DNA of 64,000 bases from Pedobacter insulae (lineage in GTDB: Bacteria; Bacteroidota; Bacteroidia; Sphingobacteriales; Sphingobacteriaceae). This document shows, piece after piece, positions 1 through 64,000 of this stretch. The position numbers were made by a program, and so were the translations under genes. The stretch covers positions 186,001 to 250,000 of the forward strand of contig NZ_FOPP01000006.1 of assembly GCF_900113525.1 (NCBI RefSeq), written 5' to 3'. A model generated the notes under the pieces. It did not search any database. It saw only the letters and a list, made by a program, of their open reading frames with translations, and was not told where the DNA came from. Positions within the stretch are counted from its first letter, which is position 1, and each line of letters starts with the position of its first letter.

Positions 1-417
1 GTAGTACAATAAATAAACCACATTTATTGTAAATATAAAAAGTAGAATATAAACAAATAGGTTCTTAAAATAGCCAGAGGTGAATATATTTTCATCCTTA
101 ATCCAGAATAGAATCATTGCGAGTAAAAATGCATTAACTGATGCAAAAAAAAACCCGAAAATGAATTGGTACTTCAGTCGCTTAGCAGCTGAACCATGTT
201 CATCAAAGACTTTGTTTATTATTCGGCTTACCATATAAATGTATTCAATCAATAAATAAGCGATCAACATACTGTAAAATAGTGAAGCGTAATAGTAGCC
301 CTTATTAAACAATTCTAACCAGGACTTTTTGGTGCCATGCACAACCACAAAATGGGAAGCCAATAAAGCAACAAACACACGAATTAACAAGTGGTAAATT
401 CTTTTTCTAGTTAACAT
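1..417 (-). CDS. Polytopic membrane protein, N-terminal part (cut by window edge)
   Basis: An open frame starts with ATG at 417 on the minus strand and runs off the left edge after 139 codons without a stop. It begins MLTRKRIYHLLI and holds four hydrophobic segments, at about residues 8-26, 45-67, 83-106 and 116-138, joined by short charged loops. This layout resembles the membrane sensor part of the LytTR regulators common in Bacteroidota, of which the gene at 38.8 kb is another example. The DNA-binding part would lie outside the window, so that assignment is inference. It could equally be the N-terminus of a histidine kinase or an unrelated membrane protein. Confidence 0.6.
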   Translation of the reverse strand, partial: MLTRKRIYHLLIRVFVALLASHFVVVHGTKKSWLELFNKGYYYASLFYSMLIAYLLIEYIYMVSRIINKVFDEHGSAAKRLKYQFIFGFFFASVNAFLLAMILFWIKDENIFTSGYFKNLFVYILLFIFTINVVYLLYY

Positions 418-618
418 TTTAATCGGGATTTAAAGATATGTTCATAAACGTAGCCTAAATAAATAAATAATCAAATTATTGAAATGGATAATGTACCGTT
501 CATCAAAAAAGATGTTACCGCTTGGTAAAGCTCCGTCTAAAAATGCCCTTTAAACACATCAAAAGGCATTACTTTCGATTTGAGCTAAAATACATTGGCT
601 CAATTAATTTTCGTAAAA

Positions 619-1011
619 ATGGAGAAACAACCATTCACACCCGCCGGTATTTTAGCCTTACAGCAGTGGCTCTATAAGCTACCCCCACTTCAATTTAATG
701 AAGAGATCCTAACAATGAATACCAACTTCGAAGCTTGGTCATTAGCACATCTGGAACTTACTACAGCGCAGCTTACTTTTTTTAATCAGCTAAGTGAAAC
801 AGCCAAAAGTGATTTGGCTTGCAAGATCCAATTAGGGGCAGCGTATAAAAAGTTAATCACCTTAATTCAGCATCAGCAAAAAAGCAGTGCTCCAATTCCT
901 GAAGAAGACAAGCTCTTTGAACCGAAAAGCAGCATAACCGTTACAAGCCATAGCGACGGCACCTATGACGTAAATGGGGAGGTTGAAATAGCGGTGACTT
1001 ATATCAGCTAA
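619..1011 (+). CDS. Hypothetical protein, 130 aa
   Basis: I do not recognise this protein. The frame can open at a TTG at 595, but the ATG at 619 (MEKQPFTPAG) is preferred. The first 90 residues are rich in Leu, Gln and Ala and look helical; the last 30 (SSITVTSHSDGTYDVNGEV) look like beta strand. There is no signal peptide or membrane segment, so it is probably cytoplasmic. A hairpin terminator follows directly, so it is probably transcribed alone, upstream of the Crp-like gene. Confidence 0.55.
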   Translation: MEKQPFTPAGILALQQWLYKLPPLQFNEEILTMNTNFEAWSLAHLELTTAQLTFFNQLSETAKSDLACKIQLGAAYKKLITLIQHQQKSSAPIPEEDKLFEPKSSITVTSHSDGTYDVNGEVEIAVTYIS

Positions 1012-1015
1012 ACTT

Positions 1016-1045
1016 ACCCTGCCTGCTAAGCAGACAGGGTTTTTA
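1016..1045 (+). terminator. Rho-independent terminator
   Basis: Stem ACCCTG (1016-1021) pairs with CAGGGT (1035-1040). It continues as CTGC/GCAG around a TAA loop with one C-A mismatch, and a T-rich run follows. It starts five bases after the stop of the hypothetical gene ending at 1011. Confidence 0.65.
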
Positions 1046-1053
1046 TTTAATAT

Positions 1054-1617
1054 ATGGAGTTAGACTTTCCCTTAGTGGCCATCAAACTAAAAATAGCTAC
1101 TTATGCAGCGTTAAGGCCCGAGGCTTGGGCTCAAATTTCCGCACGACTTAAGCTAGTGGTGCTAAAAAAAGATGAACGTTTTAATAGAGAAAATAGCAGC
1201 TTAGCTTATGTGATCAATGGATTAATGAAAGAACATGATATCCAAGCCCGCAAGAAACCAGCTATCGTGAATTTTATCGATAGCCAAAATTTTATCATTA
1301 CAACAGGATATAATCAGAATCGCTTTTTAAAGGCTATTACCGGTACTACAATCGCCTATCTAGATTTTGAAAGCCTACTTGCCCTATTCTTAATTTACAA
1401 GGAACTAAAACCGGTATATGATGCCGCTTTAACCAATTATCAAGAAGGAATAGATTTTAGATTTAATTTACTCGAAGAAAGATTGGCCACCAAAAGAATA
1501 CAACTTTTTATAGCGCACTACCGCCCTCTTCTTTCCTATATCAGAAAAAAAGACATGGCCAATTATTGCCATATCCCCTACGATAATTTTGTACGCCATT
1601 ACAATAACCTGTTATAA
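1054..1617 (+). CDS. Crp/Fnr-like protein, divergent
   Basis: This 187-residue protein has the layout of the Crp/Fnr superfamily in Bacteroidota. An N-terminal cyclic-nucleotide-binding-like beta roll spans about residues 15-115 (VVLKKDERF, YVINGLMKEHD, FIITTGYN, TTIAYLDFESL). A helical connector follows, then a short C-terminal segment where a helix-turn-helix would be (KDMANYCHIPYDNFVRHYNN). The nucleotide-binding phosphate cassette is not obvious and the HTH is degenerate, so DNA binding is uncertain. It lies just upstream of the MauE-type and DUF6520 genes on the same strand and may control them. The start at 1054 follows the previous terminator closely. Confidence 0.65.
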   Translation: MELDFPLVAIKLKIATYAALRPEAWAQISARLKLVVLKKDERFNRENSSLAYVINGLMKEHDIQARKKPAIVNFIDSQNFIITTGYNQNRFLKAITGTTIAYLDFESLLALFLIYKELKPVYDAALTNYQEGIDFRFNLLEERLATKRIQLFIAHYRPLLSYIRKKDMANYCHIPYDNFVRHYNNLL

Positions 1618-1719
1618 AGTTCACTAATGGTTTACTGATAGTTGTCTGCCTTTTTTACTTCCCAATATCAGTTACAAGCCTAATGTATTGGAGTTAGTTT
1701 TGATCTGTCTCATTTAACT

Positions 1720-2202
1720 ATGAAAAATATGAAATCGTTTTTACTAGATCATAAAGAACAAATACTTATTTATACCTGTACAATATTGGTTTTTCTGTGG
1801 ATTTATACCGCCCTTAGTAAGCTGTCTGATCTCACAGAATTTAAAAAACAGCTGGATAATCAAACTTTTGGGAATAGCACAGCTACATTTTTATTTTGGT
1901 TTATCCCCATTAGTGAACTTACCGCAGCAGCTCTCTTGCTATTTCGCAAAACCCGTTACGCTGGTTTAATGCTCTCTACCCTATTAATGTTTTTGTTTAC
2001 AGGCTATATTGCTTTGGTACTGCTAGGCTTTTACGAGCGGACACCTTGTAGCTGTGGTGGCGTATTAAAAGAAATGAGCTGGCAAATGCATTTATGGTTT
2101 AATATCTTCTTTTTATTACTTAGCGGATTAGGGATTTTCTTGGCTCGTTTCCCAGCGCACAGCAAAAAAAGAATAAGGAATAAATCTACAATGCTTTTTT
2201 AA
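1720..2202 (+). CDS. MauE/DoxX-type redox-associated membrane protein
   Basis: A 160-residue inner-membrane protein with four hydrophobic segments (about 15-32, 55-75, 82-105 and 122-142). It carries a Cys-Ser-Cys-Gly-Gly motif at residues 110-114 on the loop before the last helix. That layout is typical of the MauE-like branch of the DoxX family, whose founding member helps form disulfides in periplasmic methylamine dehydrogenase. The two close cysteines could pass electrons to or from a periplasmic substrate. The next gene encodes a small secreted protein with two cysteines, which makes it the obvious candidate partner, though this is inference. Confidence 0.75.
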   Translation: MKNMKSFLLDHKEQILIYTCTILVFLWIYTALSKLSDLTEFKKQLDNQTFGNSTATFLFWFIPISELTAAALLLFRKTRYAGLMLSTLLMFLFTGYIALVLLGFYERTPCSCGGVLKEMSWQMHLWFNIFFLLLSGLGIFLARFPAHSKKRIRNKSTMLF

Positions 2203-2325
2203 GTTCGGGGAACATTTAAAAGCAGGTATTAAGCCTACCATAGTGGCTATATAAAAATCAATCTTAAAATTTTAAAACCAACTTTTTCGTCTGCTTTTTC
2301 AAATGCAAAATAGCAGTCTATTACA

Positions 2326-2583
2326 ATGAAAAATTTAAAAAAATTGTTACCAGCGTTTGCCTTAGTAGTAGGCTTAGGTTTAGTGTTTACCCAAAGTGCT
2401 TTTAAAGCTGAGAAAACAAGTTATACTTATTATCGTGTTGGAGGAGAATGGGTAGCAGCGATACCTGGATATTCTTGTAATGAAGCGGAGACTGAAATCT
2501 GCAGTGAAGTATTTGACCATCCAAATCCAACACCGGAGGAAAATGGCACTGATACCGTTTTAGGAGAATATCTTCCAGATTAA
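2326..2583 (+). CDS. DUF6520-type small secreted protein
   Basis: An 85-residue precursor with a clear Sec signal peptide (MKNLKKLLPAFALVVGLGLVF, possible cleavage near residues 23-28). The short mature part has two cysteines nine residues apart (Cys51 and Cys60) and an acidic tail. Small proteins of this form, often assigned to DUF6520, occur in Bacteroidota beside MauE-like membrane proteins. Their function is not known. The two cysteines and the adjacent redox membrane protein suggest a disulfide-bonded periplasmic or exported peptide. A strong hairpin follows 15 bases after the stop. Confidence 0.65.
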   Translation: MKNLKKLLPAFALVVGLGLVFTQSAFKAEKTSYTYYRVGGEWVAAIPGYSCNEAETEICSEVFDHPNPTPEENGTDTVLGEYLPD

Positions 2584-2597
2584 TATCCGGGTAAGAA

Positions 2598-2626
2598 GGA
2601 GGCTGTCTAACTAACAGCCTCCTTTA
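2598..2626. terminator. Hairpin terminator between convergent genes
   Basis: GGAGGCTGT (2598-2606) and ACAGCCTCC (2614-2622) form a perfect 9-bp stem with a 7-base loop, followed by TTTATT on the plus strand. It lies between the DUF6520 gene and the end of the convergent susD-like gene and may serve both. Confidence 0.7.
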
Positions 2627-2630
2627 TTGA

Positions 2631-3998
2631 TTATCTTTCGTTCTGAATTAATCCCCCCAATATTACAGCATCGTTAGGAATTGCGAAAACATAGCGTTTA
2701 TCATTAGGAAGCAGTTGATACTCTTTATTTAATATATTTCTTTTCATAGTAATTTTATCCTCATTGATTAAATTGAACCTGCGTAAATCAGACCACCTTA
2801 AGCCTCTACAAACTAATTCCTTCCTCCGCTCTGCTAATATCTTACTTAGCGCATCTTTTTGATTTATGGCAGTGAGTGGAACAAATTGGTTCTTTTTCCA
2901 TCTTTTAACCAATAACTTATTTAAATTAGCCATAGCTTCTTCCACAGCTCCTTCCCTTGCTAAACACTCTGCCTGAATTAAAATCATTTCGTCAGTAGCC
3001 AACCCATTAAAATATTGCCTTGCGCCTGAATAGTTCCCTTTCATCGACCAATATTTTCCGTTTTTTCGAAAAAACATTGGTTTCCTAAGATCCCCATTTC
3101 CATAAGAAGCAGTTAAAGAAGAGTCGATGCAAACAACAGATGAACCAGTGAAAGTTAGATCTAGTATAGTTGCATAAAAGATAACTTCATCATTAACAGC
3201 AAGCAAAGGATTAGGTAATGGTCGTGTAGAAGTAGAGTCTAAAAGATTATAATCAAGTAATTTCTCATTACTTGCTAGTACTATTGAAGCATATTGCTTA
3301 CTCATTTTATAATTAGACATCGCTAAATACACACGTGCAAGTAATGCTTGAGCAGCTGCTTTAGATGGCCTCGATTTTGCGGATCCTCCAGTTGAGAATA
3401 ACTCAATTGAGCGTTCTAAGTCCTTAACCACCAGATCATAGCTCTCTTTAAGATTTGACCGCGGAACCACCTCATTCACATCGGCAGACAGCCTGATTGG
3501 AACTCCCAATAGTGAATTTTCATTTCCACCACCATAAGGTGCAGCGAAAACCTGTAACAGGTTAAAGAAAGCAAATGCACGATAAAATAATGCTGAGGCA
3601 TGTATTTGACCCATCCCAACTTTATCTGTTTCAGTATCCTTAATCTTCTCTAAACCATCTAATACAATATTGCAATAAAAAACTTGGGAATAAGGAGTAT
3701 TCCAGCCACTGATGATCGGTATATTTTGATAAGTATCTTGCGACCAGATATAGGCATTCTGACTTATTATATCTAAGGAACTAAAACCTCCATCATCTAC
3801 AAAACAATCATCAGCTGCTATATGTTGCAAGTCTGGCACACGATTCATCGTTATATTATCTAGCAAAGCTTGAAAATCTGCTAATTTCTGCGGAATCAAC
3901 AAGGCTTTATTTGGTTTCTTGTCCAAAAAATCTTTTTGACAAGCAAATAAGGATAATAAGCAAATCCCTATTAGAAGTTGTGTATATTTTTTAATCAT
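2631..3998 (-). CDS. SusD/RagB family nutrient-binding lipoprotein
   Basis: A 455-residue surface lipoprotein paired with the SusC-type porin upstream. The signal peptide ends in a lipobox (LLSLFAC, Cys20). The N-terminal SusD domain includes helical TPR-like repeats (ALFYRAFAFFNLLQVFA; AAAQALLARVYLAMSNYK). The C-terminal RagB/SusD signature ILAERRKELVCRGLRWSDLRR lies near residues 390-410. SusD-like proteins cap the SusC transporter and bind the substrate, usually a glycan or peptide. It starts six bases after the susC stop, so the two are cotranscribed. The substrate cannot be read from sequence: no glycoside hydrolase or peptidase gene is adjacent. Confidence 0.9.
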   Translation of the reverse strand: MIKKYTQLLIGICLLSLFACQKDFLDKKPNKALLIPQKLADFQALLDNITMNRVPDLQHIAADDCFVDDGGFSSLDIISQNAYIWSQDTYQNIPIISGWNTPYSQVFYCNIVLDGLEKIKDTETDKVGMGQIHASALFYRAFAFFNLLQVFAAPYGGGNENSLLGVPIRLSADVNEVVPRSNLKESYDLVVKDLERSIELFSTGGSAKSRPSKAAAQALLARVYLAMSNYKMSKQYASIVLASNEKLLDYNLLDSTSTRPLPNPLLAVNDEVIFYATILDLTFTGSSVVCIDSSLTASYGNGDLRKPMFFRKNGKYWSMKGNYSGARQYFNGLATDEMILIQAECLAREGAVEEAMANLNKLLVKRWKKNQFVPLTAINQKDALSKILAERRKELVCRGLRWSDLRRFNLINEDKITMKRNILNKEYQLLPNDKRYVFAIPNDAVILGGLIQNER

Positions 3999-4003
3999 TT
4001 CTT

Positions 4004-7000
4004 TTAAAAATTAAGTTTAAGGCCCATTGCAATTGATTTCCCTAGAGGTGCAATATTAAAATATTCCGGATCTATGGCAAATTTAGTAGCCTTCCATATA
4101 ATACCTAGGTTGCTCGCATATGCATACAATTCAAGGTTTTTAACACCAAGGAGAGTTTTCTTTACAGCATAGCTAAATCTAACATCCGCTAACCGGATGT
4201 GATCTCCTTTTTCAACTAAAACCGAAGAATAAAGATAAAGGTTGTCCCTCGAATTGTTAAGTGCAGTAGGCATAGAGGGAACAGAAGTTATCAGTTCATC
4301 GCCTGCTTTTTGCCATCTCAAGCTGTAATCCCCATGCCCACCTTTAGCGGTCAGTACGTTATTGTATCTGATGGATTGTCGCCTAAAATAATGTCCAAAT
4401 TTATAAGAGATATTTGCCGATAAAGTAAAATTCTTGAAAGTAAAACTGTTCCTGATCGTACCAAAAAAATCAGGCCTTAACGAACCATGGAAAATCAAAT
4501 TTTCTGGTGTTATGCCACTAATTACCTTTGCATAATCCTTGCTTGGCACGCCATCCAAGTAGCCTCTCGGATCACCAGTTAAAGGGTCTAGTCCTGCCCA
4601 ATCATAACTATAAACGCTGAATATCGGAAAACCTGTTTTAGGAATACCCGCAAATTGCAGGTAGCTATCTACCGTGGCATTGGCACCATAATAGCTTACT
4701 TTTTCACGGTTAAAGGCCATGAGCAAATTCGTATTCCATATAAAACTAGCACTAACGATATTATTACTGTTAATGGACAAATCAATCCCATGTCCTTTCG
4801 TATTGGCCGTGTTTCCATTGAAAGTTTTAATACCCGTGGTAGGGTCAAATGGAATTGCTCCAATTAAGTCAATTCCATTCTTACGGTATATATCAATGGT
4901 TCCATTTATCCGTGATGAAAACAAGCCAAAGTCTACTCCTAAGTTTATAATTTTAACCCGTTCCCATCTTAAAGAAGGGTTTGGCGGATTTTCAACTACC
5001 GCAAAAGGCAATAAACTGGCGCTAGTGCTACCATTAGAATATCTTGCAGTTGTATAAGCAGATAAGCTGCGATTTACATTTCCGTTATACCCAAATGAGC
5101 TACGCAAATTTAAATGATTTACAACCTTAGATTTGAAAAATGGTTCTGATGAAATATTCCAAGCTGCTCCTAATGAATAAAGCGGAACTCCCTTTTGGTT
5201 ATAATCTACACCAAATAAATTACTCTGATCCAATCTAGCACTCCCAGAAAACGTATATCGATTTTTGTAACTGTAAACAATATTTGTAAAGTAGGATAAG
5301 TATCGCTCACTTAACTCAGTACTACTTACACCACTTGGAACACTTACTAAAAGCCCAGGATAAGCCAATTGTTCAAAAGGAGTTAAATAATCAACATCTC
5401 TACTCGTGGCGTGCTCACTGTCATATCCATAAAGATTATAACTGTTTGTTATGGTAGTTAAATCCTTAATTTCTGTCCCAATTATCCCAGTGATGTTATT
5501 TATATCATTCCATGTTTTGTTATAGTTAAGTTGAGCTCTGGCATAATGCCCCTCAAGCTTGCCCATAGTCTTTTCATAAATACCTCCAATCGGAACATTA
5601 TAAGTTAGTTTACCATCAGCGGCAACTTGCGTAAAGTTGTTGATCAAATTTCTGGCGTAGTAACTTTTTTCACTATTTAAAGTATAATCGTGTGTATCAT
5701 TTCTATTAAATTGATACCGGAGTTCAAAATTTAAATCCTGATTCCATTTATACTTTAATCCTGTATTGAAACGATATTCTTGCTGACCAGTATTTCTATC
5801 CGAGAGACCAATATTATCAAGCGGATTGTAATTCCAGCTGAGCAATTTTTTCTGTGTAGCACTTTCCACAAAAGAGGCACGGTAATTTTTGATAACATTT
5901 TGCGTATTTCCATGGTCATCAACCAATCTGGCATACGGATAAAGCTCGGTTGCTCCACTAAAATATAAATTACCTGGATTATTTAACTGACCATTATTGT
6001 TTGAATAATTAAAGCTATTAGACAACTCCAATTTGTTTTTAAAAAATAGATAGTTGGTAGCAGCGTTTAGCGTGATCCGTTTATTTTCATTACCTACCAA
6101 ATTAGCTAATTCCCCATCGTAACCAAATGACAGGAAGTAATTATTTGAAATACTTCCCCCTTTAAGGTTAACTGCATATTGTTGTGATACATTATTACGA
6201 TTCAAATAGCTACTCAAATCATTTCTTAAGTCAATCTTTTTCAAAGCATCCAAACCTTGGTTCATTTCAGACTCAGAGATTTTGCCATTTTTGTGCGCCA
6301 ACATTAATTCAACTGCCGGGGTTAAAGGCTGGTTGTTAATGGAACTGATAGCCGCATTATAGTAACCCTTCCCAAATAACATTTTTTCAACATCAATGTA
6401 GTCGCCCGAGTTCATTCTACTGTTATAGAAAAGATTTGGCCGTTCTCCAATAGTATAATTTGCGGTGGTAGATACAATAGGTTCCCCATTCATACCTTTT
6501 TTTGTGGTTATGACAATCACACCATTCCCAGCCCTAGCACCCCATATAGAGGCAGCTGAAGCATCTTTTAGGATAGTGATGGTTTCTACATCATTAGGAT
6601 TAATAGAGGTTATATCTCCATCATATGGAAAATTGTCTATCACAATTAGTGGATTATTACTTGAATTAATAGTGGCTGTGCCTCTAATTGAAATCGAATA
6701 CCGGTCTACAGACGAACCCGATCTATTAAATGCCAAACCTGGCACCATATCTTCCAAACTTTGCAGAATGTTTGAGGATACCTTTCGCGTCAACAATTGG
6801 TTGTTGAGTTGCGAATAAGAACCTGTTACCCGGTGTTTAGGGATTTGTTGATATCCACTATTGACCACAACTTCCTGAAGCTGTTGTTCAGTTTCTACCA
6901 TTTCTATTTGCATGGGCATATTAGGATCTGTTCCAAGCCGAACTGTTAACGATTTGTATCCAAAATGGGTAAAAGTAAGCCATTCATTACCTAAACTTGA

Positions 7001-7186
7001 AATACTAAACCTCCCAGAATTGTCTGTCACAATCACCTGCTGACTTCCAGCAATAGCAACATTAACCTCATTTAAAGGAAGTTTGGTCGTTGCTGATTTA
7101 ACTGTTCCGTTAAAGACCATCGTCTTTTGAGCAATGGCAGACTGAAACAGACCTACCAAAAGAATAATTATTAGGCTATTTTTCAT
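4004..7186 (-). CDS. SusC/RagA family TonB-linked outer-membrane protein
   Basis: A 1060-residue TonB-dependent transporter. After the signal peptide (residues 1-19) comes a carboxypeptidase-regulatory-like domain (about 22-110). The plug (about 120-235) carries the SusC signature regions (NNPLIVIDNFPYDGDITSINPNDVETITILKDASAASIWGARAGNGVI in part), and the rest is a beta barrel ending in a hydrophobic strand (MGLKLNF). No STN anti-sigma-interacting extension precedes the regulatory domain, so direct signalling to a FecR-type anti-sigma factor is unlikely. Its first 11 bases overlap the end of the TlpA-like gene, and SusD follows after 5 bases, so the three form one operon. Confidence 0.92.
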   Translation of the reverse strand: MKNSLIIILLVGLFQSAIAQKTMVFNGTVKSATTKLPLNEVNVAIAGSQQVIVTDNSGRFSISSLGNEWLTFTHFGYKSLTVRLGTDPNMPMQIEMVETEQQLQEVVVNSGYQQIPKHRVTGSYSQLNNQLLTRKVSSNILQSLEDMVPGLAFNRSGSSVDRYSISIRGTATINSSNNPLIVIDNFPYDGDITSINPNDVETITILKDASAASIWGARAGNGVIVITTKKGMNGEPIVSTTANYTIGERPNLFYNSRMNSGDYIDVEKMLFGKGYYNAAISSINNQPLTPAVELMLAHKNGKISESEMNQGLDALKKIDLRNDLSSYLNRNNVSQQYAVNLKGGSISNNYFLSFGYDGELANLVGNENKRITLNAATNYLFFKNKLELSNSFNYSNNNGQLNNPGNLYFSGATELYPYARLVDDHGNTQNVIKNYRASFVESATQKKLLSWNYNPLDNIGLSDRNTGQQEYRFNTGLKYKWNQDLNFELRYQFNRNDTHDYTLNSEKSYYARNLINNFTQVAADGKLTYNVPIGGIYEKTMGKLEGHYARAQLNYNKTWNDINNITGIIGTEIKDLTTITNSYNLYGYDSEHATSRDVDYLTPFEQLAYPGLLVSVPSGVSSTELSERYLSYFTNIVYSYKNRYTFSGSARLDQSNLFGVDYNQKGVPLYSLGAAWNISSEPFFKSKVVNHLNLRSSFGYNGNVNRSLSAYTTARYSNGSTSASLLPFAVVENPPNPSLRWERVKIINLGVDFGLFSSRINGTIDIYRKNGIDLIGAIPFDPTTGIKTFNGNTANTKGHGIDLSINSNNIVSASFIWNTNLLMAFNREKVSYYGANATVDSYLQFAGIPKTGFPIFSVYSYDWAGLDPLTGDPRGYLDGVPSKDYAKVISGITPENLIFHGSLRPDFFGTIRNSFTFKNFTLSANISYKFGHYFRRQSIRYNNVLTAKGGHGDYSLRWQKAGDELITSVPSMPTALNNSRDNLYLYSSVLVEKGDHIRLADVRFSYAVKKTLLGVKNLELYAYASNLGIIWKATKFAIDPEYFNIAPLGKSIAMGLKLNF

Positions 7187-8537
7187 CTTTACTCGGGGTT
7201 TTATTTGCTACATATAAAGGATTATCTCTGAAAACGAGCATATCAATTTCTGCTTCCTTTTCAACAAAGGCTAAACCATATTTGGCAAGTTCCAAATTAA
7301 TTTTATTTACATTTTCGAAACCTGTAAGTTCAATATTTACTTTTCCCAAATAACCAGTTCCATCTATAACAGGCAACTTACTATGCTGCATATAAAAACT
7401 ATTACAGTGATATATAAATTTGGTGAACGTTACATTTGCAAATTTTTTGAGTTTATTATCGTCAGGAGAAACAGGTACTAGTTTACTGATGTCTATTTTA
7501 CCAAAGTCGGCTGTTTTGGTAAGCACTAAACATTTGACCTTTCTTTTTTCAAACCCTACTATATATTGGCTAAAAACCCTACGCAGATCCTCCGTCATTA
7601 TTTTAAATACATCAAGCCTCAAATTATTGGGAACAATCAATTCGTAACAGAAAGCATTTGTTTTCCGCCATTCTTTATAGGTTAGTGACTTAGGCACCCT
7701 TCCAAAAGCCAGTGTGTCCTTTAGTTCAACTATCATTTGATTTCTACGGAAATACCTAATCTGTTCTCCCATAGCAACAGAAAAAAGAGTTTCAATGCTA
7801 ATGTTTGTAAAAGTTACTTTTCGCGGCAAATCACTCTTAATGGTATACCTGGTATTATAACCACTATGTAAACCGTCAATAAAACCCGTAAGTAATGATT
7901 GATAATAGATTTTATTAACTGCACCTAAATCACTAGAAGCTACTAAAGGTAATCTTGGATCGTAAGCAACCTGCATGTCAGCTTTTTTCTGAAAACTTGA
8001 GGTCTGACGTAAAAGTGCCTCTTGGATAGACTTAGCGTTAATTTCTTTATGATCAGTGATGGCAATCACTTTGCCTTCTCCATCTATCCACACATAGTGC
8101 GGCAGGTAAACATGTGGAAATAATGCATTTAGCTCCTTTTGGTCGGTTAAAACAGGAATACTGAAATGGCGACCCTGCTGTTTTTCAAATTTCTTCAGAA
8201 AAGGTATTACTTCATTTGCCGTTTGATAGGTTGTGGAAATAAACTGAATTTTATTTCCAAAAACTTTCTGCAAGCTATCCATTTGGGGTATCATAGCTAC
8301 ACAAGGCTGGCACCAGGTTGCCCAAAAATCGAGTATTACTAGTCTTCCTTTAAAATCTGATAGATTAGCAGTAGTACTTTTATAATTATAGAGATTGGTA
8401 AGCTTTACTTCTGGCACCATCTGTCCAATCTGTAGCCCGCGTTTAATCACATCTACTGCCTTATTTTCTTGCGCATTCACACAAAAATTTAGGCAAAGCA
8501 GTGCCAGTACGGATAATGCCGTTATTTTTTTCATCAT
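7176..8537 (-). CDS. TlpA-type thioredoxin fused to a DUF3738-like domain
   Basis: A 453-residue secreted protein. The signal peptide (MKKITALSVLALLCLNFCVNA) is followed by a TlpA/ResA-like thioredoxin domain (about 36-170) with the active site Trp-Cys-Gln-Pro-Cys at residues 75-79. The C-terminal half resembles DUF3738: an element TFTNISIETLFSVAMGEQI near residue 240, a ferredoxin-like stretch, and a final block containing LPVIDGTGYLGKVNIEL. Similar fusions occur at SusC/SusD loci in Sphingobacteriaceae. It is the first gene of the operon and overlaps susC by 11 bases. It probably acts as a periplasmic thiol oxidoreductase serving this uptake system; the role of the DUF3738-like part is unknown. 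Confidence 0.85.
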   Translation of the reverse strand: MMKKITALSVLALLCLNFCVNAQENKAVDVIKRGLQIGQMVPEVKLTNLYNYKSTTANLSDFKGRLVILDFWATWCQPCVAMIPQMDSLQKVFGNKIQFISTTYQTANEVIPFLKKFEKQQGRHFSIPVLTDQKELNALFPHVYLPHYVWIDGEGKVIAITDHKEINAKSIQEALLRQTSSFQKKADMQVAYDPRLPLVASSDLGAVNKIYYQSLLTGFIDGLHSGYNTRYTIKSDLPRKVTFTNISIETLFSVAMGEQIRYFRRNQMIVELKDTLAFGRVPKSLTYKEWRKTNAFCYELIVPNNLRLDVFKIMTEDLRRVFSQYIVGFEKRKVKCLVLTKTADFGKIDISKLVPVSPDDNKLKKFANVTFTKFIYHCNSFYMQHSKLPVIDGTGYLGKVNIELTGFENVNKINLELAKYGLAFVEKEAEIDMLVFRDNPLYVANKTPSKDEK

Positions 8538-8620
8538 ATGGTTTGTATTTGGTTCTTCAACTAACTTTGTAAAAAGCCAGTCGAAATGGTTTAGTTAATC
8601 GATAAATTTTTGACAATAAA

Positions 8621-8689
8621 AAGCAGGCAGCACTTTATTAAAGTACCTAACTATTACTAACTAAAATGATATTGCCTTGCCGCCTGCTT
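8621..8689 (-). terminator. Long-loop hairpin with T-run ahead of the tlpA-susCD operon
   Basis: On the minus strand, a 12-bp stem (AAGCAGGCGGCA with TGCTGCCTGCTT, one G-T pair) encloses a loop with a smaller palindrome (ACTTTATTAAAGT) and is followed by TTTTTATTG. It lies between the short leader ORF and the tlpA-like gene. It could end the leader transcript or act as an attenuator controlling read-through into tlpA. Confidence 0.5.
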
Positions 8690-8698
8690 GTATTTTTA

Positions 8699-8842
8699 TT
8701 AAACAGGATTTTTAGGCTTTAGCGCATAAAGCCTGTTAAAAGGACAAGTGGAGTTGTGATTAACTGAAAAACAAAAACCAAACCTAGCTTTTCTTAAAAA
8801 GCTTAAGATAAAAATGATTACAGATTTGGTTAGTTTTTTCAT
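8699..8842 (-). CDS. Short leader ORF, 47 codons (possibly not coding)
   Basis: ATG at 8842 opens a frame of 47 codons: a basic start, a hydrophobic stretch (MKKLTKSVIIFILSFLRKA) and a polar tail ending in LKPKNPV. No known family is recognised. The +1 frame of the same stretch is also open and hydrophobic (GLVFVFQLITTPLVLLTGFMR, then stop). One base shift would therefore give a signal-anchor-like peptide. The 3' end overlaps mutually exclusive hairpins: AGGCTTTA/TAAAGCCT at 8714-8734, and AACAGG/CCTGTT at 8702-8737. It may be a leader peptide, a frameshifted small protein, or chance within a structured RNA. Confidence 0.35.
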   Translation of the reverse strand: MKKLTKSVIIFILSFLRKARFGFCFSVNHNSTCPFNRLYALKPKNPV

Positions 8843-8844
8843 AG

Positions 8845-9069
8845 CTCGTATCGGTTATACGAGTCTCTGATATATAAAACACCATAGCGGGCCCTAAATA
8901 CCATCTTGCTAGGTTTTCGACGACCCTTGAAACGGAATTACAATAGAGCCCATAGCGCTATAGTGTGTGCAAAATACACAAAATATTGCCATGGGCATTA
9001 ATCTATTGTCCCGTTCAATTGCAATTGTCGAAATTTAGCAAGCGAGACTCCTTTAATTAATACCTGATT
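8845..9069 (-). ncRNA. Structured 5' leader / candidate cis-regulatory RNA
   Basis: Read on the minus strand downstream of the promoter at 9076-9105, the segment can fold into successive stems. TGCC/GGCA lies at 8987-8997 and TGTGT/ACACA at 8964-8980. A long-range 10-bp stem joins 8956-8965 with 8880-8889 (one G-U). After a five-base bulge it continues as 5 bp between 8946-8950 and 8890-8894, closing a 51-base loop. A 7-bp hairpin follows at 8845-8863, ending just before the ATG at 8842. No known riboswitch class was recognised. The stems were paired by eye and no energy calculation was done. Confidence 0.45.
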
Positions 9070-9075
9070 ATAAAT

Positions 9076-9105
9076 CAAATGTAATAAATTTTTTAGATAA
9101 GTCAA
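9076..9105 (-). promoter_or_regulatory. Bacteroidota-type promoter driving the leader and tlpA-susCD
   Basis: On the minus strand, TTG (9105-9103), a spacer of exactly 19 bases, then TACATTTG (9083-9076) match the Bacteroidota -33/-7 consensus. Transcription would begin near 9069 and cover the structured leader. The -33 box lies inside the inverted repeat at 9097-9122. Confidence 0.6.
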
Positions 9106-9122
9106 TATTTATATTGACTTAT
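9097..9122. promoter_or_regulatory. 12-bp inverted repeat, candidate operator of the XRE regulator
   Basis: ATAAGTCAATAT (9097-9108) and ATATTGACTTAT (9111-9122) are perfect inverted arms separated by TT. The element is 28 bases upstream of the XRE gene and overlaps the -33 box of the divergent leftward promoter. A dimeric HTH protein bound here could repress both directions; that is inference. Confidence 0.5.
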
Positions 9123-9150
9123 TTTACCCTAATTATCAACAGTTTGCACA

Positions 9151-9384
9151 ATGCAACCAATGCCCATAGCAATCTTCAAAATAAAGCTAGCTAAACGCAT
9201 CCGCCAACTCAGAAAAGAAGCGAAACTTTCGCAGGCAGAACTCGCCACTAAAATTGGTTTCAAAGACAAACAGATCGTTAACAACTACGAAATTAATGGC
9301 GCCAACCCAACCGCATACAACCTGGTCTTAATTGCTGAAGCCTTAAACGTTACACTCGACGAACTATTGGATTTCAGCAAATAG
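9151..9384 (+). CDS. XRE-family helix-turn-helix regulator
   Basis: A 77-residue single-domain DNA-binding protein of the Cro/C1 type. The HTH spans about residues 14-70, with the usual pattern IRQLRKEAKLSQAELATKIG followed by the recognition helix (DKQIVNNYEING) and LDELLDFSK at the end. No sensor or effector domain is attached. An internal Met at codon 4 is an alternative start. It is divergent from the tlpA-susCD leader, and the 12-bp inverted repeat between them is the natural candidate for its operator. Confidence 0.85.
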   Translation: MQPMPIAIFKIKLAKRIRQLRKEAKLSQAELATKIGFKDKQIVNNYEINGANPTAYNLVLIAEALNVTLDELLDFSK

Positions 9385-9400
9385 CTTTCTGCTAAACATT

Positions 9401-9720
9401 TTTCTTAGCGAAATGTTATTCCAGCTTGGCAAAGTAATCCCCTACTTATTAGTCCAGTTTATTCAAACTTATATCTTGGAACCTCTTATTGTGGGGGAAC
9501 AGGTCAACATAAATCCTTTGTTTACCATCATGTCTATCTTACTAGGAGAGTTTGTTTGGGAATCGCCGGGATGATTCTCGCTGTGCCACTACTGGGTATG
9601 ATCAAAATAATATGCGACAATTACCCCTCATTGCAGCCTTACGGATTTCTCTTAGGTCCCGAAAGCCCACAAAAAAAACGGCCAAACTTAATGGAAAAAA
9701 TCAAAAATTGGTTTAATTAA
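9401..9720 (+). pseudogene. Remnant of an AI-2E-type transporter (PerM family), C-terminal end
   Basis: Two adjoining frames together read as the C-terminus of an AI-2E transporter family membrane protein. The first gives LVQFIQTYILEPLIVGEQVN and then PLFTIMSILLGEFVW. The second gives IAGMILAVPLLGMIKIICDN, then PSLQPYGFLLGPESP, and ends FN at 9720. The switch is near 9560, where one G is missing from the expected TGG-GGA-ATC; the first frame then reaches a stop at 9574. The N-terminal two thirds of the family are absent, so this is decayed rather than a simple frameshift. The end overlaps the stop of the convergent gene by four bases. Confidence 0.75.
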
Positions 9721-10343
9721 ATATCGCTTTGTTTATGGCTCATTTGCGGGAGGTATCCAGCCCTTAATGCATTCACAACTGATTGAGGAGTTAGCACCGC
9801 TACGCTTGTAATATTTAAGGTTTCTTTGCCGTTTAAATAACCCGACGGAGTCCATTGAAAGATTTGTTCATCAACTAATAAATAAGCCTTTTGTGCAATA
9901 GCAACAAAGGTTCCGTTTGGTAGTGTTGAAATAAGGGCTGTATGGGTCACTTTCTGCTGATGGACATCAATGCGTTCCCGCTGTAAAATTGCATCAATCT
10001 TACCAATCGTTGTTTTGCGGTCATACCCATAATGGGGGTTTCCCGAAAGCCATGCTTGTTTAAAACGGTTTGCATCGGCCCGTCGGCATTCAAAACAAGG
10101 TCTGTGCCCCGCGGCAAGGGCCGTAGCTTCATCTAAGAAAAATAACTCCGTCCATAGGTTTGGAGCCATAATTTGTCGCTGTCTATCTTTAAATTGGAGC
10201 AAGCAGATAATCCAAGCTTGATGTTTAAATGGCCGTAATATTGTTTTTCCATTACCATGTAATTGTCCCCGATTTCCAAGCCAAGTACCACGAGCACTCG
10301 TCTCAATGATGTTTCCGAACGGATTAACTCTATTTTGCGCCAT
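9717..10343 (-). CDS. Conserved hypothetical protein with a CxxC motif
   Basis: A 208-residue cytoplasmic protein without signal or membrane segment. It resembles a conserved uncharacterised bacterial family with an N-terminal NPFGNI..ARGTWLGNRGxLH block, a WIIC..F segment, and the strong motif TELFFLDEATALAAGHRPC followed by FECRR (Cys83 and Cys86). The CxxC next to His80 suggests a metal site or nuclease-like zinc finger, but no function is established. It lies 18 bases downstream of the beta-barrel gene on the same strand and could be cotranscribed with the sigma factor operon. Confidence 0.65.
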   Translation of the reverse strand: MAQNRVNPFGNIIETSARGTWLGNRGQLHGNGKTILRPFKHQAWIICLLQFKDRQRQIMAPNLWTELFFLDEATALAAGHRPCFECRRADANRFKQAWLSGNPHYGYDRKTTIGKIDAILQRERIDVHQQKVTHTALISTLPNGTFVAIAQKAYLLVDEQIFQWTPSGYLNGKETLNITSVAVLTPQSVVNALRAGYLPQMSHKQSDI

Positions 10344-10360
10344 TTTTATTAGCCTCTTAG

Positions 10361-11539
10361 TTAAAACTCGATGCTAATCTTAACTCCTCCTTGTAATAAT
10401 CTAATTTTCTCGGAAGTTACACTCGAAAAAGGAACCTTCACGAACGGTCCTATATTTAAGTTTACATTACCGAAATTCTGCTTCTTTCCTGCAGAAAAAT
10501 TAAAAAATCCCATGTAATTGTTCAATGGCTCTATACTTTTTTCGGTCTGGTTCTCATTAACTGCTACCAATACTTCATTTCTACTGCCGGCAGCGTACTG
10601 CGGCATGGAGGCCAGTCCTTCAGCAGAATAAGTATATTCCAACTTATCATTGATGAGGCCTAAGGCCGAAACACCGGCGGCTGCGTAAAATCCACCCTTA
10701 GTGTGATATTGAATACCCAATGGTAATTCGATACCCGTTAAGGCCAAATTTGCATCTTGCGCAATGCTATTAGAGGAAGCGACTAGAGAACTTCCATCAG
10801 ATTTAGCCGTAATGGCTGTATACATCAGTCCACTACTAATGGACAAATGGCGCCCTAATTTATAGGAAAGCTCCATTCCCCCACCGAAATTCATTTTCTG
10901 ATTGCCTATTGCAGGCGAAACTACCAGCGCATAAGAAAGCTTCTTAGTACTTTTTTCATCAACGTTAGCCACACGATTGCGGTTCATTAAACTATCATAG
11001 GTGCCAGCACGCACGGTCGAATTTTCCGCTAATTTATCAGTCAGTGAACCTGTGACAGCAACATCTTTAGGCGTATAATCGGGTACCAGAGAAGAATTTT
11101 CTGCCGGTTTGTTTTGGGCTACGGCAATAATAGGCGGATCTACCTTGCTGATAATCGGAACAATAGATTTTTCAGCAGCTCGCTTAGGATTTCCATCCTG
11201 TTTATGTGCGATTGTTACCTCTTCCTCCACTATTAAATTATCATTATTTGCTTTAAATTCACTTTCGCTATTCCTCTTAGGAGTTTGCACTTCATTCTTC
11301 ACAAGGGAATCCTTGGTTTGTAACGGATCTTTTTTAATAACTTCAAACAATCCAAAACTTAAGAGCAGCAAAACCGCTGCAGCTGCAGTCCAGGCATACA
11401 CAGGCCATTTCCGTATCCGCTTCTTCCTAGTCACCACAAATTCCTCCCACGCACCAACCTCATAAGCATCCTCGTGGCCTTGAAGAACTTCCTCTACCTG
11501 ATTAAAAAACGCTTCCTCTTCTTCTATTTTCTTTTTCAT
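10361..11539 (-). CDS. Membrane-anchored outer-membrane-beta-barrel-type protein, sigma factor partner
   Basis: A 392-residue protein with an unusual layout. An acidic N-terminal segment (about 1-45) and a basic patch (RKKRIRKWP) precede a single membrane helix (about 48-68). A long low-complexity linker (about 70-200) leads to a C-terminal segment (about 205-392) with the alternating strands of OMP_b-brl-type barrels, ending VKISIEF. The start ATG overlaps the stop of the ECF sigma gene by four bases, so the two are translationally coupled. By position and topology it may act as the anti-sigma factor, with the N-terminus holding the sigma factor at the membrane. That role is inferred. Confidence 0.65.
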   Translation of the reverse strand: MKKKIEEEEAFFNQVEEVLQGHEDAYEVGAWEEFVVTRKKRIRKWPVYAWTAAAAVLLLLSFGLFEVIKKDPLQTKDSLVKNEVQTPKRNSESEFKANNDNLIVEEEVTIAHKQDGNPKRAAEKSIVPIISKVDPPIIAVAQNKPAENSSLVPDYTPKDVAVTGSLTDKLAENSTVRAGTYDSLMNRNRVANVDEKSTKKLSYALVVSPAIGNQKMNFGGGMELSYKLGRHLSISSGLMYTAITAKSDGSSLVASSNSIAQDANLALTGIELPLGIQYHTKGGFYAAAGVSALGLINDKLEYTYSAEGLASMPQYAAGSRNEVLVAVNENQTEKSIEPLNNYMGFFNFSAGKKQNFGNVNLNIGPFVKVPFSSVTSEKIRLLQGGVKISIEF

Positions 11540-12093
11540 CCTGCTTGATACAAGGTAATCAACTTTTCTCTTGCCCGCTTTAAGTACACCCTACTAGTAT
11601 TGGGCAGCATATTTAACTCTTTTGCAATTTCTTCGTGCGAAAATCCTTCTATGGCATGCATATTGAATATCACTTGTTGAATAGGAGGCAAATGATTTAA
11701 TAAATTCATAATATCATTATACGATAACCTGTCTGACGGTTGTACCGACATTTCTAAAATACTCTCTTCGGGAACCTCTTCCGCATACAAAATCTGCTTC
11801 TGTGCCCTAAACCTATCAATTGCTAAATTGGCAGTAATTTTCCCAATCCATCCTTTAAAAACTTTTGAAAGTCCAGGCTCTTCGCCATCAAAATGAAAAG
11901 TAGAGATCTTATTGAAAATCTTTACAAACACATCATTTACAACCTCTCTCACCATTTCCCTTTCCTTTAAATATCTAAAAGCCACGCCAGAAACATAACC
12001 ATAAAAGGTTTTATATAGCAGCTGTTCACATGAAAACTCTTTATTCACACAACCTTCGATAATTCGTCTTAGGTCTGGCTCCTTTTTCTGCAC
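11536..12093 (-). CDS. ECF-type RNA polymerase sigma factor
   Basis: A 185-residue sigma-70 family protein with region 2 at about residues 22-95 (FRYLKEREMVREVVNDVFVKIF, then FKGWIGKITANLAIDRFR). Region 4 spans about 125-180 (LPPIQQVIFNMHAIEGFSHE, EIAKELNMLPNTSRVYLKRAREKL). It lacks regions 1 and 3, as ECF factors do. It is followed with a 4-base overlap by the membrane-anchored beta-barrel gene, its likely regulator. The regulon cannot be read from here. Confidence 0.9.
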   Translation of the reverse strand: MQKKEPDLRRIIEGCVNKEFSCEQLLYKTFYGYVSGVAFRYLKEREMVREVVNDVFVKIFNKISTFHFDGEEPGLSKVFKGWIGKITANLAIDRFRAQKQILYAEEVPEESILEMSVQPSDRLSYNDIMNLLNHLPPIQQVIFNMHAIEGFSHEEIAKELNMLPNTSRVYLKRAREKLITLYQAG

Positions 12094-12107
12094 TTTTAAA
12101 CATTAGA

Positions 12108-12132
12108 AACCATTGCCTTTTAGGCAATGGTT
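12108..12132 (-). terminator. Terminator of the DUF4397 gene
   Basis: A perfect 10-bp stem (AACCATTGCC with GGCAATGGTT) and a 5-base loop, followed on the minus strand by TTTCT. It separates the DUF4397 lipoprotein gene from the sigma factor gene. Confidence 0.7.
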
Positions 12133-12166
12133 AAGATTATAATATAAATTGATTAACTGTTTTATT

Positions 12167-12847
12167 TTAATAGTTTTTGATAACAGCAACTCCAAGTGCA
12201 TCATTCCCTACTTCGGTTTTTAGTCCTTTTGCCCAAATTGTGTAACTGTGACCTGCCTCTAAATTTACAGCCGGAATACTAACCGTATCGGTAAGCGCAG
12301 CATGGTTTCTAATTACAAAAGTATAGGCAGCATTCCCATTAACCTCAATATAATCGCTCGCCGCTTTATAGGCTTTCTCACTCACCAATGTCGAACCATT
12401 TGTTAAACCGAGGTTCAAGAGCCCTGCGTCTTTACTCATATTAACAAATCTAATATGAGCCTTATTTGCCGCTGGCCTGGTTAAGCTGTCTTGTAAAAGT
12501 ACCAATTCTGTTTCTGGCCATTTGCCAGCCAAAAATAAAGAATAAAATCTACCATCTCTCAAATTAAACTTTCCAGTAGCTTTTTTCTCACTTCCTTGAA
12601 AAAAAGAAACTTCTCTTTCGCCAGAATAAGCATTTAGATAACCGATATTTTTGCCAAAATTAAAAATGTCGTTATTTGCCTGATTCTGTCCAATAAATAC
12701 CCTTAGATCTGGAGCCCCTGCAGCAGCATTTACAAATGAAAGAGCCGAAACAGCAGGATTTTCAATAGGATCCTTTTTGCAGCTTGCAAGGGTTAATGTT
12801 ACAAGTGCGAGAAGGATTACTTTTATAGATATTTTAAAGTATTGCAT
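12167..12847 (-). CDS. DUF4397 domain lipoprotein
   Basis: A 226-residue secreted lipoprotein. The signal peptide ends in a lipobox (TLTLASC, Cys23) followed by KKD. The body matches DUF4397, with two beta-rich repeats: one opening LSFVNAAAGAPDLRVFIGQ, the second HIRFVNMSKDAGLLNLGL, and a closing VNLEAGHSYTIWAKG. These domains occur widely in secreted proteins of Bacteroidota and have no defined activity. The gene is monocistronic, with its own terminator downstream and 150 bases upstream before a divergent gene. Confidence 0.85.
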   Translation of the reverse strand: MQYFKISIKVILLALVTLTLASCKKDPIENPAVSALSFVNAAAGAPDLRVFIGQNQANNDIFNFGKNIGYLNAYSGEREVSFFQGSEKKATGKFNLRDGRFYSLFLAGKWPETELVLLQDSLTRPAANKAHIRFVNMSKDAGLLNLGLTNGSTLVSEKAYKAASDYIEVNGNAAYTFVIRNHAALTDTVSIPAVNLEAGHSYTIWAKGLKTEVGNDALGVAVIKNY

Positions 12848-12997
12848 AATTGTTCTATGTTTTTAATATTAATAATTAACGGCTAGCTAACCTGTTTAAC
12901 AATTAAACGAATACCAACAACCATACGTGACAGCATTTGAAATTATTTTTTATATTTAAGAAATAGATATTTATGCTTAGCTTAAAGCTTCTCAAAA

Positions 12998-13282
12998 ATG
13001 ACGAAAGTTAGTAAAATTTTATTTCATGCCAGTTGGTTAAGTTCGGTATACTTCCTCCTGCTACTTCTTAACAACTATATCATTAAATCTGATGTTTTTT
13101 TAATAGGATTTATCCAAGAACTGGCTACAATCCCAATTATGTTTGCTCAATTCGGCCTCTGTGTTGCGGCTTTAATTTATTGGATAAAAGATAGTTTTAG
13201 GTTAAAAGAATATTCTTTTTATACCGTGGTGATCTCGTTTTGTAACATTGCGTTCATTGTTTTAAGCTTTACTAGCTGGTAG
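12998..13282 (+). CDS. Small membrane protein, function unknown
   Basis: A 94-residue protein with three predicted membrane helices (about 10-28, 40-62 and 72-92) and short loops. No family is recognised. It ends six bases before a TTG codon of the next frame and 45 bases before that frame's first ATG. It could therefore be the first gene of the metal-uptake cluster, or an unrelated neighbour. Confidence 0.55.
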   Translation: MTKVSKILFHASWLSSVYFLLLLLNNYIIKSDVFLIGFIQELATIPIMFAQFGLCVAALIYWIKDSFRLKEYSFYTVVISFCNIAFIVLSFTSW

Positions 13283-13327
13283 GTTAATTTGGATTTTAAA
13301 AAAATTAAATGCAACTTTGATGCATTA

Positions 13328-13681
13328 ATGAAAGACAAGGAAAAACATACACTCAATGCCCTTCATAAGTTGGTTAGCTATTTTATGGTATTGCTTTTTC
13401 TTGCCTTTCCTATTGTTCAAGTTGTCCATTGGCATGCGCACGCTTCCAAAATCACCACTCATAATGATAGCAAGTTAGTGATAGACAACATCGCTGAACA
13501 ATGCAAAATTTGTGACTTTCTGGCACATAAACAGCTCAAAGAGTTTCATATGTCGAACTCAATTGAATTAGTTGTCCCAATTGTACAGCCTGTTAAAACT
13601 TGCACAAACTTAATTTCGGGCAATTACACTTTTACCTTAAACGGTTTTACAAATAAGGGTCCCCCAACCCCTCTCTGCTAA
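13328..13681 (+). CDS. Membrane-anchored His/Cys protein upstream of the TonB receptor
   Basis: Starting from the ATG at 13328 the product has 117 residues; a TTG at 13289 would add 13. One N-terminal helix (about 15-33: YFMVLLFLAFPIVQVVHWH) leads to a His-rich stretch (HWHAHAS) and a Cys-Lys-Ile-Cys motif. The C-terminal Pro-rich end has another Cys. Small proteins with a helix, histidines and CxxC often precede metal-related TonB receptors in Bacteroidota. A metal-binding or metal-delivery role is inference from residues and position. Confidence 0.55.
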   Translation: MKDKEKHTLNALHKLVSYFMVLLFLAFPIVQVVHWHAHASKITTHNDSKLVIDNIAEQCKICDFLAHKQLKEFHMSNSIELVVPIVQPVKTCTNLISGNYTFTLNGFTNKGPPTPLC

Positions 13682-13805
13682 TCTCTCCTCCGGTATTTCG
13701 GCATAGCCCGAACCTACTGATAATTCACACATCTTTTCTTTTTCCCTGCTATGGCTAAGAAACTCCTTTAAAGGCTATTTCTTTCGTTAGCAAGTTTATG
13801 TTTTT

Positions 13806-16202
13806 ATGATAATGAAGAAATTCAGTATCCTCAGCTTCATGCTGTTTTTGCAGACCTTTGTTTTTGCCCAGCAAGCTCAGCTCACCGTACACGTAACAGG
13901 TGCCCGTGGTTTTGCTATCAATGATGCGAGGGTGACGATTAATGGCACTCGACAAATTTATACAGACTCAATTGGTCAATTCGTGCTCAGCGGCATCGTA
14001 GGCGCCACTTACTCCCTTCGTATTAGCAAACAAGGATATCTCAATGAAAACAGACAAATAAAGTTAGAGTCCAAAAATCAATCGTTAACCATTAGTCTGG
14101 CTACGTTAAGCCATCAACTAGATGAAGTACTTGTTAAAGAGAACCGGAATTTGATTAGAAAAGGAGAGGAAGTGTTAAATGTAGCAGTAGTTAACTCGGA
14201 TTTCATTCAGCGTAACCTAGGGGGAAGCTTAATGAAAACGCTGGAGCGGTTACCCGGTATAAAAACCATTGGTATTGGGTCAGGTCAGTCGAAACCGCTT
14301 ATCAGGGGGCTGGGCTTTAACAGAGTGGTGGCGGTAGACAAAGGCATCAAACATGAAGGACAACAATGGGGAGCCGATCACGGCCTCGAGCTTGATCAAT
14401 TTGCTGCCGGAGAGGTTGAAATATTAAAAGGGGCAACTTCATTTATGTATGGATCTGATGCCATTGCTGGTGTAATAAATGTAAAACCCTCCCGGCCCCC
14501 TTTAAAACATACAATTGCCGGTAATGTAGATTTGATTGGGAAAACCAACAACAATTTATACGGAACCTCGGTCAACTTACTCGGAAGAAATGATAAATTC
14601 TTCTTTGACACCAGGTTTACCTATCAGGATTATGACGACTATCGGGTACCGACAGATCGGGTATACGTTTATGACTTTGAAGTACCGATAACCAACAACT
14701 ACCTGAGAAATACAGCAGGAAAAGAAACTGGAATACATTGGAGTGCTGGAGTAATTGGTGAAAAATCAAATACTGTTTTTTACTTCAGTAATGTTCATAG
14801 TAAAAGTGGCTTCTTTGCCAATGCTCATGGATTAGAACCCAGAAAAGTAGCTGCTGAATTTCATGATCGTTCGAATAGCGACATCCAATTGCCAAGTCAG
14901 GAAGTAAATCACCTAAAACTTATCAATAGAACGGCTTACCAATTTGAGCAGCACAAAATTGAGCTAGAGCTAGGCTTTCAACGAAATTTTAGGCAAGAAT
15001 TTAATCAGTATGTAAACCATGGCTATATGCCTGCCAATTACCCTAGCAACCTCCAAATCCCAAAAGATCTTGAGCGTGAGTTCGATAAGAAAGTACTCTC
15101 AGCGAACCTCCGCAATAAATTCATTTTAAATGCACATCAATTCACCATTGGAACAAACCTAGAATTCCAGGACAACCTCATAAACGGGTGGACTTTTCTT
15201 GTGCCATCATTTAAGCAATATACTGCTGGCATATTTATCTACGACCAATTAAAACTGAATGAAACACTTATACTCCAGGGTGCAATTCGTTACGATTACG
15301 GGAAAATGAAACTCGCAAAATATACCGATTGGTTTGAATCTAACGATTCCCAAAAACTGGTTCGGGCAGAGAATCTTACCCGTAATTTCAATAGTTTAGT
15401 TTGGTCGCTCGGTGTAAATTACAACCCGTCAAAGTTATTTTTCAAAGCAAATATTGGCAAAAGCTTCAGAATACCCATTGCAAAAGAACTCGGCGCAAAC
15501 GGGGTAAATTATCATTATTTCAGCTACGAAAAAGGAGACCCTGGTCTTTCTCCGGAAAAATCATATCAGTTGGATGCAACTTTAGGATGGAAAGAGAGGA
15601 GCTGGTCGCTAAATATCAGTCCTTTTTACAATTACTTTCCGAATTACATCTATCTAAACCCCACGGCTAACTATGATTACTTCTATGGCGCCGGAAATCA
15701 GGTTTTTGAGTACGCACAAAGTAAGGTGATCCGCTATGGTGGAGAACTTGAATTCAATTACAAATTAACAAGCTTCCTAAACGCCGAAATATTGGGTGAA
15801 TACCTTTATGCAATGCAAATATCTGGGGTCAAAAAAGGATTTACCCTCCCTTTTTCTCCCCCTCCATCGCTATTGTTAAATCTCACTTATTCTCCAAAAG
15901 ACACTAAACTATTTAAAGATTCTTATTTCTCTGCAGATTATCGAATAACTGGCAAGCAGCACCACATTGTCCCACCGGAGAAAAAAACCGAAGGCTATCA
16001 AGTTATCAACCTGCAAATTGGAACGAGCCTACATTTTTATAATCAACCGCTTAGGGTAAGTCTGCAAGCCCAAAACCTGACGAATAAAAAATACATGAAC
16101 CATACCAGCTTTTACCGCTTAATCGCACTACCCGAGGCAGGGAGGGACATTGTACTGTCCTTGAAAATCCCTTTCAAATTAGTTAAACACAATCACAATT
16201 AA
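13806..16202 (+). CDS. TonB-dependent receptor, predicted metal-uptake type
   Basis: A 798-residue outer-membrane receptor; Met3 (MKKFSIL, at 13812) is an alternative start. A signal peptide (to about residue 22) leads to a carboxypeptidase-regulatory-like domain (25-110). The plug (about 120-230) contains LERLPGIKTIGIGSGQSKPL and IRGLGFNRVVAVDKGIKHEG, and the barrel ends DIVLSLKIPFKL. The plug wording HEGQQWGADHGLE resembles ZnuD-like receptors, and His-rich loops are visible (FFANAHGLE, AEFHDRSN, KQHHIVPPE). The two DUF4625 lipoprotein genes follow on the same strand. Uptake of zinc or copper is likely but not proven. Confidence 0.85.
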   Translation: MIMKKFSILSFMLFLQTFVFAQQAQLTVHVTGARGFAINDARVTINGTRQIYTDSIGQFVLSGIVGATYSLRISKQGYLNENRQIKLESKNQSLTISLATLSHQLDEVLVKENRNLIRKGEEVLNVAVVNSDFIQRNLGGSLMKTLERLPGIKTIGIGSGQSKPLIRGLGFNRVVAVDKGIKHEGQQWGADHGLELDQFAAGEVEILKGATSFMYGSDAIAGVINVKPSRPPLKHTIAGNVDLIGKTNNNLYGTSVNLLGRNDKFFFDTRFTYQDYDDYRVPTDRVYVYDFEVPITNNYLRNTAGKETGIHWSAGVIGEKSNTVFYFSNVHSKSGFFANAHGLEPRKVAAEFHDRSNSDIQLPSQEVNHLKLINRTAYQFEQHKIELELGFQRNFRQEFNQYVNHGYMPANYPSNLQIPKDLEREFDKKVLSANLRNKFILNAHQFTIGTNLEFQDNLINGWTFLVPSFKQYTAGIFIYDQLKLNETLILQGAIRYDYGKMKLAKYTDWFESNDSQKLVRAENLTRNFNSLVWSLGVNYNPSKLFFKANIGKSFRIPIAKELGANGVNYHYFSYEKGDPGLSPEKSYQLDATLGWKERSWSLNISPFYNYFPNYIYLNPTANYDYFYGAGNQVFEYAQSKVIRYGGELEFNYKLTSFLNAEILGEYLYAMQISGVKKGFTLPFSPPPSLLLNLTYSPKDTKLFKDSYFSADYRITGKQHHIVPPEKKTEGYQVINLQIGTSLHFYNQPLRVSLQAQNLTNKKYMNHTSFYRLIALPEAGRDIVLSLKIPFKLVKHNHN

Positions 16203-16262
16203 TATATCATCATTAAAATTAAAAAATCCATTATGCAAATTATTAACACAAAAACAACCACT

Positions 16263-16970
16263 ATGAAAATCACTAAATTCTTTTTAATGCTGGCTACAAT
16301 AGCAGCACTATTTACGGCTTGCAAGAAAGACAAAATTCTTGAAATGCCAACCATTACTGACATGGAAGTTGGTACCGCCAACAGCAAGGTAGCTTTTCCA
16401 GGCACCGATTTACATATTGAAGCTAAACTCGATGCTAAAGAAACGATCTCCAGCGTAAAGCTTGCCATTACCCCTATCTCAGCAACAGGATGGACACTTA
16501 ACGAGGAATTCACAGCAGGCTATATTGGCAGCAAAAACTCAGAATTCCACGAACATGTAGATATTCCTACTGATGCTGAGCTTGGAAAATATCGGATAGT
16601 TTTAACGTTAACCGATCAAAAAGGACAGGTTACCACTTCAGAATCAGAACTAGAATTAAAATATGACCCAACACTACCACAAGCTACCAATTTTGAGGTT
16701 GGTCTAAATACCGCCGGTAACGATTTGCACCTGGAAGCGAACATTACCGCTGTGAACAAAATTGCCAAAATCATTGTCGAGGTTCATGGAGGTACTTATG
16801 AAAAAGAAGTCGAGTACACTGATGCCGCAATGGTTGGTTCAACTACTTACAATTTACACAAACACGTTAATGTAACGGATGCACCAAAAGGCCACTACCA
16901 TGTTCATCTTAAGATTGTAGACCAGGCAGGTAAAGAAAACGAATTCGAACAACACTTCGACAAAAACTAA
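16263..16970 (+). CDS. DUF4625 lipoprotein, two-repeat
   Basis: From the ATG at 16263 the product has 235 residues and opens with a lipoprotein signal (MKITKFFLMLATIAALFTAC). The ATG at 16233 would put ten polar residues in front of it. The body holds two DUF4625-like Ig-type domains. The first is ITDMEVGTANSKVAFPGTDL with HIEAKLDAKETI, and the second is NFEVGLNTAGNDLHLEA. Each contains a histidine cluster (EFHEHVDIP; YNLHKHVNV; GHYHVHLKI). The histidines, and the position behind a TonB receptor, suggest surface metal binding. Confidence 0.8.
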   Translation: MKITKFFLMLATIAALFTACKKDKILEMPTITDMEVGTANSKVAFPGTDLHIEAKLDAKETISSVKLAITPISATGWTLNEEFTAGYIGSKNSEFHEHVDIPTDAELGKYRIVLTLTDQKGQVTTSESELELKYDPTLPQATNFEVGLNTAGNDLHLEANITAVNKIAKIIVEVHGGTYEKEVEYTDAAMVGSTTYNLHKHVNVTDAPKGHYHVHLKIVDQAGKENEFEQHFDKN

Positions 16971-16986
16971 AAAACGACTTCATAAC

Positions 16987-17463
16987 ATGAAAAAATTTAA
17001 AAAACTAGTTGTTTTATTTTATCTCATTGGCATTTTTGCAGTTGGGTGTAAAAAAGATGAAGGCGAGGTAGATATCGAATATCCGATAATTGATATTGCT
17101 TTTGCAGATGCTTTTCCCATTCAGTGTAGCACATTTACACGGGGGCAAACAATTACATTTAAAGCAAAATTTACCGATAACGCAGCACTCGGGTCTTACA
17201 GTTTAGACATTCATCACAATTTCGACCACCATTCTCATAGTACAGAGGTATCAAATTGCACCGCCGAAGCTGTAAAAACTCCTATCAAACCTTTTTTATT
17301 GATTAAAACTTTTCAAATTCCGGCGGGACAAACAATGTATGAAGCGAATAATCAGCTCACAATTCCTGCAGATATTGATGCTGGCGATTATCATTTTCTA
17401 ATTAAACTGACCGACAAAGAAGGGTGGCAAACCTTGAAGGGAATCAGTATTAAAATAATTTAA
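16987..17463 (+). CDS. DUF4625 lipoprotein, single domain
   Basis: A 158-residue lipoprotein with a lipobox ending in Cys21 (GIFAVGC) followed by KKDEGE. It has one DUF4625 domain with a long histidine run (DIHHNFDHHSHSTEV) and two further cysteines (Cys49 and the Cys in NCTAEA). It starts 16 bases after the previous gene and ends just before a very strong terminator. It is a shorter paralogue of the preceding protein and probably binds the same ligand. Confidence 0.8.
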   Translation: MKKFKKLVVLFYLIGIFAVGCKKDEGEVDIEYPIIDIAFADAFPIQCSTFTRGQTITFKAKFTDNAALGSYSLDIHHNFDHHSHSTEVSNCTAEAVKTPIKPFLLIKTFQIPAGQTMYEANNQLTIPADIDAGDYHFLIKLTDKEGWQTLKGISIKII

Positions 17464-17469
17464 ATTGGC

Positions 17470-17499
17470 AGGCAGATTTTCCATTTGGAAAATCTGCCT
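17470..17499. terminator. Strong bidirectional terminator
   Basis: A perfect 13-bp stem (AGGCAGATTTTCC, 17470-17482, with GGAAAATCTGCCT, 17487-17499) and a 4-base loop. It ends both the rightward DUF4625 cluster and the leftward operon. Its last base is the first base of the stop codon of the MG2-like gene. Confidence 0.85.
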
Positions 17500-19865
17500 T
17501 ATTTTCTGACCTCAAAAGTAAAAATCCTCGTTCCTGGCACGCCATTAGCAGACAACCCATTGATAACTCCCATATAAGTTCCAGGTAGATCGGAAGTAAA
17601 GAAACTAAAACTGCCTTTCCCGCTGGCATCTGTTTTTATAGTGGGAGACCAATATAATACATTTCTAAAATCGGGTAACCGGCTATTTACCTGAAGATCT
17701 GTTTCATAAGTGGGACTATAAAACTCGCGCTGTAATTGCATCCCTTCATAATCTAATACCACCGCATTCGGGTTAATATAGCTACTTCCAAAGTTAGGTT
17801 TAAAGCTGGTGAAGTTTAATATCCCATCAAATACCGCAGTGCCATAATAATAGCGCTCGCGTACAATGTCCAACTTCTTAACCTTTTTAGGATCAATTTC
17901 CATTACCTTGTTCATGTTAAAATAGGGTACTCCATCCAACAAAACCAAAGGTGTTCCATCTAAAAAGTCTGCTTTCCCTAAAACCCGAATGGTATAATCT
18001 TTTTGCGGTTTAGCGATAAATACCTCGCTTACATATTCCCGAAGCACATCTTCCATAAGATCGAACCGTGTATAGTCATCAAGTCTATAAGTTTTATAAG
18101 GTTTTCCAAAAAAGTTCGTAGTATCCACTCTCGGAGTGTTAAATCGCTTCCGCTCATTGGCAAAATAAGCGTTTTGAACTTGCGAACTCAAACTATGGGT
18201 TTGAATATCATTCAACAAACTTGGTTTGATAACCAGCTCTGGATATTCAAATTTACTGGATTGGTCAGAAAATGGACTTTCAACATCGATGATTGAAACA
18301 GTATCACTTCTTGTATTGGTTTGTATAACAATCTCATTCGTACCATAGAAGTCCTTCGTATTAAAAAAGAACTGACCAAGGGTATCCGTTACAGAGGTGA
18401 AAAATTGAAGTCGGGTACCAGGAACTCCCAAATACACATGTTCATTAATTCTTCGTTTGCCGTTTACTCCCTTCAATACACCATTTATTAAATGTCCTCT
18501 TACTTCTGGCAAAAACTTTACAACGGGAGGATTGCTGTTTAAAACCTCATTCCAGGCAAACCGTCTCCAACCCTGGGTGAGCAAAAGATGATCTAAGGCC
18601 CTCTTCGTTTCTTCCTCATTGTTTGAAAAATAATAGGCAGGAGATTCGATCTGCCCTTTTAATTCAGAACTTAACCAGAGATAACTTAAGATATCTTGTT
18701 GATCGATTCCTTGTAGAGAATCAATTTGCCTTACTGAAATGGATAAATCTGCATTTGAAGGCTCATTCTTTTCGTTCTTCAAGCTAAGATCTACAGTCAC
18801 TTTTTTCCTAGTGCTATATGTAGTTAAATCTGTTTTGCTTTCAATTTTTAGTTGTTGTGCCGGTCTTTTAAAATATAAACGTTCACTTACGGCTTGCCCA
18901 TTCTCATTGAAAATAGTTAGATGCGAAATCCCGTCATTTAATTGGGCTTTTTCAATTTTAAACATCACTTTTCCACTGCTCAGTTTACCCGTTGATGCAG
19001 ATAGTGTTTTTTTACCATTATGAGCAAAAAGATATACTTGATTGGCGTTTACATTAGTCGCTACAGTAAGGCTTAGAAAATCAGGGTCATCATCTGTTAG
19101 CATTATATTATAGCCTTGTTTCTTTGCAATAGGCAAATCCTTAATGATGATTTCCTTTTTCGTCGCACCCGCTATGGCTTTATAAGTTTGATCAGCCAGC
19201 GGCGTAAAAATAAACTTACCAAGTCCGAATTTTAAAGATTGGAAACGAGCTACCGTATCATTTTTCTGGTTAACAATTACGCCCTTGATCTCAGCTCCCT
19301 TTCCGTCCAATCCGACTACCTTAAAACCAATACTATTGGCTACACCCTCTACCAGATCTCCTCCTTCTGGAAAAAACTGCATTACATATTCAGCTTTTCC
19401 ATTCTTTTTCTGTTCCGGAGCAACAAGCGGATTTATCAAAGTAAGCTGTTTCTCGAAAAAATGGCTAACCCCATAATTCTGCATCCACTTTGTATACGCT
19501 CTAAATTTATAATTTCCACTACCAATCGTGGATGGAATTACCATCGACCCACTTGCCATACCACTTTTAAGTTCCACCTTTGTTTGCGCAACAGCAACAT
19601 TGTTACGATCGGTTATTTCTATGTAAACGAGTTTACTTAAATCAACCGTTTTGTTGGTTAAGGCATCTACATTATAGACTTTAAACCAAAGCAACTCTCC
19701 CGTTATGTATTGTTCCTTATCGGTTTGTATAAAAATCTTCTCCTGGAAAGTATCCTGATAGTTGTTAAAAGCACTTTGCACTTTTTCTAATACCTGCCCA
19801 CTGGCTGATAGCTTAACAACCATTAATACACTTAGTAAAATCAACTTTGGATAAATTCTCTTCAT
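17499..19865 (-). CDS. MG2/macroglobulin-like secreted protein with plug-like segment
   Basis: A 788-residue secreted protein with a signal peptide of about 23 residues. Next comes an MG2-type domain (QEKIFIQTDKEQYITGELLW and FKVYNVDA, to about residue 150), as in alpha-2-macroglobulins, then several further beta domains (150-560). Residues 620-720 resemble a TonB-receptor plug (LGKADFLDGTPLVLLDGVPY, DPKKVKKLDIVRERYYYG, AVFDGILNFTS), but no barrel follows. The end matches a secreted beta sandwich (GSFSFFTSDLPGTYMGVING). It is the last gene of a four-gene operon with DUF4249 and a TonB receptor. Function is unknown; a periplasmic or surface partner of the receptor is likely. Confidence 0.7.
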   Translation of the reverse strand: MKRIYPKLILLSVLMVVKLSASGQVLEKVQSAFNNYQDTFQEKIFIQTDKEQYITGELLWFKVYNVDALTNKTVDLSKLVYIEITDRNNVAVAQTKVELKSGMASGSMVIPSTIGSGNYKFRAYTKWMQNYGVSHFFEKQLTLINPLVAPEQKKNGKAEYVMQFFPEGGDLVEGVANSIGFKVVGLDGKGAEIKGVIVNQKNDTVARFQSLKFGLGKFIFTPLADQTYKAIAGATKKEIIIKDLPIAKKQGYNIMLTDDDPDFLSLTVATNVNANQVYLFAHNGKKTLSASTGKLSSGKVMFKIEKAQLNDGISHLTIFNENGQAVSERLYFKRPAQQLKIESKTDLTTYSTRKKVTVDLSLKNEKNEPSNADLSISVRQIDSLQGIDQQDILSYLWLSSELKGQIESPAYYFSNNEEETKRALDHLLLTQGWRRFAWNEVLNSNPPVVKFLPEVRGHLINGVLKGVNGKRRINEHVYLGVPGTRLQFFTSVTDTLGQFFFNTKDFYGTNEIVIQTNTRSDTVSIIDVESPFSDQSSKFEYPELVIKPSLLNDIQTHSLSSQVQNAYFANERKRFNTPRVDTTNFFGKPYKTYRLDDYTRFDLMEDVLREYVSEVFIAKPQKDYTIRVLGKADFLDGTPLVLLDGVPYFNMNKVMEIDPKKVKKLDIVRERYYYGTAVFDGILNFTSFKPNFGSSYINPNAVVLDYEGMQLQREFYSPTYETDLQVNSRLPDFRNVLYWSPTIKTDASGKGSFSFFTSDLPGTYMGVINGLSANGVPGTRIFTFEVRK

Positions 19866-19876
19866 ATATCAAGCTA

Positions 19877-21019
19877 TTACTGCCAAAATGATGGCCTTTT
19901 ATTTGTCCCCGTTAAAGTGCAATCAGCGCATTCTCTACCCGAAGAGTAATATCCTCCTTCCGGGGCATAATCTATTGGAATATTAATTCCAGACGCAAAA
20001 AATCCGACAAGTTCGGCTTGGCTTTTAGGTATCACAACAAAGGGAGGTCTCACACACCTTGGATTTTTCTTCAGAAAAAAAGAGGGGGGTAAATCTTTCT
20101 TTACTATGAAGATTCGTTTTTGTTGCACCGTGCCAGCACTAATGTACCCCAGGACAGGTTCATCCGGTACATTTTCATTGTGTATATTTCCTTTAATCTC
20201 AGAGGGTTGAGCATCAAAAATAGAGCCTAGCGTTTCCGTATTCTTTTTGAGTTGCTCATAGAATTGATAAGCTTCCTTTGTTAACGCATATTGTTTAACC
20301 AAAATGCTATATTTTTCACCCAACCTTTCCGCATGATGGTCGATTAAAGTGATCGGGCTTTCAAAAATAACATCCTTTTCAAGTTTAGCAGTAGAGCCCA
20401 AAAGAATGGTACTTGAATTATAATTGCCCCAACACTGAAAAATCTGATGCGTGGTTAAGTTCCGCTCTACAACCTCAACCCCGTTAAACATTAAAACCGA
20501 CTGAAACGGCGCATAGAAGATCCAAGTGTCTGTATACTCCCAACGATAATAACGGCTATTTTGAGTTTCGTCATGCGTATTAACTGCAATTTGCAGACCA
20601 TTAGCTCCAATTTTCCAAGTCACGTCATCAATTGGGGGAGATTCTTTAGCCGACACAAAATCAGATAAGTAATTTGTGTTAGTGGAAGTTTTAATCTTTA
20701 ATCTATATTTCTTACTAGCCGATAAATTTAGCGAAGGAGCACCATAAACGCCGTTCCCCTTTTCTATTAATGCATAGGTTTCATTTGTTTCGCTTTCCAC
20801 CATAACAGTCGCACCTGCTTCGGGTTTAATAGCTTGCTTATCATCTAAAAAAACCGTTCTGCTTAATGTAATAATAGTAGAATCATTTCCAGTATTAATA
20901 AAGCCCTCAACAACCAGCAAATTGCTATTCGTCTGCAAAACATCAGGTTTAAACCTTTCCTTGCAACTACTTAAAACTGCCGCAATCAGCACAAATTTCA
21001 ATATATAGCTTAATCTCAT
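19877..21019 (-). CDS. DUF4249 lipoprotein
   Basis: A 380-residue lipoprotein with signal and lipobox (AAVLSSC, Cys19), then KERFKPDVLQTNSNLLVVEG, typical of DUF4249. A beta-rich N-terminal domain (about 35-125) contains VMVESETNETYALIEKGNG. The C-terminal region includes a cysteine-containing end (GRECADCTLTGTNKRPSFWQ). DUF4249 genes usually follow an STN-type TonB receptor, as here (19 bases downstream). The pair probably acts as a receptor plus surface lipoprotein, by analogy with SusC/SusD; the ligand is unknown. Confidence 0.85.
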   Translation of the reverse strand: MRLSYILKFVLIAAVLSSCKERFKPDVLQTNSNLLVVEGFINTGNDSTIITLSRTVFLDDKQAIKPEAGATVMVESETNETYALIEKGNGVYGAPSLNLSASKKYRLKIKTSTNTNYLSDFVSAKESPPIDDVTWKIGANGLQIAVNTHDETQNSRYYRWEYTDTWIFYAPFQSVLMFNGVEVVERNLTTHQIFQCWGNYNSSTILLGSTAKLEKDVIFESPITLIDHHAERLGEKYSILVKQYALTKEAYQFYEQLKKNTETLGSIFDAQPSEIKGNIHNENVPDEPVLGYISAGTVQQKRIFIVKKDLPPSFFLKKNPRCVRPPFVVIPKSQAELVGFFASGINIPIDYAPEGGYYSSGRECADCTLTGTNKRPSFWQ

Positions 21020-21038
21020 TTTATATTCGTATATGTTG

Positions 21039-23837
21039 TTAAAACTTTATATTATAATTAATGAAAGGTATGGTTGAGGCAAAAATGGAGAGTTTGTATC
21101 CATTAATTACTCCACCTTCCTGTGTAAAATAGGTTGAATAAGCATTCTTTCTTCCAGTTAAGTTATAAAAACCAATAGTGAAAGAGTTATGTGCCAACTG
21201 GTTAACTTTATGGTTTCCTTCAATGTTGAAAGAAATATCTGAGCGGAAATAATCGGGAATTCGATAAGCGTTCCTATCAGAGTAATAAACGCGCTCGCTA
21301 CCAGCATAATAATATTTCCCAACAGGTAAAGTTATGGGTCTACCCGTGCTATAAGTCAAGGTCAACGAGAGATTATACCGATGTTTAAGCCTATAGTTTC
21401 CAATGAAATTAAACGCATGAGGTTTATCATAATTAGCCGGATAAAAATTACCACCATTGATAGACACCCCATTTGTTAAATCATCCATTTTTAACAGTGT
21501 ACGGGAATATGCATAGCTCATCCAGCCATTTAGTTTGCCGATATTCTTTTTCACGAAAAACTCTAGTCCATAAGCTTTTCCCCTCGTATTAACTACATCA
21601 GTTTCAATATGATGGTTTAGCACGAGGTTCGCACCACTTTTATAATCTAAGTAGTCTTTCAATGTTTTATAGTACACTTCCACCGAAGTCTCATACATTT
21701 GAGATTCGAAGTTTTTATACACTCCCAAAGAAATTTGATTGCCAAGCTGAGGCTTAATATTAGGATCACTCAATTTCCATACATCTGTTGGGGCAATTGC
21801 GGTGGTATTTGACAAGAGGTGGATGTATTGCCGCAGCGTATTGTATGCAGCTTTAATGGAAAGGTCTGGCTTAAAATTATATCTAGCAGACACCCTAAAT
21901 TCGGGTCCTTGATAGGTTTTGATCAACTTATTTTTTCCATACGTTGTAACATTCACCAAATTAGCTTCGGTTATAGGTAACCCAGGCGCATAGTTATTAA
22001 CGCTTTGAGGACCCAGATAATTATAAAGGGAATAACGTAGGCCTGCCGTAATCGAAAAATTAGCATTTAGGTTGAACTGATCGCCCACGAATAGGGCGCT
22101 TTCTAAAGCTTGTTCCGCTGGAACCAAATTCGGTGTAACCAATGATCCATTACCCACAGGATTAAAATTCCCAGGCTGAAGTTGATAGTAGATGGATGAC
22201 AAACCAAAATTAAGGGTATGTTTTTCAGCTACTCCATAGGTAAAATCATACTTAACACTTGATTGGTTAATGTTAAAGTTGAGTTTATAGGCATTCACAG
22301 GATTTACATCGCTCCTAATATTATATTCATAAAAATCAGTCGCTACTGTTAGCGCACTATTTAGTTTTTGGTTAATAGCGTTTTTCCATTTTAGCGAGAA
22401 GTTCCGATTACTGTAATTATAACCCGTATCACTATTTAATTTAAAGTTATCCTTACTATAATAGCCAGAAAAAGAAAGCTCGTTTTTGTCATTTATTTTA
22501 TGGCTTAGGCCTAAATTGAAATCGTAAAAGTCTGCACTGCTATTCTTATAGGCGTCTGGCAATAATTTAAGTAGCCAATTCGTATAAGTACCCCGTCCAC
22601 CAAAAATAAATGAAGTCTTTCCACTATCAATGGGACCTTCTATATTTAACCTACTGGTTATCAATCCAATGCCAGCACTTCCAGTTATTTTATTCTTGTC
22701 TCCGTCTCTATTTACTACTTCTAATACCGATGCTAATCGTCCACCAAACCTCTCGGGAATTGAGCTTTTATACAGTTGCACCTCTTTAACTAGCTCAGGG
22801 TTAAATGCTGAGAAAAATCCAAAAAAGTGTGTGGGATTGTAAATCGTTGCGTCATTTAATAGGATAAGGTTTTGATCTGCCGAACCACCACGAACATTAA
22901 ATCCAGTGGTCGCCTCTCCAACAGATTGTACTCCTGGTAAAGTAAGTACCACTCTTAAAATATCGGGCTCTCCAAAAACAGCTGGAACTTTTTTAATTGT
23001 TTTAATGTCCAATCTGTTTACTCCCATCTCTAAACTTTTGGTGTTAGATGTTTTATCGGAAACAATCTTTACTTCCTTTAATGCGATATATTGTTCTTTA
23101 AGATTGATATTCAATCTTCCATCGGCATATAGCATAATTTGGCGTTTGGAGTCTCTGTTCGCCCCTGCTTTTATCATTAAGGTATGGGCACCATTCGGTA
23201 AGCTTAAGGAATAGAGACCAGCTTCATTGGTACGAGCGCTATACTTTAGATCGGCTGTATGAATAGTTGCCCCAAAAATTGGCGCACCAGTATTTAAATC
23301 TCTAATATAACCAGCGATCGTTGCTATTCCCTTTTTTATTTCATTGGTTTTAATGCCAATTTCATAAATTTTATTGGGTGTAACTGCCTCTAGAATTTTA
23401 TCCACTTCCTCTATAGTGGCAATACGTATTGGCTTTCGGCTGTTCGGCTCACTATCGGATGCTTTTGCATTGTTGGGATAATATCCTTCCCCCATTTCAA
23501 GGCTAATCAGTTTATCCTTTATCAAAAATACCTCATTCTTATAGATAACGAAGTTAACGGCTGTGTTTTCAAAAATTCTTTTTAAAACATCCGATAAGGT
23601 TCTTTGTGCTATTTTTGCAGTGAACCGCATACTATCCAAACTTGCAGCATCATAGTAAAATTGGAAACCGCTTTTAAATTCTAGCTCGTTCACAATGGTT
23701 TTAATTGTTGCTTGATTAAAATCTACATCCAGCTTACGACTAGCATTATTTTGTGCAAAGACTGTTGCAAAATTCAATAACAGAAAGCAATAAATGAAGA
23801 TGCAGCTTAGGCGCCGATCAATTGTGTAAACTCTCAT
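21039..23837 (-). CDS. TonB-dependent receptor with STN domain
   Basis: A 932-residue receptor. After the signal peptide (about 1-29) an STN domain (about 35-110: LDVDFNQATIKTIVNELEFK, RMIFENTAVNFVIYK-like) is followed by a linker. A carboxypeptidase-regulatory-like domain (about 170-255) and the plug (about 270-380: VFGEPDILRVVLTLPGVQSV, FNVRGGSADQNLILLNDATI) come next, then a barrel ending INYNIKF. STN domains can contact FecR-type anti-sigma factors, but no FecR gene is near. The gene overlaps the end of the preceding secreted-protein gene by 20 bases, and DUF4249 follows. Confidence 0.9.
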   Translation of the reverse strand: MRVYTIDRRLSCIFIYCFLLLNFATVFAQNNASRKLDVDFNQATIKTIVNELEFKSGFQFYYDAASLDSMRFTAKIAQRTLSDVLKRIFENTAVNFVIYKNEVFLIKDKLISLEMGEGYYPNNAKASDSEPNSRKPIRIATIEEVDKILEAVTPNKIYEIGIKTNEIKKGIATIAGYIRDLNTGAPIFGATIHTADLKYSARTNEAGLYSLSLPNGAHTLMIKAGANRDSKRQIMLYADGRLNINLKEQYIALKEVKIVSDKTSNTKSLEMGVNRLDIKTIKKVPAVFGEPDILRVVLTLPGVQSVGEATTGFNVRGGSADQNLILLNDATIYNPTHFFGFFSAFNPELVKEVQLYKSSIPERFGGRLASVLEVVNRDGDKNKITGSAGIGLITSRLNIEGPIDSGKTSFIFGGRGTYTNWLLKLLPDAYKNSSADFYDFNLGLSHKINDKNELSFSGYYSKDNFKLNSDTGYNYSNRNFSLKWKNAINQKLNSALTVATDFYEYNIRSDVNPVNAYKLNFNINQSSVKYDFTYGVAEKHTLNFGLSSIYYQLQPGNFNPVGNGSLVTPNLVPAEQALESALFVGDQFNLNANFSITAGLRYSLYNYLGPQSVNNYAPGLPITEANLVNVTTYGKNKLIKTYQGPEFRVSARYNFKPDLSIKAAYNTLRQYIHLLSNTTAIAPTDVWKLSDPNIKPQLGNQISLGVYKNFESQMYETSVEVYYKTLKDYLDYKSGANLVLNHHIETDVVNTRGKAYGLEFFVKKNIGKLNGWMSYAYSRTLLKMDDLTNGVSINGGNFYPANYDKPHAFNFIGNYRLKHRYNLSLTLTYSTGRPITLPVGKYYYAGSERVYYSDRNAYRIPDYFRSDISFNIEGNHKVNQLAHNSFTIGFYNLTGRKNAYSTYFTQEGGVINGYKLSIFASTIPFINYNIKF

Positions 23838-24558
23838 AATAAGTTGCTAAAACTACCATGGCTTCCTCGGGCTTTTGCTTAAATTTAATTTTATGCTCTT
23901 TTAAATACTTTTTTAGTTCATTCTTTTTATCTGGAAATAGATTTAAGAATGAATTTTCACTTTCAATCGCATAATATTTTCCCTCTTTTTCTATATAATA
24001 ATTTGTTTTTGGCATGAAATAATAAGTCACTTCTTTATCCTTTAAACCTATCTGTTGCTTTTTATAGCGTTTTACAAATATTTTGATGTTGCCGTCAAAA
24101 ATGTAATCAAAAAAACCCGGCTTTATAATAGATCGCGTTGTGTCAGTAACGTCTATATACTTGAAATGGTGATTGTTAATATAAAAATCAGACACCTTCT
24201 CGCTAATTAGGCTAAACATCGCATATTTCCCATACAAAGTGATCACCTTATCCTCGTAAATATTGTACATAAGCGGGATATCATCAAAACCTACCCCATC
24301 ATATTTCACATAACCATTTACGAAAGCTGTTTGATCCTGAAAATTGGGCGATCCGATTACATTTGCACCGTAGTTCTGAAAAGATGGCCCGTTATAAAGT
24401 CTGGAATGTTGCTTAATGGCTGTTTTAAAAAGTGCCTCCACTCTATCAATTGGACTTCCATTCGGTTGTGCTTCTTTTGATGTTTGGGCATAAAGAGGAT
24501 TTATGCAAAAAAAAACCACACAAAATACTTTGATTAACAGCATCCAACGCCCATGCAT
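23818..24558 (-). CDS. Secreted protein of unknown function, first gene of the receptor operon
   Basis: A 246-residue protein with a signal peptide (MLLIKVFCVVFFCINPLYAQ region). The mature part is rich in Tyr, Phe and Lys, with phrases such as LYNGPSFQNYGANVIGSPNF, DDIPLMYNIYEDKVITLYGK and KVSDFYINNHHFKYIDVTD. No domain is recognised. Proteins of this look precede STN-type TonB receptors in Bacteroidota. The 3' end overlaps the receptor start by 20 bases, which indicates coupled expression. It is probably a periplasmic or outer-membrane accessory of the receptor. Confidence 0.65.
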   Translation of the reverse strand: MHGRWMLLIKVFCVVFFCINPLYAQTSKEAQPNGSPIDRVEALFKTAIKQHSRLYNGPSFQNYGANVIGSPNFQDQTAFVNGYVKYDGVGFDDIPLMYNIYEDKVITLYGKYAMFSLISEKVSDFYINNHHFKYIDVTDTTRSIIKPGFFDYIFDGNIKIFVKRYKKQQIGLKDKEVTYYFMPKTNYYIEKEGKYYAIESENSFLNLFPDKKNELKKYLKEHKIKFKQKPEEAMVVLATYYESLHN

Positions 24559-24591
24559 ACCTATTAGTTTTATATGTAATAATAGTAAAAG

Positions 24592-24608
24592 TTTCTTAAC
24601 TTAAGAAA
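24592..24608. promoter_or_regulatory. 17-bp palindrome upstream of the receptor operon
   Basis: TTTCTTAA (24592-24599), a central C, and TTAAGAAA (24601-24608) form perfect inverted arms, 34 bases upstream of the ATG at 24558. The position suits an operator over or next to the operon promoter. The binding protein is unknown. Confidence 0.4.
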
Positions 24609-24659
24609 TAGTTTTTAAAGCAAGATAAGCTATGTTTTATTGTTTGGTAATGCTATTAC

Positions 24660-25058
24660 CTATAGCGCAAATAACAAAATTCCGAACGCTGCCAACAAAA
24701 AATAAGCAACTAACCCGCCTGCTCCTGCATAATCTTTGGCAATGCGTTGCCCTAAAAATAAACTCAGCAAACTAACAGCAGATAATTGCAAACCGAGTAA
24801 CAACAGCATGCTTTCTTGGGTAAAAAAATAGTAAACACTACCTCCAAAACTTAACAACCCCGCTGCAACTTCTAACAACGTAATCAATATAAAGAGCAAG
24901 GGCGAGAAGTTTTTTAAAAAAGTTTTCTCGAAAACACTGTTAATGTACCCCTTGTTTCCATCATAATCAAAAACTTTATCTAACCCAGATTGCAGGAATA
25001 GAATGCCAAAAAATAAGCCGACAAGAATTTGTAAGAAAGTAAGTATTGAATGATCCAT
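24660..25058 (-). CDS. DoxX-like membrane protein
   Basis: A 132-residue inner-membrane protein with four hydrophobic segments (about 5-24, 50-75, 80-103 and 112-131). The N-terminal stretch FGILFLQSGLDKVFDYDGNK is typical of DoxX/DoxD-like proteins. It lacks the Cys pair of the MauE branch. The physiological role of these short proteins is unclear. It has no close same-strand partner: the receptor operon starts about 100 bases downstream, and a repeat-bearing intergenic region lies upstream. Confidence 0.7.
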   Translation of the reverse strand: MDHSILTFLQILVGLFFGILFLQSGLDKVFDYDGNKGYINSVFEKTFLKNFSPLLFILITLLEVAAGLLSFGGSVYYFFTQESMLLLLGLQLSAVSLLSLFLGQRIAKDYAGAGGLVAYFLLAAFGILLFAL

Positions 25059-25408
25059 GGTTTAAATATAAGTAATCCATAAAGAAATTTAGCTATATTA
25101 GTACTCCATTTGTTGCATAACTACCCCTCTGCAAAAAATCAGTAGAATTTCTTGGTTCCTGTTTGGCTCGGTAAAGTGAGATACCAACTCCTGCCCTTAT
25201 AGGTATCTAAGATAGGGTGAGTCCCAGTTGAGTCCCACTTGAGTCCCACTTGAGTCACAGTTTTTTGCATTAAACTGGGACTCAACTAGGAGTTTTTCTA
25301 GTTTCAATAGTGTTGCATGGTTGTTCAATCTCAGAGCAGGTAATAACGTGATAAGCATGAAGTAAAGTCCTGTTATTAATTTGAGTAACGTAAGCGCTGA
25401 CTCCTTTT
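25059..25408. other. Intergenic region holding the 11-bp repeat cluster
   Basis: This 350-base stretch between the DoxX-like gene and the stop of the PAS protein gene has no credible ORF. Besides the repeat cluster at 25219-25283 it holds an imperfect hairpin (AGATACC with GGTATCT, about 25182-25210). No clear terminator for the signalling operon was seen. Confidence 0.5.
25219..25283. repeat. Four tandem 11-bp repeats plus one inverted copy
   Basis: GAGTCCCAGTT (25219-25229), GAGTCCCACTT (25230-25240), GAGTCCCACTT (25241-25251) and GAGTCACAGTT (25252-25262) are head to tail with no spacer. After ten bases AACTGGGACTC (25273-25283) is the exact reverse complement of the first unit. The 11-base period puts every unit on one face of the helix, and the inverted copy allows a hairpin. 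Confidence 0.8.
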
Positions 25409-27127
25409 CTACCTTTCTGCTTCCTCTGTGATGGTCCGGATTACTATATCGATTTCTTTTGCTGTTTGTAAAAGCATTGGATGTATCTCATAAAAAGTTT
25501 CCGGATCTTTATCTTTGGTATCTATTAAGGAAATCAAACCCATAAAGGCGGCTAAGGGTGCGCGGAGCTTGTGAGATTGAATAAAAGAGATTTCGCGCAA
25601 CTTTGCATTTTGAACTTCAATTTCTGCAATATACCTTTTTTGTTCAGTGACATCCTGCATTGAGCCTATTATCCGGTTACCGCGCCCATGCTCATCATAT
25701 TGTATATACGACCGATCGAAAACCGCTTTGTATTTACCGTTTGCACATTGGAACCGATATTCCAATTTAGACTTCGCCAATCCCTGCTTTATCATACTAA
25801 CGAAATGTGCCAGGATTCGCTCAAGGTCATCAGGGTGTACTTTACTTTTCCACCAATCCAATGTTGTAAAATCGAGTTTGTAACCAAACAATCCCTGCAA
25901 GCCTTTGTTCCAAGTAATGGAACTCGTAGTGAGGTTCAGGTCCCAAATCGTATCACTCGTAGCTTTCGACACTGTATTGAACCTGTCCAGGATTTTTTTC
26001 CTTTCTATCTCCTGCAGAATTCGTTCGGTAACATCCCTGGAATTCGTAATAATACCTTTAATAACCGGATCGTTCAAGCGGTTGGTAATAATGGTTTCCA
26101 TCCACCTTGTTTCACCATTAAAATGACGATATCTAAATGGCGGCATAATAACCCGGTTTTGAGTTTCCACGAGCTTAAACTGCAATCTTGCTGTTTCCCG
26201 GTCCTCAGGATGTACAAAATCAAACACATTCTTTCCTATCAGCAATTCGGGTTCTACTCCGAGCACCCTGGCAGCTGTAGGGCTAGCAAATTTATAAACT
26301 CCTTGCTGATCGAAGATGGTAACCAGATCTGAGCCATCTTGTACAAGTAGTTTGAACCGCTGCTCGCTAGAGGCAAGTGCTCCAGCGATGGTGTGTAACC
26401 CGGTAAGGTCTACAACGAATACCATTCGGGCAGCTTTATCGTTATAATACATTGACGTGCCCTTCACAGAGACAAAGAGCTCTTCACCGTTTTTCCTTTT
26501 GTGGATAACCAGCGACTGGTTGGTCATGTCTTTTTTAATTTGATTTTGTATAATATCGTCCAGAACAACTTTTTCCTCATCTGTCCGAATATCCTTTAGC
26601 TTCATTTTCAGGAACTCTTCCTTTGAATAACCATATAAGTCAACTGCGGCTTGGTTTACATCAAGAAATTGTAATGTCTCCAAATCATAGATCCATTTTG
26701 GGAGGGGGCTTTTTTCAAATGCAGCTTCACACTTCAAGCGTTCGTTTTCATCATTCCATTCAGTTTGTTTGGATCGACTAAGCTTATTTACAAGTAGTGA
26801 AATACCCGCGGGATTAAGAATTGCTTTAATTTCTAATATAAGGTCCTCGTCTTCGAACTTTGATTCAAATACTTTTTCTTGGTTAATATCTGTATCTGCT
26901 AGCAAATAGACATCAAGTTCGGCATAGATTGCCGAGAAAACCCCTGGCCAATTCTCCATTAAATGTGTACCCATTGGGGCCTTATTTGTTATGCTAAAAA
27001 CTCGCGCGGCAGATGTATTCCATCCGGTAATGATCCATTCACGATTTACCTGGATATAGGCTTCTTTAATATAATCTAATATATTGTCAATTAAATTGTT
27101 ATATGATTGAATTGGGCGATTCGACAT
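25409..27127 (-). CDS. Multi-PAS protein with H-box but no ATPase domain
   Basis: A 572-residue cytoplasmic sensor. Four PAS units are visible: a degenerate one (about 15-115), then about 135-245, 255-370 (HPEDRETARLQF, FNGETRWMETII) and 385-500 (WDLNLTTSSITWNKGLQGLF, HPDDLERI). A histidine kinase dimerisation segment with the H-box FIQSHKLRAPLAAFMG follows. The protein stops about 45 residues later, without the N, G1, F or G2 boxes of the ATPase. It therefore cannot phosphorylate itself. It is the last gene of an operon with a full kinase and a lone receiver, ten bases after the receiver gene. Confidence 0.85.
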   Translation of the reverse strand: MSNRPIQSYNNLIDNILDYIKEAYIQVNREWIITGWNTSAARVFSITNKAPMGTHLMENWPGVFSAIYAELDVYLLADTDINQEKVFESKFEDEDLILEIKAILNPAGISLLVNKLSRSKQTEWNDENERLKCEAAFEKSPLPKWIYDLETLQFLDVNQAAVDLYGYSKEEFLKMKLKDIRTDEEKVVLDDIIQNQIKKDMTNQSLVIHKRKNGEELFVSVKGTSMYYNDKAARMVFVVDLTGLHTIAGALASSEQRFKLLVQDGSDLVTIFDQQGVYKFASPTAARVLGVEPELLIGKNVFDFVHPEDRETARLQFKLVETQNRVIMPPFRYRHFNGETRWMETIITNRLNDPVIKGIITNSRDVTERILQEIERKKILDRFNTVSKATSDTIWDLNLTTSSITWNKGLQGLFGYKLDFTTLDWWKSKVHPDDLERILAHFVSMIKQGLAKSKLEYRFQCANGKYKAVFDRSYIQYDEHGRGNRIIGSMQDVTEQKRYIAEIEVQNAKLREISFIQSHKLRAPLAAFMGLISLIDTKDKDPETFYEIHPMLLQTAKEIDIVIRTITEEAER

Positions 27128-27137
27128 TGCTAATTTT

Positions 27138-27572
27138 CTACATTAAATTATTGGATCCCGTTGAGGTCATCTCACATAATTCCCTAAGTTTTTCCGCATT
27201 TATAGGCTTACTGAGAAAGGTAAAAACATGCGGGTTTTGCAACGCCCGCTGTCTATCTTCGGGGTGCAGAGAAGATGATAACATAATAATGATACATTTT
27301 TTCCTTATTAGCTCTGGTAATTTCTCATACTCATCAAGGAAATCGAAGCCATTCATTTGAGGCATATTGATATCTAAAAAAATCAGATCAGGCAAGGCCT
27401 CAGGATTAGTTTTAAAACTCTCAAGCAATTCCAGTGCGTCCATAGCCGATTCTACAGTGATTATTTCATTTGAAAATTCGTACTTTTTCATCATCTTTTC
27501 AGCCATGTAGCGATCTATTTGAGCATCGTCTATAATCAATACTTTTCTATATTTCATAACTTTAGAGGTCAT
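27138..27572 (-). CDS. Single-domain response regulator (receiver only)
   Basis: A 144-residue CheY-like receiver. Acidic pocket DD (VLIIDDAQIDR), the phospho-acceptor Asp in LIFLDINMPQMNGFDFL, the Ser of IIIMLSSSLHPED, and Lys in FLSKPINAEKL are all present. There is no output domain, so it works through a partner. Met6 is an alternative start. It lies five bases after the histidine kinase gene and ten bases before the PAS/H-box gene, and probably relays phosphate between those two proteins. Confidence 0.9.
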   Translation of the reverse strand: MTSKVMKYRKVLIIDDAQIDRYMAEKMMKKYEFSNEIITVESAMDALELLESFKTNPEALPDLIFLDINMPQMNGFDFLDEYEKLPELIRKKCIIIMLSSSLHPEDRQRALQNPHVFTFLSKPINAEKLRELCEMTSTGSNNLM

Positions 27573-27577
27573 AGATT

Positions 27578-29497
27578 CTATTTCAATAGATTTGGTATTC
27601 TTAATTTAAATTCAGTCCCATTTCCAGGTATGGATGCCAAGTGAATGGTTCCCCCCAACTTATAAACAGCCTCTTTAACAATATACAGGCCTAGTCCCGA
27701 GCCAACTGATTTTTTGGACACCCGATAGAACATGTCGAAAATTCTTTCATGGAATTTCTCATCAATACCTATCCCATTGTCCTTAACAACAATGATCGCC
27801 TCGGACGCACAAATTTCAATAGTTACTGATACATAGGGAGTTTCTACATCCGGATTATAGTATCTTATAGCATTTGATATGAGGTTACTAAGGATAATAT
27901 ACAATCGGCTCCAATCGGAATGGAAACTGCTATTTTCAATGACATTAAATTTGATGGCTACCTTTCCATTCTCTCCGCTCATAAATTTAAGATTGCTGGC
28001 CGAATCAGTCAACATCTGGTTAAAGTCAATAATTTCGCTCTTGATATCTGAACGCGCATTTCTCGAATAGTCCAAGATGTCCAAGATGAATCCGTCCAGC
28101 TTTTTCACACTGTCTTTTATCATTGAGAGATTTTTGACCACATCACTTTGGTCAGTTTCTGCTTCCGTAAACTCTATAACACCCAGGATTGATGCGAGCG
28201 GCGCCCTCAGATCATGGGAAACGCTATACACAAAGCGGTCTAGTTCAGTATTGGTTTTCTTTAAATGCTTATTTGCAGAACTTAATGCTTCCTCGTATGT
28301 AATCCTTTCGCTCACGTCACGGAAATTGGTAATAAGTCCATTTACGGCAGGTTCATGCAAAAGGTTCTGGCTCACCCCTTCCAACCATATCCAGTCTCCT
28401 TCTTTCCTTCGGAACCTGGCGACAAACCTCGCGATGTTGCCTGGCTTTTCCAATATTTTCTCCCGCACCGCTATCAGCGCGCTTTGATCGTCGGAATGAA
28501 ACAAAAACGGCATGTCCACGTAATGTAACTCCTCAGGGCTATATCCAGTGATACGTAACATGGAGTTTGATGCAAATAAAAGGTTTCTATCTAGGCTAGT
28601 GACAGCGATACCATCTGAGGAATTTTCAATCAGCGTCCGGAACTTTTGCTCGCTGGTTATTAAAGCTAGTTCCGCATCCTTTCGGGCAGTAATATCAGAA
28701 CATACGCCATCAATACGTAGTAAATTCCCATCTTGATCTAGTGTAGGCGTTAGCGTGCCACCAAGCCAACGGATACTACCATCCTTATGGCGTATGCGGT
28801 ATTCGTTCGTTACTACCTCTCCGCGTCTCATTATGGGGTCGCTTTGGTGAATAATGTGTTTGTCTTCCTCTAAAATCACGTCCATCCATAAGTAGTTGTC
28901 CTGGTAAAATTCATCAGCTGTATAACCATATACCTTTTCACAGGCCGGAGACATCTGCAGTAATCGATACTCCTGCATGTTTACCGAGTACAAAACTTCG
29001 TCTATTTTTTCGAAAAATATAGCCATCTCTCTATTTACCCTGTCTAACGCCTCGCTGGCTTCTTTGTTTTCGGTAATATCTTTCATCGCGCCGCATAGCT
29101 TCAAGGGCAGACCGGTATTGATGTCCCTTACAACCTCAGCGATGCTTCTTGTCACTATGATATGTCCGTTTGGTAAAATATGCCGCTGTTCTAGGTCATA
29201 TTCTCTTCCCTCCTTTATAGAAATTTGTGCTGCTGCCATTACAACTTCTCTGTCATCAGGATGGACGGAGTTAATAAACGCAGTGAAAGAAGGAACGATT
29301 TCACCTGGCTCATAACCAAGGATTCGAAAAGTCTCTTCCGACCAATATTGTGGTGCGTCAGGATCATCAACAGATAAATCCAATTCCCAGCTTCCAATCT
29401 TTGCCATCTTTTGAGATAGCGCAAGGTGATATCTGTAATTTGGAACGTTTTCATAACCTTGACCACCAGAACTGCCACTATGTGAGGTAGATTGCAT
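27578..29497 (-). CDS. PAS-domain sensor histidine kinase
   Basis: A 639-residue soluble hybrid of three PAS/PAC units (about 20-150, 155-275 and 285-400) and a complete kinase core. The H-box is YSVSHDLRAPLASILGV (about 425-442), the N-box IILSNLISNAIRYYNP, the G1-box VVKDNGIGIDEKF and the G2-box VGSGLGLYIVKEAV. No membrane segment is present, so the signal is cytoplasmic or delivered by a cofactor. It opens the three-gene operon with the lone receiver and the PAS/H-box protein. The promoter should lie in the 200 bases upstream, but I saw no consensus there. Confidence 0.92.
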   Translation of the reverse strand: MQSTSHSGSSGGQGYENVPNYRYHLALSQKMAKIGSWELDLSVDDPDAPQYWSEETFRILGYEPGEIVPSFTAFINSVHPDDREVVMAAAQISIKEGREYDLEQRHILPNGHIIVTRSIAEVVRDINTGLPLKLCGAMKDITENKEASEALDRVNREMAIFFEKIDEVLYSVNMQEYRLLQMSPACEKVYGYTADEFYQDNYLWMDVILEEDKHIIHQSDPIMRRGEVVTNEYRIRHKDGSIRWLGGTLTPTLDQDGNLLRIDGVCSDITARKDAELALITSEQKFRTLIENSSDGIAVTSLDRNLLFASNSMLRITGYSPEELHYVDMPFLFHSDDQSALIAVREKILEKPGNIARFVARFRRKEGDWIWLEGVSQNLLHEPAVNGLITNFRDVSERITYEEALSSANKHLKKTNTELDRFVYSVSHDLRAPLASILGVIEFTEAETDQSDVVKNLSMIKDSVKKLDGFILDILDYSRNARSDIKSEIIDFNQMLTDSASNLKFMSGENGKVAIKFNVIENSSFHSDWSRLYIILSNLISNAIRYYNPDVETPYVSVTIEICASEAIIVVKDNGIGIDEKFHERIFDMFYRVSKKSVGSGLGLYIVKEAVYKLGGTIHLASIPGNGTEFKLRIPNLLK

Positions 29498-29696
29498 AGT
29501 TAGACTGAATTTGGGTAATTATGTTCAATTTAGTAAAAAAAATGATAAAGTGTTAACAATAGATTCCTTTGTTCGAAAGAACTTGATTGATAAAGGTTAT
29601 TGAAACGACTTAGCAGCGAGGTCATTGCCATTTAAAGTGAGCGATTGCTCAAAAGAAGGAAAGCAGTAATCAGCACAGATGCTGATACTGGGCGCA

Positions 29697-29984
29697 TTAA
29701 ATTTTGTTCAGGTAATTGTCGACTTGCTTTTGAAGCTGCGCCTTAAATCCTTCATCCAGCTTTAATGCATTGGAATCAGCATTCACCAGTTTTCTTGCCA
29801 TTTGATTAATTATAGCACTTTGCTTCATGAAAGTGACGCAAATCGAACATCCCGTCAAGTGTAATTTCAGTTCCATTTTTTCTCTTAACGTGATTTTGTA
29901 AATTTGCTGCTTTTCGATTAGAAAAGTCGCCTTCCGGCAATCGTAAGCTATTTTTGTTAAATCTGTTTTACTTAGCTCTTTCAT
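29697..29984 (-). CDS. Zinc-binding anti-sigma factor (ZAS type)
   Basis: A 95-residue soluble protein with the ZAS motif His-x3-Cys-x2-Cys (LHLTGCSICV: His42, Cys46 and Cys49), the fourth ligand probably being Cys16. Such proteins hold an ECF sigma factor and release it when the thiols are oxidised. It starts 10 bases after the sigma factor gene in an operon with thioredoxin and peroxiredoxin, which fits a thiol-stress sensor. There is no membrane helix, as in RsrA-like soluble anti-sigmas. Confidence 0.75.
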   Translation of the reverse strand: MKELSKTDLTKIAYDCRKATFLIEKQQIYKITLREKMELKLHLTGCSICVTFMKQSAIINQMARKLVNADSNALKLDEGFKAQLQKQVDNYLNKI

Positions 29985-29994
29985 CTCTTTCTAA

Positions 29995-30594
29995 TTAAAT
30001 CCAGTTTTTTTGAAGACAGGACCTCAGGCTCACCTTGCTTCTGTGAATAATTACCCAAAAATTCGATGAACTGATTTTGAGCTGCTTGCAAATCAGCTCG
30101 CTTCGCTCTTCATCAATGTGTTTCATAGAGAAGACGGATAGCCATAAGGCGGGAAGCTTATTCATACAGGCCTTCAATATCCTTTCAAATTCTTTATTTT
30201 CCAAAGCATCGTGTGTCTCGATCCCTAATTCTGCTGGTCTGTGCCGATCATTCCAGTGGCCATTATCCTGGTTAAAAAAGTCTTCATCCGGCACATTGAT
30301 ATCCGTATGAACGCCATGTGTATCGAACCCCGACGATCTGGAACGGTATACATCGATCAGCTTGTTTCTTAAGATTGAGGTAAGCCATGTTTTCTCAGAG
30401 CTTCTCCCTTCAAATTTTTCGCGGCGTTCCAGCGCCGCCAGAAAGGTATCCTGAACCAGATCTCTTGCCAGATTTTGATCTTTGATACGGGAAGCAGCAT
30501 AGGAGTAAAGATAATCAGCGTACCTGCTCACCCAATGATGCGGGTCAATTGCCTTCTTATCAACAATATCAGATTCAGAATCTTTTTGTAGCAT
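29995..30594 (-). CDS. ECF-type sigma factor of the redox operon
   Basis: A 199-residue sigma-70 family factor. Region 2 lies at about 20-90 (YADYLYSYAASRIKDQNLAR, DLVQDTFLAAL, KTWLTSILRNKLIDVYRS). A variable linker follows, then region 4 at about 140-195 (NKLPALWLSVFSMKHIDEER, CKQLKISSSNFWVIIHRSKV). It is followed by the zinc anti-sigma gene and preceded after 20 bases by a thioredoxin gene. It probably activates its own operon in response to oxidants; this is inferred from the gene set. Confidence 0.88.
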   Translation of the reverse strand: MLQKDSESDIVDKKAIDPHHWVSRYADYLYSYAASRIKDQNLARDLVQDTFLAALERREKFEGRSSEKTWLTSILRNKLIDVYRSRSSGFDTHGVHTDINVPDEDFFNQDNGHWNDRHRPAELGIETHDALENKEFERILKACMNKLPALWLSVFSMKHIDEERSELICKQLKISSSNFWVIIHRSKVSLRSCLQKNWI

Positions 30595-30614
30595 AGGTAA
30601 ATTTAACGTTCTGT

Positions 30615-31103
30615 TTACTTTTCTTGTAAACCTTGTTTCCCAAAAGCGGTGAGTTGGTCTGCATTGAGATAACCTATCGCTCGACTTAGAATCTTTCCAT
30701 TCATGTCAATGATTAAGAGCGTTGGATACTCTTCCACTCGCCATTTTGAAGCCAAGCCCGGTCCTTGTCCTCTTTCCATATCCACAGACAAATTAACAAA
30801 ACTTTTATTGAAAAAATCTGCTGTCGGGCTGTGATTAAATGTCGTTTGCTTCAGTTGCTTACAGGGTCCGCACCAGCTCGCATAAGCATCAACAAACAGG
30901 TATTTACCTTCCGCCTTAGCTTTTTTTAAGGCAGTGACATAGTCATTTTTAATAAAGGCTATTGATCGGTTACCAACCACTGGATTGTGTTTAGGTAGCT
31001 CACTCATCTTGTCCGGGTACGAAAATGCGCTTAAGCACAGGAGCACTCCAAATAACAAGGACTGATATTTTATAATTTTTATCGTTTTAATATTCATTGA
31101 CAC
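30615..31103 (-). CDS. Secreted thioredoxin-family protein
   Basis: A 162-residue protein with a signal or anchor segment (about 12-30) and one thioredoxin domain. The active site Trp-Cys-Gly-Pro-Cys lies at residues 77-81 (DAYASWCGPCKQ), with the cis-Pro region EEYPTLLIID later. The preceding motif YLFVDAYASWCGPC is like the thioredoxin-7/DsbD-gamma group. It probably reduces periplasmic thiols and may regenerate the peroxiredoxin encoded 47 bases upstream. Met3 is an alternative start. Confidence 0.85.
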   Translation of the reverse strand: MSMNIKTIKIIKYQSLLFGVLLCLSAFSYPDKMSELPKHNPVVGNRSIAFIKNDYVTALKKAKAEGKYLFVDAYASWCGPCKQLKQTTFNHSPTADFFNKSFVNLSVDMERGQGPGLASKWRVEEYPTLLIIDMNGKILSRAIGYLNADQLTAFGKQGLQEK

Positions 31104-31149
31104 TATCTTAAGCTTTTTCTATCTTACCATGTTACTTTTGCCAATTGCC

Positions 31150-31866
31150 TCAGATTTCTGACCTGAGTGCTGCTGCTGCTGCTGCCTTCATCAATGGCGC
31201 ACTAAGCCTCTGGGTAATATCAGGATTAATATATTCGAAAAGGATGCGGCCCTTTCTGTTCAGGATAAACACCGAAGGGACAGGCAGCAACTTATCGACG
31301 TTTTTTCCTCCAGAAGTTCCCGGCAGAAATTTATCATAGCTTTTCGGCCCTTTGAATGCGATTCCAAAATCTTTTGCTACTTTCAGGTCTGCATCCGAAA
31401 GCAGTGTATAGCCAAGTTTTCCCTTATCCATGGTTTTACTTAAGTTTTCCGGACTATCCGTGCTAATAGCAATAAGTTGATAACCTAAATCTTTGAGTTC
31501 CTTTTCAATCTCCTGTAAGCCCGAAAGTTGTTTAGAGCAATACGGGCACCAGCCTCCACGATAAAACACCAGAATGGTTGGAGTCTGGGAAACCGACAGG
31601 TTCAAATCGAACATTTTCCCGCTTGATGTAGGCAACTTCACAACTGGGATTTGCTCTCCGGCTAGCAATGGGCTGATATCTTCAGCTTTCAAAGGCACCC
31701 CAGCAATCATCTTTATCGTATCATTGGGCTTCGATAACCCCTTTTCATTGGGCGGTAAAGGCTGTGCTACAACAATGGAATAGTCATTAAGCACAAAAAG
31801 GCCTAAAACCGGCAAAGCGAATAAAAATTTCCTGAAAACTGAGCGTCTGTTATAAGAGTTCTTCAT
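31150..31866 (-). CDS. Exported peroxiredoxin-like protein (AhpC/TSA family)
   Basis: A 238-residue protein with an N-terminal basic/hydrophobic signal (about 1-34) followed by a redoxin domain (about 65-230). The peroxidatic site is in VFYRGGWCPYCSKQL (Cys107 and Cys110), as in the peroxiredoxin-like AhpC/TSA branch with CxxC. It would reduce peroxides in the periplasm with electrons from a thioredoxin. It is the first gene of the peroxiredoxin / thioredoxin / ECF sigma / anti-sigma operon. Confidence 0.85.
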   Translation of the reverse strand: MKNSYNRRSVFRKFLFALPVLGLFVLNDYSIVVAQPLPPNEKGLSKPNDTIKMIAGVPLKAEDISPLLAGEQIPVVKLPTSSGKMFDLNLSVSQTPTILVFYRGGWCPYCSKQLSGLQEIEKELKDLGYQLIAISTDSPENLSKTMDKGKLGYTLLSDADLKVAKDFGIAFKGPKSYDKFLPGTSGGKNVDKLLPVPSVFILNRKGRILFEYINPDITQRLSAPLMKAAAAAALRSEI

Positions 31867-32156
31867 ACTGTTTTATGAGCTTAGTCGTAAATTACCTTAA
31901 TTCCTTACAAAAATATTCACATTTCATGAAATCGGTTGGTGTAACATACGAAGGCAATCTTATCGGGAAATGTTCTTTGGAGCTTTTACTTCGAAATACA
32001 AAAGCGAAATCGAGCCAATGATTTGACTTTCCACCTCTCTGGTTCAAGATCTTTTCATTGCCATTATGGAGAATTTTTTTAACCAATAATTCGATAAAAA
32101 TTACTGATTGAAACCGCTTGCACCGCGCTATTGTCAAAATTCATTTTAAAATAAAA
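31867..32156. other. Intergenic region between the redox operon and tRNA-Phe
   Basis: About 290 bases. A minus-strand frame of 81 codons (31892-32137) has no recognisable domain and overlaps the likely promoter of the peroxiredoxin gene, so I do not call it. Apart from the promoter-like element at 31908-31932 I see nothing else. Confidence 0.4.
31908..31932 (-). promoter_or_regulatory. Promoter-like element with palindrome for the redox operon
   Basis: On the minus strand TATTTTTG (31915-31908) fits the Bacteroidota -7 box, 42 bases upstream of the peroxiredoxin ATG. Five bases further upstream is the perfect palindrome ATTTCATGAAAT (31921-31932), covering the -20 to -33 zone. It may be an operator or an ECF recognition element. 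Confidence 0.35.
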
Positions 32157-32178
32157 AACCCCAGATTGCTCTGAGGTT
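32157..32178 (-). terminator. Terminator of tRNA-Phe
   Basis: On the minus strand AACCTCAGA pairs with TCTGGGGTT (one G-U pair) around a GCAA loop and is followed by TTTT. It begins seven bases after the tRNA. Confidence 0.65.
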
Positions 32179-32184
32179 TTTAAG

Positions 32185-32257
32185 TGGTATGGGCCGGGAT
32201 CGAACCGGCGACACATGGATTTTCAGTCCATTGCTCTACCGACTGAGCTACCGTACC
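32185..32257 (-). tRNA. tRNA-Phe (anticodon GAA)
   Basis: A 73-nt cloverleaf on the minus strand. The acceptor pairs GGTACGG with CCATACC (one C-A mismatch). The D arm is GCTC/GAGC, the anticodon stem ATGGA/TCCAT with loop CTGAAAA (GAA anticodon), and the T arm has the GGTTCGATCCC core. The discriminator base is A, and CCA is not encoded. Confidence 0.93.
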
Positions 32258-32276
32258 TACTTCCCGTTTGGGATTG

Positions 32277-32284
32277 CAAATGTA
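32277..32284 (-). promoter_or_regulatory. -7 box upstream of tRNA-Phe
   Basis: TACATTTG on the minus strand, about 20 bases upstream of the tRNA 5' end, matches the Bacteroidota TAnnTTTG box and is identical to the one before rpsF. No good -33 TTTG was found at the right distance. Confidence 0.5.
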
Positions 32285-32491
32285 GTTTTTCTTTTTTTAA
32301 TTACGAACATTTTTTAATTTTTCTTTTCTAAATCGTAGTCAAAGCCATAATTTCCGCTATAAATCAACCATTTACAATCAAAAATAAATGACTTCTATTC
32401 ATATCCATTCTAAATTTTTAATTTTATGCATGCATAATAATAATTTTTAATGCTAAAACTTTTACCTTAGCCTAACCATTAACCCAGAACT

Positions 32492-33787
32492 ATGGCTTCT
32501 CAAATTATATTTATCATACTTTGCCTTGCAGGTATTGCACTATTTAGCCTAAATGCGCGCAAAGTAATCCGTAACATTAAGTTAGGAAAACCTGAAAGTC
32601 GAAATGATCAACCCGCCAAAAGATGGCTTACCATGCTTAAAGTGGCTTTTGGTCAGACAAAAATGGCTGCCAGACCTATTCCATTCTTATTACATTTGGT
32701 GGTTTACCTTGGTTTTGTCATCATTAACATCGAGGTTTTAGAGATCATGATCGATGGTATTTTCGGTACTCATCGCGTATTTGCCGGACTCGGCGGCTTG
32801 TATAATTTCTTAATCGGTTCTTTCGAACTCTTAGCCTTAGGGGTATGGTTAGGTTGCGCCATTTTCTTAATCAGAAGAAACGTTTTAAAACTTAAACGCT
32901 TTAGTGGGGTAGAAATGAAATCCTGGCCAAAATCAGACGCCAACTACATTTTAATTACGGAAATACTTTTAATGACAGCCTTTTTATTAATGAATGCAGC
33001 TGATGCTAAGTTACAGGCACTCGGACAAGCGCATTACATTAATGCAGGCGCATTTCCAGTTAGCGCATGGCTACAAGGCTTATTGCCTGCAGACGCAGGT
33101 AGTTTGGTAATGATTGAAAGAATTTGTTGGTGGTTTCACATCGTAGGCATCTTTGCTTTTTTAAATTACCTACCCTACTCTAAACATTTCCATATCTTGT
33201 TTGCTTTTCCTAATACCTATTTCTCGAACCTAGAACCAAAAGGCGAATTTACCAATATGGCCAGTGTAACAAATGAGGTAAAGGCAATGCTTGATCCGGC
33301 TTTTGTTCCCTTAGAGGCAGCTCCAGGCAAATTTGGAGCTAAAGACATCAACGATCTGAGTTGGATTAATTTGATGAATGCCTACACCTGTACTGAATGC
33401 GGCAGGTGTACCTCTGTTTGTCCGGCTAATATAACAGGCAAATTACTGTCTCCCCGTAAAATTATGATGGATACACGCGATAGAATGGAAGAGGTTGGCA
33501 AGAACGTAGATAAACATGGTATTGATCACCAAGATGGCAAGGCATTATTAGATGATTATATTACCAGAGAAGAAATATGGGCATGCACAAGCTGCAATGC
33601 CTGTACAGAAGCTTGTCCAATTAATATTGATCCGTTGGCTATTATTGTAGAGCTCCGCAGATTTGCAATAATGGAAGAATCTAATGCTCCTTCAAGCATC
33701 AATGCTATGTTAGGTAATGTAGAGAACAATGGCGCTCCCTGGAAATATGCTCCTGCTGATAGATTTAATTGGGTAGAAGGGAGTTGA
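32492..33787 (+). CDS. Membrane iron-sulfur oxidoreductase, HdrC/NarI-like
   Basis: A 431-residue protein. The N-terminal two thirds hold about five membrane helices (about 4-22, 65-88, 105-130, 150-172 and 205-235) like a NarI-type quinone-reactive anchor. The C-terminal third is a 4Fe-4S dicluster domain with CTECGRCTSVCP and CTSCNACTEACP. Such proteins pass electrons between the membrane pool and a CCG-type partner. The partner gene follows after 37 bases, as in heterodisulfide-reductase-like and lactate/glycolate-oxidase-like pairs. The electron donor is unknown. Confidence 0.85.
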   Translation: MASQIIFIILCLAGIALFSLNARKVIRNIKLGKPESRNDQPAKRWLTMLKVAFGQTKMAARPIPFLLHLVVYLGFVIINIEVLEIMIDGIFGTHRVFAGLGGLYNFLIGSFELLALGVWLGCAIFLIRRNVLKLKRFSGVEMKSWPKSDANYILITEILLMTAFLLMNAADAKLQALGQAHYINAGAFPVSAWLQGLLPADAGSLVMIERICWWFHIVGIFAFLNYLPYSKHFHILFAFPNTYFSNLEPKGEFTNMASVTNEVKAMLDPAFVPLEAAPGKFGAKDINDLSWINLMNAYTCTECGRCTSVCPANITGKLLSPRKIMMDTRDRMEEVGKNVDKHGIDHQDGKALLDDYITREEIWACTSCNACTEACPINIDPLAIIVELRRFAIMEESNAPSSINAMLGNVENNGAPWKYAPADRFNWVEGS

Positions 33788-33824
33788 TAGTTACTACATA
33801 CTAATTACTAAATATTGAAAGAAA

Positions 33825-34613
33825 ATGGAATTTAAAGTACCTACGATGGCCGAACTGATGGCTATGGGCGAAGAGCCAGAGATCTTGTTTTGGGTTGGTT
33901 GTGCAGGGAGTTACGATGAACGCGCACAAAAAATTACCCGTGACATCTGTAAAATCTTACATCATGTAGGTATTAAATACGCTGTTTTAGGCACCGAAGA
34001 GAGTTGTACTGGAGATCCCGCTAAGAGAGCAGGCAATGAATTTCTATTTCAGATGCAGGCTATGACGAATATCGAAGTGTTGAACGGATACAATATCAAA
34101 AAAATTGTAACAGGCTGTCCACATTGCTTTAATACCATAAAAAACGAATATCCAGGGTTGGGCGGTACGTATGAAGTGATTCATCATAGCCAACTTATAC
34201 AAGACCTCATAAACGAGGGTAAACTTAAAGCCGAAGGCGGGGAAAGCTTTAAAGGTAAGAAAATTACTTTCCACGACCCTTGTTATTTAGGTAGAGGAAA
34301 TAATGTTTACGAAGCACCTCGTAAGGCATTGGAAGTACTAGATGCGCAATTAGTAGAGATGAAACGTTGCAAAAGCAATGGGCTGTGCTGTGGAGCTGGT
34401 GGGGCACAAATGTTTAAAGAACCTGAAAGAGGAGATAAAGACATCAACATTGAACGAATTGAAGAAGCCCTAGCCACGCAGCCACAGGTAATTGCAGCCG
34501 GTTGTCCGTTTTGTATGACGATGCTAAGTGACGGCGTTAAGCTAAAGGACAAAGAACAGGAAATAAAAGTGTTGGATATTGCAGAGATTACTGCGCGTGC
34601 TAATGGACTTTAG
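33825..34613 (+). CDS. CCG-domain (Fe-S)-binding protein, HdrB-like
   Basis: A 262-residue cytoplasmic protein with two cysteine-rich CCG domains of the HdrB/GlpC/LutA type. The first has GCAGSYDERA, EESCTGDPAKR and VTGCPHCFNTI. The second has HDPCYLGRGN, SNGLCCGAGGAQMFKEPE and AAGCPFCMTM. The CCG repeats bind an unusual iron-sulfur cluster. With the upstream membrane protein it makes a two-subunit oxidoreductase module, common in Bacteroidota, whose substrate is not established. Confidence 0.88.
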   Translation: MEFKVPTMAELMAMGEEPEILFWVGCAGSYDERAQKITRDICKILHHVGIKYAVLGTEESCTGDPAKRAGNEFLFQMQAMTNIEVLNGYNIKKIVTGCPHCFNTIKNEYPGLGGTYEVIHHSQLIQDLINEGKLKAEGGESFKGKKITFHDPCYLGRGNNVYEAPRKALEVLDAQLVEMKRCKSNGLCCGAGGAQMFKEPERGDKDINIERIEEALATQPQVIAAGCPFCMTMLSDGVKLKDKEQEIKVLDIAEITARANGL

Positions 34614-34631
34614 GGATTTATTGGAAAATCC

Positions 34632-35099
34632 TTACTTCTTTGCTAACGCAATATTAACCTGTTTAAATTGATCAGCTAAGTTATTTAATATATACTGATC
34701 AACTTCTTTTAACGGAATTACCATTTTTGTGGCCATGGAGTCTATATCCCCTTTACGATCGTTATGTGTTTGAACAATCACATCATCACCATTGGTATAT
34801 AAATGTAGTTCTCCACGCCTATCGTTGCCGTAATACTCGATCGACTTAAATCGTGATAAATTAAACGAAAAAAACTCCGTCTTTCCATTGGTGTAAACTT
34901 TCTTACACTTACAGAAACCAGTGTTAGTAACATTAAACTCATAGCGCTTTAAAGCATTCCCATCACTTGTGGAATCATAATATTTCGTTAAAGTGTTTTG
35001 AATGCTTTCCTCAGTACCTTGGAACCCGACACAGATTAAAAAAACTAAACAAATGGAAAAGAAAACCGACTTTTTTAAGGATAGTGTAAACTTTTGCAT
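34632..35099 (-). CDS. Hypothetical secreted protein
   Basis: A 155-residue protein with a hydrophobic N-terminal segment (about 10-27, FFSICLVFLICVGF), probably a signal peptide or anchor. The rest is mixed alpha/beta with a Cys-Lys-Cys pair (TGFCKCKKVY). I recognise no domain. It is convergent with the HdrB-like gene, 18 bases from its end, and divergent from the next gene. Confidence 0.6.
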   Translation of the reverse strand: MQKFTLSLKKSVFFSICLVFLICVGFQGTEESIQNTLTKYYDSTSDGNALKRYEFNVTNTGFCKCKKVYTNGKTEFFSFNLSRFKSIEYYGNDRRGELHLYTNGDDVIVQTHNDRKGDIDSMATKMVIPLKEVDQYILNNLADQFKQVNIALAKK

Positions 35100-35149
35100 G
35101 ATTTACAATTTTAAGTAAATGTAAATTAAATAAATTGATAAATTTGAAT

Positions 35150-35635
35150 ATGATTTTTTCTCCACAATCTAAAATTTGGATCTATCAAAGCAATCGTGCC
35201 TTTACCGCTAACGAGGTGATAGAAATCCAGCAAAAACTGGATGAATTTACTGCGCAATGGACGGCTCATGGGCATCAATTAAAAGCCAAAGCCGAGATCC
35301 GCTATAACTTTTTCATTGTTTTAATTGTAGATCAAGAATCGGCGAATGCCACAGGTTGTTCTATCGATTCATCGGTAAGGGTGATCAAAGAAATCGAACA
35401 AACCTATAATGTGGATTTATTTGACCGGTTTAATGTGGCCTACAAAATTAACGATGAAGTTTATGTAAATTCAAAAGAAGACTTTGAAACCCTAATTAGC
35501 ATTAAAAATGTTACTTCAGAAACGATCGTATTCAATAACCTGGTTCAAACCTTAGCAGAATACGAGACTAAATGGGAAGTACCATTGGTTCAAAGTTGGC
35601 ATAATATGATATTCGCTGAACAATTGAATAGTTAG
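35150..35635 (+). CDS. Conserved Bacteroidota protein (often labelled ABC transporter ATPase)
   Basis: From the ATG at 35150 the product has 161 residues (MIFSPQSKIWIYQSNRAF); a TTG at 35135 is less likely. Homologues in databases are often called an ABC transporter ATPase, but no Walker A or signature motif is present, so that label is not supported. A pattern WIYQSNRAFTANEV, then FTAQWTAHGHQLKAKAEI and IVDQESANATGCSIDSSVR is visible. It is a compact cytoplasmic protein of unknown function. The AsmA-like gene follows after 26 bases. Confidence 0.75.
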   Translation: MIFSPQSKIWIYQSNRAFTANEVIEIQQKLDEFTAQWTAHGHQLKAKAEIRYNFFIVLIVDQESANATGCSIDSSVRVIKEIEQTYNVDLFDRFNVAYKINDEVYVNSKEDFETLISIKNVTSETIVFNNLVQTLAEYETKWEVPLVQSWHNMIFAEQLNS

Positions 35636-35661
35636 TTTGTTTGTTATCCAAACAACTAACC

Positions 35662-38088
35662 ATGAAACGCTGGCTCAAAATCTCCCTTAAAATACTGGCT
35701 ATATTTTTTACTTTGGTTGTAGTAGTGTGGCTTTGTGCTGCCTACTATATTAATCATAATAATAAAGCTATCCTAAATACGATCCTTAAGCAACTTAATG
35801 CCAACGTAAATGGAAAAATTGAAGTCGCAAAAATGGAGACTACCTTACTTAAAGGGTTCCCGGGAGTTTCAGTTTCCCTAAAAAAGGTCATATTAAGAGA
35901 TAGTTTATGGCAACAACACCATAACGATTTATTAAATGCGAACGATATAGCCGTTTCACTAAACATCTTTTCACTCATTACGGGAAACGTCGCTATTAGC
36001 AAAATTGGCATTAACAATGCACGTATTTACCTTTATACAGATAGCACTGGTTATAGCAACACGAGTATGTTTGCACGTAAGACCAAAGCTCCAGTGAACA
36101 AAAAAGATCAGCAAGCTTTTGAAATAAAACGGATAGACTTTAACAAGGTTGATCTTATTGTAGATAATCGCAGAAGGTTTAAACTTTTCAATTTTTTAGT
36201 GGATGAATTAAAAGGCAAAATAGATTATCCTGATTCTGGCTGGAATGGTAGCCTTAAGGTAAAAACCAAAATCAAAAGTTTTGCCTTCAACACCAAAAAA
36301 GGTAGCTTTTTGGAAGGAAAAACATTAACAGGAACTTTAGTGACCCACTATAATAATGCTCGAAAAGAAATAACTATTGAGCAGAAGAAGCTCAATATTG
36401 GTGGCGATGAATTTCTAATTGGGGCAAAAATTAGCCTGGCAAAAAATGAATCAGCCTTCGCTATAGATGTACGGGCCGACAAAATCTTATACCAGAACAT
36501 TGCCTTGCTCCTTTCACCAAACATCTCAACTAAACTTTTAAAGTTTGTAATCGACAAACCCATTTCAGTTGTTGGCCACATTATCGATGATGGCACTAAA
36601 GCCAATAGGGATCCCCTAATTGACGTACGAATACAGGTAAAAGATAATGGGATAACCATTCCGTCGGGACGGTTAACAAAATGTAGTTTTACTGGTACAT
36701 TTACCAACAGAGATACGGTAGATAAACCAATAGGCGACCGCAACTCCGCTATCCGGTTCTTCGCATTGAGGGGCGATTACTATAATGCCCCGTTAAAAAT
36801 TGACACATTTGCAGTTACTAATTTGGAAAGGCCTATTGCTGCAGGTTTCATAACCTCAGAATTCCCATTAGCAAAGCTAAACAGTTCTTTTGGCGGAGAA
36901 ACCTTTAATTTTAAGAATGGAACAGCCGATGTAAGGCTTTACTGTAAAACAGATATTGATAATTTTAGATTTACCAAACCAGTGCTTTCCGGTAACATCG
37001 TGATAAAAGAGGCTGATATTACCTATATACCTCGGAATATGAATTTAGTAAACAGTAACCTAACGTTAAATTTTAACCATAAAGACTTAAACATCACTAA
37101 TAGTAGATTTCAGCTTGGAAAAAGCATCCTGAACATGAACTGTTCCATTGCCAACTTCCTGAATTTCTATTATACAGACCCAGAAAAGATAGTGGTCGAC
37201 CTTAATCTAAGCAGTCCCACTTTATCATTGAGCGAATTCATGTCCTTTTTAGGGCCGAGAAAAACAACGGTTAAAAAGCCGGCAATAAAAAACGCTCCTA
37301 AAGAAGTTTCTGATCAATTAGCAGCCGTTCTAGAAGCATCGAAAGTAAATATTAAGCTCAACGTTAATAAAGCCATCTACAAACGATTTACGGCAAATAA
37401 TTTAAACGCTAATGTTTCAATGATAGGGAACGGAATCTATTTCAATAAAATTAACATCAGCCATGCGGGTGGAAACTTAAACTTAACCGGAAACATTAAG
37501 CAATCGGGTTCAGTTAATAAATTTGTTCTCAATGCAATTATTAGGCGGGTAAATGTTAAAGAGTTTTTCTATGCCTTTGAAAACTTCGGACAAACCTCTA
37601 TTACCAGTCAAAACCTAAGAGGCTATTTATCGGCTAAAGTAAACACAACAGGCAGCATTACCGATAAAGGAAACATAGTTTCGCGGGCAATGTATGGCCA
37701 GGTAATATTCAATCTCAACAATGCAGCGTTGATAGGTTTTGAGCCACTTCAAAAAGTTCAGAAATTCGCATTTCCTAACAGAGATTTTTCTAACATTATC
37801 ATCAACAATTTAGACGGCACGATGACCTTAAATGGAGATAGAATAGCCATTAGTCCGATGCAAATTAACACCAGTGTGTTAAACTTTAACATGAAAGGTA
37901 TTTATGGTTTGAGTGATGGCACAGATATCGCATTAGATGTTCCGCTACGAAACCCAAAGAAGAACGAGGGAATAACAGACAAAGAAGAGCTTAAACTTGC
38001 CAGGATGAAGGGTATTGTACTCCATCTTAGAGCAATTGACGATGGCAAAGGAGGTATAAAAGTAAGATGGAATAGAAATAGAGACTAA
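35662..38088 (+). CDS. AsmA-like family protein
   Basis: From the ATG at 35662 the product has 808 residues (a TTG at 35641 would add seven). One N-terminal membrane helix (about 8-30) is followed by a long periplasmic beta-rich region. The C-terminal AsmA-type domain (about 560-790) contains ISHAGGNLNLTGNIKQSGSV and the closing pattern MKGIYGLSDGTDIALDVPLR. AsmA-like proteins bridge the envelope and are linked to lipid transport to the outer membrane. The stop overlaps the stop of convergent mtgA by four bases. Confidence 0.85.
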   Translation: MKRWLKISLKILAIFFTLVVVVWLCAAYYINHNNKAILNTILKQLNANVNGKIEVAKMETTLLKGFPGVSVSLKKVILRDSLWQQHHNDLLNANDIAVSLNIFSLITGNVAISKIGINNARIYLYTDSTGYSNTSMFARKTKAPVNKKDQQAFEIKRIDFNKVDLIVDNRRRFKLFNFLVDELKGKIDYPDSGWNGSLKVKTKIKSFAFNTKKGSFLEGKTLTGTLVTHYNNARKEITIEQKKLNIGGDEFLIGAKISLAKNESAFAIDVRADKILYQNIALLLSPNISTKLLKFVIDKPISVVGHIIDDGTKANRDPLIDVRIQVKDNGITIPSGRLTKCSFTGTFTNRDTVDKPIGDRNSAIRFFALRGDYYNAPLKIDTFAVTNLERPIAAGFITSEFPLAKLNSSFGGETFNFKNGTADVRLYCKTDIDNFRFTKPVLSGNIVIKEADITYIPRNMNLVNSNLTLNFNHKDLNITNSRFQLGKSILNMNCSIANFLNFYYTDPEKIVVDLNLSSPTLSLSEFMSFLGPRKTTVKKPAIKNAPKEVSDQLAAVLEASKVNIKLNVNKAIYKRFTANNLNANVSMIGNGIYFNKINISHAGGNLNLTGNIKQSGSVNKFVLNAIIRRVNVKEFFYAFENFGQTSITSQNLRGYLSAKVNTTGSITDKGNIVSRAMYGQVIFNLNNAALIGFEPLQKVQKFAFPNRDFSNIIINNLDGTMTLNGDRIAISPMQINTSVLNFNMKGIYGLSDGTDIALDVPLRNPKKNEGITDKEELKLARMKGIVLHLRAIDDGKGGIKVRWNRNRD

Positions 38089-38807
38089 AAATCCAACGGC
38101 CCCAATCTTCTCATATTTTTCATAATAAGATATTGTCTGTGATAAATATAGCTTGTTGCTTTCTTAGGGGTCCAGCGTCTTGGATTTGGAAAGCAGGCTA
38201 CAATTAAAGATGCTTCAGCGCGCGAAAGATTTTTGCATGATTTACCATAATAAGCCAGTGCTGCGGCCTCGGCACCGTAAATTCCATCGCCCATTTCAAT
38301 TACATTCAGGTAAACTTCTAAAATGCGCTCCTTACTCCACAGCAATTCTATTAACAAGGTAAAATAAGCTTCGAAGCCTTTTCGGATGTAAGACCTTCCT
38401 GGCCATAAAAAAACATTCTTCGCTGTTTGTTGAGAAATGGTGCTCCCACCCTTTACTTTTTTACCTTTCGCATTACTTTGATAGGCTTTTTCTATGGCTT
38501 TGATATCAAAACCGATATGCTTTAAAAACAATTGATCTTCGGCAGCAACTGCAGCCCGTTTCATATTATCAGCAATATCCTCAAACTTTACCCATTTTTT
38601 CTCAATTTTTCCTTTCTTATCATCAGCCTTACGCTCCCAATTTCGTTTTACCATTAATAAGGTTATTGGCGGATTAATGAAGCGGTAAGCTAACACCCAA
38701 ATTACGCTCACCAGTATAAACCACAGGATAACCTTTCCGGTAATAATGCTAATGCGCTTAAATAAGAGTTGCTTTTGCTGGGTGGGCTTCGCTTTTCTTT
38801 TTGTCAT
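38085..38807 (-). CDS. mtgA: Monofunctional biosynthetic peptidoglycan transglycosylase
   Basis: From the ATG at 38807 (MTKRKAKPTQQ) the product has 240 residues, the usual length. One membrane helix (about 25-45) is followed by a GT51 domain with AAVAAEDQLFLKHIGFD (catalytic Glu), KGGSTISQQTAKNVFLW and YLNVIEMGDGIYGAEAAALA. It polymerises lipid II into glycan strands in the periplasm. A longer frame reaches an ATG at 38879, but a -7 box (38813-38820) lies between the two starts, which supports the shorter one. Confidence 0.92.
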   Translation of the reverse strand: MTKRKAKPTQQKQLLFKRISIITGKVILWFILVSVIWVLAYRFINPPITLLMVKRNWERKADDKKGKIEKKWVKFEDIADNMKRAAVAAEDQLFLKHIGFDIKAIEKAYQSNAKGKKVKGGSTISQQTAKNVFLWPGRSYIRKGFEAYFTLLIELLWSKERILEVYLNVIEMGDGIYGAEAAALAYYGKSCKNLSRAEASLIVACFPNPRRWTPKKATSYIYHRQYLIMKNMRRLGPLDF

Positions 38808-38812
38808 GATGG

Positions 38813-38820
38813 CAAAGGTA
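38813..38820 (-). promoter_or_regulatory. -7 box just upstream of mtgA
   Basis: TACCTTTG on the minus strand ends five bases before the mtgA ATG at 38807. Transcription would start at or next to the start codon, giving a nearly leaderless message. It also argues against the upstream start codon. Confidence 0.4.
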
Positions 38821-38843
38821 TATAAAGTTTGTAACTTTACTTT

Positions 38844-39656
38844 ATGACAGCAAACAGTTTCCATTCTATTGCTTCGCATAAAAGGGTTAGGTATTTAGCC
38901 CTAGTTTTTGCTCTTTTCATTGCTTTTACGGTATTTCAAGATTTTTTGGAGTCCCATATTAATGGCTATTCATTTTTCCTTTCAGAATCATTGCTGTTCA
39001 AAACATTTTGGCTACTCTTTCTCCCAATCTTATTATTCCAACATTATTTAATGGAGGATTTACTTTCTTGGCAAAATAAAATCTTAACTGGCTTAATTTC
39101 TATTTTAACGCCGACAATACTGCATTTAGCACTATTCCCCTTGTGCATCTGGTTGCTTTCAAAGTCATTTTTCGATCATACCTATTATTACAGCAGAACA
39201 TTTGGCTATACTATAGCTGAAGATTTTTATAAGTATATAGCTATATATAGTCTGGGAGCATTTGTCAATTATTATCTTCAAAATTTAAGGTCCCAGTCTA
39301 AACAACCATCTAATGAGCTGCCCAAAAAATTGACTTTCAATACAGGGAAAAAGTATGTAACCATTTCGGTGGACGAAATCATTTATATTAAAACATCAGC
39401 GCCATATATTCTCGTGCATATTGATGGGGGTCAATATCTTCATAATGAAACCTTAAAGTCTTTTGGCAAAAAATTAGCAAACAAGCAGTTCATCAGGGTG
39501 CATAAATCTACGATCATCAACCTACAAAAGGTTATTTCCTATAAATCTAGGTCGAACGGTGATTACGATATATCATTAATCGATGGTACGATAGTAAGAT
39601 TAAGTAGAAATTATAGTGCTGAGTTTAAAGCCTATTTTAGCATTAACACAGCTTAG
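38844..39656 (+). CDS. Membrane-bound LytTR-family transcriptional regulator
   Basis: A 270-residue protein. Four hydrophobic segments (about 15-34, 50-68, 82-105 and 128-145) form a membrane sensor, and the C-terminal LytTR DNA-binding domain covers about 170-265. Typical LytTR features are KYVTISVDEIIYIKTSAPYI, the loop ILVHIDGGQYL, and FIRVHKSTIINLQKV. No receiver domain is present, so it senses directly through the membrane part. It is divergent from mtgA with 36 bases between start codons. Confidence 0.85.
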   Translation: MTANSFHSIASHKRVRYLALVFALFIAFTVFQDFLESHINGYSFFLSESLLFKTFWLLFLPILLFQHYLMEDLLSWQNKILTGLISILTPTILHLALFPLCIWLLSKSFFDHTYYYSRTFGYTIAEDFYKYIAIYSLGAFVNYYLQNLRSQSKQPSNELPKKLTFNTGKKYVTISVDEIIYIKTSAPYILVHIDGGQYLHNETLKSFGKKLANKQFIRVHKSTIINLQKVISYKSRSNGDYDISLIDGTIVRLSRNYSAEFKAYFSINTA

Positions 39657-39734
39657 CATAAAATTCACACGGGTTAACCTATTGAATTTGCGCTGCTCAT
39701 TATTTTATTCAAGGTTTGAAGAAATTTAATTCTT

Positions 39735-40946
39735 ATGAACCTAAATAAACTTACCCTTTTTCGCTTATTCATTTATGTTGCTTTCTTGAACTCGTGCAGC
39801 GGTCAGCACAAAAATACCACGAACACAAGACCTGATAGTCCTGAAAGAAAAGTAGTCGGCGGCTTTTGTGATGGCTGTGAACTCATGTACATCGGCATAC
39901 CCCAAAATATTACCTCGATAGATACAAGTAGTGGTTGGAAGGAGTATGGGCAACAATTAATGGTTACTGGAAAAGTATTAAAATTAGATGGCAAGACACC
40001 AGCAAAAAACGTAATTCTATACTATTGGCAAACCGACACCAAGGGGTACTACTCTCCTCGTAAAGATGTGCCAGAAAAGGCCTCACGTCACGGACATGTT
40101 CGGGGTTGGGTAAAAACAAATGCAGATGGAAAATATACTATTTACACGAACAGGCCAACTGCCTATCCCGACGGATCGGAACCTGCCCATATTCATATTT
40201 CAATTAAGGAGCCCAATATTGCCACTGCGTATTACATCGACGATTTGGTATTTGATGATGATATAATATTATTGAAAAAAATGAGAAACACTAAACCAAA
40301 GAACAGGGGCGGAAGCGGTATACTCAGAGTTTTACAACAAGGCAGCTTACAAATTGCCGAACATAATATTATATTAGGGTTAAACATCCCAAACTATCCA
40401 AGCGAAAAGCCAAATCTATCTGGTTTAGCAATTGGAGAAGATAGCCCCTCTTTTATGCCCTTTCACGCATGGGGGCCTGACAAAGGTTCTACAACCTGCC
40501 CAGTTTGTAAATATGGTCGCTATCATGGATTACTTTATTTTGTAGGAAATTTACCTAACTGGGAGGAAATAAAGAAATGGTTGCGTTTTTTAGAGCAGGA
40601 AAGCTTAAGTCGAAAACAATATTTAAAGGTTTATTTTATCTACGGAAACGAACTACACTATCATAAGGCGACCGTGCAGGCGATGCTTGAAAAAATAGGT
40701 AAAGAGCTTGGGCTAACCCAGCTTGCGCTCACTTTTGTACCATCATTTGCTGATACTAAAAGTGAAGCTCACCTTAACAAGATTAATCCCGATGTATCGA
40801 ATACCTTTGTTATGTATAAGCATAGAAAAATTGTAGCAAAATTCGTTGATTTGAAGCCAAATCAGCACAATTTTGAACTGATCTCACGTACCTTAAACGC
40901 AACGAAAGGAAATTATTTTAACCTTTTCGAGCTGCCGAATCATTAG
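39735..40946 (+). CDS. Intradiol-dioxygenase-like lipoprotein fused to a thioredoxin-like domain
   Basis: A 403-residue lipoprotein (lipobox AFLNSC, Cys21). Residues 40-185 match the intradiol ring-cleavage dioxygenase fold. The non-haem iron ligands appear conserved: Tyr105 or Tyr106 in TDTKGYYSPR, Tyr144 in PTAYPDG, and His152 and His154 in PAHIHISI. Residues 235-400 form a second domain with a Cys-Pro-Val-Cys site (Cys255, Cys258: STTCPVCKYGRYHG) and a thioredoxin-like strand order. The predicted location is the periplasm or surface, not the cytoplasm as for classical catechol dioxygenases. Substrate unknown. The gene stands alone. Confidence 0.75.
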   Translation: MNLNKLTLFRLFIYVAFLNSCSGQHKNTTNTRPDSPERKVVGGFCDGCELMYIGIPQNITSIDTSSGWKEYGQQLMVTGKVLKLDGKTPAKNVILYYWQTDTKGYYSPRKDVPEKASRHGHVRGWVKTNADGKYTIYTNRPTAYPDGSEPAHIHISIKEPNIATAYYIDDLVFDDDIILLKKMRNTKPKNRGGSGILRVLQQGSLQIAEHNIILGLNIPNYPSEKPNLSGLAIGEDSPSFMPFHAWGPDKGSTTCPVCKYGRYHGLLYFVGNLPNWEEIKKWLRFLEQESLSRKQYLKVYFIYGNELHYHKATVQAMLEKIGKELGLTQLALTFVPSFADTKSEAHLNKINPDVSNTFVMYKHRKIVAKFVDLKPNQHNFELISRTLNATKGNYFNLFELPNH

Positions 40947-41009
40947 TATGCACGAATTTAAGTGCAGTTAATTTAAAATTTTATCTATTTTGGTATAAAT
41001 AATATCCCA

Positions 41010-41813
41010 ATGCTGAGAAACATATCCTATTTACTTGCAATTACTGTTTTAATGTTTTGTGTAGCGGCCGCGTTACCCGAAGACCCAAATAAGCCTCAAT
41101 GGAAACCTTTATTTAACGGCAAGGATATAAAAGATTGGAATGTCAAAATTCATCACCACGACTATAATGTAAATTTCGGTAATACATTTAGGGTGGAAGA
41201 CGGTCTGATTAAAGTGAGGTATGATCAGTATGATGACTTTAATGATCAGTTCGGGCATTTATACTACAAAACTCCATTTTCTTACTACCACCTTAAACTG
41301 GAATACCGGTTTGTTGGCAAATTACAAAAAGGAGCACCAGATTATACTTTACTTAATAGCGGGGTGATGTTCCACTCGCAAGACCCTAAAACAATGCCGA
41401 AAGAGCAAGATTGGCCTATTTCTATTGAAATGCAATTTTTAGCTGGTCTAGGTGATGGCAAACCGAGACCAACGGGCAATATGTGCTCACCGGGTACTCA
41501 CGTTGTTTATCAAGGCAAAATTGCCGCTACTCACTGCATCAACTCTATTTCCAAAACCTATGAGGGCGACCAGTGGGTAAAAGCGGAACTGATCGTATTA
41601 GGAGATTCGCTCATCACACACATTATTAATGGTGATACCGTATTAAAGTATTCGAAACCTCAAATTGGCGGTGATATTGCCAACAGGTATGACCCTAAGA
41701 TTAAAATAGATGGTAAAATGCTAAAAAGTGGTTTTATCGCACTACAGAGTGAAGGGCAGCCAATAGATTTTAAAAATATAGAGATCAAAGATTTAACTCC
41801 AAATAAAAAGTAA
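41010..41813 (+). CDS. DUF1080 (3-keto-disaccharide hydrolase-type) protein
   Basis: A 267-residue secreted protein with a signal peptide (about 1-22) and one DUF1080 domain. The opening WKPLFNGKDIKDWNVKI is diagnostic. Further blocks are HLYYKTPFSYYHLKLEYRF, NSGVMFHSQDP, and SGFIALQSEGQPIDFKNIEI at the end. The fold is a concanavalin-like jelly roll, and some members hydrolyse 3-keto-glycosides. Its TAA stop is followed directly by the GTG start of the next gene. Confidence 0.9.
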   Translation: MLRNISYLLAITVLMFCVAAALPEDPNKPQWKPLFNGKDIKDWNVKIHHHDYNVNFGNTFRVEDGLIKVRYDQYDDFNDQFGHLYYKTPFSYYHLKLEYRFVGKLQKGAPDYTLLNSGVMFHSQDPKTMPKEQDWPISIEMQFLAGLGDGKPRPTGNMCSPGTHVVYQGKIAATHCINSISKTYEGDQWVKAELIVLGDSLITHIINGDTVLKYSKPQIGGDIANRYDPKIKIDGKMLKSGFIALQSEGQPIDFKNIEIKDLTPNKK

Positions 41814-42224
41814 GTGGCAAAGTTAAGTGACAAAGAACAAGTAAATGAATATATAACCAAGCTGGGTAGTCCTCTTAAAGAATCGATTGAATATTTGAGG
41901 CAGTTCATTTTACAAGTCGATCCGGAAATTGGTGAACAAATTAAATGGAATAATCCAAGTTTTTATTATTCGGGAGAGATGAAAGCTTTTGATCCCAAAG
42001 AATATAAACGGGATATGATTGTTTTCAACTTACACAAAGGGAAGATTATGCTTGTCTTTCCCTCTGGTGCGAAGGTGAATGACACTAGCGGTTTATTGGA
42101 TGGAAAGTTTACAGATGAAAGAAAGATTGTTGTTTTTACCGATCTGGAGGATATAAAAGCAAAAGAAAAAGATTTGCAGCAGGTAATTAAGACTTGGTTA
42201 AGATTGCTTCGTACCTCGCAATGA
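41814..42224 (+). CDS. DUF1801 domain protein
   Basis: A 136-residue cytoplasmic protein of the YdhG/DUF1801 type (LKESIEYLRQFILQVDPEIG, EQIKWNNPSFYYSGEMKAF, IMLVFPSGAKVNDTSGLL). It starts with GTG at 41814, immediately after the stop of the DUF1080 gene, so the two are probably translationally coupled. The last five or so codons (LLRTSQ, stop) fall in a segment that looks like a dispersed repeat, so the native C-terminus may have been replaced. Function of the family is unknown. Confidence 0.82.
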   Translation: MAKLSDKEQVNEYITKLGSPLKESIEYLRQFILQVDPEIGEQIKWNNPSFYYSGEMKAFDPKEYKRDMIVFNLHKGKIMLVFPSGAKVNDTSGLLDGKFTDERKIVVFTDLEDIKAKEKDLQQVIKTWLRLLRTSQ

Positions 42225-42267
42225 CGGGATTACCTCGCAATGATAGATTAGTTCGCAATGATAGATT
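42213..42267. repeat. Tandem 18-19-bp repeats of a dispersed type
   Basis: Three copies of a unit of the form RSYTCGCAATGAYRGATT are head to tail at 42213-42231, 42232-42249 and 42250-42267, with a decayed fourth after them. Together with the preceding AGATTGCTTCGTACC they resemble the short dispersed repeats scattered in many Bacteroidota genomes. The stop codon of the DUF1801 gene lies in the first copy. Confidence 0.65.
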
Positions 42268-42295
42268 AGCTCGTAACAACGAACGTCCATAAAAA

Positions 42296-42322
42296 AGCCG
42301 TTCTTGAAATTCAAGAACGGCT
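42296..42322 (-). terminator. Terminator of the rpsF-rpsR-rplI operon
   Basis: A perfect 13-bp stem (AGCCGTTCTTGAA with TTCAAGAACGGCT, one central base) followed on the minus strand by TTTTTTATG. It lies 53 bases downstream of the rplI stop. Confidence 0.85.
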
Positions 42323-42374
42323 AGTATTTATCATCAGACCCTTCACTTGAGCGTTGGGTGACAAGTTTTTGATA

Positions 42375-42818
42375 TTATTCTGCTACAACTTCGAAAGGAA
42401 CCTTAACTTTCACTTCTTTGTGCAAGTTTAAGTTAGCTACGTATTCGCCAACCATTTTAGGTTCTGTTTCGAAAGTAATACGACGACGATCTACCTCAAA
42501 ACCTTTAGCTTTTAATGCATCAGCGATCATAATTGTATTTACAGCACCAAAGATTTTTCCAGTTTCGCCAGCTTTAGCACCAATGCTTAATTTCACATCA
42601 GTTAAACGCTCAGCAATACCTTCAGCATCTTTCTTAATTTTATCTTGTTTAAAAGCAGCTTGCTTTAAATTTTCTGCCAATACTTTTTTAGCAGATGGTG
42701 TAGCCAATTGTCCAAATCCTTGAGGAATTAGATAATTACGACCGTAACCTGGTTTTACTGTAACGATATCATCTTTCTCACCTAGTGATTTGATATCTTG
42801 CTTTAAAATAATTTCCAT
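42375..42818 (-). CDS. rplI: Ribosomal protein bL9
   Basis: A 147-residue protein of normal length. The N-terminal rRNA-binding domain (MEIILKQDIKSLGEKDDIVT, KPGYGRNYLIPQGFGQLAT) leads to a connecting helix rich in Ala and Lys. The C-terminal domain has IGAKAGETGKIFGAVN. It belongs to the 50S subunit near the L1 stalk. It is the last gene of the operon, ten bases after rpsR. Confidence 0.97.
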   Translation of the reverse strand: MEIILKQDIKSLGEKDDIVTVKPGYGRNYLIPQGFGQLATPSAKKVLAENLKQAAFKQDKIKKDAEGIAERLTDVKLSIGAKAGETGKIFGAVNTIMIADALKAKGFEVDRRRITFETEPKMVGEYVANLNLHKEVKVKVPFEVVAE

Positions 42819-42828
42819 TTCTCTGCGC

Positions 42829-43092
42829 TTATTTTAATTGGTCAGTTACGAAAGGTAATAAACCGATATGACGAGCACGTTTAACAGCTTGAGCTATTTT
42901 ACGTTGAAACTTTAATGAAGTACCAGTTAAACGACGAGGTAAAATTTTACCTTGATCATTGATGAATTTCAATAAGAAGTTTGCGTCTTTATAATCGATA
43001 TATTTAATACCATTTTTTCTAAAACGACAATATTTTTTTCTGTTATCGTCCACTTTTGGAGCGGTAACATATTGTATTTGATCCTTTGCCAT
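42829..43092 (-). CDS. rpsR: Ribosomal protein bS18
   Basis: An 87-residue 30S protein with the conserved core [37 protein letters not shown] and [20 protein letters not shown]. It binds next to S6 on the platform of the small subunit. Its first base overlaps the last base of the rpsF stop, which indicates coupled translation. Confidence 0.97.
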
Positions 43093-43454
43093 TATGCTCC
43101 AGCCTCCTCTTTCTTAGGTTTTTTGTTGAAAGCTCCACTACGTTTTTTCTCGCTATAAGCAATCGCATGACGATCTAATCTTACAGTTAAGAAACGTAAA
43201 ACACGCTCATCACGTTTTAACGCTAATTCAAACTTGTTAATAAATTCCCCGTCAGATTTATACTCTGTAAGGTGGAAAAATCCGCTTGCTTTTTTTTCAA
43301 TCGGATACGCTAATTTTCTCAGACCCCAATTGTCTTCTGCGACAATTTCGGCTCCGCTATCAGTAATAATGCTTTTGAATTTAGCTAATGCCTCTTTCGC
43401 AACATCTTCTGATAACAATGGGGTAAGAACGATAACAGTTTCGTACTGATTCAT
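43092..43454 (-). CDS. rpsF: Ribosomal protein bS6
   Basis: A 120-residue 30S protein. The start [17 protein letters not shown], the central [20 protein letters not shown] and the closing [16 protein letters not shown] are standard. A short basic tail follows. It is the first gene of the rpsF-rpsR-rplI operon and has a consensus promoter just upstream. Confidence 0.97.
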
Positions 43455-43507
43455 CTTTGTTATTTAATTGTTGTTTAATATTTTAATTCCGTCACTAAAA
43501 CGGGTTG

Positions 43508-43538
43508 CAAATGTAGTGATATATTTTTAAAAATCAAA
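43508..43538 (-). promoter_or_regulatory. Consensus promoter of the rpsF operon
   Basis: On the minus strand TTTG (43538-43535), 19 bases, then TACATTTG (43515-43508) match the Bacteroidota -33/-7 consensus exactly. The start point would be near 43501, giving a leader of about 47 bases. It served here as the reference for judging other promoters in the window. Confidence 0.75.
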
Positions 43539-43571
43539 GTGTTAATGAGCCTGCCCATTTGATCATAAAAA

Positions 43572-43597
43572 AGGTTGACCATTCATTCGGTCAACCT
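43572..43597 (-). terminator. Terminator of the secreted-protein gene at 43.6 kb
   Basis: A perfect 9-bp stem (AGGTTGACC with GGTCAACCT), 8-base loop, followed on the minus strand by TTTTTTATG. It lies 31 bases after the stop of the gene at 43629-44219. Confidence 0.8.
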
Positions 43598-43628
43598 CTA
43601 TCCTATCTATATAGAACCTATGTAATAA

Positions 43629-44219
43629 TTAATAGAGACGAATTGTCTCGATATACTCTTGATCTTTATGCTTAACAACAAAAGTAAGTTCTCTTGCATT
43701 AGTATTAGTCACATCAAATTTATGAATAGATTTCGCCTGTAAAAACTCCTTTTTGAATAGTTCATCATTGTACTCATTTAAAACAACGATATCTACCGCG
43801 CCTTCAATTGGCGTTTTTAAATCTAAAATCAACATGCCTTTTTCCCTAACAATAACCGGTTTAAAGAACGTTTTAATAGTTGGGCTAGACAAAATAGCTT
43901 TACCGTTTTCGATTAGAATTTGGTAAGAAGTTAACTTCAACGCAGATTCTAATTTAAGTGTATAATTTCCATCAGGAAAAGCATTTAAATTATATACTTT
44001 CTTTTCTGCCTTTGTAGTATGGATGTTTTGCTCATAAACAATTTCATCATCTTGAGCCACAATAGATAATTTGATGTTTTGTGCTTCATTAACCAAGAAA
44101 ACAATTGATTTTTCGTCCTCGTTGTTAGTTTTAACTACAAACGAATCTTCATTTGCAATAGCTCCTAAAGAGGTAAATAATGCTGTCGCTAGGAAACCGA
44201 TTTTTAAGAAATTTTTCAT
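43629..44219 (-). CDS. Secreted beta-rich protein, function unknown
   Basis: A 196-residue protein with a signal peptide (MKNFLKIGFLATALFTSLGA, cleavage near residue 22). Two Ig-like or T9SS-tail-like beta units follow, seen as IVYEQNIHTTKAEKKVYNLN, FPDGNYTLKLES and the second AVDIVVLNEYNDELFKKEF. The pattern of bending strands and a YTLKLE element recalls periplasmic Ig-like folds. No enzyme motif is visible. The gene has its own terminator and stands alone. Confidence 0.7.
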   Translation of the reverse strand: MKNFLKIGFLATALFTSLGAIANEDSFVVKTNNEDEKSIVFLVNEAQNIKLSIVAQDDEIVYEQNIHTTKAEKKVYNLNAFPDGNYTLKLESALKLTSYQILIENGKAILSSPTIKTFFKPVIVREKGMLILDLKTPIEGAVDIVVLNEYNDELFKKEFLQAKSIHKFDVTNTNARELTFVVKHKDQEYIETIRLY

Positions 44220-44380
44220 ATGTGCCTGGATTTAAAGAGTTAATAAATAGTAATACCCAAAAATACGGGTGATTTAAAGTCTATTTTTATTGAATATTTG
44301 CTAATTTATATGCTATATTAACCCTGAAAAAGATAATACACATTAAATAGGCTAAAAAAGCATAAATATTTTGTATTTTT

Positions 44381-45259
44381 ATGGCAATGAAGAAAATTAA
44401 ACCTAGCTTCGAAATCGTCGAACCCTCTTTCGGAAGCTCCTTTTACTATTCAAAATATATCGAAAATGCTAATAACAAAGCGCATGTTTGGCATTATCAC
44501 CCCGAAATTGAAATTGTTTTTGTAAATGGTGGTGCTGGAAAACGACAAATTGGTAGCCACATTTCTTATTATACAGATGGGGATCTAATATTAATCGGCA
44601 GCAATTTACCCCATTGTGGGTTTACTGATAGTAATACCGGGAATAAAAATGAAACAGTTATTCAACTGAAAGCTGATTTTTTAGGAAAAAGCTTTTTTCA
44701 ACTTCAAGAAACAAAGTCGATTTTTGAACTGTTCGACAAGGCAAAAGGCGGCATTGCATTTGGCAGTAAAATAAAAGCTGCAGTAGGTTACCGGATTGAA
44801 CTGATGGAGGAACAGCAACCTTTTGAAAGACTTTTAACCCTATTGAGCATTTTAAAAGAGTTAGAAGGATCTGATGATTATATCACCTTAAATGCTGCTG
44901 GCTTTTCTATGGAAATGCAACTTCAGGATAACGATCGGATTAATATGATTTTTAATTATGTGAAAGATCATTTTGCTGAAGAAATTAGTCTGGAGCACAT
45001 TGCAGAAATGTCGAGTATGACAGTCCCTTCTTTTTGCAGATACTTTAAAAAGATTACCAAAAAAACATTTACCCGATTTGTAAATGAGTACAGGGTGGTA
45101 CACGCTTCAAAACTATTGGCAGAAAAACCAACCAGCATCGCTAATATTAGCTACGAAAGTGGTTTTAAAAACTTCAGCCACTTTAATAAACTATTTAAAG
45201 AATTTACTGGCAAAAGCGCTTCACAATATCGAAAAGAACTCAAGTCTGTTATAAAATAG
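44381..45259 (+). CDS. AraC-family transcriptional regulator
   Basis: A 292-residue protein. The N-terminal cupin sensor (about 30-110) contains HVWHYHPEIEIVFVNGGAGK and GDLILIGSNLPHCGF. The C-terminal double helix-turn-helix (about 190-288) has SLEHIAEMSSMTVPSFCRYF and ISYESGFKNFSHFNKLFKEF. Such cupin AraC proteins usually control carbohydrate genes. The second ATG (44387) is an alternative start. It is divergent from the secreted-protein gene, and no obvious target operon adjoins it. Confidence 0.92.
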   Translation: MAMKKIKPSFEIVEPSFGSSFYYSKYIENANNKAHVWHYHPEIEIVFVNGGAGKRQIGSHISYYTDGDLILIGSNLPHCGFTDSNTGNKNETVIQLKADFLGKSFFQLQETKSIFELFDKAKGGIAFGSKIKAAVGYRIELMEEQQPFERLLTLLSILKELEGSDDYITLNAAGFSMEMQLQDNDRINMIFNYVKDHFAEEISLEHIAEMSSMTVPSFCRYFKKITKKTFTRFVNEYRVVHASKLLAEKPTSIANISYESGFKNFSHFNKLFKEFTGKSASQYRKELKSVIK

Positions 45260-45327
45260 CCATACAACTTTTCAACATTCCAATTTTCCAACCTTACAAC
45301 AATTAAAATTTTCCTATTTTCGCTGCG

Positions 45328-47166
45328 ATGGAAAACTTTATCGTTTCGGCACGTAAATATCGTCCGGCTACATTTGAAACTGTAGTTGGTCAACAGCATA
45401 TTACCGGCACGTTAAAAAACGCCATCAAGAACAATCAATTAGCCCAAGCTTTTTTATTTTGTGGCCCCAGAGGAGTAGGCAAAACTACTTGTGCACGTAT
45501 TTTGGCTAAAACCATTAATTGTACTGCGCTTACGGCCGACATGGAAGCTTGTAGTACTTGCGAATCATGCATCTCATTTCAAACGGGTCACTCTTTTAAT
45601 TTCCATGAGCTTGATGCGGCTTCTAATAATTCAGTAGACGATATCAGGAGTTTAATTGAACAGGTACGTATCCCGCCTCAAGCAGGAAAATATAAGATTT
45701 ATATTATTGATGAGGTTCACATGCTTTCGGCAAATGCTTTTAATGCTTTTTTAAAAACTTTAGAAGAACCGCCTAGTTATGCCATCTTTATTTTAGCCAC
45801 TACGGAGAAACATAAAATTTTGCCAACTATTTTATCCCGTTGTCAGATTTTTGATTTCAATAGAATTCAAGTCGAGGACATTGCTGGGCATTTAAATAAA
45901 ATTGCCATTCGCGAAAGTATTAGTGTTGAAACAGATGGCTTACATATCATTGCGCAAAAAGCAGATGGTGGTTTGCGCGATGCACTTTCTATGTTTGATC
46001 AGATTGTAAGTTATACCAACAAAAATTTAACTTATAAATCAGTAATTGATAACCTTAATATTTTAGATTATGATTATTATTTCAAACTGGTAGATTATTT
46101 AGCAAGTGGAGATGTGAGCCAATCTTTATTATTGTTTAACGAAATACTAAACAATGGTTTTGATGGAAATAACTTTATCAATGGGCTAGCCAGTCACCTC
46201 AGAAACTTATTAGTAGGCAAGGATCCGCAAACCATTGAGTTGCTTGAAGTAAGCGAGAATATTAAGCAAAAATATCTTGCACAAAGTAAACAGTCCGATC
46301 TCGGTTTTATATTAACCGCTTTAAGCCTGGCAAATCAATGTGATTTAATTTATAAGAACAGCAAAAATCAACGCTTACAGGTAGAGTTGTCGCTCATTAA
46401 AATGTGCCACATCCATTCCGTTATTCAACTGGCACAATCACCTTCGTCCACTCTAAAAGCAACTGACACAGATCAGGATAAAAAAAAAACTTTAGTTAAT
46501 AAAGTTGAGACCAAAGAAGCCGAGCCTGAAGGGCGAAAACCTGAAACCGCAACAATTGACGACTTAAAGGATTTCCTTGCCAAAGAGGATTTACAAGATC
46601 TTCCAGACCACTTAAACGTTGAGCTTCCTATCGAAGTTCCTACCCCTCGACCAAAGCCACAACTGCCTACCAGCAGATCGATTAAAATACAGCCCTTGGG
46701 TGCACACACAGGAGCTTCCCTAATTCCGTCCTTAACTGATTTGGAAAGAGTGGCGAATGGCGAAGAAGAAAAAGGTCCCCAATACCTAAATGGGGACGAA
46801 AAGCAAGATTTCACCACCGAGCAGTTTTTGGAGCTTTGGAAAGCATATACCCAAAAAGCTAAGGATCAAGATAAAATCCATCTTTTTACATTAATGAATA
46901 ACGATCCGTTGATCAATGGAACCGAAATTACTGTATTGGTAGAAAACTTAGCTTTAGAAAGCACCCTTCAGGATGAGAAAATCGAGCTGTTAAATTTCTT
47001 ACGCTCTGCACTCCGCAATTTTGATTTACAAATTGTTTCCAGAAGAGCCGAAAACACCCAGAAAAAACGCATTTACACCAATAAAGATAAGTATACCTAT
47101 ATGGTTGATAAGAATCCTCAGTTAGAAGAAATGAGGCGCCGCTTTAACTTGGATATCAACCCGTAG
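45328..47166 (+). CDS. dnaX: DNA polymerase III subunit tau/gamma
   Basis: A 612-residue clamp-loader ATPase. Walker A GPRGVGKT is at residues 46-53, a four-cysteine zinc site at 65-81 (Cys65, 75, 78 and 81), and Walker B IIDEVHML with the sensor region LEEPPSYAIFILATTE follows. Domain III ends near 370. An acidic/Pro-rich linker leads to a C-terminal domain (about 490-612) that would contact the polymerase. At codons 385-387 a run of ten A offers slippage: both other frames stop at once, giving a gamma-like form of about 390 residues. The last 11 bases overlap the convergent gene. Confidence 0.95.
   Translation: MENFIVSARKYRPATFETVVGQQHITGTLKNAIKNNQLAQAFLFCGPRGVGKTTCARILAKTINCTALTADMEACSTCESCISFQTGHSFNFHELDAASNNSVDDIRSLIEQVRIPPQAGKYKIYIIDEVHMLSANAFNAFLKTLEEPPSYAIFILATTEKHKILPTILSRCQIFDFNRIQVEDIAGHLNKIAIRESISVETDGLHIIAQKADGGLRDALSMFDQIVSYTNKNLTYKSVIDNLNILDYDYYFKLVDYLASGDVSQSLLLFNEILNNGFDGNNFINGLASHLRNLLVGKDPQTIELLEVSENIKQKYLAQSKQSDLGFILTALSLANQCDLIYKNSKNQRLQVELSLIKMCHIHSVIQLAQSPSSTLKATDTDQDKKKTLVNKVETKEAEPEGRKPETATIDDLKDFLAKEDLQDLPDHLNVELPIEVPTPRPKPQLPTSRSIKIQPLGAHTGASLIPSLTDLERVANGEEEKGPQYLNGDEKQDFTTEQFLELWKAYTQKAKDQDKIHLFTLMNNDPLINGTEITVLVENLALESTLQDEKIELLNFLRSALRNFDLQIVSRRAENTQKKRIYTNKDKYTYMVDKNPQLEEMRRRFNLDINP
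46480..46489 (+). other. dnaX: A10 slippery tract in dnaX
   Basis: Ten consecutive A encode three Lys codons at 385-387, just after the clamp-loader core. With one extra A the frame reads Lys-Lys-Lys-Asn-Phe-Ser-stop; with one fewer it reads Lys-Lys-Lys-Leu-stop. Thermus dnaX makes gamma through slippage on an A9 tract, so the same is plausible here. Confidence 0.5.
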
Positions 47167-47569
47167 GTAGATCGTTCTTAGGATAGCCCTCTTCATCAAG
47201 ATCATCTCTATAATCTTCTTCAGTTCTTCCTAAAATTTCATCTTCAGGACTTACCATTACGCTATCTCCATCATCATCGATATGCATCCCCAACTCATCA
47301 AGTTTATCTTTTGCTTTCTCCACATCTGATGCGTATTCGTCCCCTACATACGGATTAGCTTCATCATAAGTTGAATCATCATCCACAGATCCTGTAGCAA
47401 CAGTTTCATAAGGCATGGGGTGATCGTAATCCTTATCGTTGCCTTTTACATCGAGCTCGTAGCTTTGTTTTTCTTTATCGAATGATAAATCATTAAAATC
47501 TTTTGTCTCACCTAAATCGGTAGGGTGCAATTTATCGTTAGACGGATTGTGGTTTGATGTTGTATCCAT
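47156..47569 (-). CDS. Acidic hypothetical protein
   Basis: A 137-residue, very acidic (Asp/Glu-rich) hydrophilic protein without a signal or membrane segment, probably disordered. It begins MDTTSNHNPSNDKLHPTDLG and ends GYPKNDLPTG. Runs such as DEEGYPKNDLP and ILGRTEEDYRDDLDEE are repeated in spirit only. No domain is recognised; similar small acidic proteins are common in Sphingobacteriaceae. Its end overlaps the dnaX end by 11 bases. Confidence 0.65.
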   Translation of the reverse strand: MDTTSNHNPSNDKLHPTDLGETKDFNDLSFDKEKQSYELDVKGNDKDYDHPMPYETVATGSVDDDSTYDEANPYVGDEYASDVEKAKDKLDELGMHIDDDGDSVMVSPEDEILGRTEEDYRDDLDEEGYPKNDLPTG

Positions 47570-47634
47570 GATAATTAAATTTAGGAAATTTATATGGGAA
47601 CAACAGGAATAATAGAATAATTGTTTTAGACAAA

Positions 47635-47661
47635 AAGCCCATCTGTAACCCAGATGGGCTT
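47635..47661 (-). terminator. Terminator of icd
   Basis: A perfect 11-bp stem (AAGCCCATCTG with CAGATGGGCTT) and a 5-base loop, followed by TTTTTG on the minus strand. It begins 18 bases downstream of the icd stop. Confidence 0.85.
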
Positions 47662-47679
47662 AAAAAACATAAAAACTTG

Positions 47680-49902
<2,223 letters not shown>

Positions 49903-50002
49903 TTATTGTGTTTCTTAAAATTCTCTAAAGATAAAAGAAACCAATGAATTTAAAGCCATTGATTTGTATTTTCGCCAAGAAATCGGCTTAAAAAAGAACC
50001 TT

Positions 50003-50509
50003 ATGATATCAAGCGAACACCTGATTTTAAAACCGCTCTCTCATGATCAGTTAATCATGTATATTAAAAATGATAATTCATTAGAGACGGCACTAAAATT
50101 AAATCCTAGTCGAAAAATTATTTCTCCAGAATTAAGGGAGGCACTTGAAGAAACCATTTTGCCCAATGTTGCCGACCCGTTAAAAAATCATTTATTTTCT
50201 ACTTTGTGGGGCATTATCTTAAAAATAGAAAATAAAATGATAGGGGATATTTGTTTTGTAGGGGAACCTGACAATCAAGGAGAGGTAGAAATTGGGTATG
50301 GGACCTATGAAGATTTCCGGGGAAAAGGATATATGACCGAAGCAGTTGCATGCCTTATTCAATGGACAAAAACACAAAATAACGTGAAGTCTATATTTGC
50401 ACAAACAGCGAAAGACAATCCAGCATCTTATAGTATACTGGTAAAAAATAACTTTGAAAAAGTAGGTGAAGATGATAATTTGTTTAATTGGAGATTAATA
50501 CTGCGATAA
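50003..50509 (+). CDS. GNAT-family N-acetyltransferase
   Basis: From the ATG at 50003 (MISSEHLILKPLSHDQ) the product has 168 residues; a TTG at 49964 would add 13. It is of the RimJ/RimL type. The GNAT core includes GDICFVGEPDNQGEVEIGYG and the acetyl-CoA loop YEDFRGKGYMTEAVACLIQW, then the closing NPASYSILVKNNFEKVGED. The substrate (ribosomal protein, antibiotic or small amine) cannot be told. It stands alone, divergent from icd. Confidence 0.85.
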   Translation: MISSEHLILKPLSHDQLIMYIKNDNSLETALKLNPSRKIISPELREALEETILPNVADPLKNHLFSTLWGIILKIENKMIGDICFVGEPDNQGEVEIGYGTYEDFRGKGYMTEAVACLIQWTKTQNNVKSIFAQTAKDNPASYSILVKNNFEKVGEDDNLFNWRLILR

Positions 50510-50558
50510 ATCTATAAACAACTTAGCTAAATTTCTGTTTATTAGCTAAATTTACGAT

Positions 50559-51866
50559 ATGAAAACTCATTTTTTTAGGCTATCACTGCTATCTGCAACA
50601 TTGTTATTTGGTACTAGTGCTTGCGGCCAGACTACCCCTGCAAAAACGGTTAAAACCGGTGCCGGAAAAACGATTACCTTACCAGAGGCAGATACCAAAG
50701 CTAGCAAAATAAATTTCAGTAAAGTAGTGGCCTGGCCAGAGGGAAAAACACCTACTGCTCCTCCAGGCTTTACGGTTACTAAGTTTGCGGAAGGGATGAA
50801 AAGTCCCAGAAATATTGTAATTGCACCAAATGGCGATGTTATTGTGGTGTTGTCTAATTCGCAAAGAACTAAAATTGAGCAGGCTTCAAATATTATTACT
50901 GGAAAAGCGCAATCTGAGGTACAAGGCAAAAGTGTAAACACAGTAATGTTATTCAGAGACGCTAATAAGGATGGAAAACCTGAAGTTGTATCAACATTTT
51001 TAACCGGTTTAAACCAACCTTATGGTGCAGCATTTATAGATAATTCATTTTATGTTGCCAATACAGATGGCGTATGGAAATATCCTTATAAAGCGGGCGA
51101 CACACAAATTACCGGCGAAGGGCAAAAGATTTTAGACTTGCCTGCTGGGGGATACAATAACCATTGGACCAGGAACTTGATTGTGAACCCTGCTAAAACC
51201 AAAATTTATGTTTCAGTAGGTTCAGGAAGTAATGTGGCAGAAAAAGGATTAGAAAACGAAATAAGAAGAGCGAATATCATAGAATTTAACCCAGATGGTT
51301 CTGGCGAAAGAATTTATGGCAGTGGGTTACGCAATCCTGTGGGTATGGCCTGGGCTCCGGGCACAAATGTGCTGTGGACAGCAGTTAATGAACGAGATGG
51401 CTTAGGCGACGACCTTGTTCCCGATTATATTACCAGTGTAAAACCAGGTGCCTTTTATGGCTGGCCTTTTTCTTATTTTGGGCAAAATGAAGACCCTAGA
51501 TTAAAAGGCCAGAATCCCGAATTAGTGGCAAAAGCTATTGTACCAGATATTCCTGTGGGTGCCCATACTGCTTCGTTGGGACTAGCTTTTTACACGGATA
51601 AAAAATTCCCTGCCAAATATCAAGGCGGTGCATTTATTGGTCAACATGGTTCTTGGAACCGTTCAGAGCTTGTTGGGTACAAAGTAGCCTTTATCCCTTT
51701 TAAAAACGGCAAACCAACAGGGCCACTTGAAGACTTTTTAACTGGCTTTGTGATAAATGATAAGGAAGTTTACGGTAAGCCTGTTGGAGTAGCAGTAGCA
51801 CAAGATGGCGCATTACTTGTGGCCGATGACGTTAGCGGCATTATTTGGAGAGTTGCTGCCAAATGA
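50559..51866 (+). CDS. Soluble glucose/sorbosone dehydrogenase-type lipoprotein
   Basis: A 435-residue lipoprotein (lipobox FGTSAC, Cys22) with a six-bladed beta-propeller of the PQQ-dependent sugar/sorbosone dehydrogenase family. Blades show SPRNIVIAPNGDVIVVLSNS, FYVANTDGVWKYPYKAG and the signature NNHWTRNLIVNPAKTKIYVS. SGLRNPVGMAWAPGTNVLW and GAFIGQHGSWNRSELVGYK follow. It probably oxidises a sugar in the periplasm, though the PQQ ligands were not checked in detail. The TonB receptor gene overlaps it by four bases (ATGA). Confidence 0.88.
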   Translation: MKTHFFRLSLLSATLLFGTSACGQTTPAKTVKTGAGKTITLPEADTKASKINFSKVVAWPEGKTPTAPPGFTVTKFAEGMKSPRNIVIAPNGDVIVVLSNSQRTKIEQASNIITGKAQSEVQGKSVNTVMLFRDANKDGKPEVVSTFLTGLNQPYGAAFIDNSFYVANTDGVWKYPYKAGDTQITGEGQKILDLPAGGYNNHWTRNLIVNPAKTKIYVSVGSGSNVAEKGLENEIRRANIIEFNPDGSGERIYGSGLRNPVGMAWAPGTNVLWTAVNERDGLGDDLVPDYITSVKPGAFYGWPFSYFGQNEDPRLKGQNPELVAKAIVPDIPVGAHTASLGLAFYTDKKFPAKYQGGAFIGQHGSWNRSELVGYKVAFIPFKNGKPTGPLEDFLTGFVINDKEVYGKPVGVAVAQDGALLVADDVSGIIWRVAAK

Positions 51867-53920
51867 TTTTAAAATCGAGTTTAACCTTCTTATTTTCCCT
51901 ATCACTTTTCGGCTGTTTTGCCCAAAGTAATGCAGATACGGTAAAAAAATTAAATGAGATCACAGTCAAAGGCTATTATAATCGCCAGCCTTTATTAAGA
52001 GCCGTTAGTGCCGTTAGTTTAATCGACTCCGCTCAATTTAATAATCAAAATTCAGCCTCTTTCGTCGGCCTGGCCAATTCAATCGCCGGTGTAAGGATGG
52101 AAGAACGATCGCCAGGCAGCTACCGGTTCTCTATCCGGGGAAGTTTATTGCGCTCGCCATTTGGCGTTAGGAACATAAAAGTTTACGTAGATGACTTTCC
52201 GCTAACGGATGCCGGTGGTAACACTTATCTAAATTTACTCGATGTAAAAAGCGTGGCTGCGATGGAAGTATACAAAGGCCCCGAAGCAAGTATTTTTGGA
52301 GCAAATACTGGTGGGGCAGTATTGATCAATACAACAGCGCTCGATAAAAACACCATCGAACTAGGCGCGTTTTTAGGCTCGTATGGTTTATTTAAGCAAC
52401 ATGCAAGTATAACCCACACTTACAAAAACTACCGTTTCAACTTGATTCAAGGTTACCAAAAAAGCGACGGTTATCGGGTAAATAGTGCGCTTAAAAGAAA
52501 TTTTATCCAAACTACACAACTTTGGGATTATGCGCCAAAAGCTCAACTCAAAGCCCTGCTTTTTATGAGCGATCTATCTTATCAAACGCCCGGCGGTTTA
52601 ACAGGTGCCCAATTGTTGCAAGATCCAAAAATGGCGAGACCGGCCACTCCTACTTTACCAGGCGCAGTTACTCAAAAAGCTGCCATCTATAATCAAACTA
52701 TTTTTGGTGGCCTATCCCATTCATATGCATTTAATGCTAATCTTAAGCATGTGATTGCAATCTTTGGGTCTTCTACTGATTTTAAAAACCCTTTCATTAC
52801 CAATTACGAAGAACGATATGAATATAATCTGGGCTCAAGAACCTTTCTGGATCTTTCATTCAACAGAACAAATTTAAGAGTAAGCACACAAGTTGGTTTA
52901 GAAGCCGCCTCTTCGGGCAGTGAGATTAACAATTTTAACAATAATAGTGGGAGTGCTGGTTTGTTACAGGCCAAAGACGATTTAACGGCAAATCAAACCT
53001 TTGCCTTTTTAAAGCTCGATCTTGATCTCCATCAACGCTTATTAATAGAATTGGGTGCCAGTTTAAACTTTTATAATTATCGCTATCAAAGCTATTTCCC
53101 CACTGCTTTGGCGCGAAAGCAGGAAAAGTTCACCAATCAGCTCATGCCTAAAATAGCTTTATCTTATTTGATAAATTCCATATTATCTGTAAGAAGTACA
53201 GTAAGTAAAGGCTATTCCCCTCCTACCATTGCCGAAGTAAGATCGTCAGACAATGTGATCAATACCAACTTACAAGCAGAATACGGTTGGAACTATGAGT
53301 TGGGCCTTAGGTTAAAGACATCGGATAACCGGATCTATGTTAATGTAAATGCATTTTCTTACCATTTAAAAGACGCCATTGTAAGAAGGTTAAATGAAAA
53401 TGATACCGAATACTTTATCAATGCTGGCGGCACTAAACAAAAAGGTTTAGAAATTGAGGCTAGTGGATGGCTGGTTCCGCATCGGAAAGCGCACTTTTTG
53501 ACCAGCTTACAACTGAGAAACAATTATACTTATAGCCATTTTAGGTTTCAAAACTTTACGAATGCCAATAACAATTATAACGGCCATAAGTTAACTGGCG
53601 TACCAGCACATACGGTGGCAAATAGTGCAGAATTTACATTTAATAAAGGCTTTTTTCTTTTTGCTCAACATAATTATGTTGCGGCTATCCCCCTAAATGA
53701 CGCGAATACAGCAGAAGCCAAAGCTTATCATTTAACAGAGCTTAAAGCAGGGTTGAGAAATTTGGTGTTGGGAAAAGTTGAGGCGGAATTATTCTCTGGT
53801 GTAAATAACCTTTTTAATGCAACTTATAGTTTGGGCAATGATCTCAATGCGGTAGGTAGTCGATATTTTAACCCAGCAGCGAAAGTTAACTACTATTTTG
53901 GTTTCTTACTAAAATTCTGA
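51863..53920 (+). CDS. TonB-dependent receptor
   Basis: From the ATG at 51863 the product has 685 residues; a TTG at 51845 is an unlikely start. A signal peptide (MILKSSLTFLFSLSLFGCFA) leads to a plug (about 45-165: SFVGLANSIAGVRMEERSPG, FSIRGSLLRSPFGVRNIKVY, MEVYKGPEASIFGANTGG) and a barrel ending VNYYFGFLLKF. No carboxypeptidase-like or STN extension. The ATGA overlap with the dehydrogenase gene suggests cotranslation. The ligand may be the dehydrogenase substrate or its cofactor PQQ, which many Bacteroidota do not make; this is inference. Confidence 0.88.
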   Translation: MILKSSLTFLFSLSLFGCFAQSNADTVKKLNEITVKGYYNRQPLLRAVSAVSLIDSAQFNNQNSASFVGLANSIAGVRMEERSPGSYRFSIRGSLLRSPFGVRNIKVYVDDFPLTDAGGNTYLNLLDVKSVAAMEVYKGPEASIFGANTGGAVLINTTALDKNTIELGAFLGSYGLFKQHASITHTYKNYRFNLIQGYQKSDGYRVNSALKRNFIQTTQLWDYAPKAQLKALLFMSDLSYQTPGGLTGAQLLQDPKMARPATPTLPGAVTQKAAIYNQTIFGGLSHSYAFNANLKHVIAIFGSSTDFKNPFITNYEERYEYNLGSRTFLDLSFNRTNLRVSTQVGLEAASSGSEINNFNNNSGSAGLLQAKDDLTANQTFAFLKLDLDLHQRLLIELGASLNFYNYRYQSYFPTALARKQEKFTNQLMPKIALSYLINSILSVRSTVSKGYSPPTIAEVRSSDNVINTNLQAEYGWNYELGLRLKTSDNRIYVNVNAFSYHLKDAIVRRLNENDTEYFINAGGTKQKGLEIEASGWLVPHRKAHFLTSLQLRNNYTYSHFRFQNFTNANNNYNGHKLTGVPAHTVANSAEFTFNKGFFLFAQHNYVAAIPLNDANTAEAKAYHLTELKAGLRNLVLGKVEAELFSGVNNLFNATYSLGNDLNAVGSRYFNPAAKVNYYFGFLLKF

Positions 53921-53970
53921 TTTTCTTGTTAAAATAGTTATCTTCAATTCTAATTTTATTAAAACCAAAT

Positions 53971-55464
53971 ATGTCGCAGTATATCCTGTCCCTCGATCAA
54001 GGAACTACAAGTTCAAGAGCCATTATTTTCAATAAAAAAGGTGAAGTTATAGCCGTTGCACAGAAAGAATTCACACAGATTTTTCCTCAGTCTGGCTGGG
54101 TAGAGCACGACGCTTTAGAGATCTGGTCGTCGCAGGCCAGTGTTGCTGCAGAGGCTACGGTAAAGGCCGGAATTAATGGAAAAAATATTGCTGCAATGGG
54201 AATTACCAATCAGCGAGAAACGGTAATTGTTTGGGACAAAAATACTGGTAAACCCATTTACAATGCCATTGTTTGGCAAGATAGAAGAACTGCTACCTTT
54301 TGCGATGAATTAAAGCAGGCTGGAAAAGAAGAGTTGATTAGTAGCAAAACAGGTTTAATTATCGATGCCTATTTCTCTGCTACCAAAATAAAGTGGATGT
54401 TGGACAACGTACCCAATGCAAGAGCGGAGGCCGAGGCTGGAAATTTAATTTGCGGAACCGTTGATACTTGGCTCATCTGGAACTTTACCAAGGGTGAATT
54501 GCACGTTACCGATGTGACCAATGCGTCTCGTACGCTACTTTTTAACATTCATACCATGGCTTGGGATGATGAATTACTGGAATTATTTACCATTCCAAAA
54601 AGCATGCTACCTTCGGTTAAGCAATCGAGTGAGGTATATGGTGAAACCAAATCTACCCTCTTTGCCCATCCAATACCTATAGCTGGCATTGCCGGCGATC
54701 AACAAGCTGCTTTATTTGGGCAAATGTGCACCAAGACAGGGATGGTAAAAAACACCTATGGTACTGGTTGCTTTATGTTGATGAACATTGGCAAAACGCC
54801 TAAGCTTTCTAAAAATAATCTGTTAACCACTGTGGCCTGGCAGGTAAATGGTGTAACAGAATATGCTTTAGAAGGCAGTATTTTTATTGCTGGCGCAGTG
54901 GTACAATGGTTAAGAGATGGTTTGGGGATTATCAAAACCGCAGCGGATATTGAAGAGTTAGCGCTAAAAGTTGAAGATACCGGTGGCGTATATTTTGTAC
55001 CCGCGTTTGCCGGTCTGGGTGCTCCTTATTGGGATTCGAATGCGCGAGGAACAATTGTTGGTTTAAGTAGGGGCACTACCGCAAGTCACATTGCTCGTGC
55101 GGCTATTGAATCTATAGCTTATCAAACTGCCGATGTATTAAAAGCCATGGAAGCTGATGCAGGTGTAAAAATCCAGGAACTTAGGGTAGATGGCGGTGCG
55201 ACAGCCAACAATATTCTGATGCAGTTTCAAGCTAATTTGTTAAACTGTAAAGTAATTAAACCTAAAGTAGTGGAAACAACAGCTTTGGGCGCAGCTTATT
55301 TAGCGGGTTTAGCTACTGGTTATTGGAAAGATATTGCAGAAATCCAACAGTTGTGGGAAAGCGACAAAGAGTTTAACCCAGTAGCACAATCGGTAGAAAC
55401 CGAGAAAGGATTTGCTGAATGGAAAAGGGCTGTGTATGCGACCCAAAGTTGGAGTAATTCTTAA
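53971..55464 (+). CDS. glpK: Glycerol kinase
   Basis: A 497-residue FGGY-family kinase (EC 2.7.1.30) of normal length. N-terminal ATP-binding loop [18 protein letters not shown], substrate region [19 protein letters not shown] and [11 protein letters not shown], the C-terminal lobe with [10 protein letters not shown]-like and [15 protein letters not shown], and the nucleotide motif [18 protein letters not shown] are all present. It phosphorylates glycerol to sn-glycerol 3-phosphate. glpF follows after 22 bases. Confidence 0.97.
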
Positions 55465-55486
55465 ATTAACATTTAAATCGTAAAAA

Positions 55487-56215
55487 ATGACACCTTATAT
55501 TGCGGAATTAATTGGCACGGCTGTCCTGATCCTTTTAGGGGGCGGGGTTGTGGCCAATGTTGTATTAAACGAGACCAAAGGGAATAACAGTGGTTGGATG
55601 GTAATTACTACTGCCTGGGCCTTAGCAGTGTTTATAGGTGTAACTATTGCTGGGCCATACAGTGGTGCACATCTTAATCCTGCTGTTAGCGTGGGTTTAG
55701 CCATTAGTGGCAAATTTGCTTGGGCAGAAGTACCTGCTTATTGTGGCGCGCAGTTGGTGGGTGCTATGTTAGGTTCTACCTTAGTATGGGTATTTTATAA
55801 AGATCACTTTGATAAAACGACCGATAAAGGTTTGATTGCTGCACCATTTGCAACATCACCTGCTATTCGTAACCTATCAGCTAATTTAGTAAGTGAGATT
55901 ATTGGCACTTTTGTATTAATTTTTAGTATTTTTTATATTACTGGCGCGGAATTAAGCGAACCAAAAACACCAATTGGATTAGGGGCAGTAGGCGCTATTC
56001 CAGTAGCTTTTTTAGTTTGGGTAATTGGTTTGGCTTTAGGTGGAACGACAGGCTATGCAATTAACCCTGTAAGGGACTTAGGGCCTCGAATTATGCATGC
56101 AGTTTTACCGATTAAAAATAAAGGTGCAACTGATTGGAGTTATGCTTGGGTGCCCATTTTAGGACCGATAATTGGCGCTAGTATGGCTGCGTTGTTGTAT
56201 TTACAGTTGAAGTAA
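55487..56215 (+). CDS. glpF: Glycerol uptake facilitator (aquaporin family)
   Basis: A 242-residue MIP-family channel with six membrane helices. The first pore motif is canonical Asn-Pro-Ala (GAHLNPAVSVG). The second reads Asn-Pro-Val (YAINPVRDLGPR) where Asn-Pro-Ala is usual, although the following Arg-Asp of the glycerol channel group is kept. Its place directly behind glpK fits glycerol entry coupled to phosphorylation. A shared terminator follows. Confidence 0.93.
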   Translation: MTPYIAELIGTAVLILLGGGVVANVVLNETKGNNSGWMVITTAWALAVFIGVTIAGPYSGAHLNPAVSVGLAISGKFAWAEVPAYCGAQLVGAMLGSTLVWVFYKDHFDKTTDKGLIAAPFATSPAIRNLSANLVSEIIGTFVLIFSIFYITGAELSEPKTPIGLGAVGAIPVAFLVWVIGLALGGTTGYAINPVRDLGPRIMHAVLPIKNKGATDWSYAWVPILGPIIGASMAALLYLQLK

Positions 56216-56252
56216 TTGTAAACGCCACAAGTATCCTATTTTAGAAATAATT

Positions 56253-56284
56253 GAAAATGCCAGCAACCAACAGCTGGCATTTTC
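56253..56284. terminator. Bidirectional terminator between glpF and ssb
   Basis: A perfect 12-bp stem (GAAAATGCCAGC with GCTGGCATTTTC) and an 8-base loop. T-runs flank both sides, so it can end both the glpKF and the convergent ssb transcripts. Confidence 0.8.
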
Positions 56285-56298
56285 GTCGCACTAAGCAA

Positions 56299-56655
56299 TC
56301 AATCTTCAGCTACCGCTGCAACAGTTCTCACCACCAACTCAACCTCGTTCACTACAATCTCGGTTATAAAGCGCTTTAAGCCTTCTTTAGAGGTATAGGT
56401 TTGACTAGCTAACTTACCAACAATAGCAATTTCTGAACCCTTTTTAATCAACTTCACGGCATCATCAGCCTTTCCATTCCAGAACACTAAATTAAACCAT
56501 TGTGTTTGCTTGCTTTCCTCTCCATTTTTGTTCTTGTAGTATTCATTAATGGCAACACTTACCCTGGCAACTTTTTTGTTGTTTTCAAAAGGTGTTACGA
56601 CTAAATCACTACCTGCAAATCCTGTTAGGTGTACGCTGTTTTTTAAATTGCTCAT
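56299..56655 (-). CDS. ssb: Single-stranded DNA-binding protein, short form
   Basis: A 118-residue OB-fold protein with normal SSB core: NSVHLTGFAGSDLVV at the start, VARVSVAINEYYKNKNGEES, TQWFNLVFWNGKADDAVKLI and EIAIVGKLASQTYTSKEG. The usual glycine-rich linker and acidic C-terminal tip that recruit repair and replication partners are missing: it ends TVAAVAED soon after the OB domain. It may be a second, specialised SSB rather than the main replicative one. It is convergent with glpF. Confidence 0.88.
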   Translation of the reverse strand: MSNLKNSVHLTGFAGSDLVVTPFENNKKVARVSVAINEYYKNKNGEESKQTQWFNLVFWNGKADDAVKLIKKGSEIAIVGKLASQTYTSKEGLKRFITEIVVNEVELVVRTVAAVAED

Positions 56656-56865
56656 TCTCTTAAAGATTAAAGTTTCTAACTATTAACGACCAGCTGCCCT
56701 CCGACCGCCGACAAAACAAAGGTGGTGCTTAAAAAATGAGTTATTCGTATGATAAACATATACATCCGTTTAATAACGAATAAATGAAAAACTGCATTAT
56801 TTCCTGTTTATCTAATTATTTTTTGTAGCTTAGGGTAATCATCCCATAATTAAAAACTCATAATT

Positions 56866-57219
56866 ATGGAACGTTTTTGTTTAGACTGCAATTCCCTGCT
56901 GCAAGGTAGGGCTGATAAAAAGTTCTGCGATGATCAATGTCGCAGTAGTCACCACCATCGATTAAATGCCAGAGACCATGGTTTTGTTAATCAGGTTAAT
57001 CAAATTCTCAAAAAGAATAGAAGTATATTGAAAGAAACCATACCCAATGGTAAAATCAGAGTAAACCGCGATAAGCTCTTAATCAAAGGTTTCAATTTCA
57101 ATTTCCGTACACATACTTACCTTAATAAAAGAGGCGACACTTATTTCTTTTGTTATGAATTTGGATACTTAATACTAAAAGACAATGAGTTGCTAGTGGT
57201 AAAACAGGAGGAGAAATGA
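56866..57219 (+). CDS. Zinc-ribbon protein, DUF2116-like
   Basis: A 117-residue protein with an N-terminal zinc ribbon (Cys5, Cys8, Cys21 and Cys25: CLDCN and FCDDQCRSSHHHRL). A basic helical middle and a C-terminal beta region (FRTHTYLNKRGDTYFFCYEF) follow. The ribbon pattern CxxC...CxxxC resembles DUF2116-like small zinc-ribbon proteins. The function is unknown; nucleic acid binding is possible from the basic residues. It stands alone at the border of the accessory region. Confidence 0.7.
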   Translation: MERFCLDCNSLLQGRADKKFCDDQCRSSHHHRLNARDHGFVNQVNQILKKNRSILKETIPNGKIRVNRDKLLIKGFNFNFRTHTYLNKRGDTYFFCYEFGYLILKDNELLVVKQEEK

Positions 57220-57629
57220 AAAGCAACAAACCGCGAACAGCGGTTTGGCGTCATGCGGGGGTGATACACTTAAATTCGGGTACAGTTTTTTGATTTGCCA
57301 CACGACATCAAGCTACCAAACGTTTTATGTACATTCAACAAATAATAAATGATTGACAATTTACCGTTTAGCTGGCTGCCGACACTTATTGCTCCAATTG
57401 TTTTATTTGGACGATTAACGAAATATAAAACAGAAATTAAAACAAAATAAAAATACCGCGAATGGCAAGGAAACATCCTAAGGTCGCTGGATTTTGCAAG
57501 GAATTAATAAATCTGCACCTAACAAGGGTTTTAAACCTTTCGCGTTGCCCAAAAATCTAACAGAATCATCAACTTCACTAAGCCATCAATGTGATGGAAA
57601 GTTTAAAAAGACATTTTATAAAAAACAAA
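57220..57629. other. Gene-free stretch with hairpin
   Basis: About 410 bases with no credible gene. A 68-codon minus-strand frame (57270-57476) lacks any recognisable domain. An 8-bp hairpin is at 57227-57247, and downstream stands CCTAACAAGGGTTTTAAACC with GCGTTGCCC, which loosely recalls recombination-site cores. I would not call an attC site on this evidence. Confidence 0.4.
57227..57247. repeat. 8-bp hairpin
   Basis: CAAACCGC (57227-57234), loop GAACA, GCGGTTTG (57240-57247): perfect inverted arms, 8 bases after the zinc-ribbon gene. There is no T-run, so it may be a weak terminator or a recombination relic. Confidence 0.5.
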
Positions 57630-58361
57630 ATGATTAAAGAAAAAATAATTTCAGCTTATGAACTAATGGCCGACAAGTACAATGAACTTATTGACCATAA
57701 GCCTCACAACGCATATTATGACAGACCCAATACACTTCAATTATTACCACCAGATGTAAAAGGGAAAACAATCCTTGACGCAGCTTGCGGTCCAGGAAAA
57801 TATGCTGAAATTTTAATTAGTAAAGGAGCGACTGTTAAAGGTTTTGACATTAGCCCTAAAATGATAGCGTTAGCAATTAAAAGAAACAATAGTAAAGGTG
57901 AGTTTTTTGTTCACGATTTTTCAAACCATTTTTCTATGGTAGAAGATAATTCTTGCGACATAGTTCTTTGCGCATTAGCACTTCAATATATTGAAGATTG
58001 GACTTTTACCATAAAAGAATTTTATAGAGTTTTAAAAAATAGTGGCACCCTGGTAATATCAATTGAGCATCCTTTTAATGACTATATTTTTTTCAAATCA
58101 AACAAATATTTTGACATTGAGCACGTGAAATGCACCTGGAAAGGCTTTGGACAACCAATTGAAGTTAACAGTTTTAGAAGATCTTTAGGCGAGTGCATAT
58201 CCCCATTAACAGACAATGGTTTTTACATTGACAAATTAGTAGAACCAAAACCAACAAAGGAGTTTGAGCAGTTAGATCCACGACATTATAAAGAACTTAA
58301 TGAATTTCCTGCATTTCTCTGTATCAGAGCTATTAAGAAAAAAGAGAATTCTATTGAATAA
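57630..58361 (+). CDS. Class I SAM-dependent methyltransferase
   Basis: From the ATG at 57630 (MIKEKIISAYELMADKYNEL) the product has 243 residues; upstream ATG codons at 57591 and 57594 would add 12-13 polar residues. The SAM motif I is TILDAACGPGKYAEILIS, followed by motif II VKGFDISPKMIALA and CDIVLCALALQYIEDW. The family includes small-molecule and quinone methyltransferases; the substrate is not predictable. Asp and Gly residues of the SAM pocket are intact. It stands alone. Confidence 0.85.
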   Translation: MIKEKIISAYELMADKYNELIDHKPHNAYYDRPNTLQLLPPDVKGKTILDAACGPGKYAEILISKGATVKGFDISPKMIALAIKRNNSKGEFFVHDFSNHFSMVEDNSCDIVLCALALQYIEDWTFTIKEFYRVLKNSGTLVISIEHPFNDYIFFKSNKYFDIEHVKCTWKGFGQPIEVNSFRRSLGECISPLTDNGFYIDKLVEPKPTKEFEQLDPRHYKELNEFPAFLCIRAIKKKENSIE

Positions 58362-58432
58362 AACTAAAAAACGTCAAAAAAACAAACAAACAGAAAGCAA
58401 TTAACTTCGGCAAATAATTTCAGCACAGCACA

Positions 58433-59005
58433 GTGGATAAATTCAAACAATTTCTAAAAAATATTGCAGCCATTACAGACCATGAGCTTGCAGATACGCT
58501 TAGTTTTTTTACGGAAAAGAACTTACAAAAGGGCGATTTTTTTGTGAAGTCAGGCAAAGTTTGCCAATATGCAGCTTTTATTATGAAAGGAACTTTACGA
58601 ACTTTTTATATCAACGACAAAGCGCAAGAAACGACCTCTTGCTTTTGTATTGAAAACAACTTTACAACTTCCTATAAAAGTTTCATTTTACAGCAACCTT
58701 CAAATTTGTTTATTCAAGCAATTGAATACACAGAACTTTTAGTTATTGATTATAACAACCTTCAAAAGCTGTACAAATCAAGTCCAACATGGCAAAACAT
58801 TGGTAGAACAGTGGCAGAACAAGAATATATTGTAATGGAAAAATATGCTTCTGTGATGAATAATGAAACTGCAAAAGAAAAATATTTACGACTGTTACGA
58901 GAACAACCAAATGTAATTAAAAAAGCGCCAGTTGAAGACATTGCTTCTTATTTAGGCGTTACAAGAAGAACATTATCAAGAATACGCCAACAAATTTCCA
59001 AATAA
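58433..59005 (+). CDS. Crp/Fnr-family transcriptional regulator
   Basis: A 190-residue regulator starting at a GTG (58433). The cyclic-nucleotide-binding-like beta roll spans about 20-115 (LQKGDFFVKSGKVCQYAAFI, IEYTELLVIDYNNLQKLY). A dimer helix follows, then a C-terminal HTH (about 150-188: VEDIASYLGVTRRTLSRIRQ). Arg and Glu residues typical for cAMP binding were not seen, so the ligand is uncertain. An AGGACA-type palindrome follows directly and may be its operator. Two membrane-protein genes follow. Confidence 0.88.
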   Translation: MDKFKQFLKNIAAITDHELADTLSFFTEKNLQKGDFFVKSGKVCQYAAFIMKGTLRTFYINDKAQETTSCFCIENNFTTSYKSFILQQPSNLFIQAIEYTELLVIDYNNLQKLYKSSPTWQNIGRTVAEQEYIVMEKYASVMNNETAKEKYLRLLREQPNVIKKAPVEDIASYLGVTRRTLSRIRQQISK

Positions 59006-59011
59006 CATTTG

Positions 59012-59025
59012 AGGACATTTGTCCT
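59012..59025. promoter_or_regulatory. Palindrome after the Crp-type gene
   Basis: AGGACA (59012-59017), TT, TGTCCT (59020-59025): six-base inverted arms seven bases after the Crp-type stop and about 55 bases before the next gene. It may be a binding site for the regulator or a weak terminator (CCTTT follows). Confidence 0.35.
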
Positions 59026-59079
59026 TTACGACAATAAGCTAAGTGCCGAGATTTGAATAAAGTTTTAATTTCTTACCAT

Positions 59080-59646
59080 ATGGGATTTTTAATCTTAACA
59101 ATTTTACTCTTAGCATTTGCTTTATTAGCAGTAATTGATGGTTTCTACCTTCATATTTTCAAGTACCAACTTTTCAATCATAAGGAAAGTAAATTTGAAC
59201 ATTTAACGCATACGATTCGGGCAATTTTATTTCCTCTGATTGTGTATTTTTTATTCATTACTCAAAATTGCCCGACAAGTTTTTATTTAGGTGTTTTATT
59301 TGTAGTTACCGACATTGTTGTTCTTGGCACAGATGCTTACTTAGAAAAAGATAGCAGAATTTTTATGGGTGGACTTCCAAGATGGGAATACATTTTACAT
59401 TTGTTTGTTAATGGCTTTCACTTCGCTTCAATTGCTGTTTTTTTTGCTATAAAATTAACATTTACAGAAAACGGGATTGAGGTAATTCAAACCCTTTCCC
59501 ACCTGAAAAACTTTGGACTGTTCCAATTTATTGCTTTAAACCTTTTGCCAGGAGCAATTATTTTGGCTTTATTACATATTTATACGAGCATAAATATAAC
59601 TAAGGAATATTGGAATAATTTAAGAAGTAAAATAACTTGTTGCTAA
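59080..59646 (+). CDS. Polytopic membrane protein, function unknown
   Basis: From the ATG at 59080 (MGFLILTILLLAFAL) the product has 188 residues; a TTG at 59053 is a weaker start. About five hydrophobic segments (3-22, 48-65, 72-90, 115-135 and 158-178) alternate with loops containing HIFKYQLFNHKESKFEHLTH and LPRWEYILHLFVNGFH. Several histidines lie in or near the helices. I recognise no family. It follows the Crp-type regulator and precedes a second histidine-bearing membrane protein, so the three may form a unit. Confidence 0.65.
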   Translation: MGFLILTILLLAFALLAVIDGFYLHIFKYQLFNHKESKFEHLTHTIRAILFPLIVYFLFITQNCPTSFYLGVLFVVTDIVVLGTDAYLEKDSRIFMGGLPRWEYILHLFVNGFHFASIAVFFAIKLTFTENGIEVIQTLSHLKNFGLFQFIALNLLPGAIILALLHIYTSINITKEYWNNLRSKITCC

Positions 59647-59706
59647 TTAGCGAAGCTTTCATCCCTTTCTGACATTATTTTAAATAACGCAAACCAAAAT
59701 AGAAAT

Positions 59707-60327
59707 ATGAGCATAAAAAAGATACATTACATCTCAGGACTGACAATAACGATTTTCATTGGACTACATCTATTCAATCATTTCTGTAGCATTTTCGGTG
59801 CTGATAAACATATCGAAGTGATGAAAACTTTACGCCATTTCTATCGCAACATTTTTGCGGAGACAATTTTATTACTTGTGGTAATTGTGCAAATTATTTC
59901 AGGGCTAAAACTCTTTAGAAGTAATCGAAAAATAGCAGACTCTAAATTTGACAAACTGCAAATTTGGACTGGACTTTACTTGGCAATCTTTTTAATTATA
60001 CATTTAAGTGCCGTCTTGGGAGGAAGACTCTTTTTACAGCTTGACACAAATTTTTATTTCGGTGTTGCGGGACTAAATTCATTTCCTTTAAACTTGTTTT
60101 TTATTCCATATTATGGACTTGCCATTTTATCTTTTTTTGGACACGTTGCGGCAATTCACAACAAGAAAATAAAGTCGAATTGGCTAAATCTGACACCAAA
60201 CCAGCAAGCAAAAGCAATTTTAATTTTCGGGCTAATGTTGACAGTTACAATATTTTACGGACTGACAAACCAGTTTAAAGGCGTAAAAATACCCAAAGAC
60301 TACGAAGTACTTATTGGAAAGTATTGA
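59707..60327 (+). CDS. Membrane protein with cytochrome-b-like histidines
   Basis: A 206-residue protein with about five membrane helices (8-27, 50-68, 85-108, 128-148 and 170-188). Histidines sit at helix ends as in small membrane cytochromes: GLHLFNHFCSIF, LRHFYRNIF, LIIHLSAVLGG and FFGHVAAIHNKK. The organisation resembles the membrane anchor of succinate/fumarate reductases, but no catalytic subunits adjoin. Haem binding is a suggestion from residue placement only. It lies 60 bases after the preceding membrane gene. Confidence 0.6.
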   Translation: MSIKKIHYISGLTITIFIGLHLFNHFCSIFGADKHIEVMKTLRHFYRNIFAETILLLVVIVQIISGLKLFRSNRKIADSKFDKLQIWTGLYLAIFLIIHLSAVLGGRLFLQLDTNFYFGVAGLNSFPLNLFFIPYYGLAILSFFGHVAAIHNKKIKSNWLNLTPNQQAKAILIFGLMLTVTIFYGLTNQFKGVKIPKDYEVLIGKY

Positions 60328-60382
60328 ACAATAAACTATTGCACTAAACCAACTCAAAAAACTTATAAAAACACAAATAATC

Positions 60383-62227
60383 ATGAAAAGAGTTACCATA
60401 TTAATAATCATCCATTCCTTTTTTGCGAATTTTGCATTTTGCCAATCAACATCGAGTTCAGAAAAAGACAAAATTAATACTGTTTTGACTGAATTTATGC
60501 AGTGTATAGAAACTAAAGATAGCGTTAAGATGTACAACTTGTTTCATAAAGGGCCAGTAACTTGGGTAGGCGTTTACGCGGAAGTTACTCAAATTCAAAG
60601 ACAGAAAAAAGATAGTTCAGCATTAAATTATAAGATTTCTGATTACAAAACATGGTTTAGAAATATAACATCAAAAGTAGAACCCCGAAGAGAAGATTTT
60701 ACAAACATTCAAATAATCGAAGATGGCAATATAGCATCTGTTACTTTTGATTATAGTTTTTGGGTAAATGAGAAAAAAGGAAATTGGGGAAAAGAGTTTT
60801 GGCATTTAATTAAAGAGAGTGGAGAATGGAAAATAGCCAGTGTTATTTTTTCCATGGAGCTTGAAATGTATAAACCTGAATTTGAAATTACAAATAATGC
60901 AAATGTAGAAGCATCTAACTTGGTGAGAAAAATGGCAAACGAACTCCTAAATGTTGCTAAATTACCAGGTTTGTCTATCGCCATTCGTAAAAAGAACGAG
61001 ATTATCTTTGCTGAAGGCTTTGGCTATTCTGATACGAAAAGAAAAATACCAATAACATCAAATACGCAATTTCGAGCAGCGTCAACTTCTAAGGCTATTG
61101 CAGTAACAGGTTTAGCAGTAATGATGCAAGAGGGGGTTATTGATATCGATGCAGAGGTTCAAAAATATGTTCCATCTTATCCTTTTAAAGAATACCCGAT
61201 TACCCTGAAACAACTTGCAGGTAATATTTCAGGAATGCCACATTATTTAGGCAGTGACAAACTTGAAAACAGGTTCTATGTGAGTACTAAAGATGCATTG
61301 ACAGTATTTTCGCATCATAAGCTACTTTTTAAACCACAAACAAAATACAGCTATTCCTCCGCAGGATTTGTATTATTATCGGCTGCAATGGAAGGTGCTT
61401 CTGGTATAAATTTTTTAGACTACTTGCAAGACAAAGTTTTTAATCCAATGGGGATGAAAAGCACAGAGCCAGATATGGGAAAATATCGAGTGATGCCGAA
61501 TTTGACTAACTATTACGAGAAAAAAAGTGACAATTATGTCGTTATAAAAAATCCAAGAGACGTGAGCTCTATTTGGGCGGCAGGTGGATTTGTAACCACA
61601 CCAACCGATCTAGTAAATATGACAAAAGCATATGCTAACGGTTATTTAACCAATAACACTGTGAAAAAGATGTTTCAAAGCCAGACTTTGTTGTCAGGTG
61701 AAAAAACAAATGTTGGTATAGGCTGGCGGATAGGTGCTGATATGGAAGAAAGAAATGTAATTGAACATGCTGGTGTTACAGAAGGGACAAGGTCGATCAT
61801 TAGTTATTTCCCTGATGACGATATTGCCATCTCTGTCATAACAAACACTGACTGGGTAAGCTCAATAGAAGAAACAGCCCATATGTTAGCATTACCTTTT
61901 CTTAAAAAGATAAAAAATAGCTCTAAGCTTAGCGGAAATTATCGAATTAAAGCTAAAATTATGCAAAAAGGTAAAGAAACGGAAATTAAAGGTAAGCTTG
62001 ATTTTGAAAAAGGCATCGGCAAAATAACTTTAGCAAACGACATCGTGTATGCTCTTATCCATGTAAGTGAAAACATTTACTCACTCATTAGCAATCAAGG
62101 TATTTATTATCTAAACATTGAAATAAAGGGAAATAATATAATAGGCGGAAGAGCGACGATGTACAAAACCCCAATGTTGGAAAAACCTATAAACATAAAG
62201 CCTTTTTTTACTTTTACTAGTGAATAA
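60383..62227 (+). CDS. Serine hydrolase (class C beta-lactamase fold) with NTF2-like domain
   Basis: A 614-residue secreted protein. After the signal peptide (about 1-20) an NTF2/SnoaL-like domain (about 27-160: INTVLTEFMQCIETKDSVKM, SGEWKIASVIFSMELE) is joined to a beta-lactamase/transpeptidase-like domain (about 175-520). The SxxK nucleophile site is Ser234-Thr-Ser-Lys237, the Tyr motif is YSYSSAG (usually YxN), and the third motif is EHAGVTEGTRS (HxG). A C-terminal beta domain follows. The family covers esterases and D-amino peptidases rather than true beta-lactamases. Substrate unknown. Confidence 0.85.
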   Translation: MKRVTILIIIHSFFANFAFCQSTSSSEKDKINTVLTEFMQCIETKDSVKMYNLFHKGPVTWVGVYAEVTQIQRQKKDSSALNYKISDYKTWFRNITSKVEPRREDFTNIQIIEDGNIASVTFDYSFWVNEKKGNWGKEFWHLIKESGEWKIASVIFSMELEMYKPEFEITNNANVEASNLVRKMANELLNVAKLPGLSIAIRKKNEIIFAEGFGYSDTKRKIPITSNTQFRAASTSKAIAVTGLAVMMQEGVIDIDAEVQKYVPSYPFKEYPITLKQLAGNISGMPHYLGSDKLENRFYVSTKDALTVFSHHKLLFKPQTKYSYSSAGFVLLSAAMEGASGINFLDYLQDKVFNPMGMKSTEPDMGKYRVMPNLTNYYEKKSDNYVVIKNPRDVSSIWAAGGFVTTPTDLVNMTKAYANGYLTNNTVKKMFQSQTLLSGEKTNVGIGWRIGADMEERNVIEHAGVTEGTRSIISYFPDDDIAISVITNTDWVSSIEETAHMLALPFLKKIKNSSKLSGNYRIKAKIMQKGKETEIKGKLDFEKGIGKITLANDIVYALIHVSENIYSLISNQGIYYLNIEIKGNNIIGGRATMYKTPMLEKPINIKPFFTFTSE

Positions 62228-62232
62228 AAATC

Positions 62233-62454
62233 TTTGACACATACAACCAGTTTGTTCAAAATACAATTTTAGAAAAAGGCGAAGATGATTTCCTAAACTC
62301 ACATAATAATGCCAATAAAGGAGTTGGTCTTTTTCGTTCAAAGGACAAAACCTTCTGCAATTGGGGTGCAACCTATTTGGAAAATATTAGGAAAAAAACC
62401 ATATTAGTAGATAATTGTGCTCGACGTATTTGTATGTTCAGATTTAAGCGTTGA
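62233..62454 (+). pseudogene. Possible gene remnant, open frame without start
   Basis: A frame of 73 codons without an early ATG runs from the end of the serine hydrolase to a TGA at 62452. It reads FDTYNQFVQNTILEKGEDDF, then NANKGVGLFRSKDKTFCNWG and IRKKTILVDNC. Its composition is protein-like, but I cannot assign the parent family. It may be the tail of a lost gene replaced during rearrangement. Confidence 0.35.
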
Positions 62455-62463
62455 CAATCTTTA

Positions 62464-63063
62464 ATGCAATTATCCATGAAACAAATAGCGGCAATGTTCC
62501 TTTTTTTACTGTTTTTGGGAGTTTGTAAAGGGCAAACAAAAACAGTGGACTACTCAACCACAATTAAAGAGCAAGCAGGAATAATGGGACATCTTTTACT
62601 TAAAAAGGATTTTAATTCATTTTGTAGATACACATATCCCAGTATTATCGACATGATGGGGGGAAAGCAGAAAATGGTTGAAATAATGGAAAAGGGGTCA
62701 ATAGCTATGCAATCAGAAGGGACGACATTCGTTGACGTAACCTTTGGAGACCCGTCCAAAATAATTGCTGTCGGAAATGAGCTTCAATTTACAGTACCAC
62801 AGACAATTGAAATGAAAGTTCCAAATGGAAGGTTGACAACCCAATCAACACTCATAGCAATTTCAATTAATAAGGGTAAAAACTGGTATTTCGTAGACAC
62901 TTCTGGCAAAGATATTTCGTCGATGAAAAAAGTATTGCCCAACCTAAGTGGAGATTTAAAGATTCCTAAAATGACACAGCCAATATTTTACCCGGACAAA
63001 AAACGAAAACCTAATATGGGGTGCCATTTTAATCTTTTAGTAAACTTCATGCAGAACTTATGA
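62464..63063 (+). CDS. Secreted protein of unknown function
   Basis: A 199-residue protein with a signal peptide (MKQIAAMFLFLLFLGVCKGQ, from the internal ATG at 62476; the ATG at 62464 adds four residues). The mature part has MGHLLLKKDFNSFCRYTYPS, VDVTFGDPSKIIAVGNELQF and LIAISINKGKNWYFVDTSGK, a mixed alpha/beta pattern. A reading from the class of small periplasmic stress proteins is possible, but no family is recognised. The last 20 residues (KRKPNMGCHFNLLVNFMQNL) look unlike the rest and could reflect a shifted end. Confidence 0.6.
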   Translation: MQLSMKQIAAMFLFLLFLGVCKGQTKTVDYSTTIKEQAGIMGHLLLKKDFNSFCRYTYPSIIDMMGGKQKMVEIMEKGSIAMQSEGTTFVDVTFGDPSKIIAVGNELQFTVPQTIEMKVPNGRLTTQSTLIAISINKGKNWYFVDTSGKDISSMKKVLPNLSGDLKIPKMTQPIFYPDKKRKPNMGCHFNLLVNFMQNL

Positions 63064-63103
63064 AAACAGTAAATGAAAATTTGAAAGATACTTAAGCGTT
63101 AAT

Positions 63104-63568
63104 ATGTATGAATTAAAGCAATATCAATTCGTTAAAGAGTCCAGAGATATTCTTTTTGAATATTGTAAAACAATTGCGCCGCAAGACTTTGTGAATGAAA
63201 ATTCGTCTTTTGGTAGAGGTGGTAGCTTGAGGAATTTACTGGTCCATATTGCAAATACCTATGAATTTTGGATCGCAAACACCGCTTTAAAAAAAAATGT
63301 CATGTATGCTGAATATGGGGCAAATGAAAATATTCTAGATATTATTGAATTATTTAAACATGTAGATAATTTTATGTCCGAATTTCTAGAAACAATAGAA
63401 ACACCGAACAGTGAAATCGAGTGTAAAATTAATGGAATGAAAAAAATGGTAGAGCCTTTCAAGCTTTTTTCACATGTTATTACACATGAATACCATCATA
63501 AAGGACAAATTTTATCCCTAAGTAGACATCTTGGATATATTCCTGTCGATACGGATATAATGAGATAA
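63104..63568 (+). CDS. DinB-family protein
   Basis: A 154-residue four-helix-bundle protein of the DinB/YfiT type. Metal-binding histidines appear in SLRNLLVHIANTYEFWIANT and in HVITHEYHHKGQILSLSRHL near the C-terminus. Members include thiol transferases (bacillithiol or mycothiol dependent) and uncharacterised DNA-damage-inducible proteins. The substrate is unknown. It is 41 bases downstream of the secreted-protein gene. Confidence 0.85.
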   Translation: MYELKQYQFVKESRDILFEYCKTIAPQDFVNENSSFGRGGSLRNLLVHIANTYEFWIANTALKKNVMYAEYGANENILDIIELFKHVDNFMSEFLETIETPNSEIECKINGMKKMVEPFKLFSHVITHEYHHKGQILSLSRHLGYIPVDTDIMR

Positions 63569-63596
63569 AAGCTTAAAATGAATTAAACAAAAACAA

Positions 63597-63836
63597 ATGG
63601 ACTACAAAAAATTAAGTGACGAAGAACTACTAAGCGAACATAAAAAAGTAAAAACTAATGATTTAATCAATGCAACTTTAATTGGCACATTTGTAGGGAT
63701 CGCTTGCTACAGTACCATAAAACATGGTGCGGGATTCTTTACATTTTTCCCGCTATTCTTCGTATTTATCTTTTTAAAAAGGAAGAAAGACAATAAAGAA
63801 CTTGAAAATGAATTAAAATCTCGAAATTTGAAATAA
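63597..63836 (+). CDS. Small membrane protein, function unknown
   Basis: A 79-residue protein: a charged N-terminal helix (MDYKKLSDEELLSEHKKVKT), two hydrophobic segments (about 24-42 and 45-62), and a charged tail. No family is recognised. It lies 28 bases after the DinB gene and 20 bases before the DHFR-like gene, so cotranscription is possible. Confidence 0.55.
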   Translation: MDYKKLSDEELLSEHKKVKTNDLINATLIGTFVGIACYSTIKHGAGFFTFFPLFFVFIFLKRKKDNKELENELKSRNLK

Positions 63837-63855
63837 ACACTGTAAATAGCATCCT

Positions 63856-64000
63856 ATGAGGAAAATAATATCATTTATGCACCTATCGCTCGACGGTTTT
63901 GTTGCGGGGCCAAATGGAGAAATGGATTGGATTAAAGTTGATCAAGAAATTTTTGATTATGTGGGCACACGAATCAACAAAGGCAACACAGCATTATATG
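63856..64000 (+). CDS. Dihydrofolate reductase-family protein, N-terminal part (cut by window edge)
   Basis: An open frame starts at ATG 63856 and leaves the window after 48 codons. It begins MRKIISFMHLSLDGFVAGPN, the typical first strand and loop of the RibD C-terminal/DHFR-like reductase family, followed by GEMDWIKVDQEIFDYV. The NADPH-binding region lies outside. Such proteins are small NADPH-dependent reductases, not necessarily folate reductases. Confidence 0.75.
   Translation, partial: MRKIISFMHLSLDGFVAGPNGEMDWIKVDQEIFDYVGTRINKGNTALY

Follow-up and report, generated by a model that had tools for sequence, protein, structure and literature searches.

Introduction

SusCD systems are among the main uptake machines of the Bacteroidota. 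Several designs are known with which a leader RNA ahead of such an operon can be compared. Translational switches are usually built as a competition between a closing stem and a hairpin on the start codon. The arrest peptide TnaC ends in Pro-stop and works through Rho. In the leader of the tna operon, attenuation is reported to proceed via ribosome arrest on a short leader peptide (PMC3902921), and ribosomes have been described as able to keep intrinsic terminator hairpins from forming (PMC5021804). The ilvB-II motif of Corynebacterium is a conserved RNA motif in which a conserved uORF is reported to regulate the operon (PMC10272879). From Pedobacter itself, the structured Pedo-repair RNA (RF01715) has been reported (Table 1 of PMC2864571).

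The DNA analysed here, referred to as the window, is a stretch of 64,000 nucleotides from Pedobacter insulae (contig NZ_FOPP01000006.1), and all positions are those of the window. An original prediction had placed a structured leader RNA of no known class ahead of a tlpA-susCD operon on its minus strand. What was found at this place has the look of a two-layer gene switch, so far undescribed, in Sphingobacteriaceae. No description of such a leader, or of leader peptides before SusC, was found in a literature search whose range excluded most subscription journals and all preprints.

Promoter and genes of the operon

The minus strand from 9069 to 8620 constitutes a conserved leader ahead of tlpA-susC-susD. 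Profile matches in Pfam and NCBIfam showed that the three genes had been named correctly. They encode, all on the minus strand, a TlpA-type thiol-disulfide oxidoreductase (7176–8537, 453 aa), a SusC-type TonB-linked outer-membrane protein (4004–7186, 1060 aa; TIGR04056, E 8.5e-150) and a SusD-type lipoprotein (2631–3998, 455 aa; SusD-like_3, E 1.2e-34). The promoter was present exactly as claimed, with a −33 element TTG at 9105–9103 and a −7 element TACATTTG at 9083–9076 separated by 19 bases, a combination which we take to be a promoter of the Bacteroidota type. From these elements, transcription would be expected to start near 9069. A similar box, TAnnTT[T/C]G, was looked for in related loci (described below) within the 42 nt that lead up to about the conserved 5′ end of the RNA; it was found in 44 of 99, with 6 expected in shuffles.

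The leader had been given a length of 450 bases. This extent needed correction, as about 530 nt lie between the expected start at about 9069 and the start of tlpA at 8537. Within this distance a 47-codon open reading frame (8842–8699) and a terminator (8689–8621), both ahead of the first gene, had been overlooked.

Occurrence of the leader and its neighbouring genes

With the covariance models of Rfam 15, no family reached its gathering score and the only match in the window was a tRNA. A relaxed scan of the leader region gave eight matches up to E 5, all far below gathering, and the same scan of 14 related loci gave two low-scoring matches up to E 1; Pedo-repair (RF01715) was not matched in either the window or the 14 loci. 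The statement that the leader matched no riboswitch class therefore held in this Infernal/Rfam search.

Homologous segments do exist in genomes of the genus and the family. By plain DNA search, 62 of 145 genus genomes were seen to contain relatives, short partial matches counted in, and the core motif was present in 31 DNA stretches, all from Pedobacter. Two covariance models were then used, R1 (built from 26 copies) and R2 (for a diverged class, class B). R1 matched 74 of 144 genus genomes and 58 of 201 family genomes, the latter in 11 of 25 genera. At the level of the order, R2 matched 101 and R1 89 of 250 genomes, and among the matches listed all belonged to the same family. Class-wide samples gave matches in 6 (R2) and 4 (R1) of 395 genomes, all Sphingobacteriaceae, with strict Infernal filters that may lose weak matches. 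The genome of the window itself carries just two copies by R1 and R2, the one in the window and, on contig 21, one of class B (L167, G000:C21; E 2.1e-40 with R2) that precedes a 284-aa ORF. For L167, no SusC match was found in the stretch examined and the a:b helix described below seems absent. One of the two copies stands before SusC. SusC matches number 56 in this genome, 53 of them above the curated cut-off, and yet only one was found behind this leader.

For comparison, 100 loci were chosen, not at random, comprising 60 genus matches, 39 family matches and the second copy of the window's genome; the set is biased and rich in two multicopy genomes. One locus (L111) was dropped because its stretch ends at a contig end and the element was absent at the expected place, leaving 99. 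SusC lies downstream on the same strand in 68 of these. Many of the tlpA or susC genes behind the leader were seen by eye to start like MKKxxxxVxALLCLNF in Pedobacter and like MKNFYxxGREL in other genera, and in some of the products a long extension at the N-terminus precedes a second signal-like stretch.

SusC is missing behind the leader in 31 loci. In most of these the RNA is followed directly by a gene for some other protein, and most stand before proteins of 86–150 aa, about 430 aa or 284 aa. Scans of 95-, 134- and 430-aa proteins behind other copies found no Pfam or NCBIfam family above cut-off, and one copy (L031) precedes a protein with a match to sigma-70 region 4. A protein of about 430 aa directly follows the leader in L076, L080, L082 and L090; the one member scanned matched no family in Pfam or NCBIfam. 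In the multicopy Pedobacter genomes G128 and G012, dispersed copies (L101, L105–L110, L112–L122) with differing flanking genes precede small proteins of 86–95 or 138–150 aa from apparently unrelated families. Near three of these units (L105, L108 and L116), downstream of the small gene, are proteins with RYIDPxxDFGFKHIFG, presumably Rpn/PD-(D/E)XK transposase-like.

On the other side of the leader, a small gene on the plus strand (9151–9384) encodes a divergent Cro/C1-type regulator of 77 aa (HTH_3, E 2e-15). In 60 of the 68 SusC-linked loci, a divergent ORF of 55 aa or longer was found to begin no more than 320 nt upstream. When 61 divergent proteins including that of the window were scanned with a cut-off of E 0.01, 38 matched HTH_3, and further HTH families were matched by overlapping sets. 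Identity to the window's own protein ranged from 7 to 57%.

A separate idea, that a short 3′ motif is a recombination site between silent susC cassettes (a shufflon), was dropped. The motif occurs once in the window's genome, with up to 3 mismatches allowed, and several lone motif matches in other genomes lay at the ends of class B leaders.

Fold of the leader RNA

The RNA from 9071 to 8838 had a minimum free energy of −81.4 kcal/mol, compared with −51.5 (sd 4.1) for its shuffles (z −7.2), none of 200 shuffles being as good. Its closing stem P1 pairs GAGUCUC (9050–9044) with GAGACUC (8867–8861) on the minus strand. P1 hardly varies among copies, and its support is therefore conservation. Inside P1 lies a rod (9042–8905) made of stems P2 (9042–9036/8911–8905), P3 (9033–9027/8921–8915), P5 (9009–9003/8946–8940) and P6 (8996–8988/8956–8948), with P4 and P7 within the same interval.

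Covariation was observed in both classes of the leader. In class A, the class of the window, 49 pairs (8 of which are between strand c and the 3′ half of strand d, defined below) were paired in 92.8% of cells; 26 of them had changed on both sides, giving 132 double-changed cells against 39.2 in shuffles, and pairing fell to 31–41% when the partners were slid. In class B, 48 pairs were paired in 95.5% of cells, with 97 double-changed cells against 27.0 in shuffles. For the rod of both classes, sliding the partners by 1–3 columns left pairing at only 28–42%. The two classes differ in sequence (GACAATAG...CTATTGT in class A, GACAGCAG...CTGCTGT in class B). Judged by these changes, base pairing in the leader is under selection.

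Conservation also extends to unpaired stretches and to an internal-loop sequence in the rod. A leader bound by an RNA-binding protein, possibly the product of a local gene, that picks one of the folds in the manner of ribosomal-protein leaders would give this loop a role, and the divergent regulator gene beside most SusC-linked copies would supply a candidate. Cro/C1 proteins, however, bind DNA as a rule, and the divergent proteins, only 7–57% identical to that of the window, also speak against it. We consider this explanation improbable, and the preferred reading, in which the RNA would gate translation of a leader peptide, would assign the regulator to the promoter.

Alternative pairing of four strands

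Four minus-strand segments of the leader were found to take part in conserved alternative pairings. Strand a (GGUAUUAAU, 9064–9056), at the 5′ end of the RNA and comprising its first conserved bases, is complementary to AUUAAUGCC (9002–8994) inside the rod. The latter is part of strand b (9009–8988), which holds the 5′ arms of P5 and P6 and can pair with a or with c. Strand c (8965–8940) pairs with b in P5 and P6 of the rod or, alternatively, with strand d (UAGGGCCCGCUAUGGUG, 8896–8880).

The c:d helix, 8965–8944 with 8896–8880, is the long-range stem of about 10 + 5 bp, with a G-U pair and a five-base bulge, that had been noticed originally. Across 26 class A sequences, 98.0% of its cells were paired, compared with 18–43% in slid versions. 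In class B, 97.1% were paired despite unrelated sequence (29–54% when slid). Double changes amounted to 4 cells in class A (shuffles 0.8; one slid version, at −1, reached 5) and to 12 cells in class B (shuffles 3.4; one slid version, at +1, reached 13). Since double changes are few and do not exceed those of slid partners, support for c:d within a class comes mainly from kept pairing. The stronger argument for this helix is that the same pairing recurs in two classes of different sequence. Compensatory changes in the homologues as a whole were confirmed, but few of them fall in c:d of class A (the 4 cells above). As c:d takes up bases that belong to P6 and to the edge of P5, it and the rod are never both complete. 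The chain of at least four stems envisaged at first must be modified accordingly: the stems were recovered, but not as independent elements, because most of them combine into a single rod, part of which is incompatible with c:d.

The specificity of the pairings was evaluated in the 99 loci by comparing the mean duplex energy of strands from the same locus with that obtained with foreign partners. For a:b the values were −10.7 and −8.7 kcal/mol, for b:c −25.0 and −18.0, and for c:d −28.6 and −20.8, respectively, and in each case 0 of 2000 permutations did as well. For a:b, the own partner was better than the median foreign partner in 71 of the 99 loci. The helix is made by GGCATAAA with TTTATGCC in L128 and L160 and by GGTATTTGA with TCAAATGCC in L159, and it is weak in L144, L161, L078, L082 and some others. 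Kinship of the loci inflates these tests, and the non-partner combinations, carrying the same kinship, served as the control: a:d was matched by 1980 and a:c by 1028 of 2000 permutations, and b:d was borderline (101/2000). The results therefore define two consistent partner sets, a:b together with c:d, or b:c. Comparison of the loci establishes these as conserved alternative pairings, between which the four strands would swap partners.

Hairpin at the start codon

A hairpin of CUCGUAU with AUACGAG (8863–8845, minus strand) ends 2 nt before the AUG of the leader peptide. A stem of at least six uninterrupted base pairs was present in 79 of 97 loci, compared with 1.6% of shuffles; L159 and L163, which have no GACTC-like arm, were not counted. 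The CTC that ends the 3′ arm of P1 (GACTC) also provides the first bases of this hairpin, so that P1 and the hairpin would, going by the overlap, compete for the same bases. In 54 loci the hairpin is followed after 1–2 nt by the first ATG, which in 29 others overlaps the 3′ end of the hairpin. Several of these 29 are multicopy small-gene loci, where a second ATG a few nt later is the true start of the gene.

Leader peptide

The reading frame that follows the hairpin (8842–8699, minus strand) encodes a peptide of 47 aa, MKKLTKSVIIFILSFLRKARFGFCFSVNHNSTCPFNRLYALKPKNPV-stop, for which nothing above cut-off was found in Pfam or NCBIfam. When, downstream of the hairpin, the first ORF with 12 or more codons was taken from its first ATG, with no Pro condition in the choice, it ended in Pro-x-stop in 65 of the 68 SusC-linked loci, as against 215 of 2955 background ORFs (7.3%). 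In two of the three exceptions the Pro was one place earlier. With the longest ORF taken instead, the count was 63 of 68. Peptides at SusC loci varied in length from 14 to 125 aa and had recurring ends such as KNLISAPE, KNIIKSPV, LVICAPE and ALKPKNPV.

Among the 31 loci without SusC, the ending was found in 4 by the first-ATG rule and in 11 by the longest-ORF rule. The former count is too low because, in several copies of the 91-aa gene, the first ATG sits in the hairpin and is not the start of the gene. Seven of the 11 are copies of one protein of 91–92 aa, and three are typical leader peptides whose SusC was lost or never present in the stretch. The Pro-x-stop ending is thus not strictly a trait of SusC leaders, and the seven copies suggest that it may matter beyond leader peptides.

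The last eight codons of 60 peptides were compared position by position (60 of 62; L073 and L163 were left out). Third positions were near random (1.6–2.0 bits) and the first and second positions were under stronger constraint, above all in the final two codons, Pro and the next, although the peptides were picked by a Pro-near-end pattern and the Pro is partly there by construction. These values point to selection on the amino acids, not on the RNA. The C-terminal residues are, then, conserved up to the stop codon and selected as amino acids, as in an arrest peptide. A recurring run of one codon, the enrichment expected of a trp-type leader, was not seen in the leader peptides picked by that pattern. 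By analogy with arrest peptides, the ribosome would be expected to pause at Pro-x-stop.

Another view takes the leader as a dispersed near-palindromic (MITE-like) repeat, whose symmetry merely mimics RNA structure. The sequence is near-palindromic and there are several copies per genome, with up to 14 R1 matches in one genus genome. A palindrome has no need of the a:b and c:d helices, however, and the strand is fixed, as is the distance to the start codon, a promoter box is conserved, class B keeps the topology with another sequence, and the peptide ORF is associated in 65 of 68 loci; blastn searches of plasmid and phage collections gave no match. On these grounds the repeat was dropped as a very improbable explanation.

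Terminator behind the leader peptide

An intrinsic terminator, a 12-bp stem followed by a U-rich tail, occupies 8689–8621 on the minus strand, starting 9 nt past the stop codon of the peptide (region −21.6 kcal/mol). A ribosome on the stop codon would, by its footprint, cover the beginning of such a stem. In Pedobacter, a terminator started 3–18 nt past the stop codon in 23 of 27 loci, compared with 1.0 (at most 3) in shuffles. In the other genera, one was found just past the stop in 7 of 34 loci (0.45 in shuffles). This strict test covered 27 + 34 of 62 loci, with L073 left out and peptides picked by the Pro-near-end pattern; it was relied on in preference to a looser test, with peptides picked in the same way, which gave 40 of 64 loci against 20–21 in shuffles (64 of 67; L167, L073 and L077 left out). 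As the other genera mostly have no terminator at this place, attenuation cannot be the general output and some other output must apply there. A CCxATTxTxxACC-like stretch was seen by eye to recur about 60–90 nt past the peptide stop in L137, L140, L142, L148, L149 and L156; it may be the output element of other genera, in place of the Pedobacter terminator.

The position of the terminator and the ending of the peptide also bear on whether the leader is an orphan metabolite riboswitch, with the rod as aptamer, P1 and the start-codon hairpin as expression platform, and the peptide as a vehicle of translation coupling without pausing. Conserved covarying structure is present in the 5′ leader, its closing stem overlaps the would-be platform in 79 of 97 loci (an overlap of sequence), and the two conserved alternative folds, the conserved unpaired stretches and the occurrence before several unrelated genes would all agree with such a switch. 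Left unexplained by it are the selection on amino acids at the C-terminus of the peptide and the start of the Pedobacter terminator a few nt past the stop codon, and the other downstream genes share no pathway that would suggest a ligand. We regard a riboswitch of this kind as rather unlikely.

Discussion

The original description of a structured leader RNA ahead of tlpA-susCD has been substantiated by the lack of an Rfam family, the selected pairing and the repeated position before SusC-family genes. It was incomplete, not wrong, in that it did not include the leader peptide, the attenuator, the start-codon hairpin, the helix at the 5′ end and the divergent regulator. We infer a regulatory role for the leader RNA.

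Comparison of the loci establishes the alternative pairings, the start-codon hairpin, coding selection on the peptide, the terminator with its position and the association with the genes. Upon these we propose a cis-acting switch of two layers, in which the RNA would gate the leader peptide and a paused ribosome would override the attenuator before tlpA-susC-susD. The pausing, its link to the terminator, the ON state and the signal are the conjectural steps, and for the scheme as a whole the chances appear about even. In the first layer, the leader would take either the b:c pairing of P5 and P6 or the combination of a:b and c:d. The state adopted would decide whether P1 takes up the CUC that otherwise completes the hairpin on or beside the start codon, and hence how often the peptide is translated. 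In the second layer, the conserved C-terminus with Pro-x-stop would cause the terminating ribosome to pause on the stop codon. In Pedobacter, this ribosome would cover the start of the terminator stem 3–18 nt downstream, and RNA polymerase would read through into tlpA-susC-susD; with no translation or no pausing, the operon would be cut off. The divergent Cro/C1-type protein probably sets the activity of the promoter. Candidate signals for flipping the RNA are a metabolite, a protein or ribosome traffic.

That the RNA and the peptide are conserved, functional parts can be stated with high confidence, and confidence in the mechanism is moderate, having been reduced slightly by the finding of Pro-x-stop in a gene family without SusC. 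More tentatively, with chances that we would put somewhat below even, the leaders could represent a new class of control, in which a bistable four-strand RNA gates a Pro-x-stop arrest peptide and licenses one SusCD-TlpA system, spread in Sphingobacteriaceae and usually accompanied by its own divergent Cro/C1-type regulator. If a structured RNA is coupled to a conserved leader peptide, these operons would be under a further level of control that gene annotation misses. With its two covariance models and over a hundred natural variants, the family makes the proposal directly testable in culturable bacteria.

In relation to known systems, the leader has been filed under neither the trp-type nor the TnaC-like attenuators, because the codon run of the trp type is missing and stalling enters by analogy. 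With Pedo-repair (RF01715) it shares being a structured RNA in Pedobacter. Like ilvB-II (PMC10272879), it was found as a conserved RNA motif; unlike it, it belongs to other organisms and other genes, and the rod, the alternative helix and the peptide are separate conserved parts. Translational riboswitches of an orphan class would have the 5′-leader position, the covarying structure and the opposition of closing stem and start-codon hairpin in common with it, but the ORF gated in SusC loci would be a leader peptide.

The trp-type attenuators resemble it in the exchange of four strands (1:2 + 3:4 versus 2:3), the leader peptide and, at most Pedobacter loci, the intrinsic terminator. The mutually exclusive pairing of four strands was borne out here by the permutation test, though the exchanging strands precede the peptide, whereas in the trp-type they lie within or after it, and the peptides are without a recurring run of one codon. 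No likeness in sequence to TnaC was noticed in passing. What the element has in common with the tna leader (PMC3902921) is a short leader peptide with conserved residues before an operon, with attenuation via arrest in tna and proposed here. The Pedobacter element differs from the tna leader in its 230-nt structured RNA upstream, its intrinsic-hairpin attenuator and its Pro-x-stop ending.
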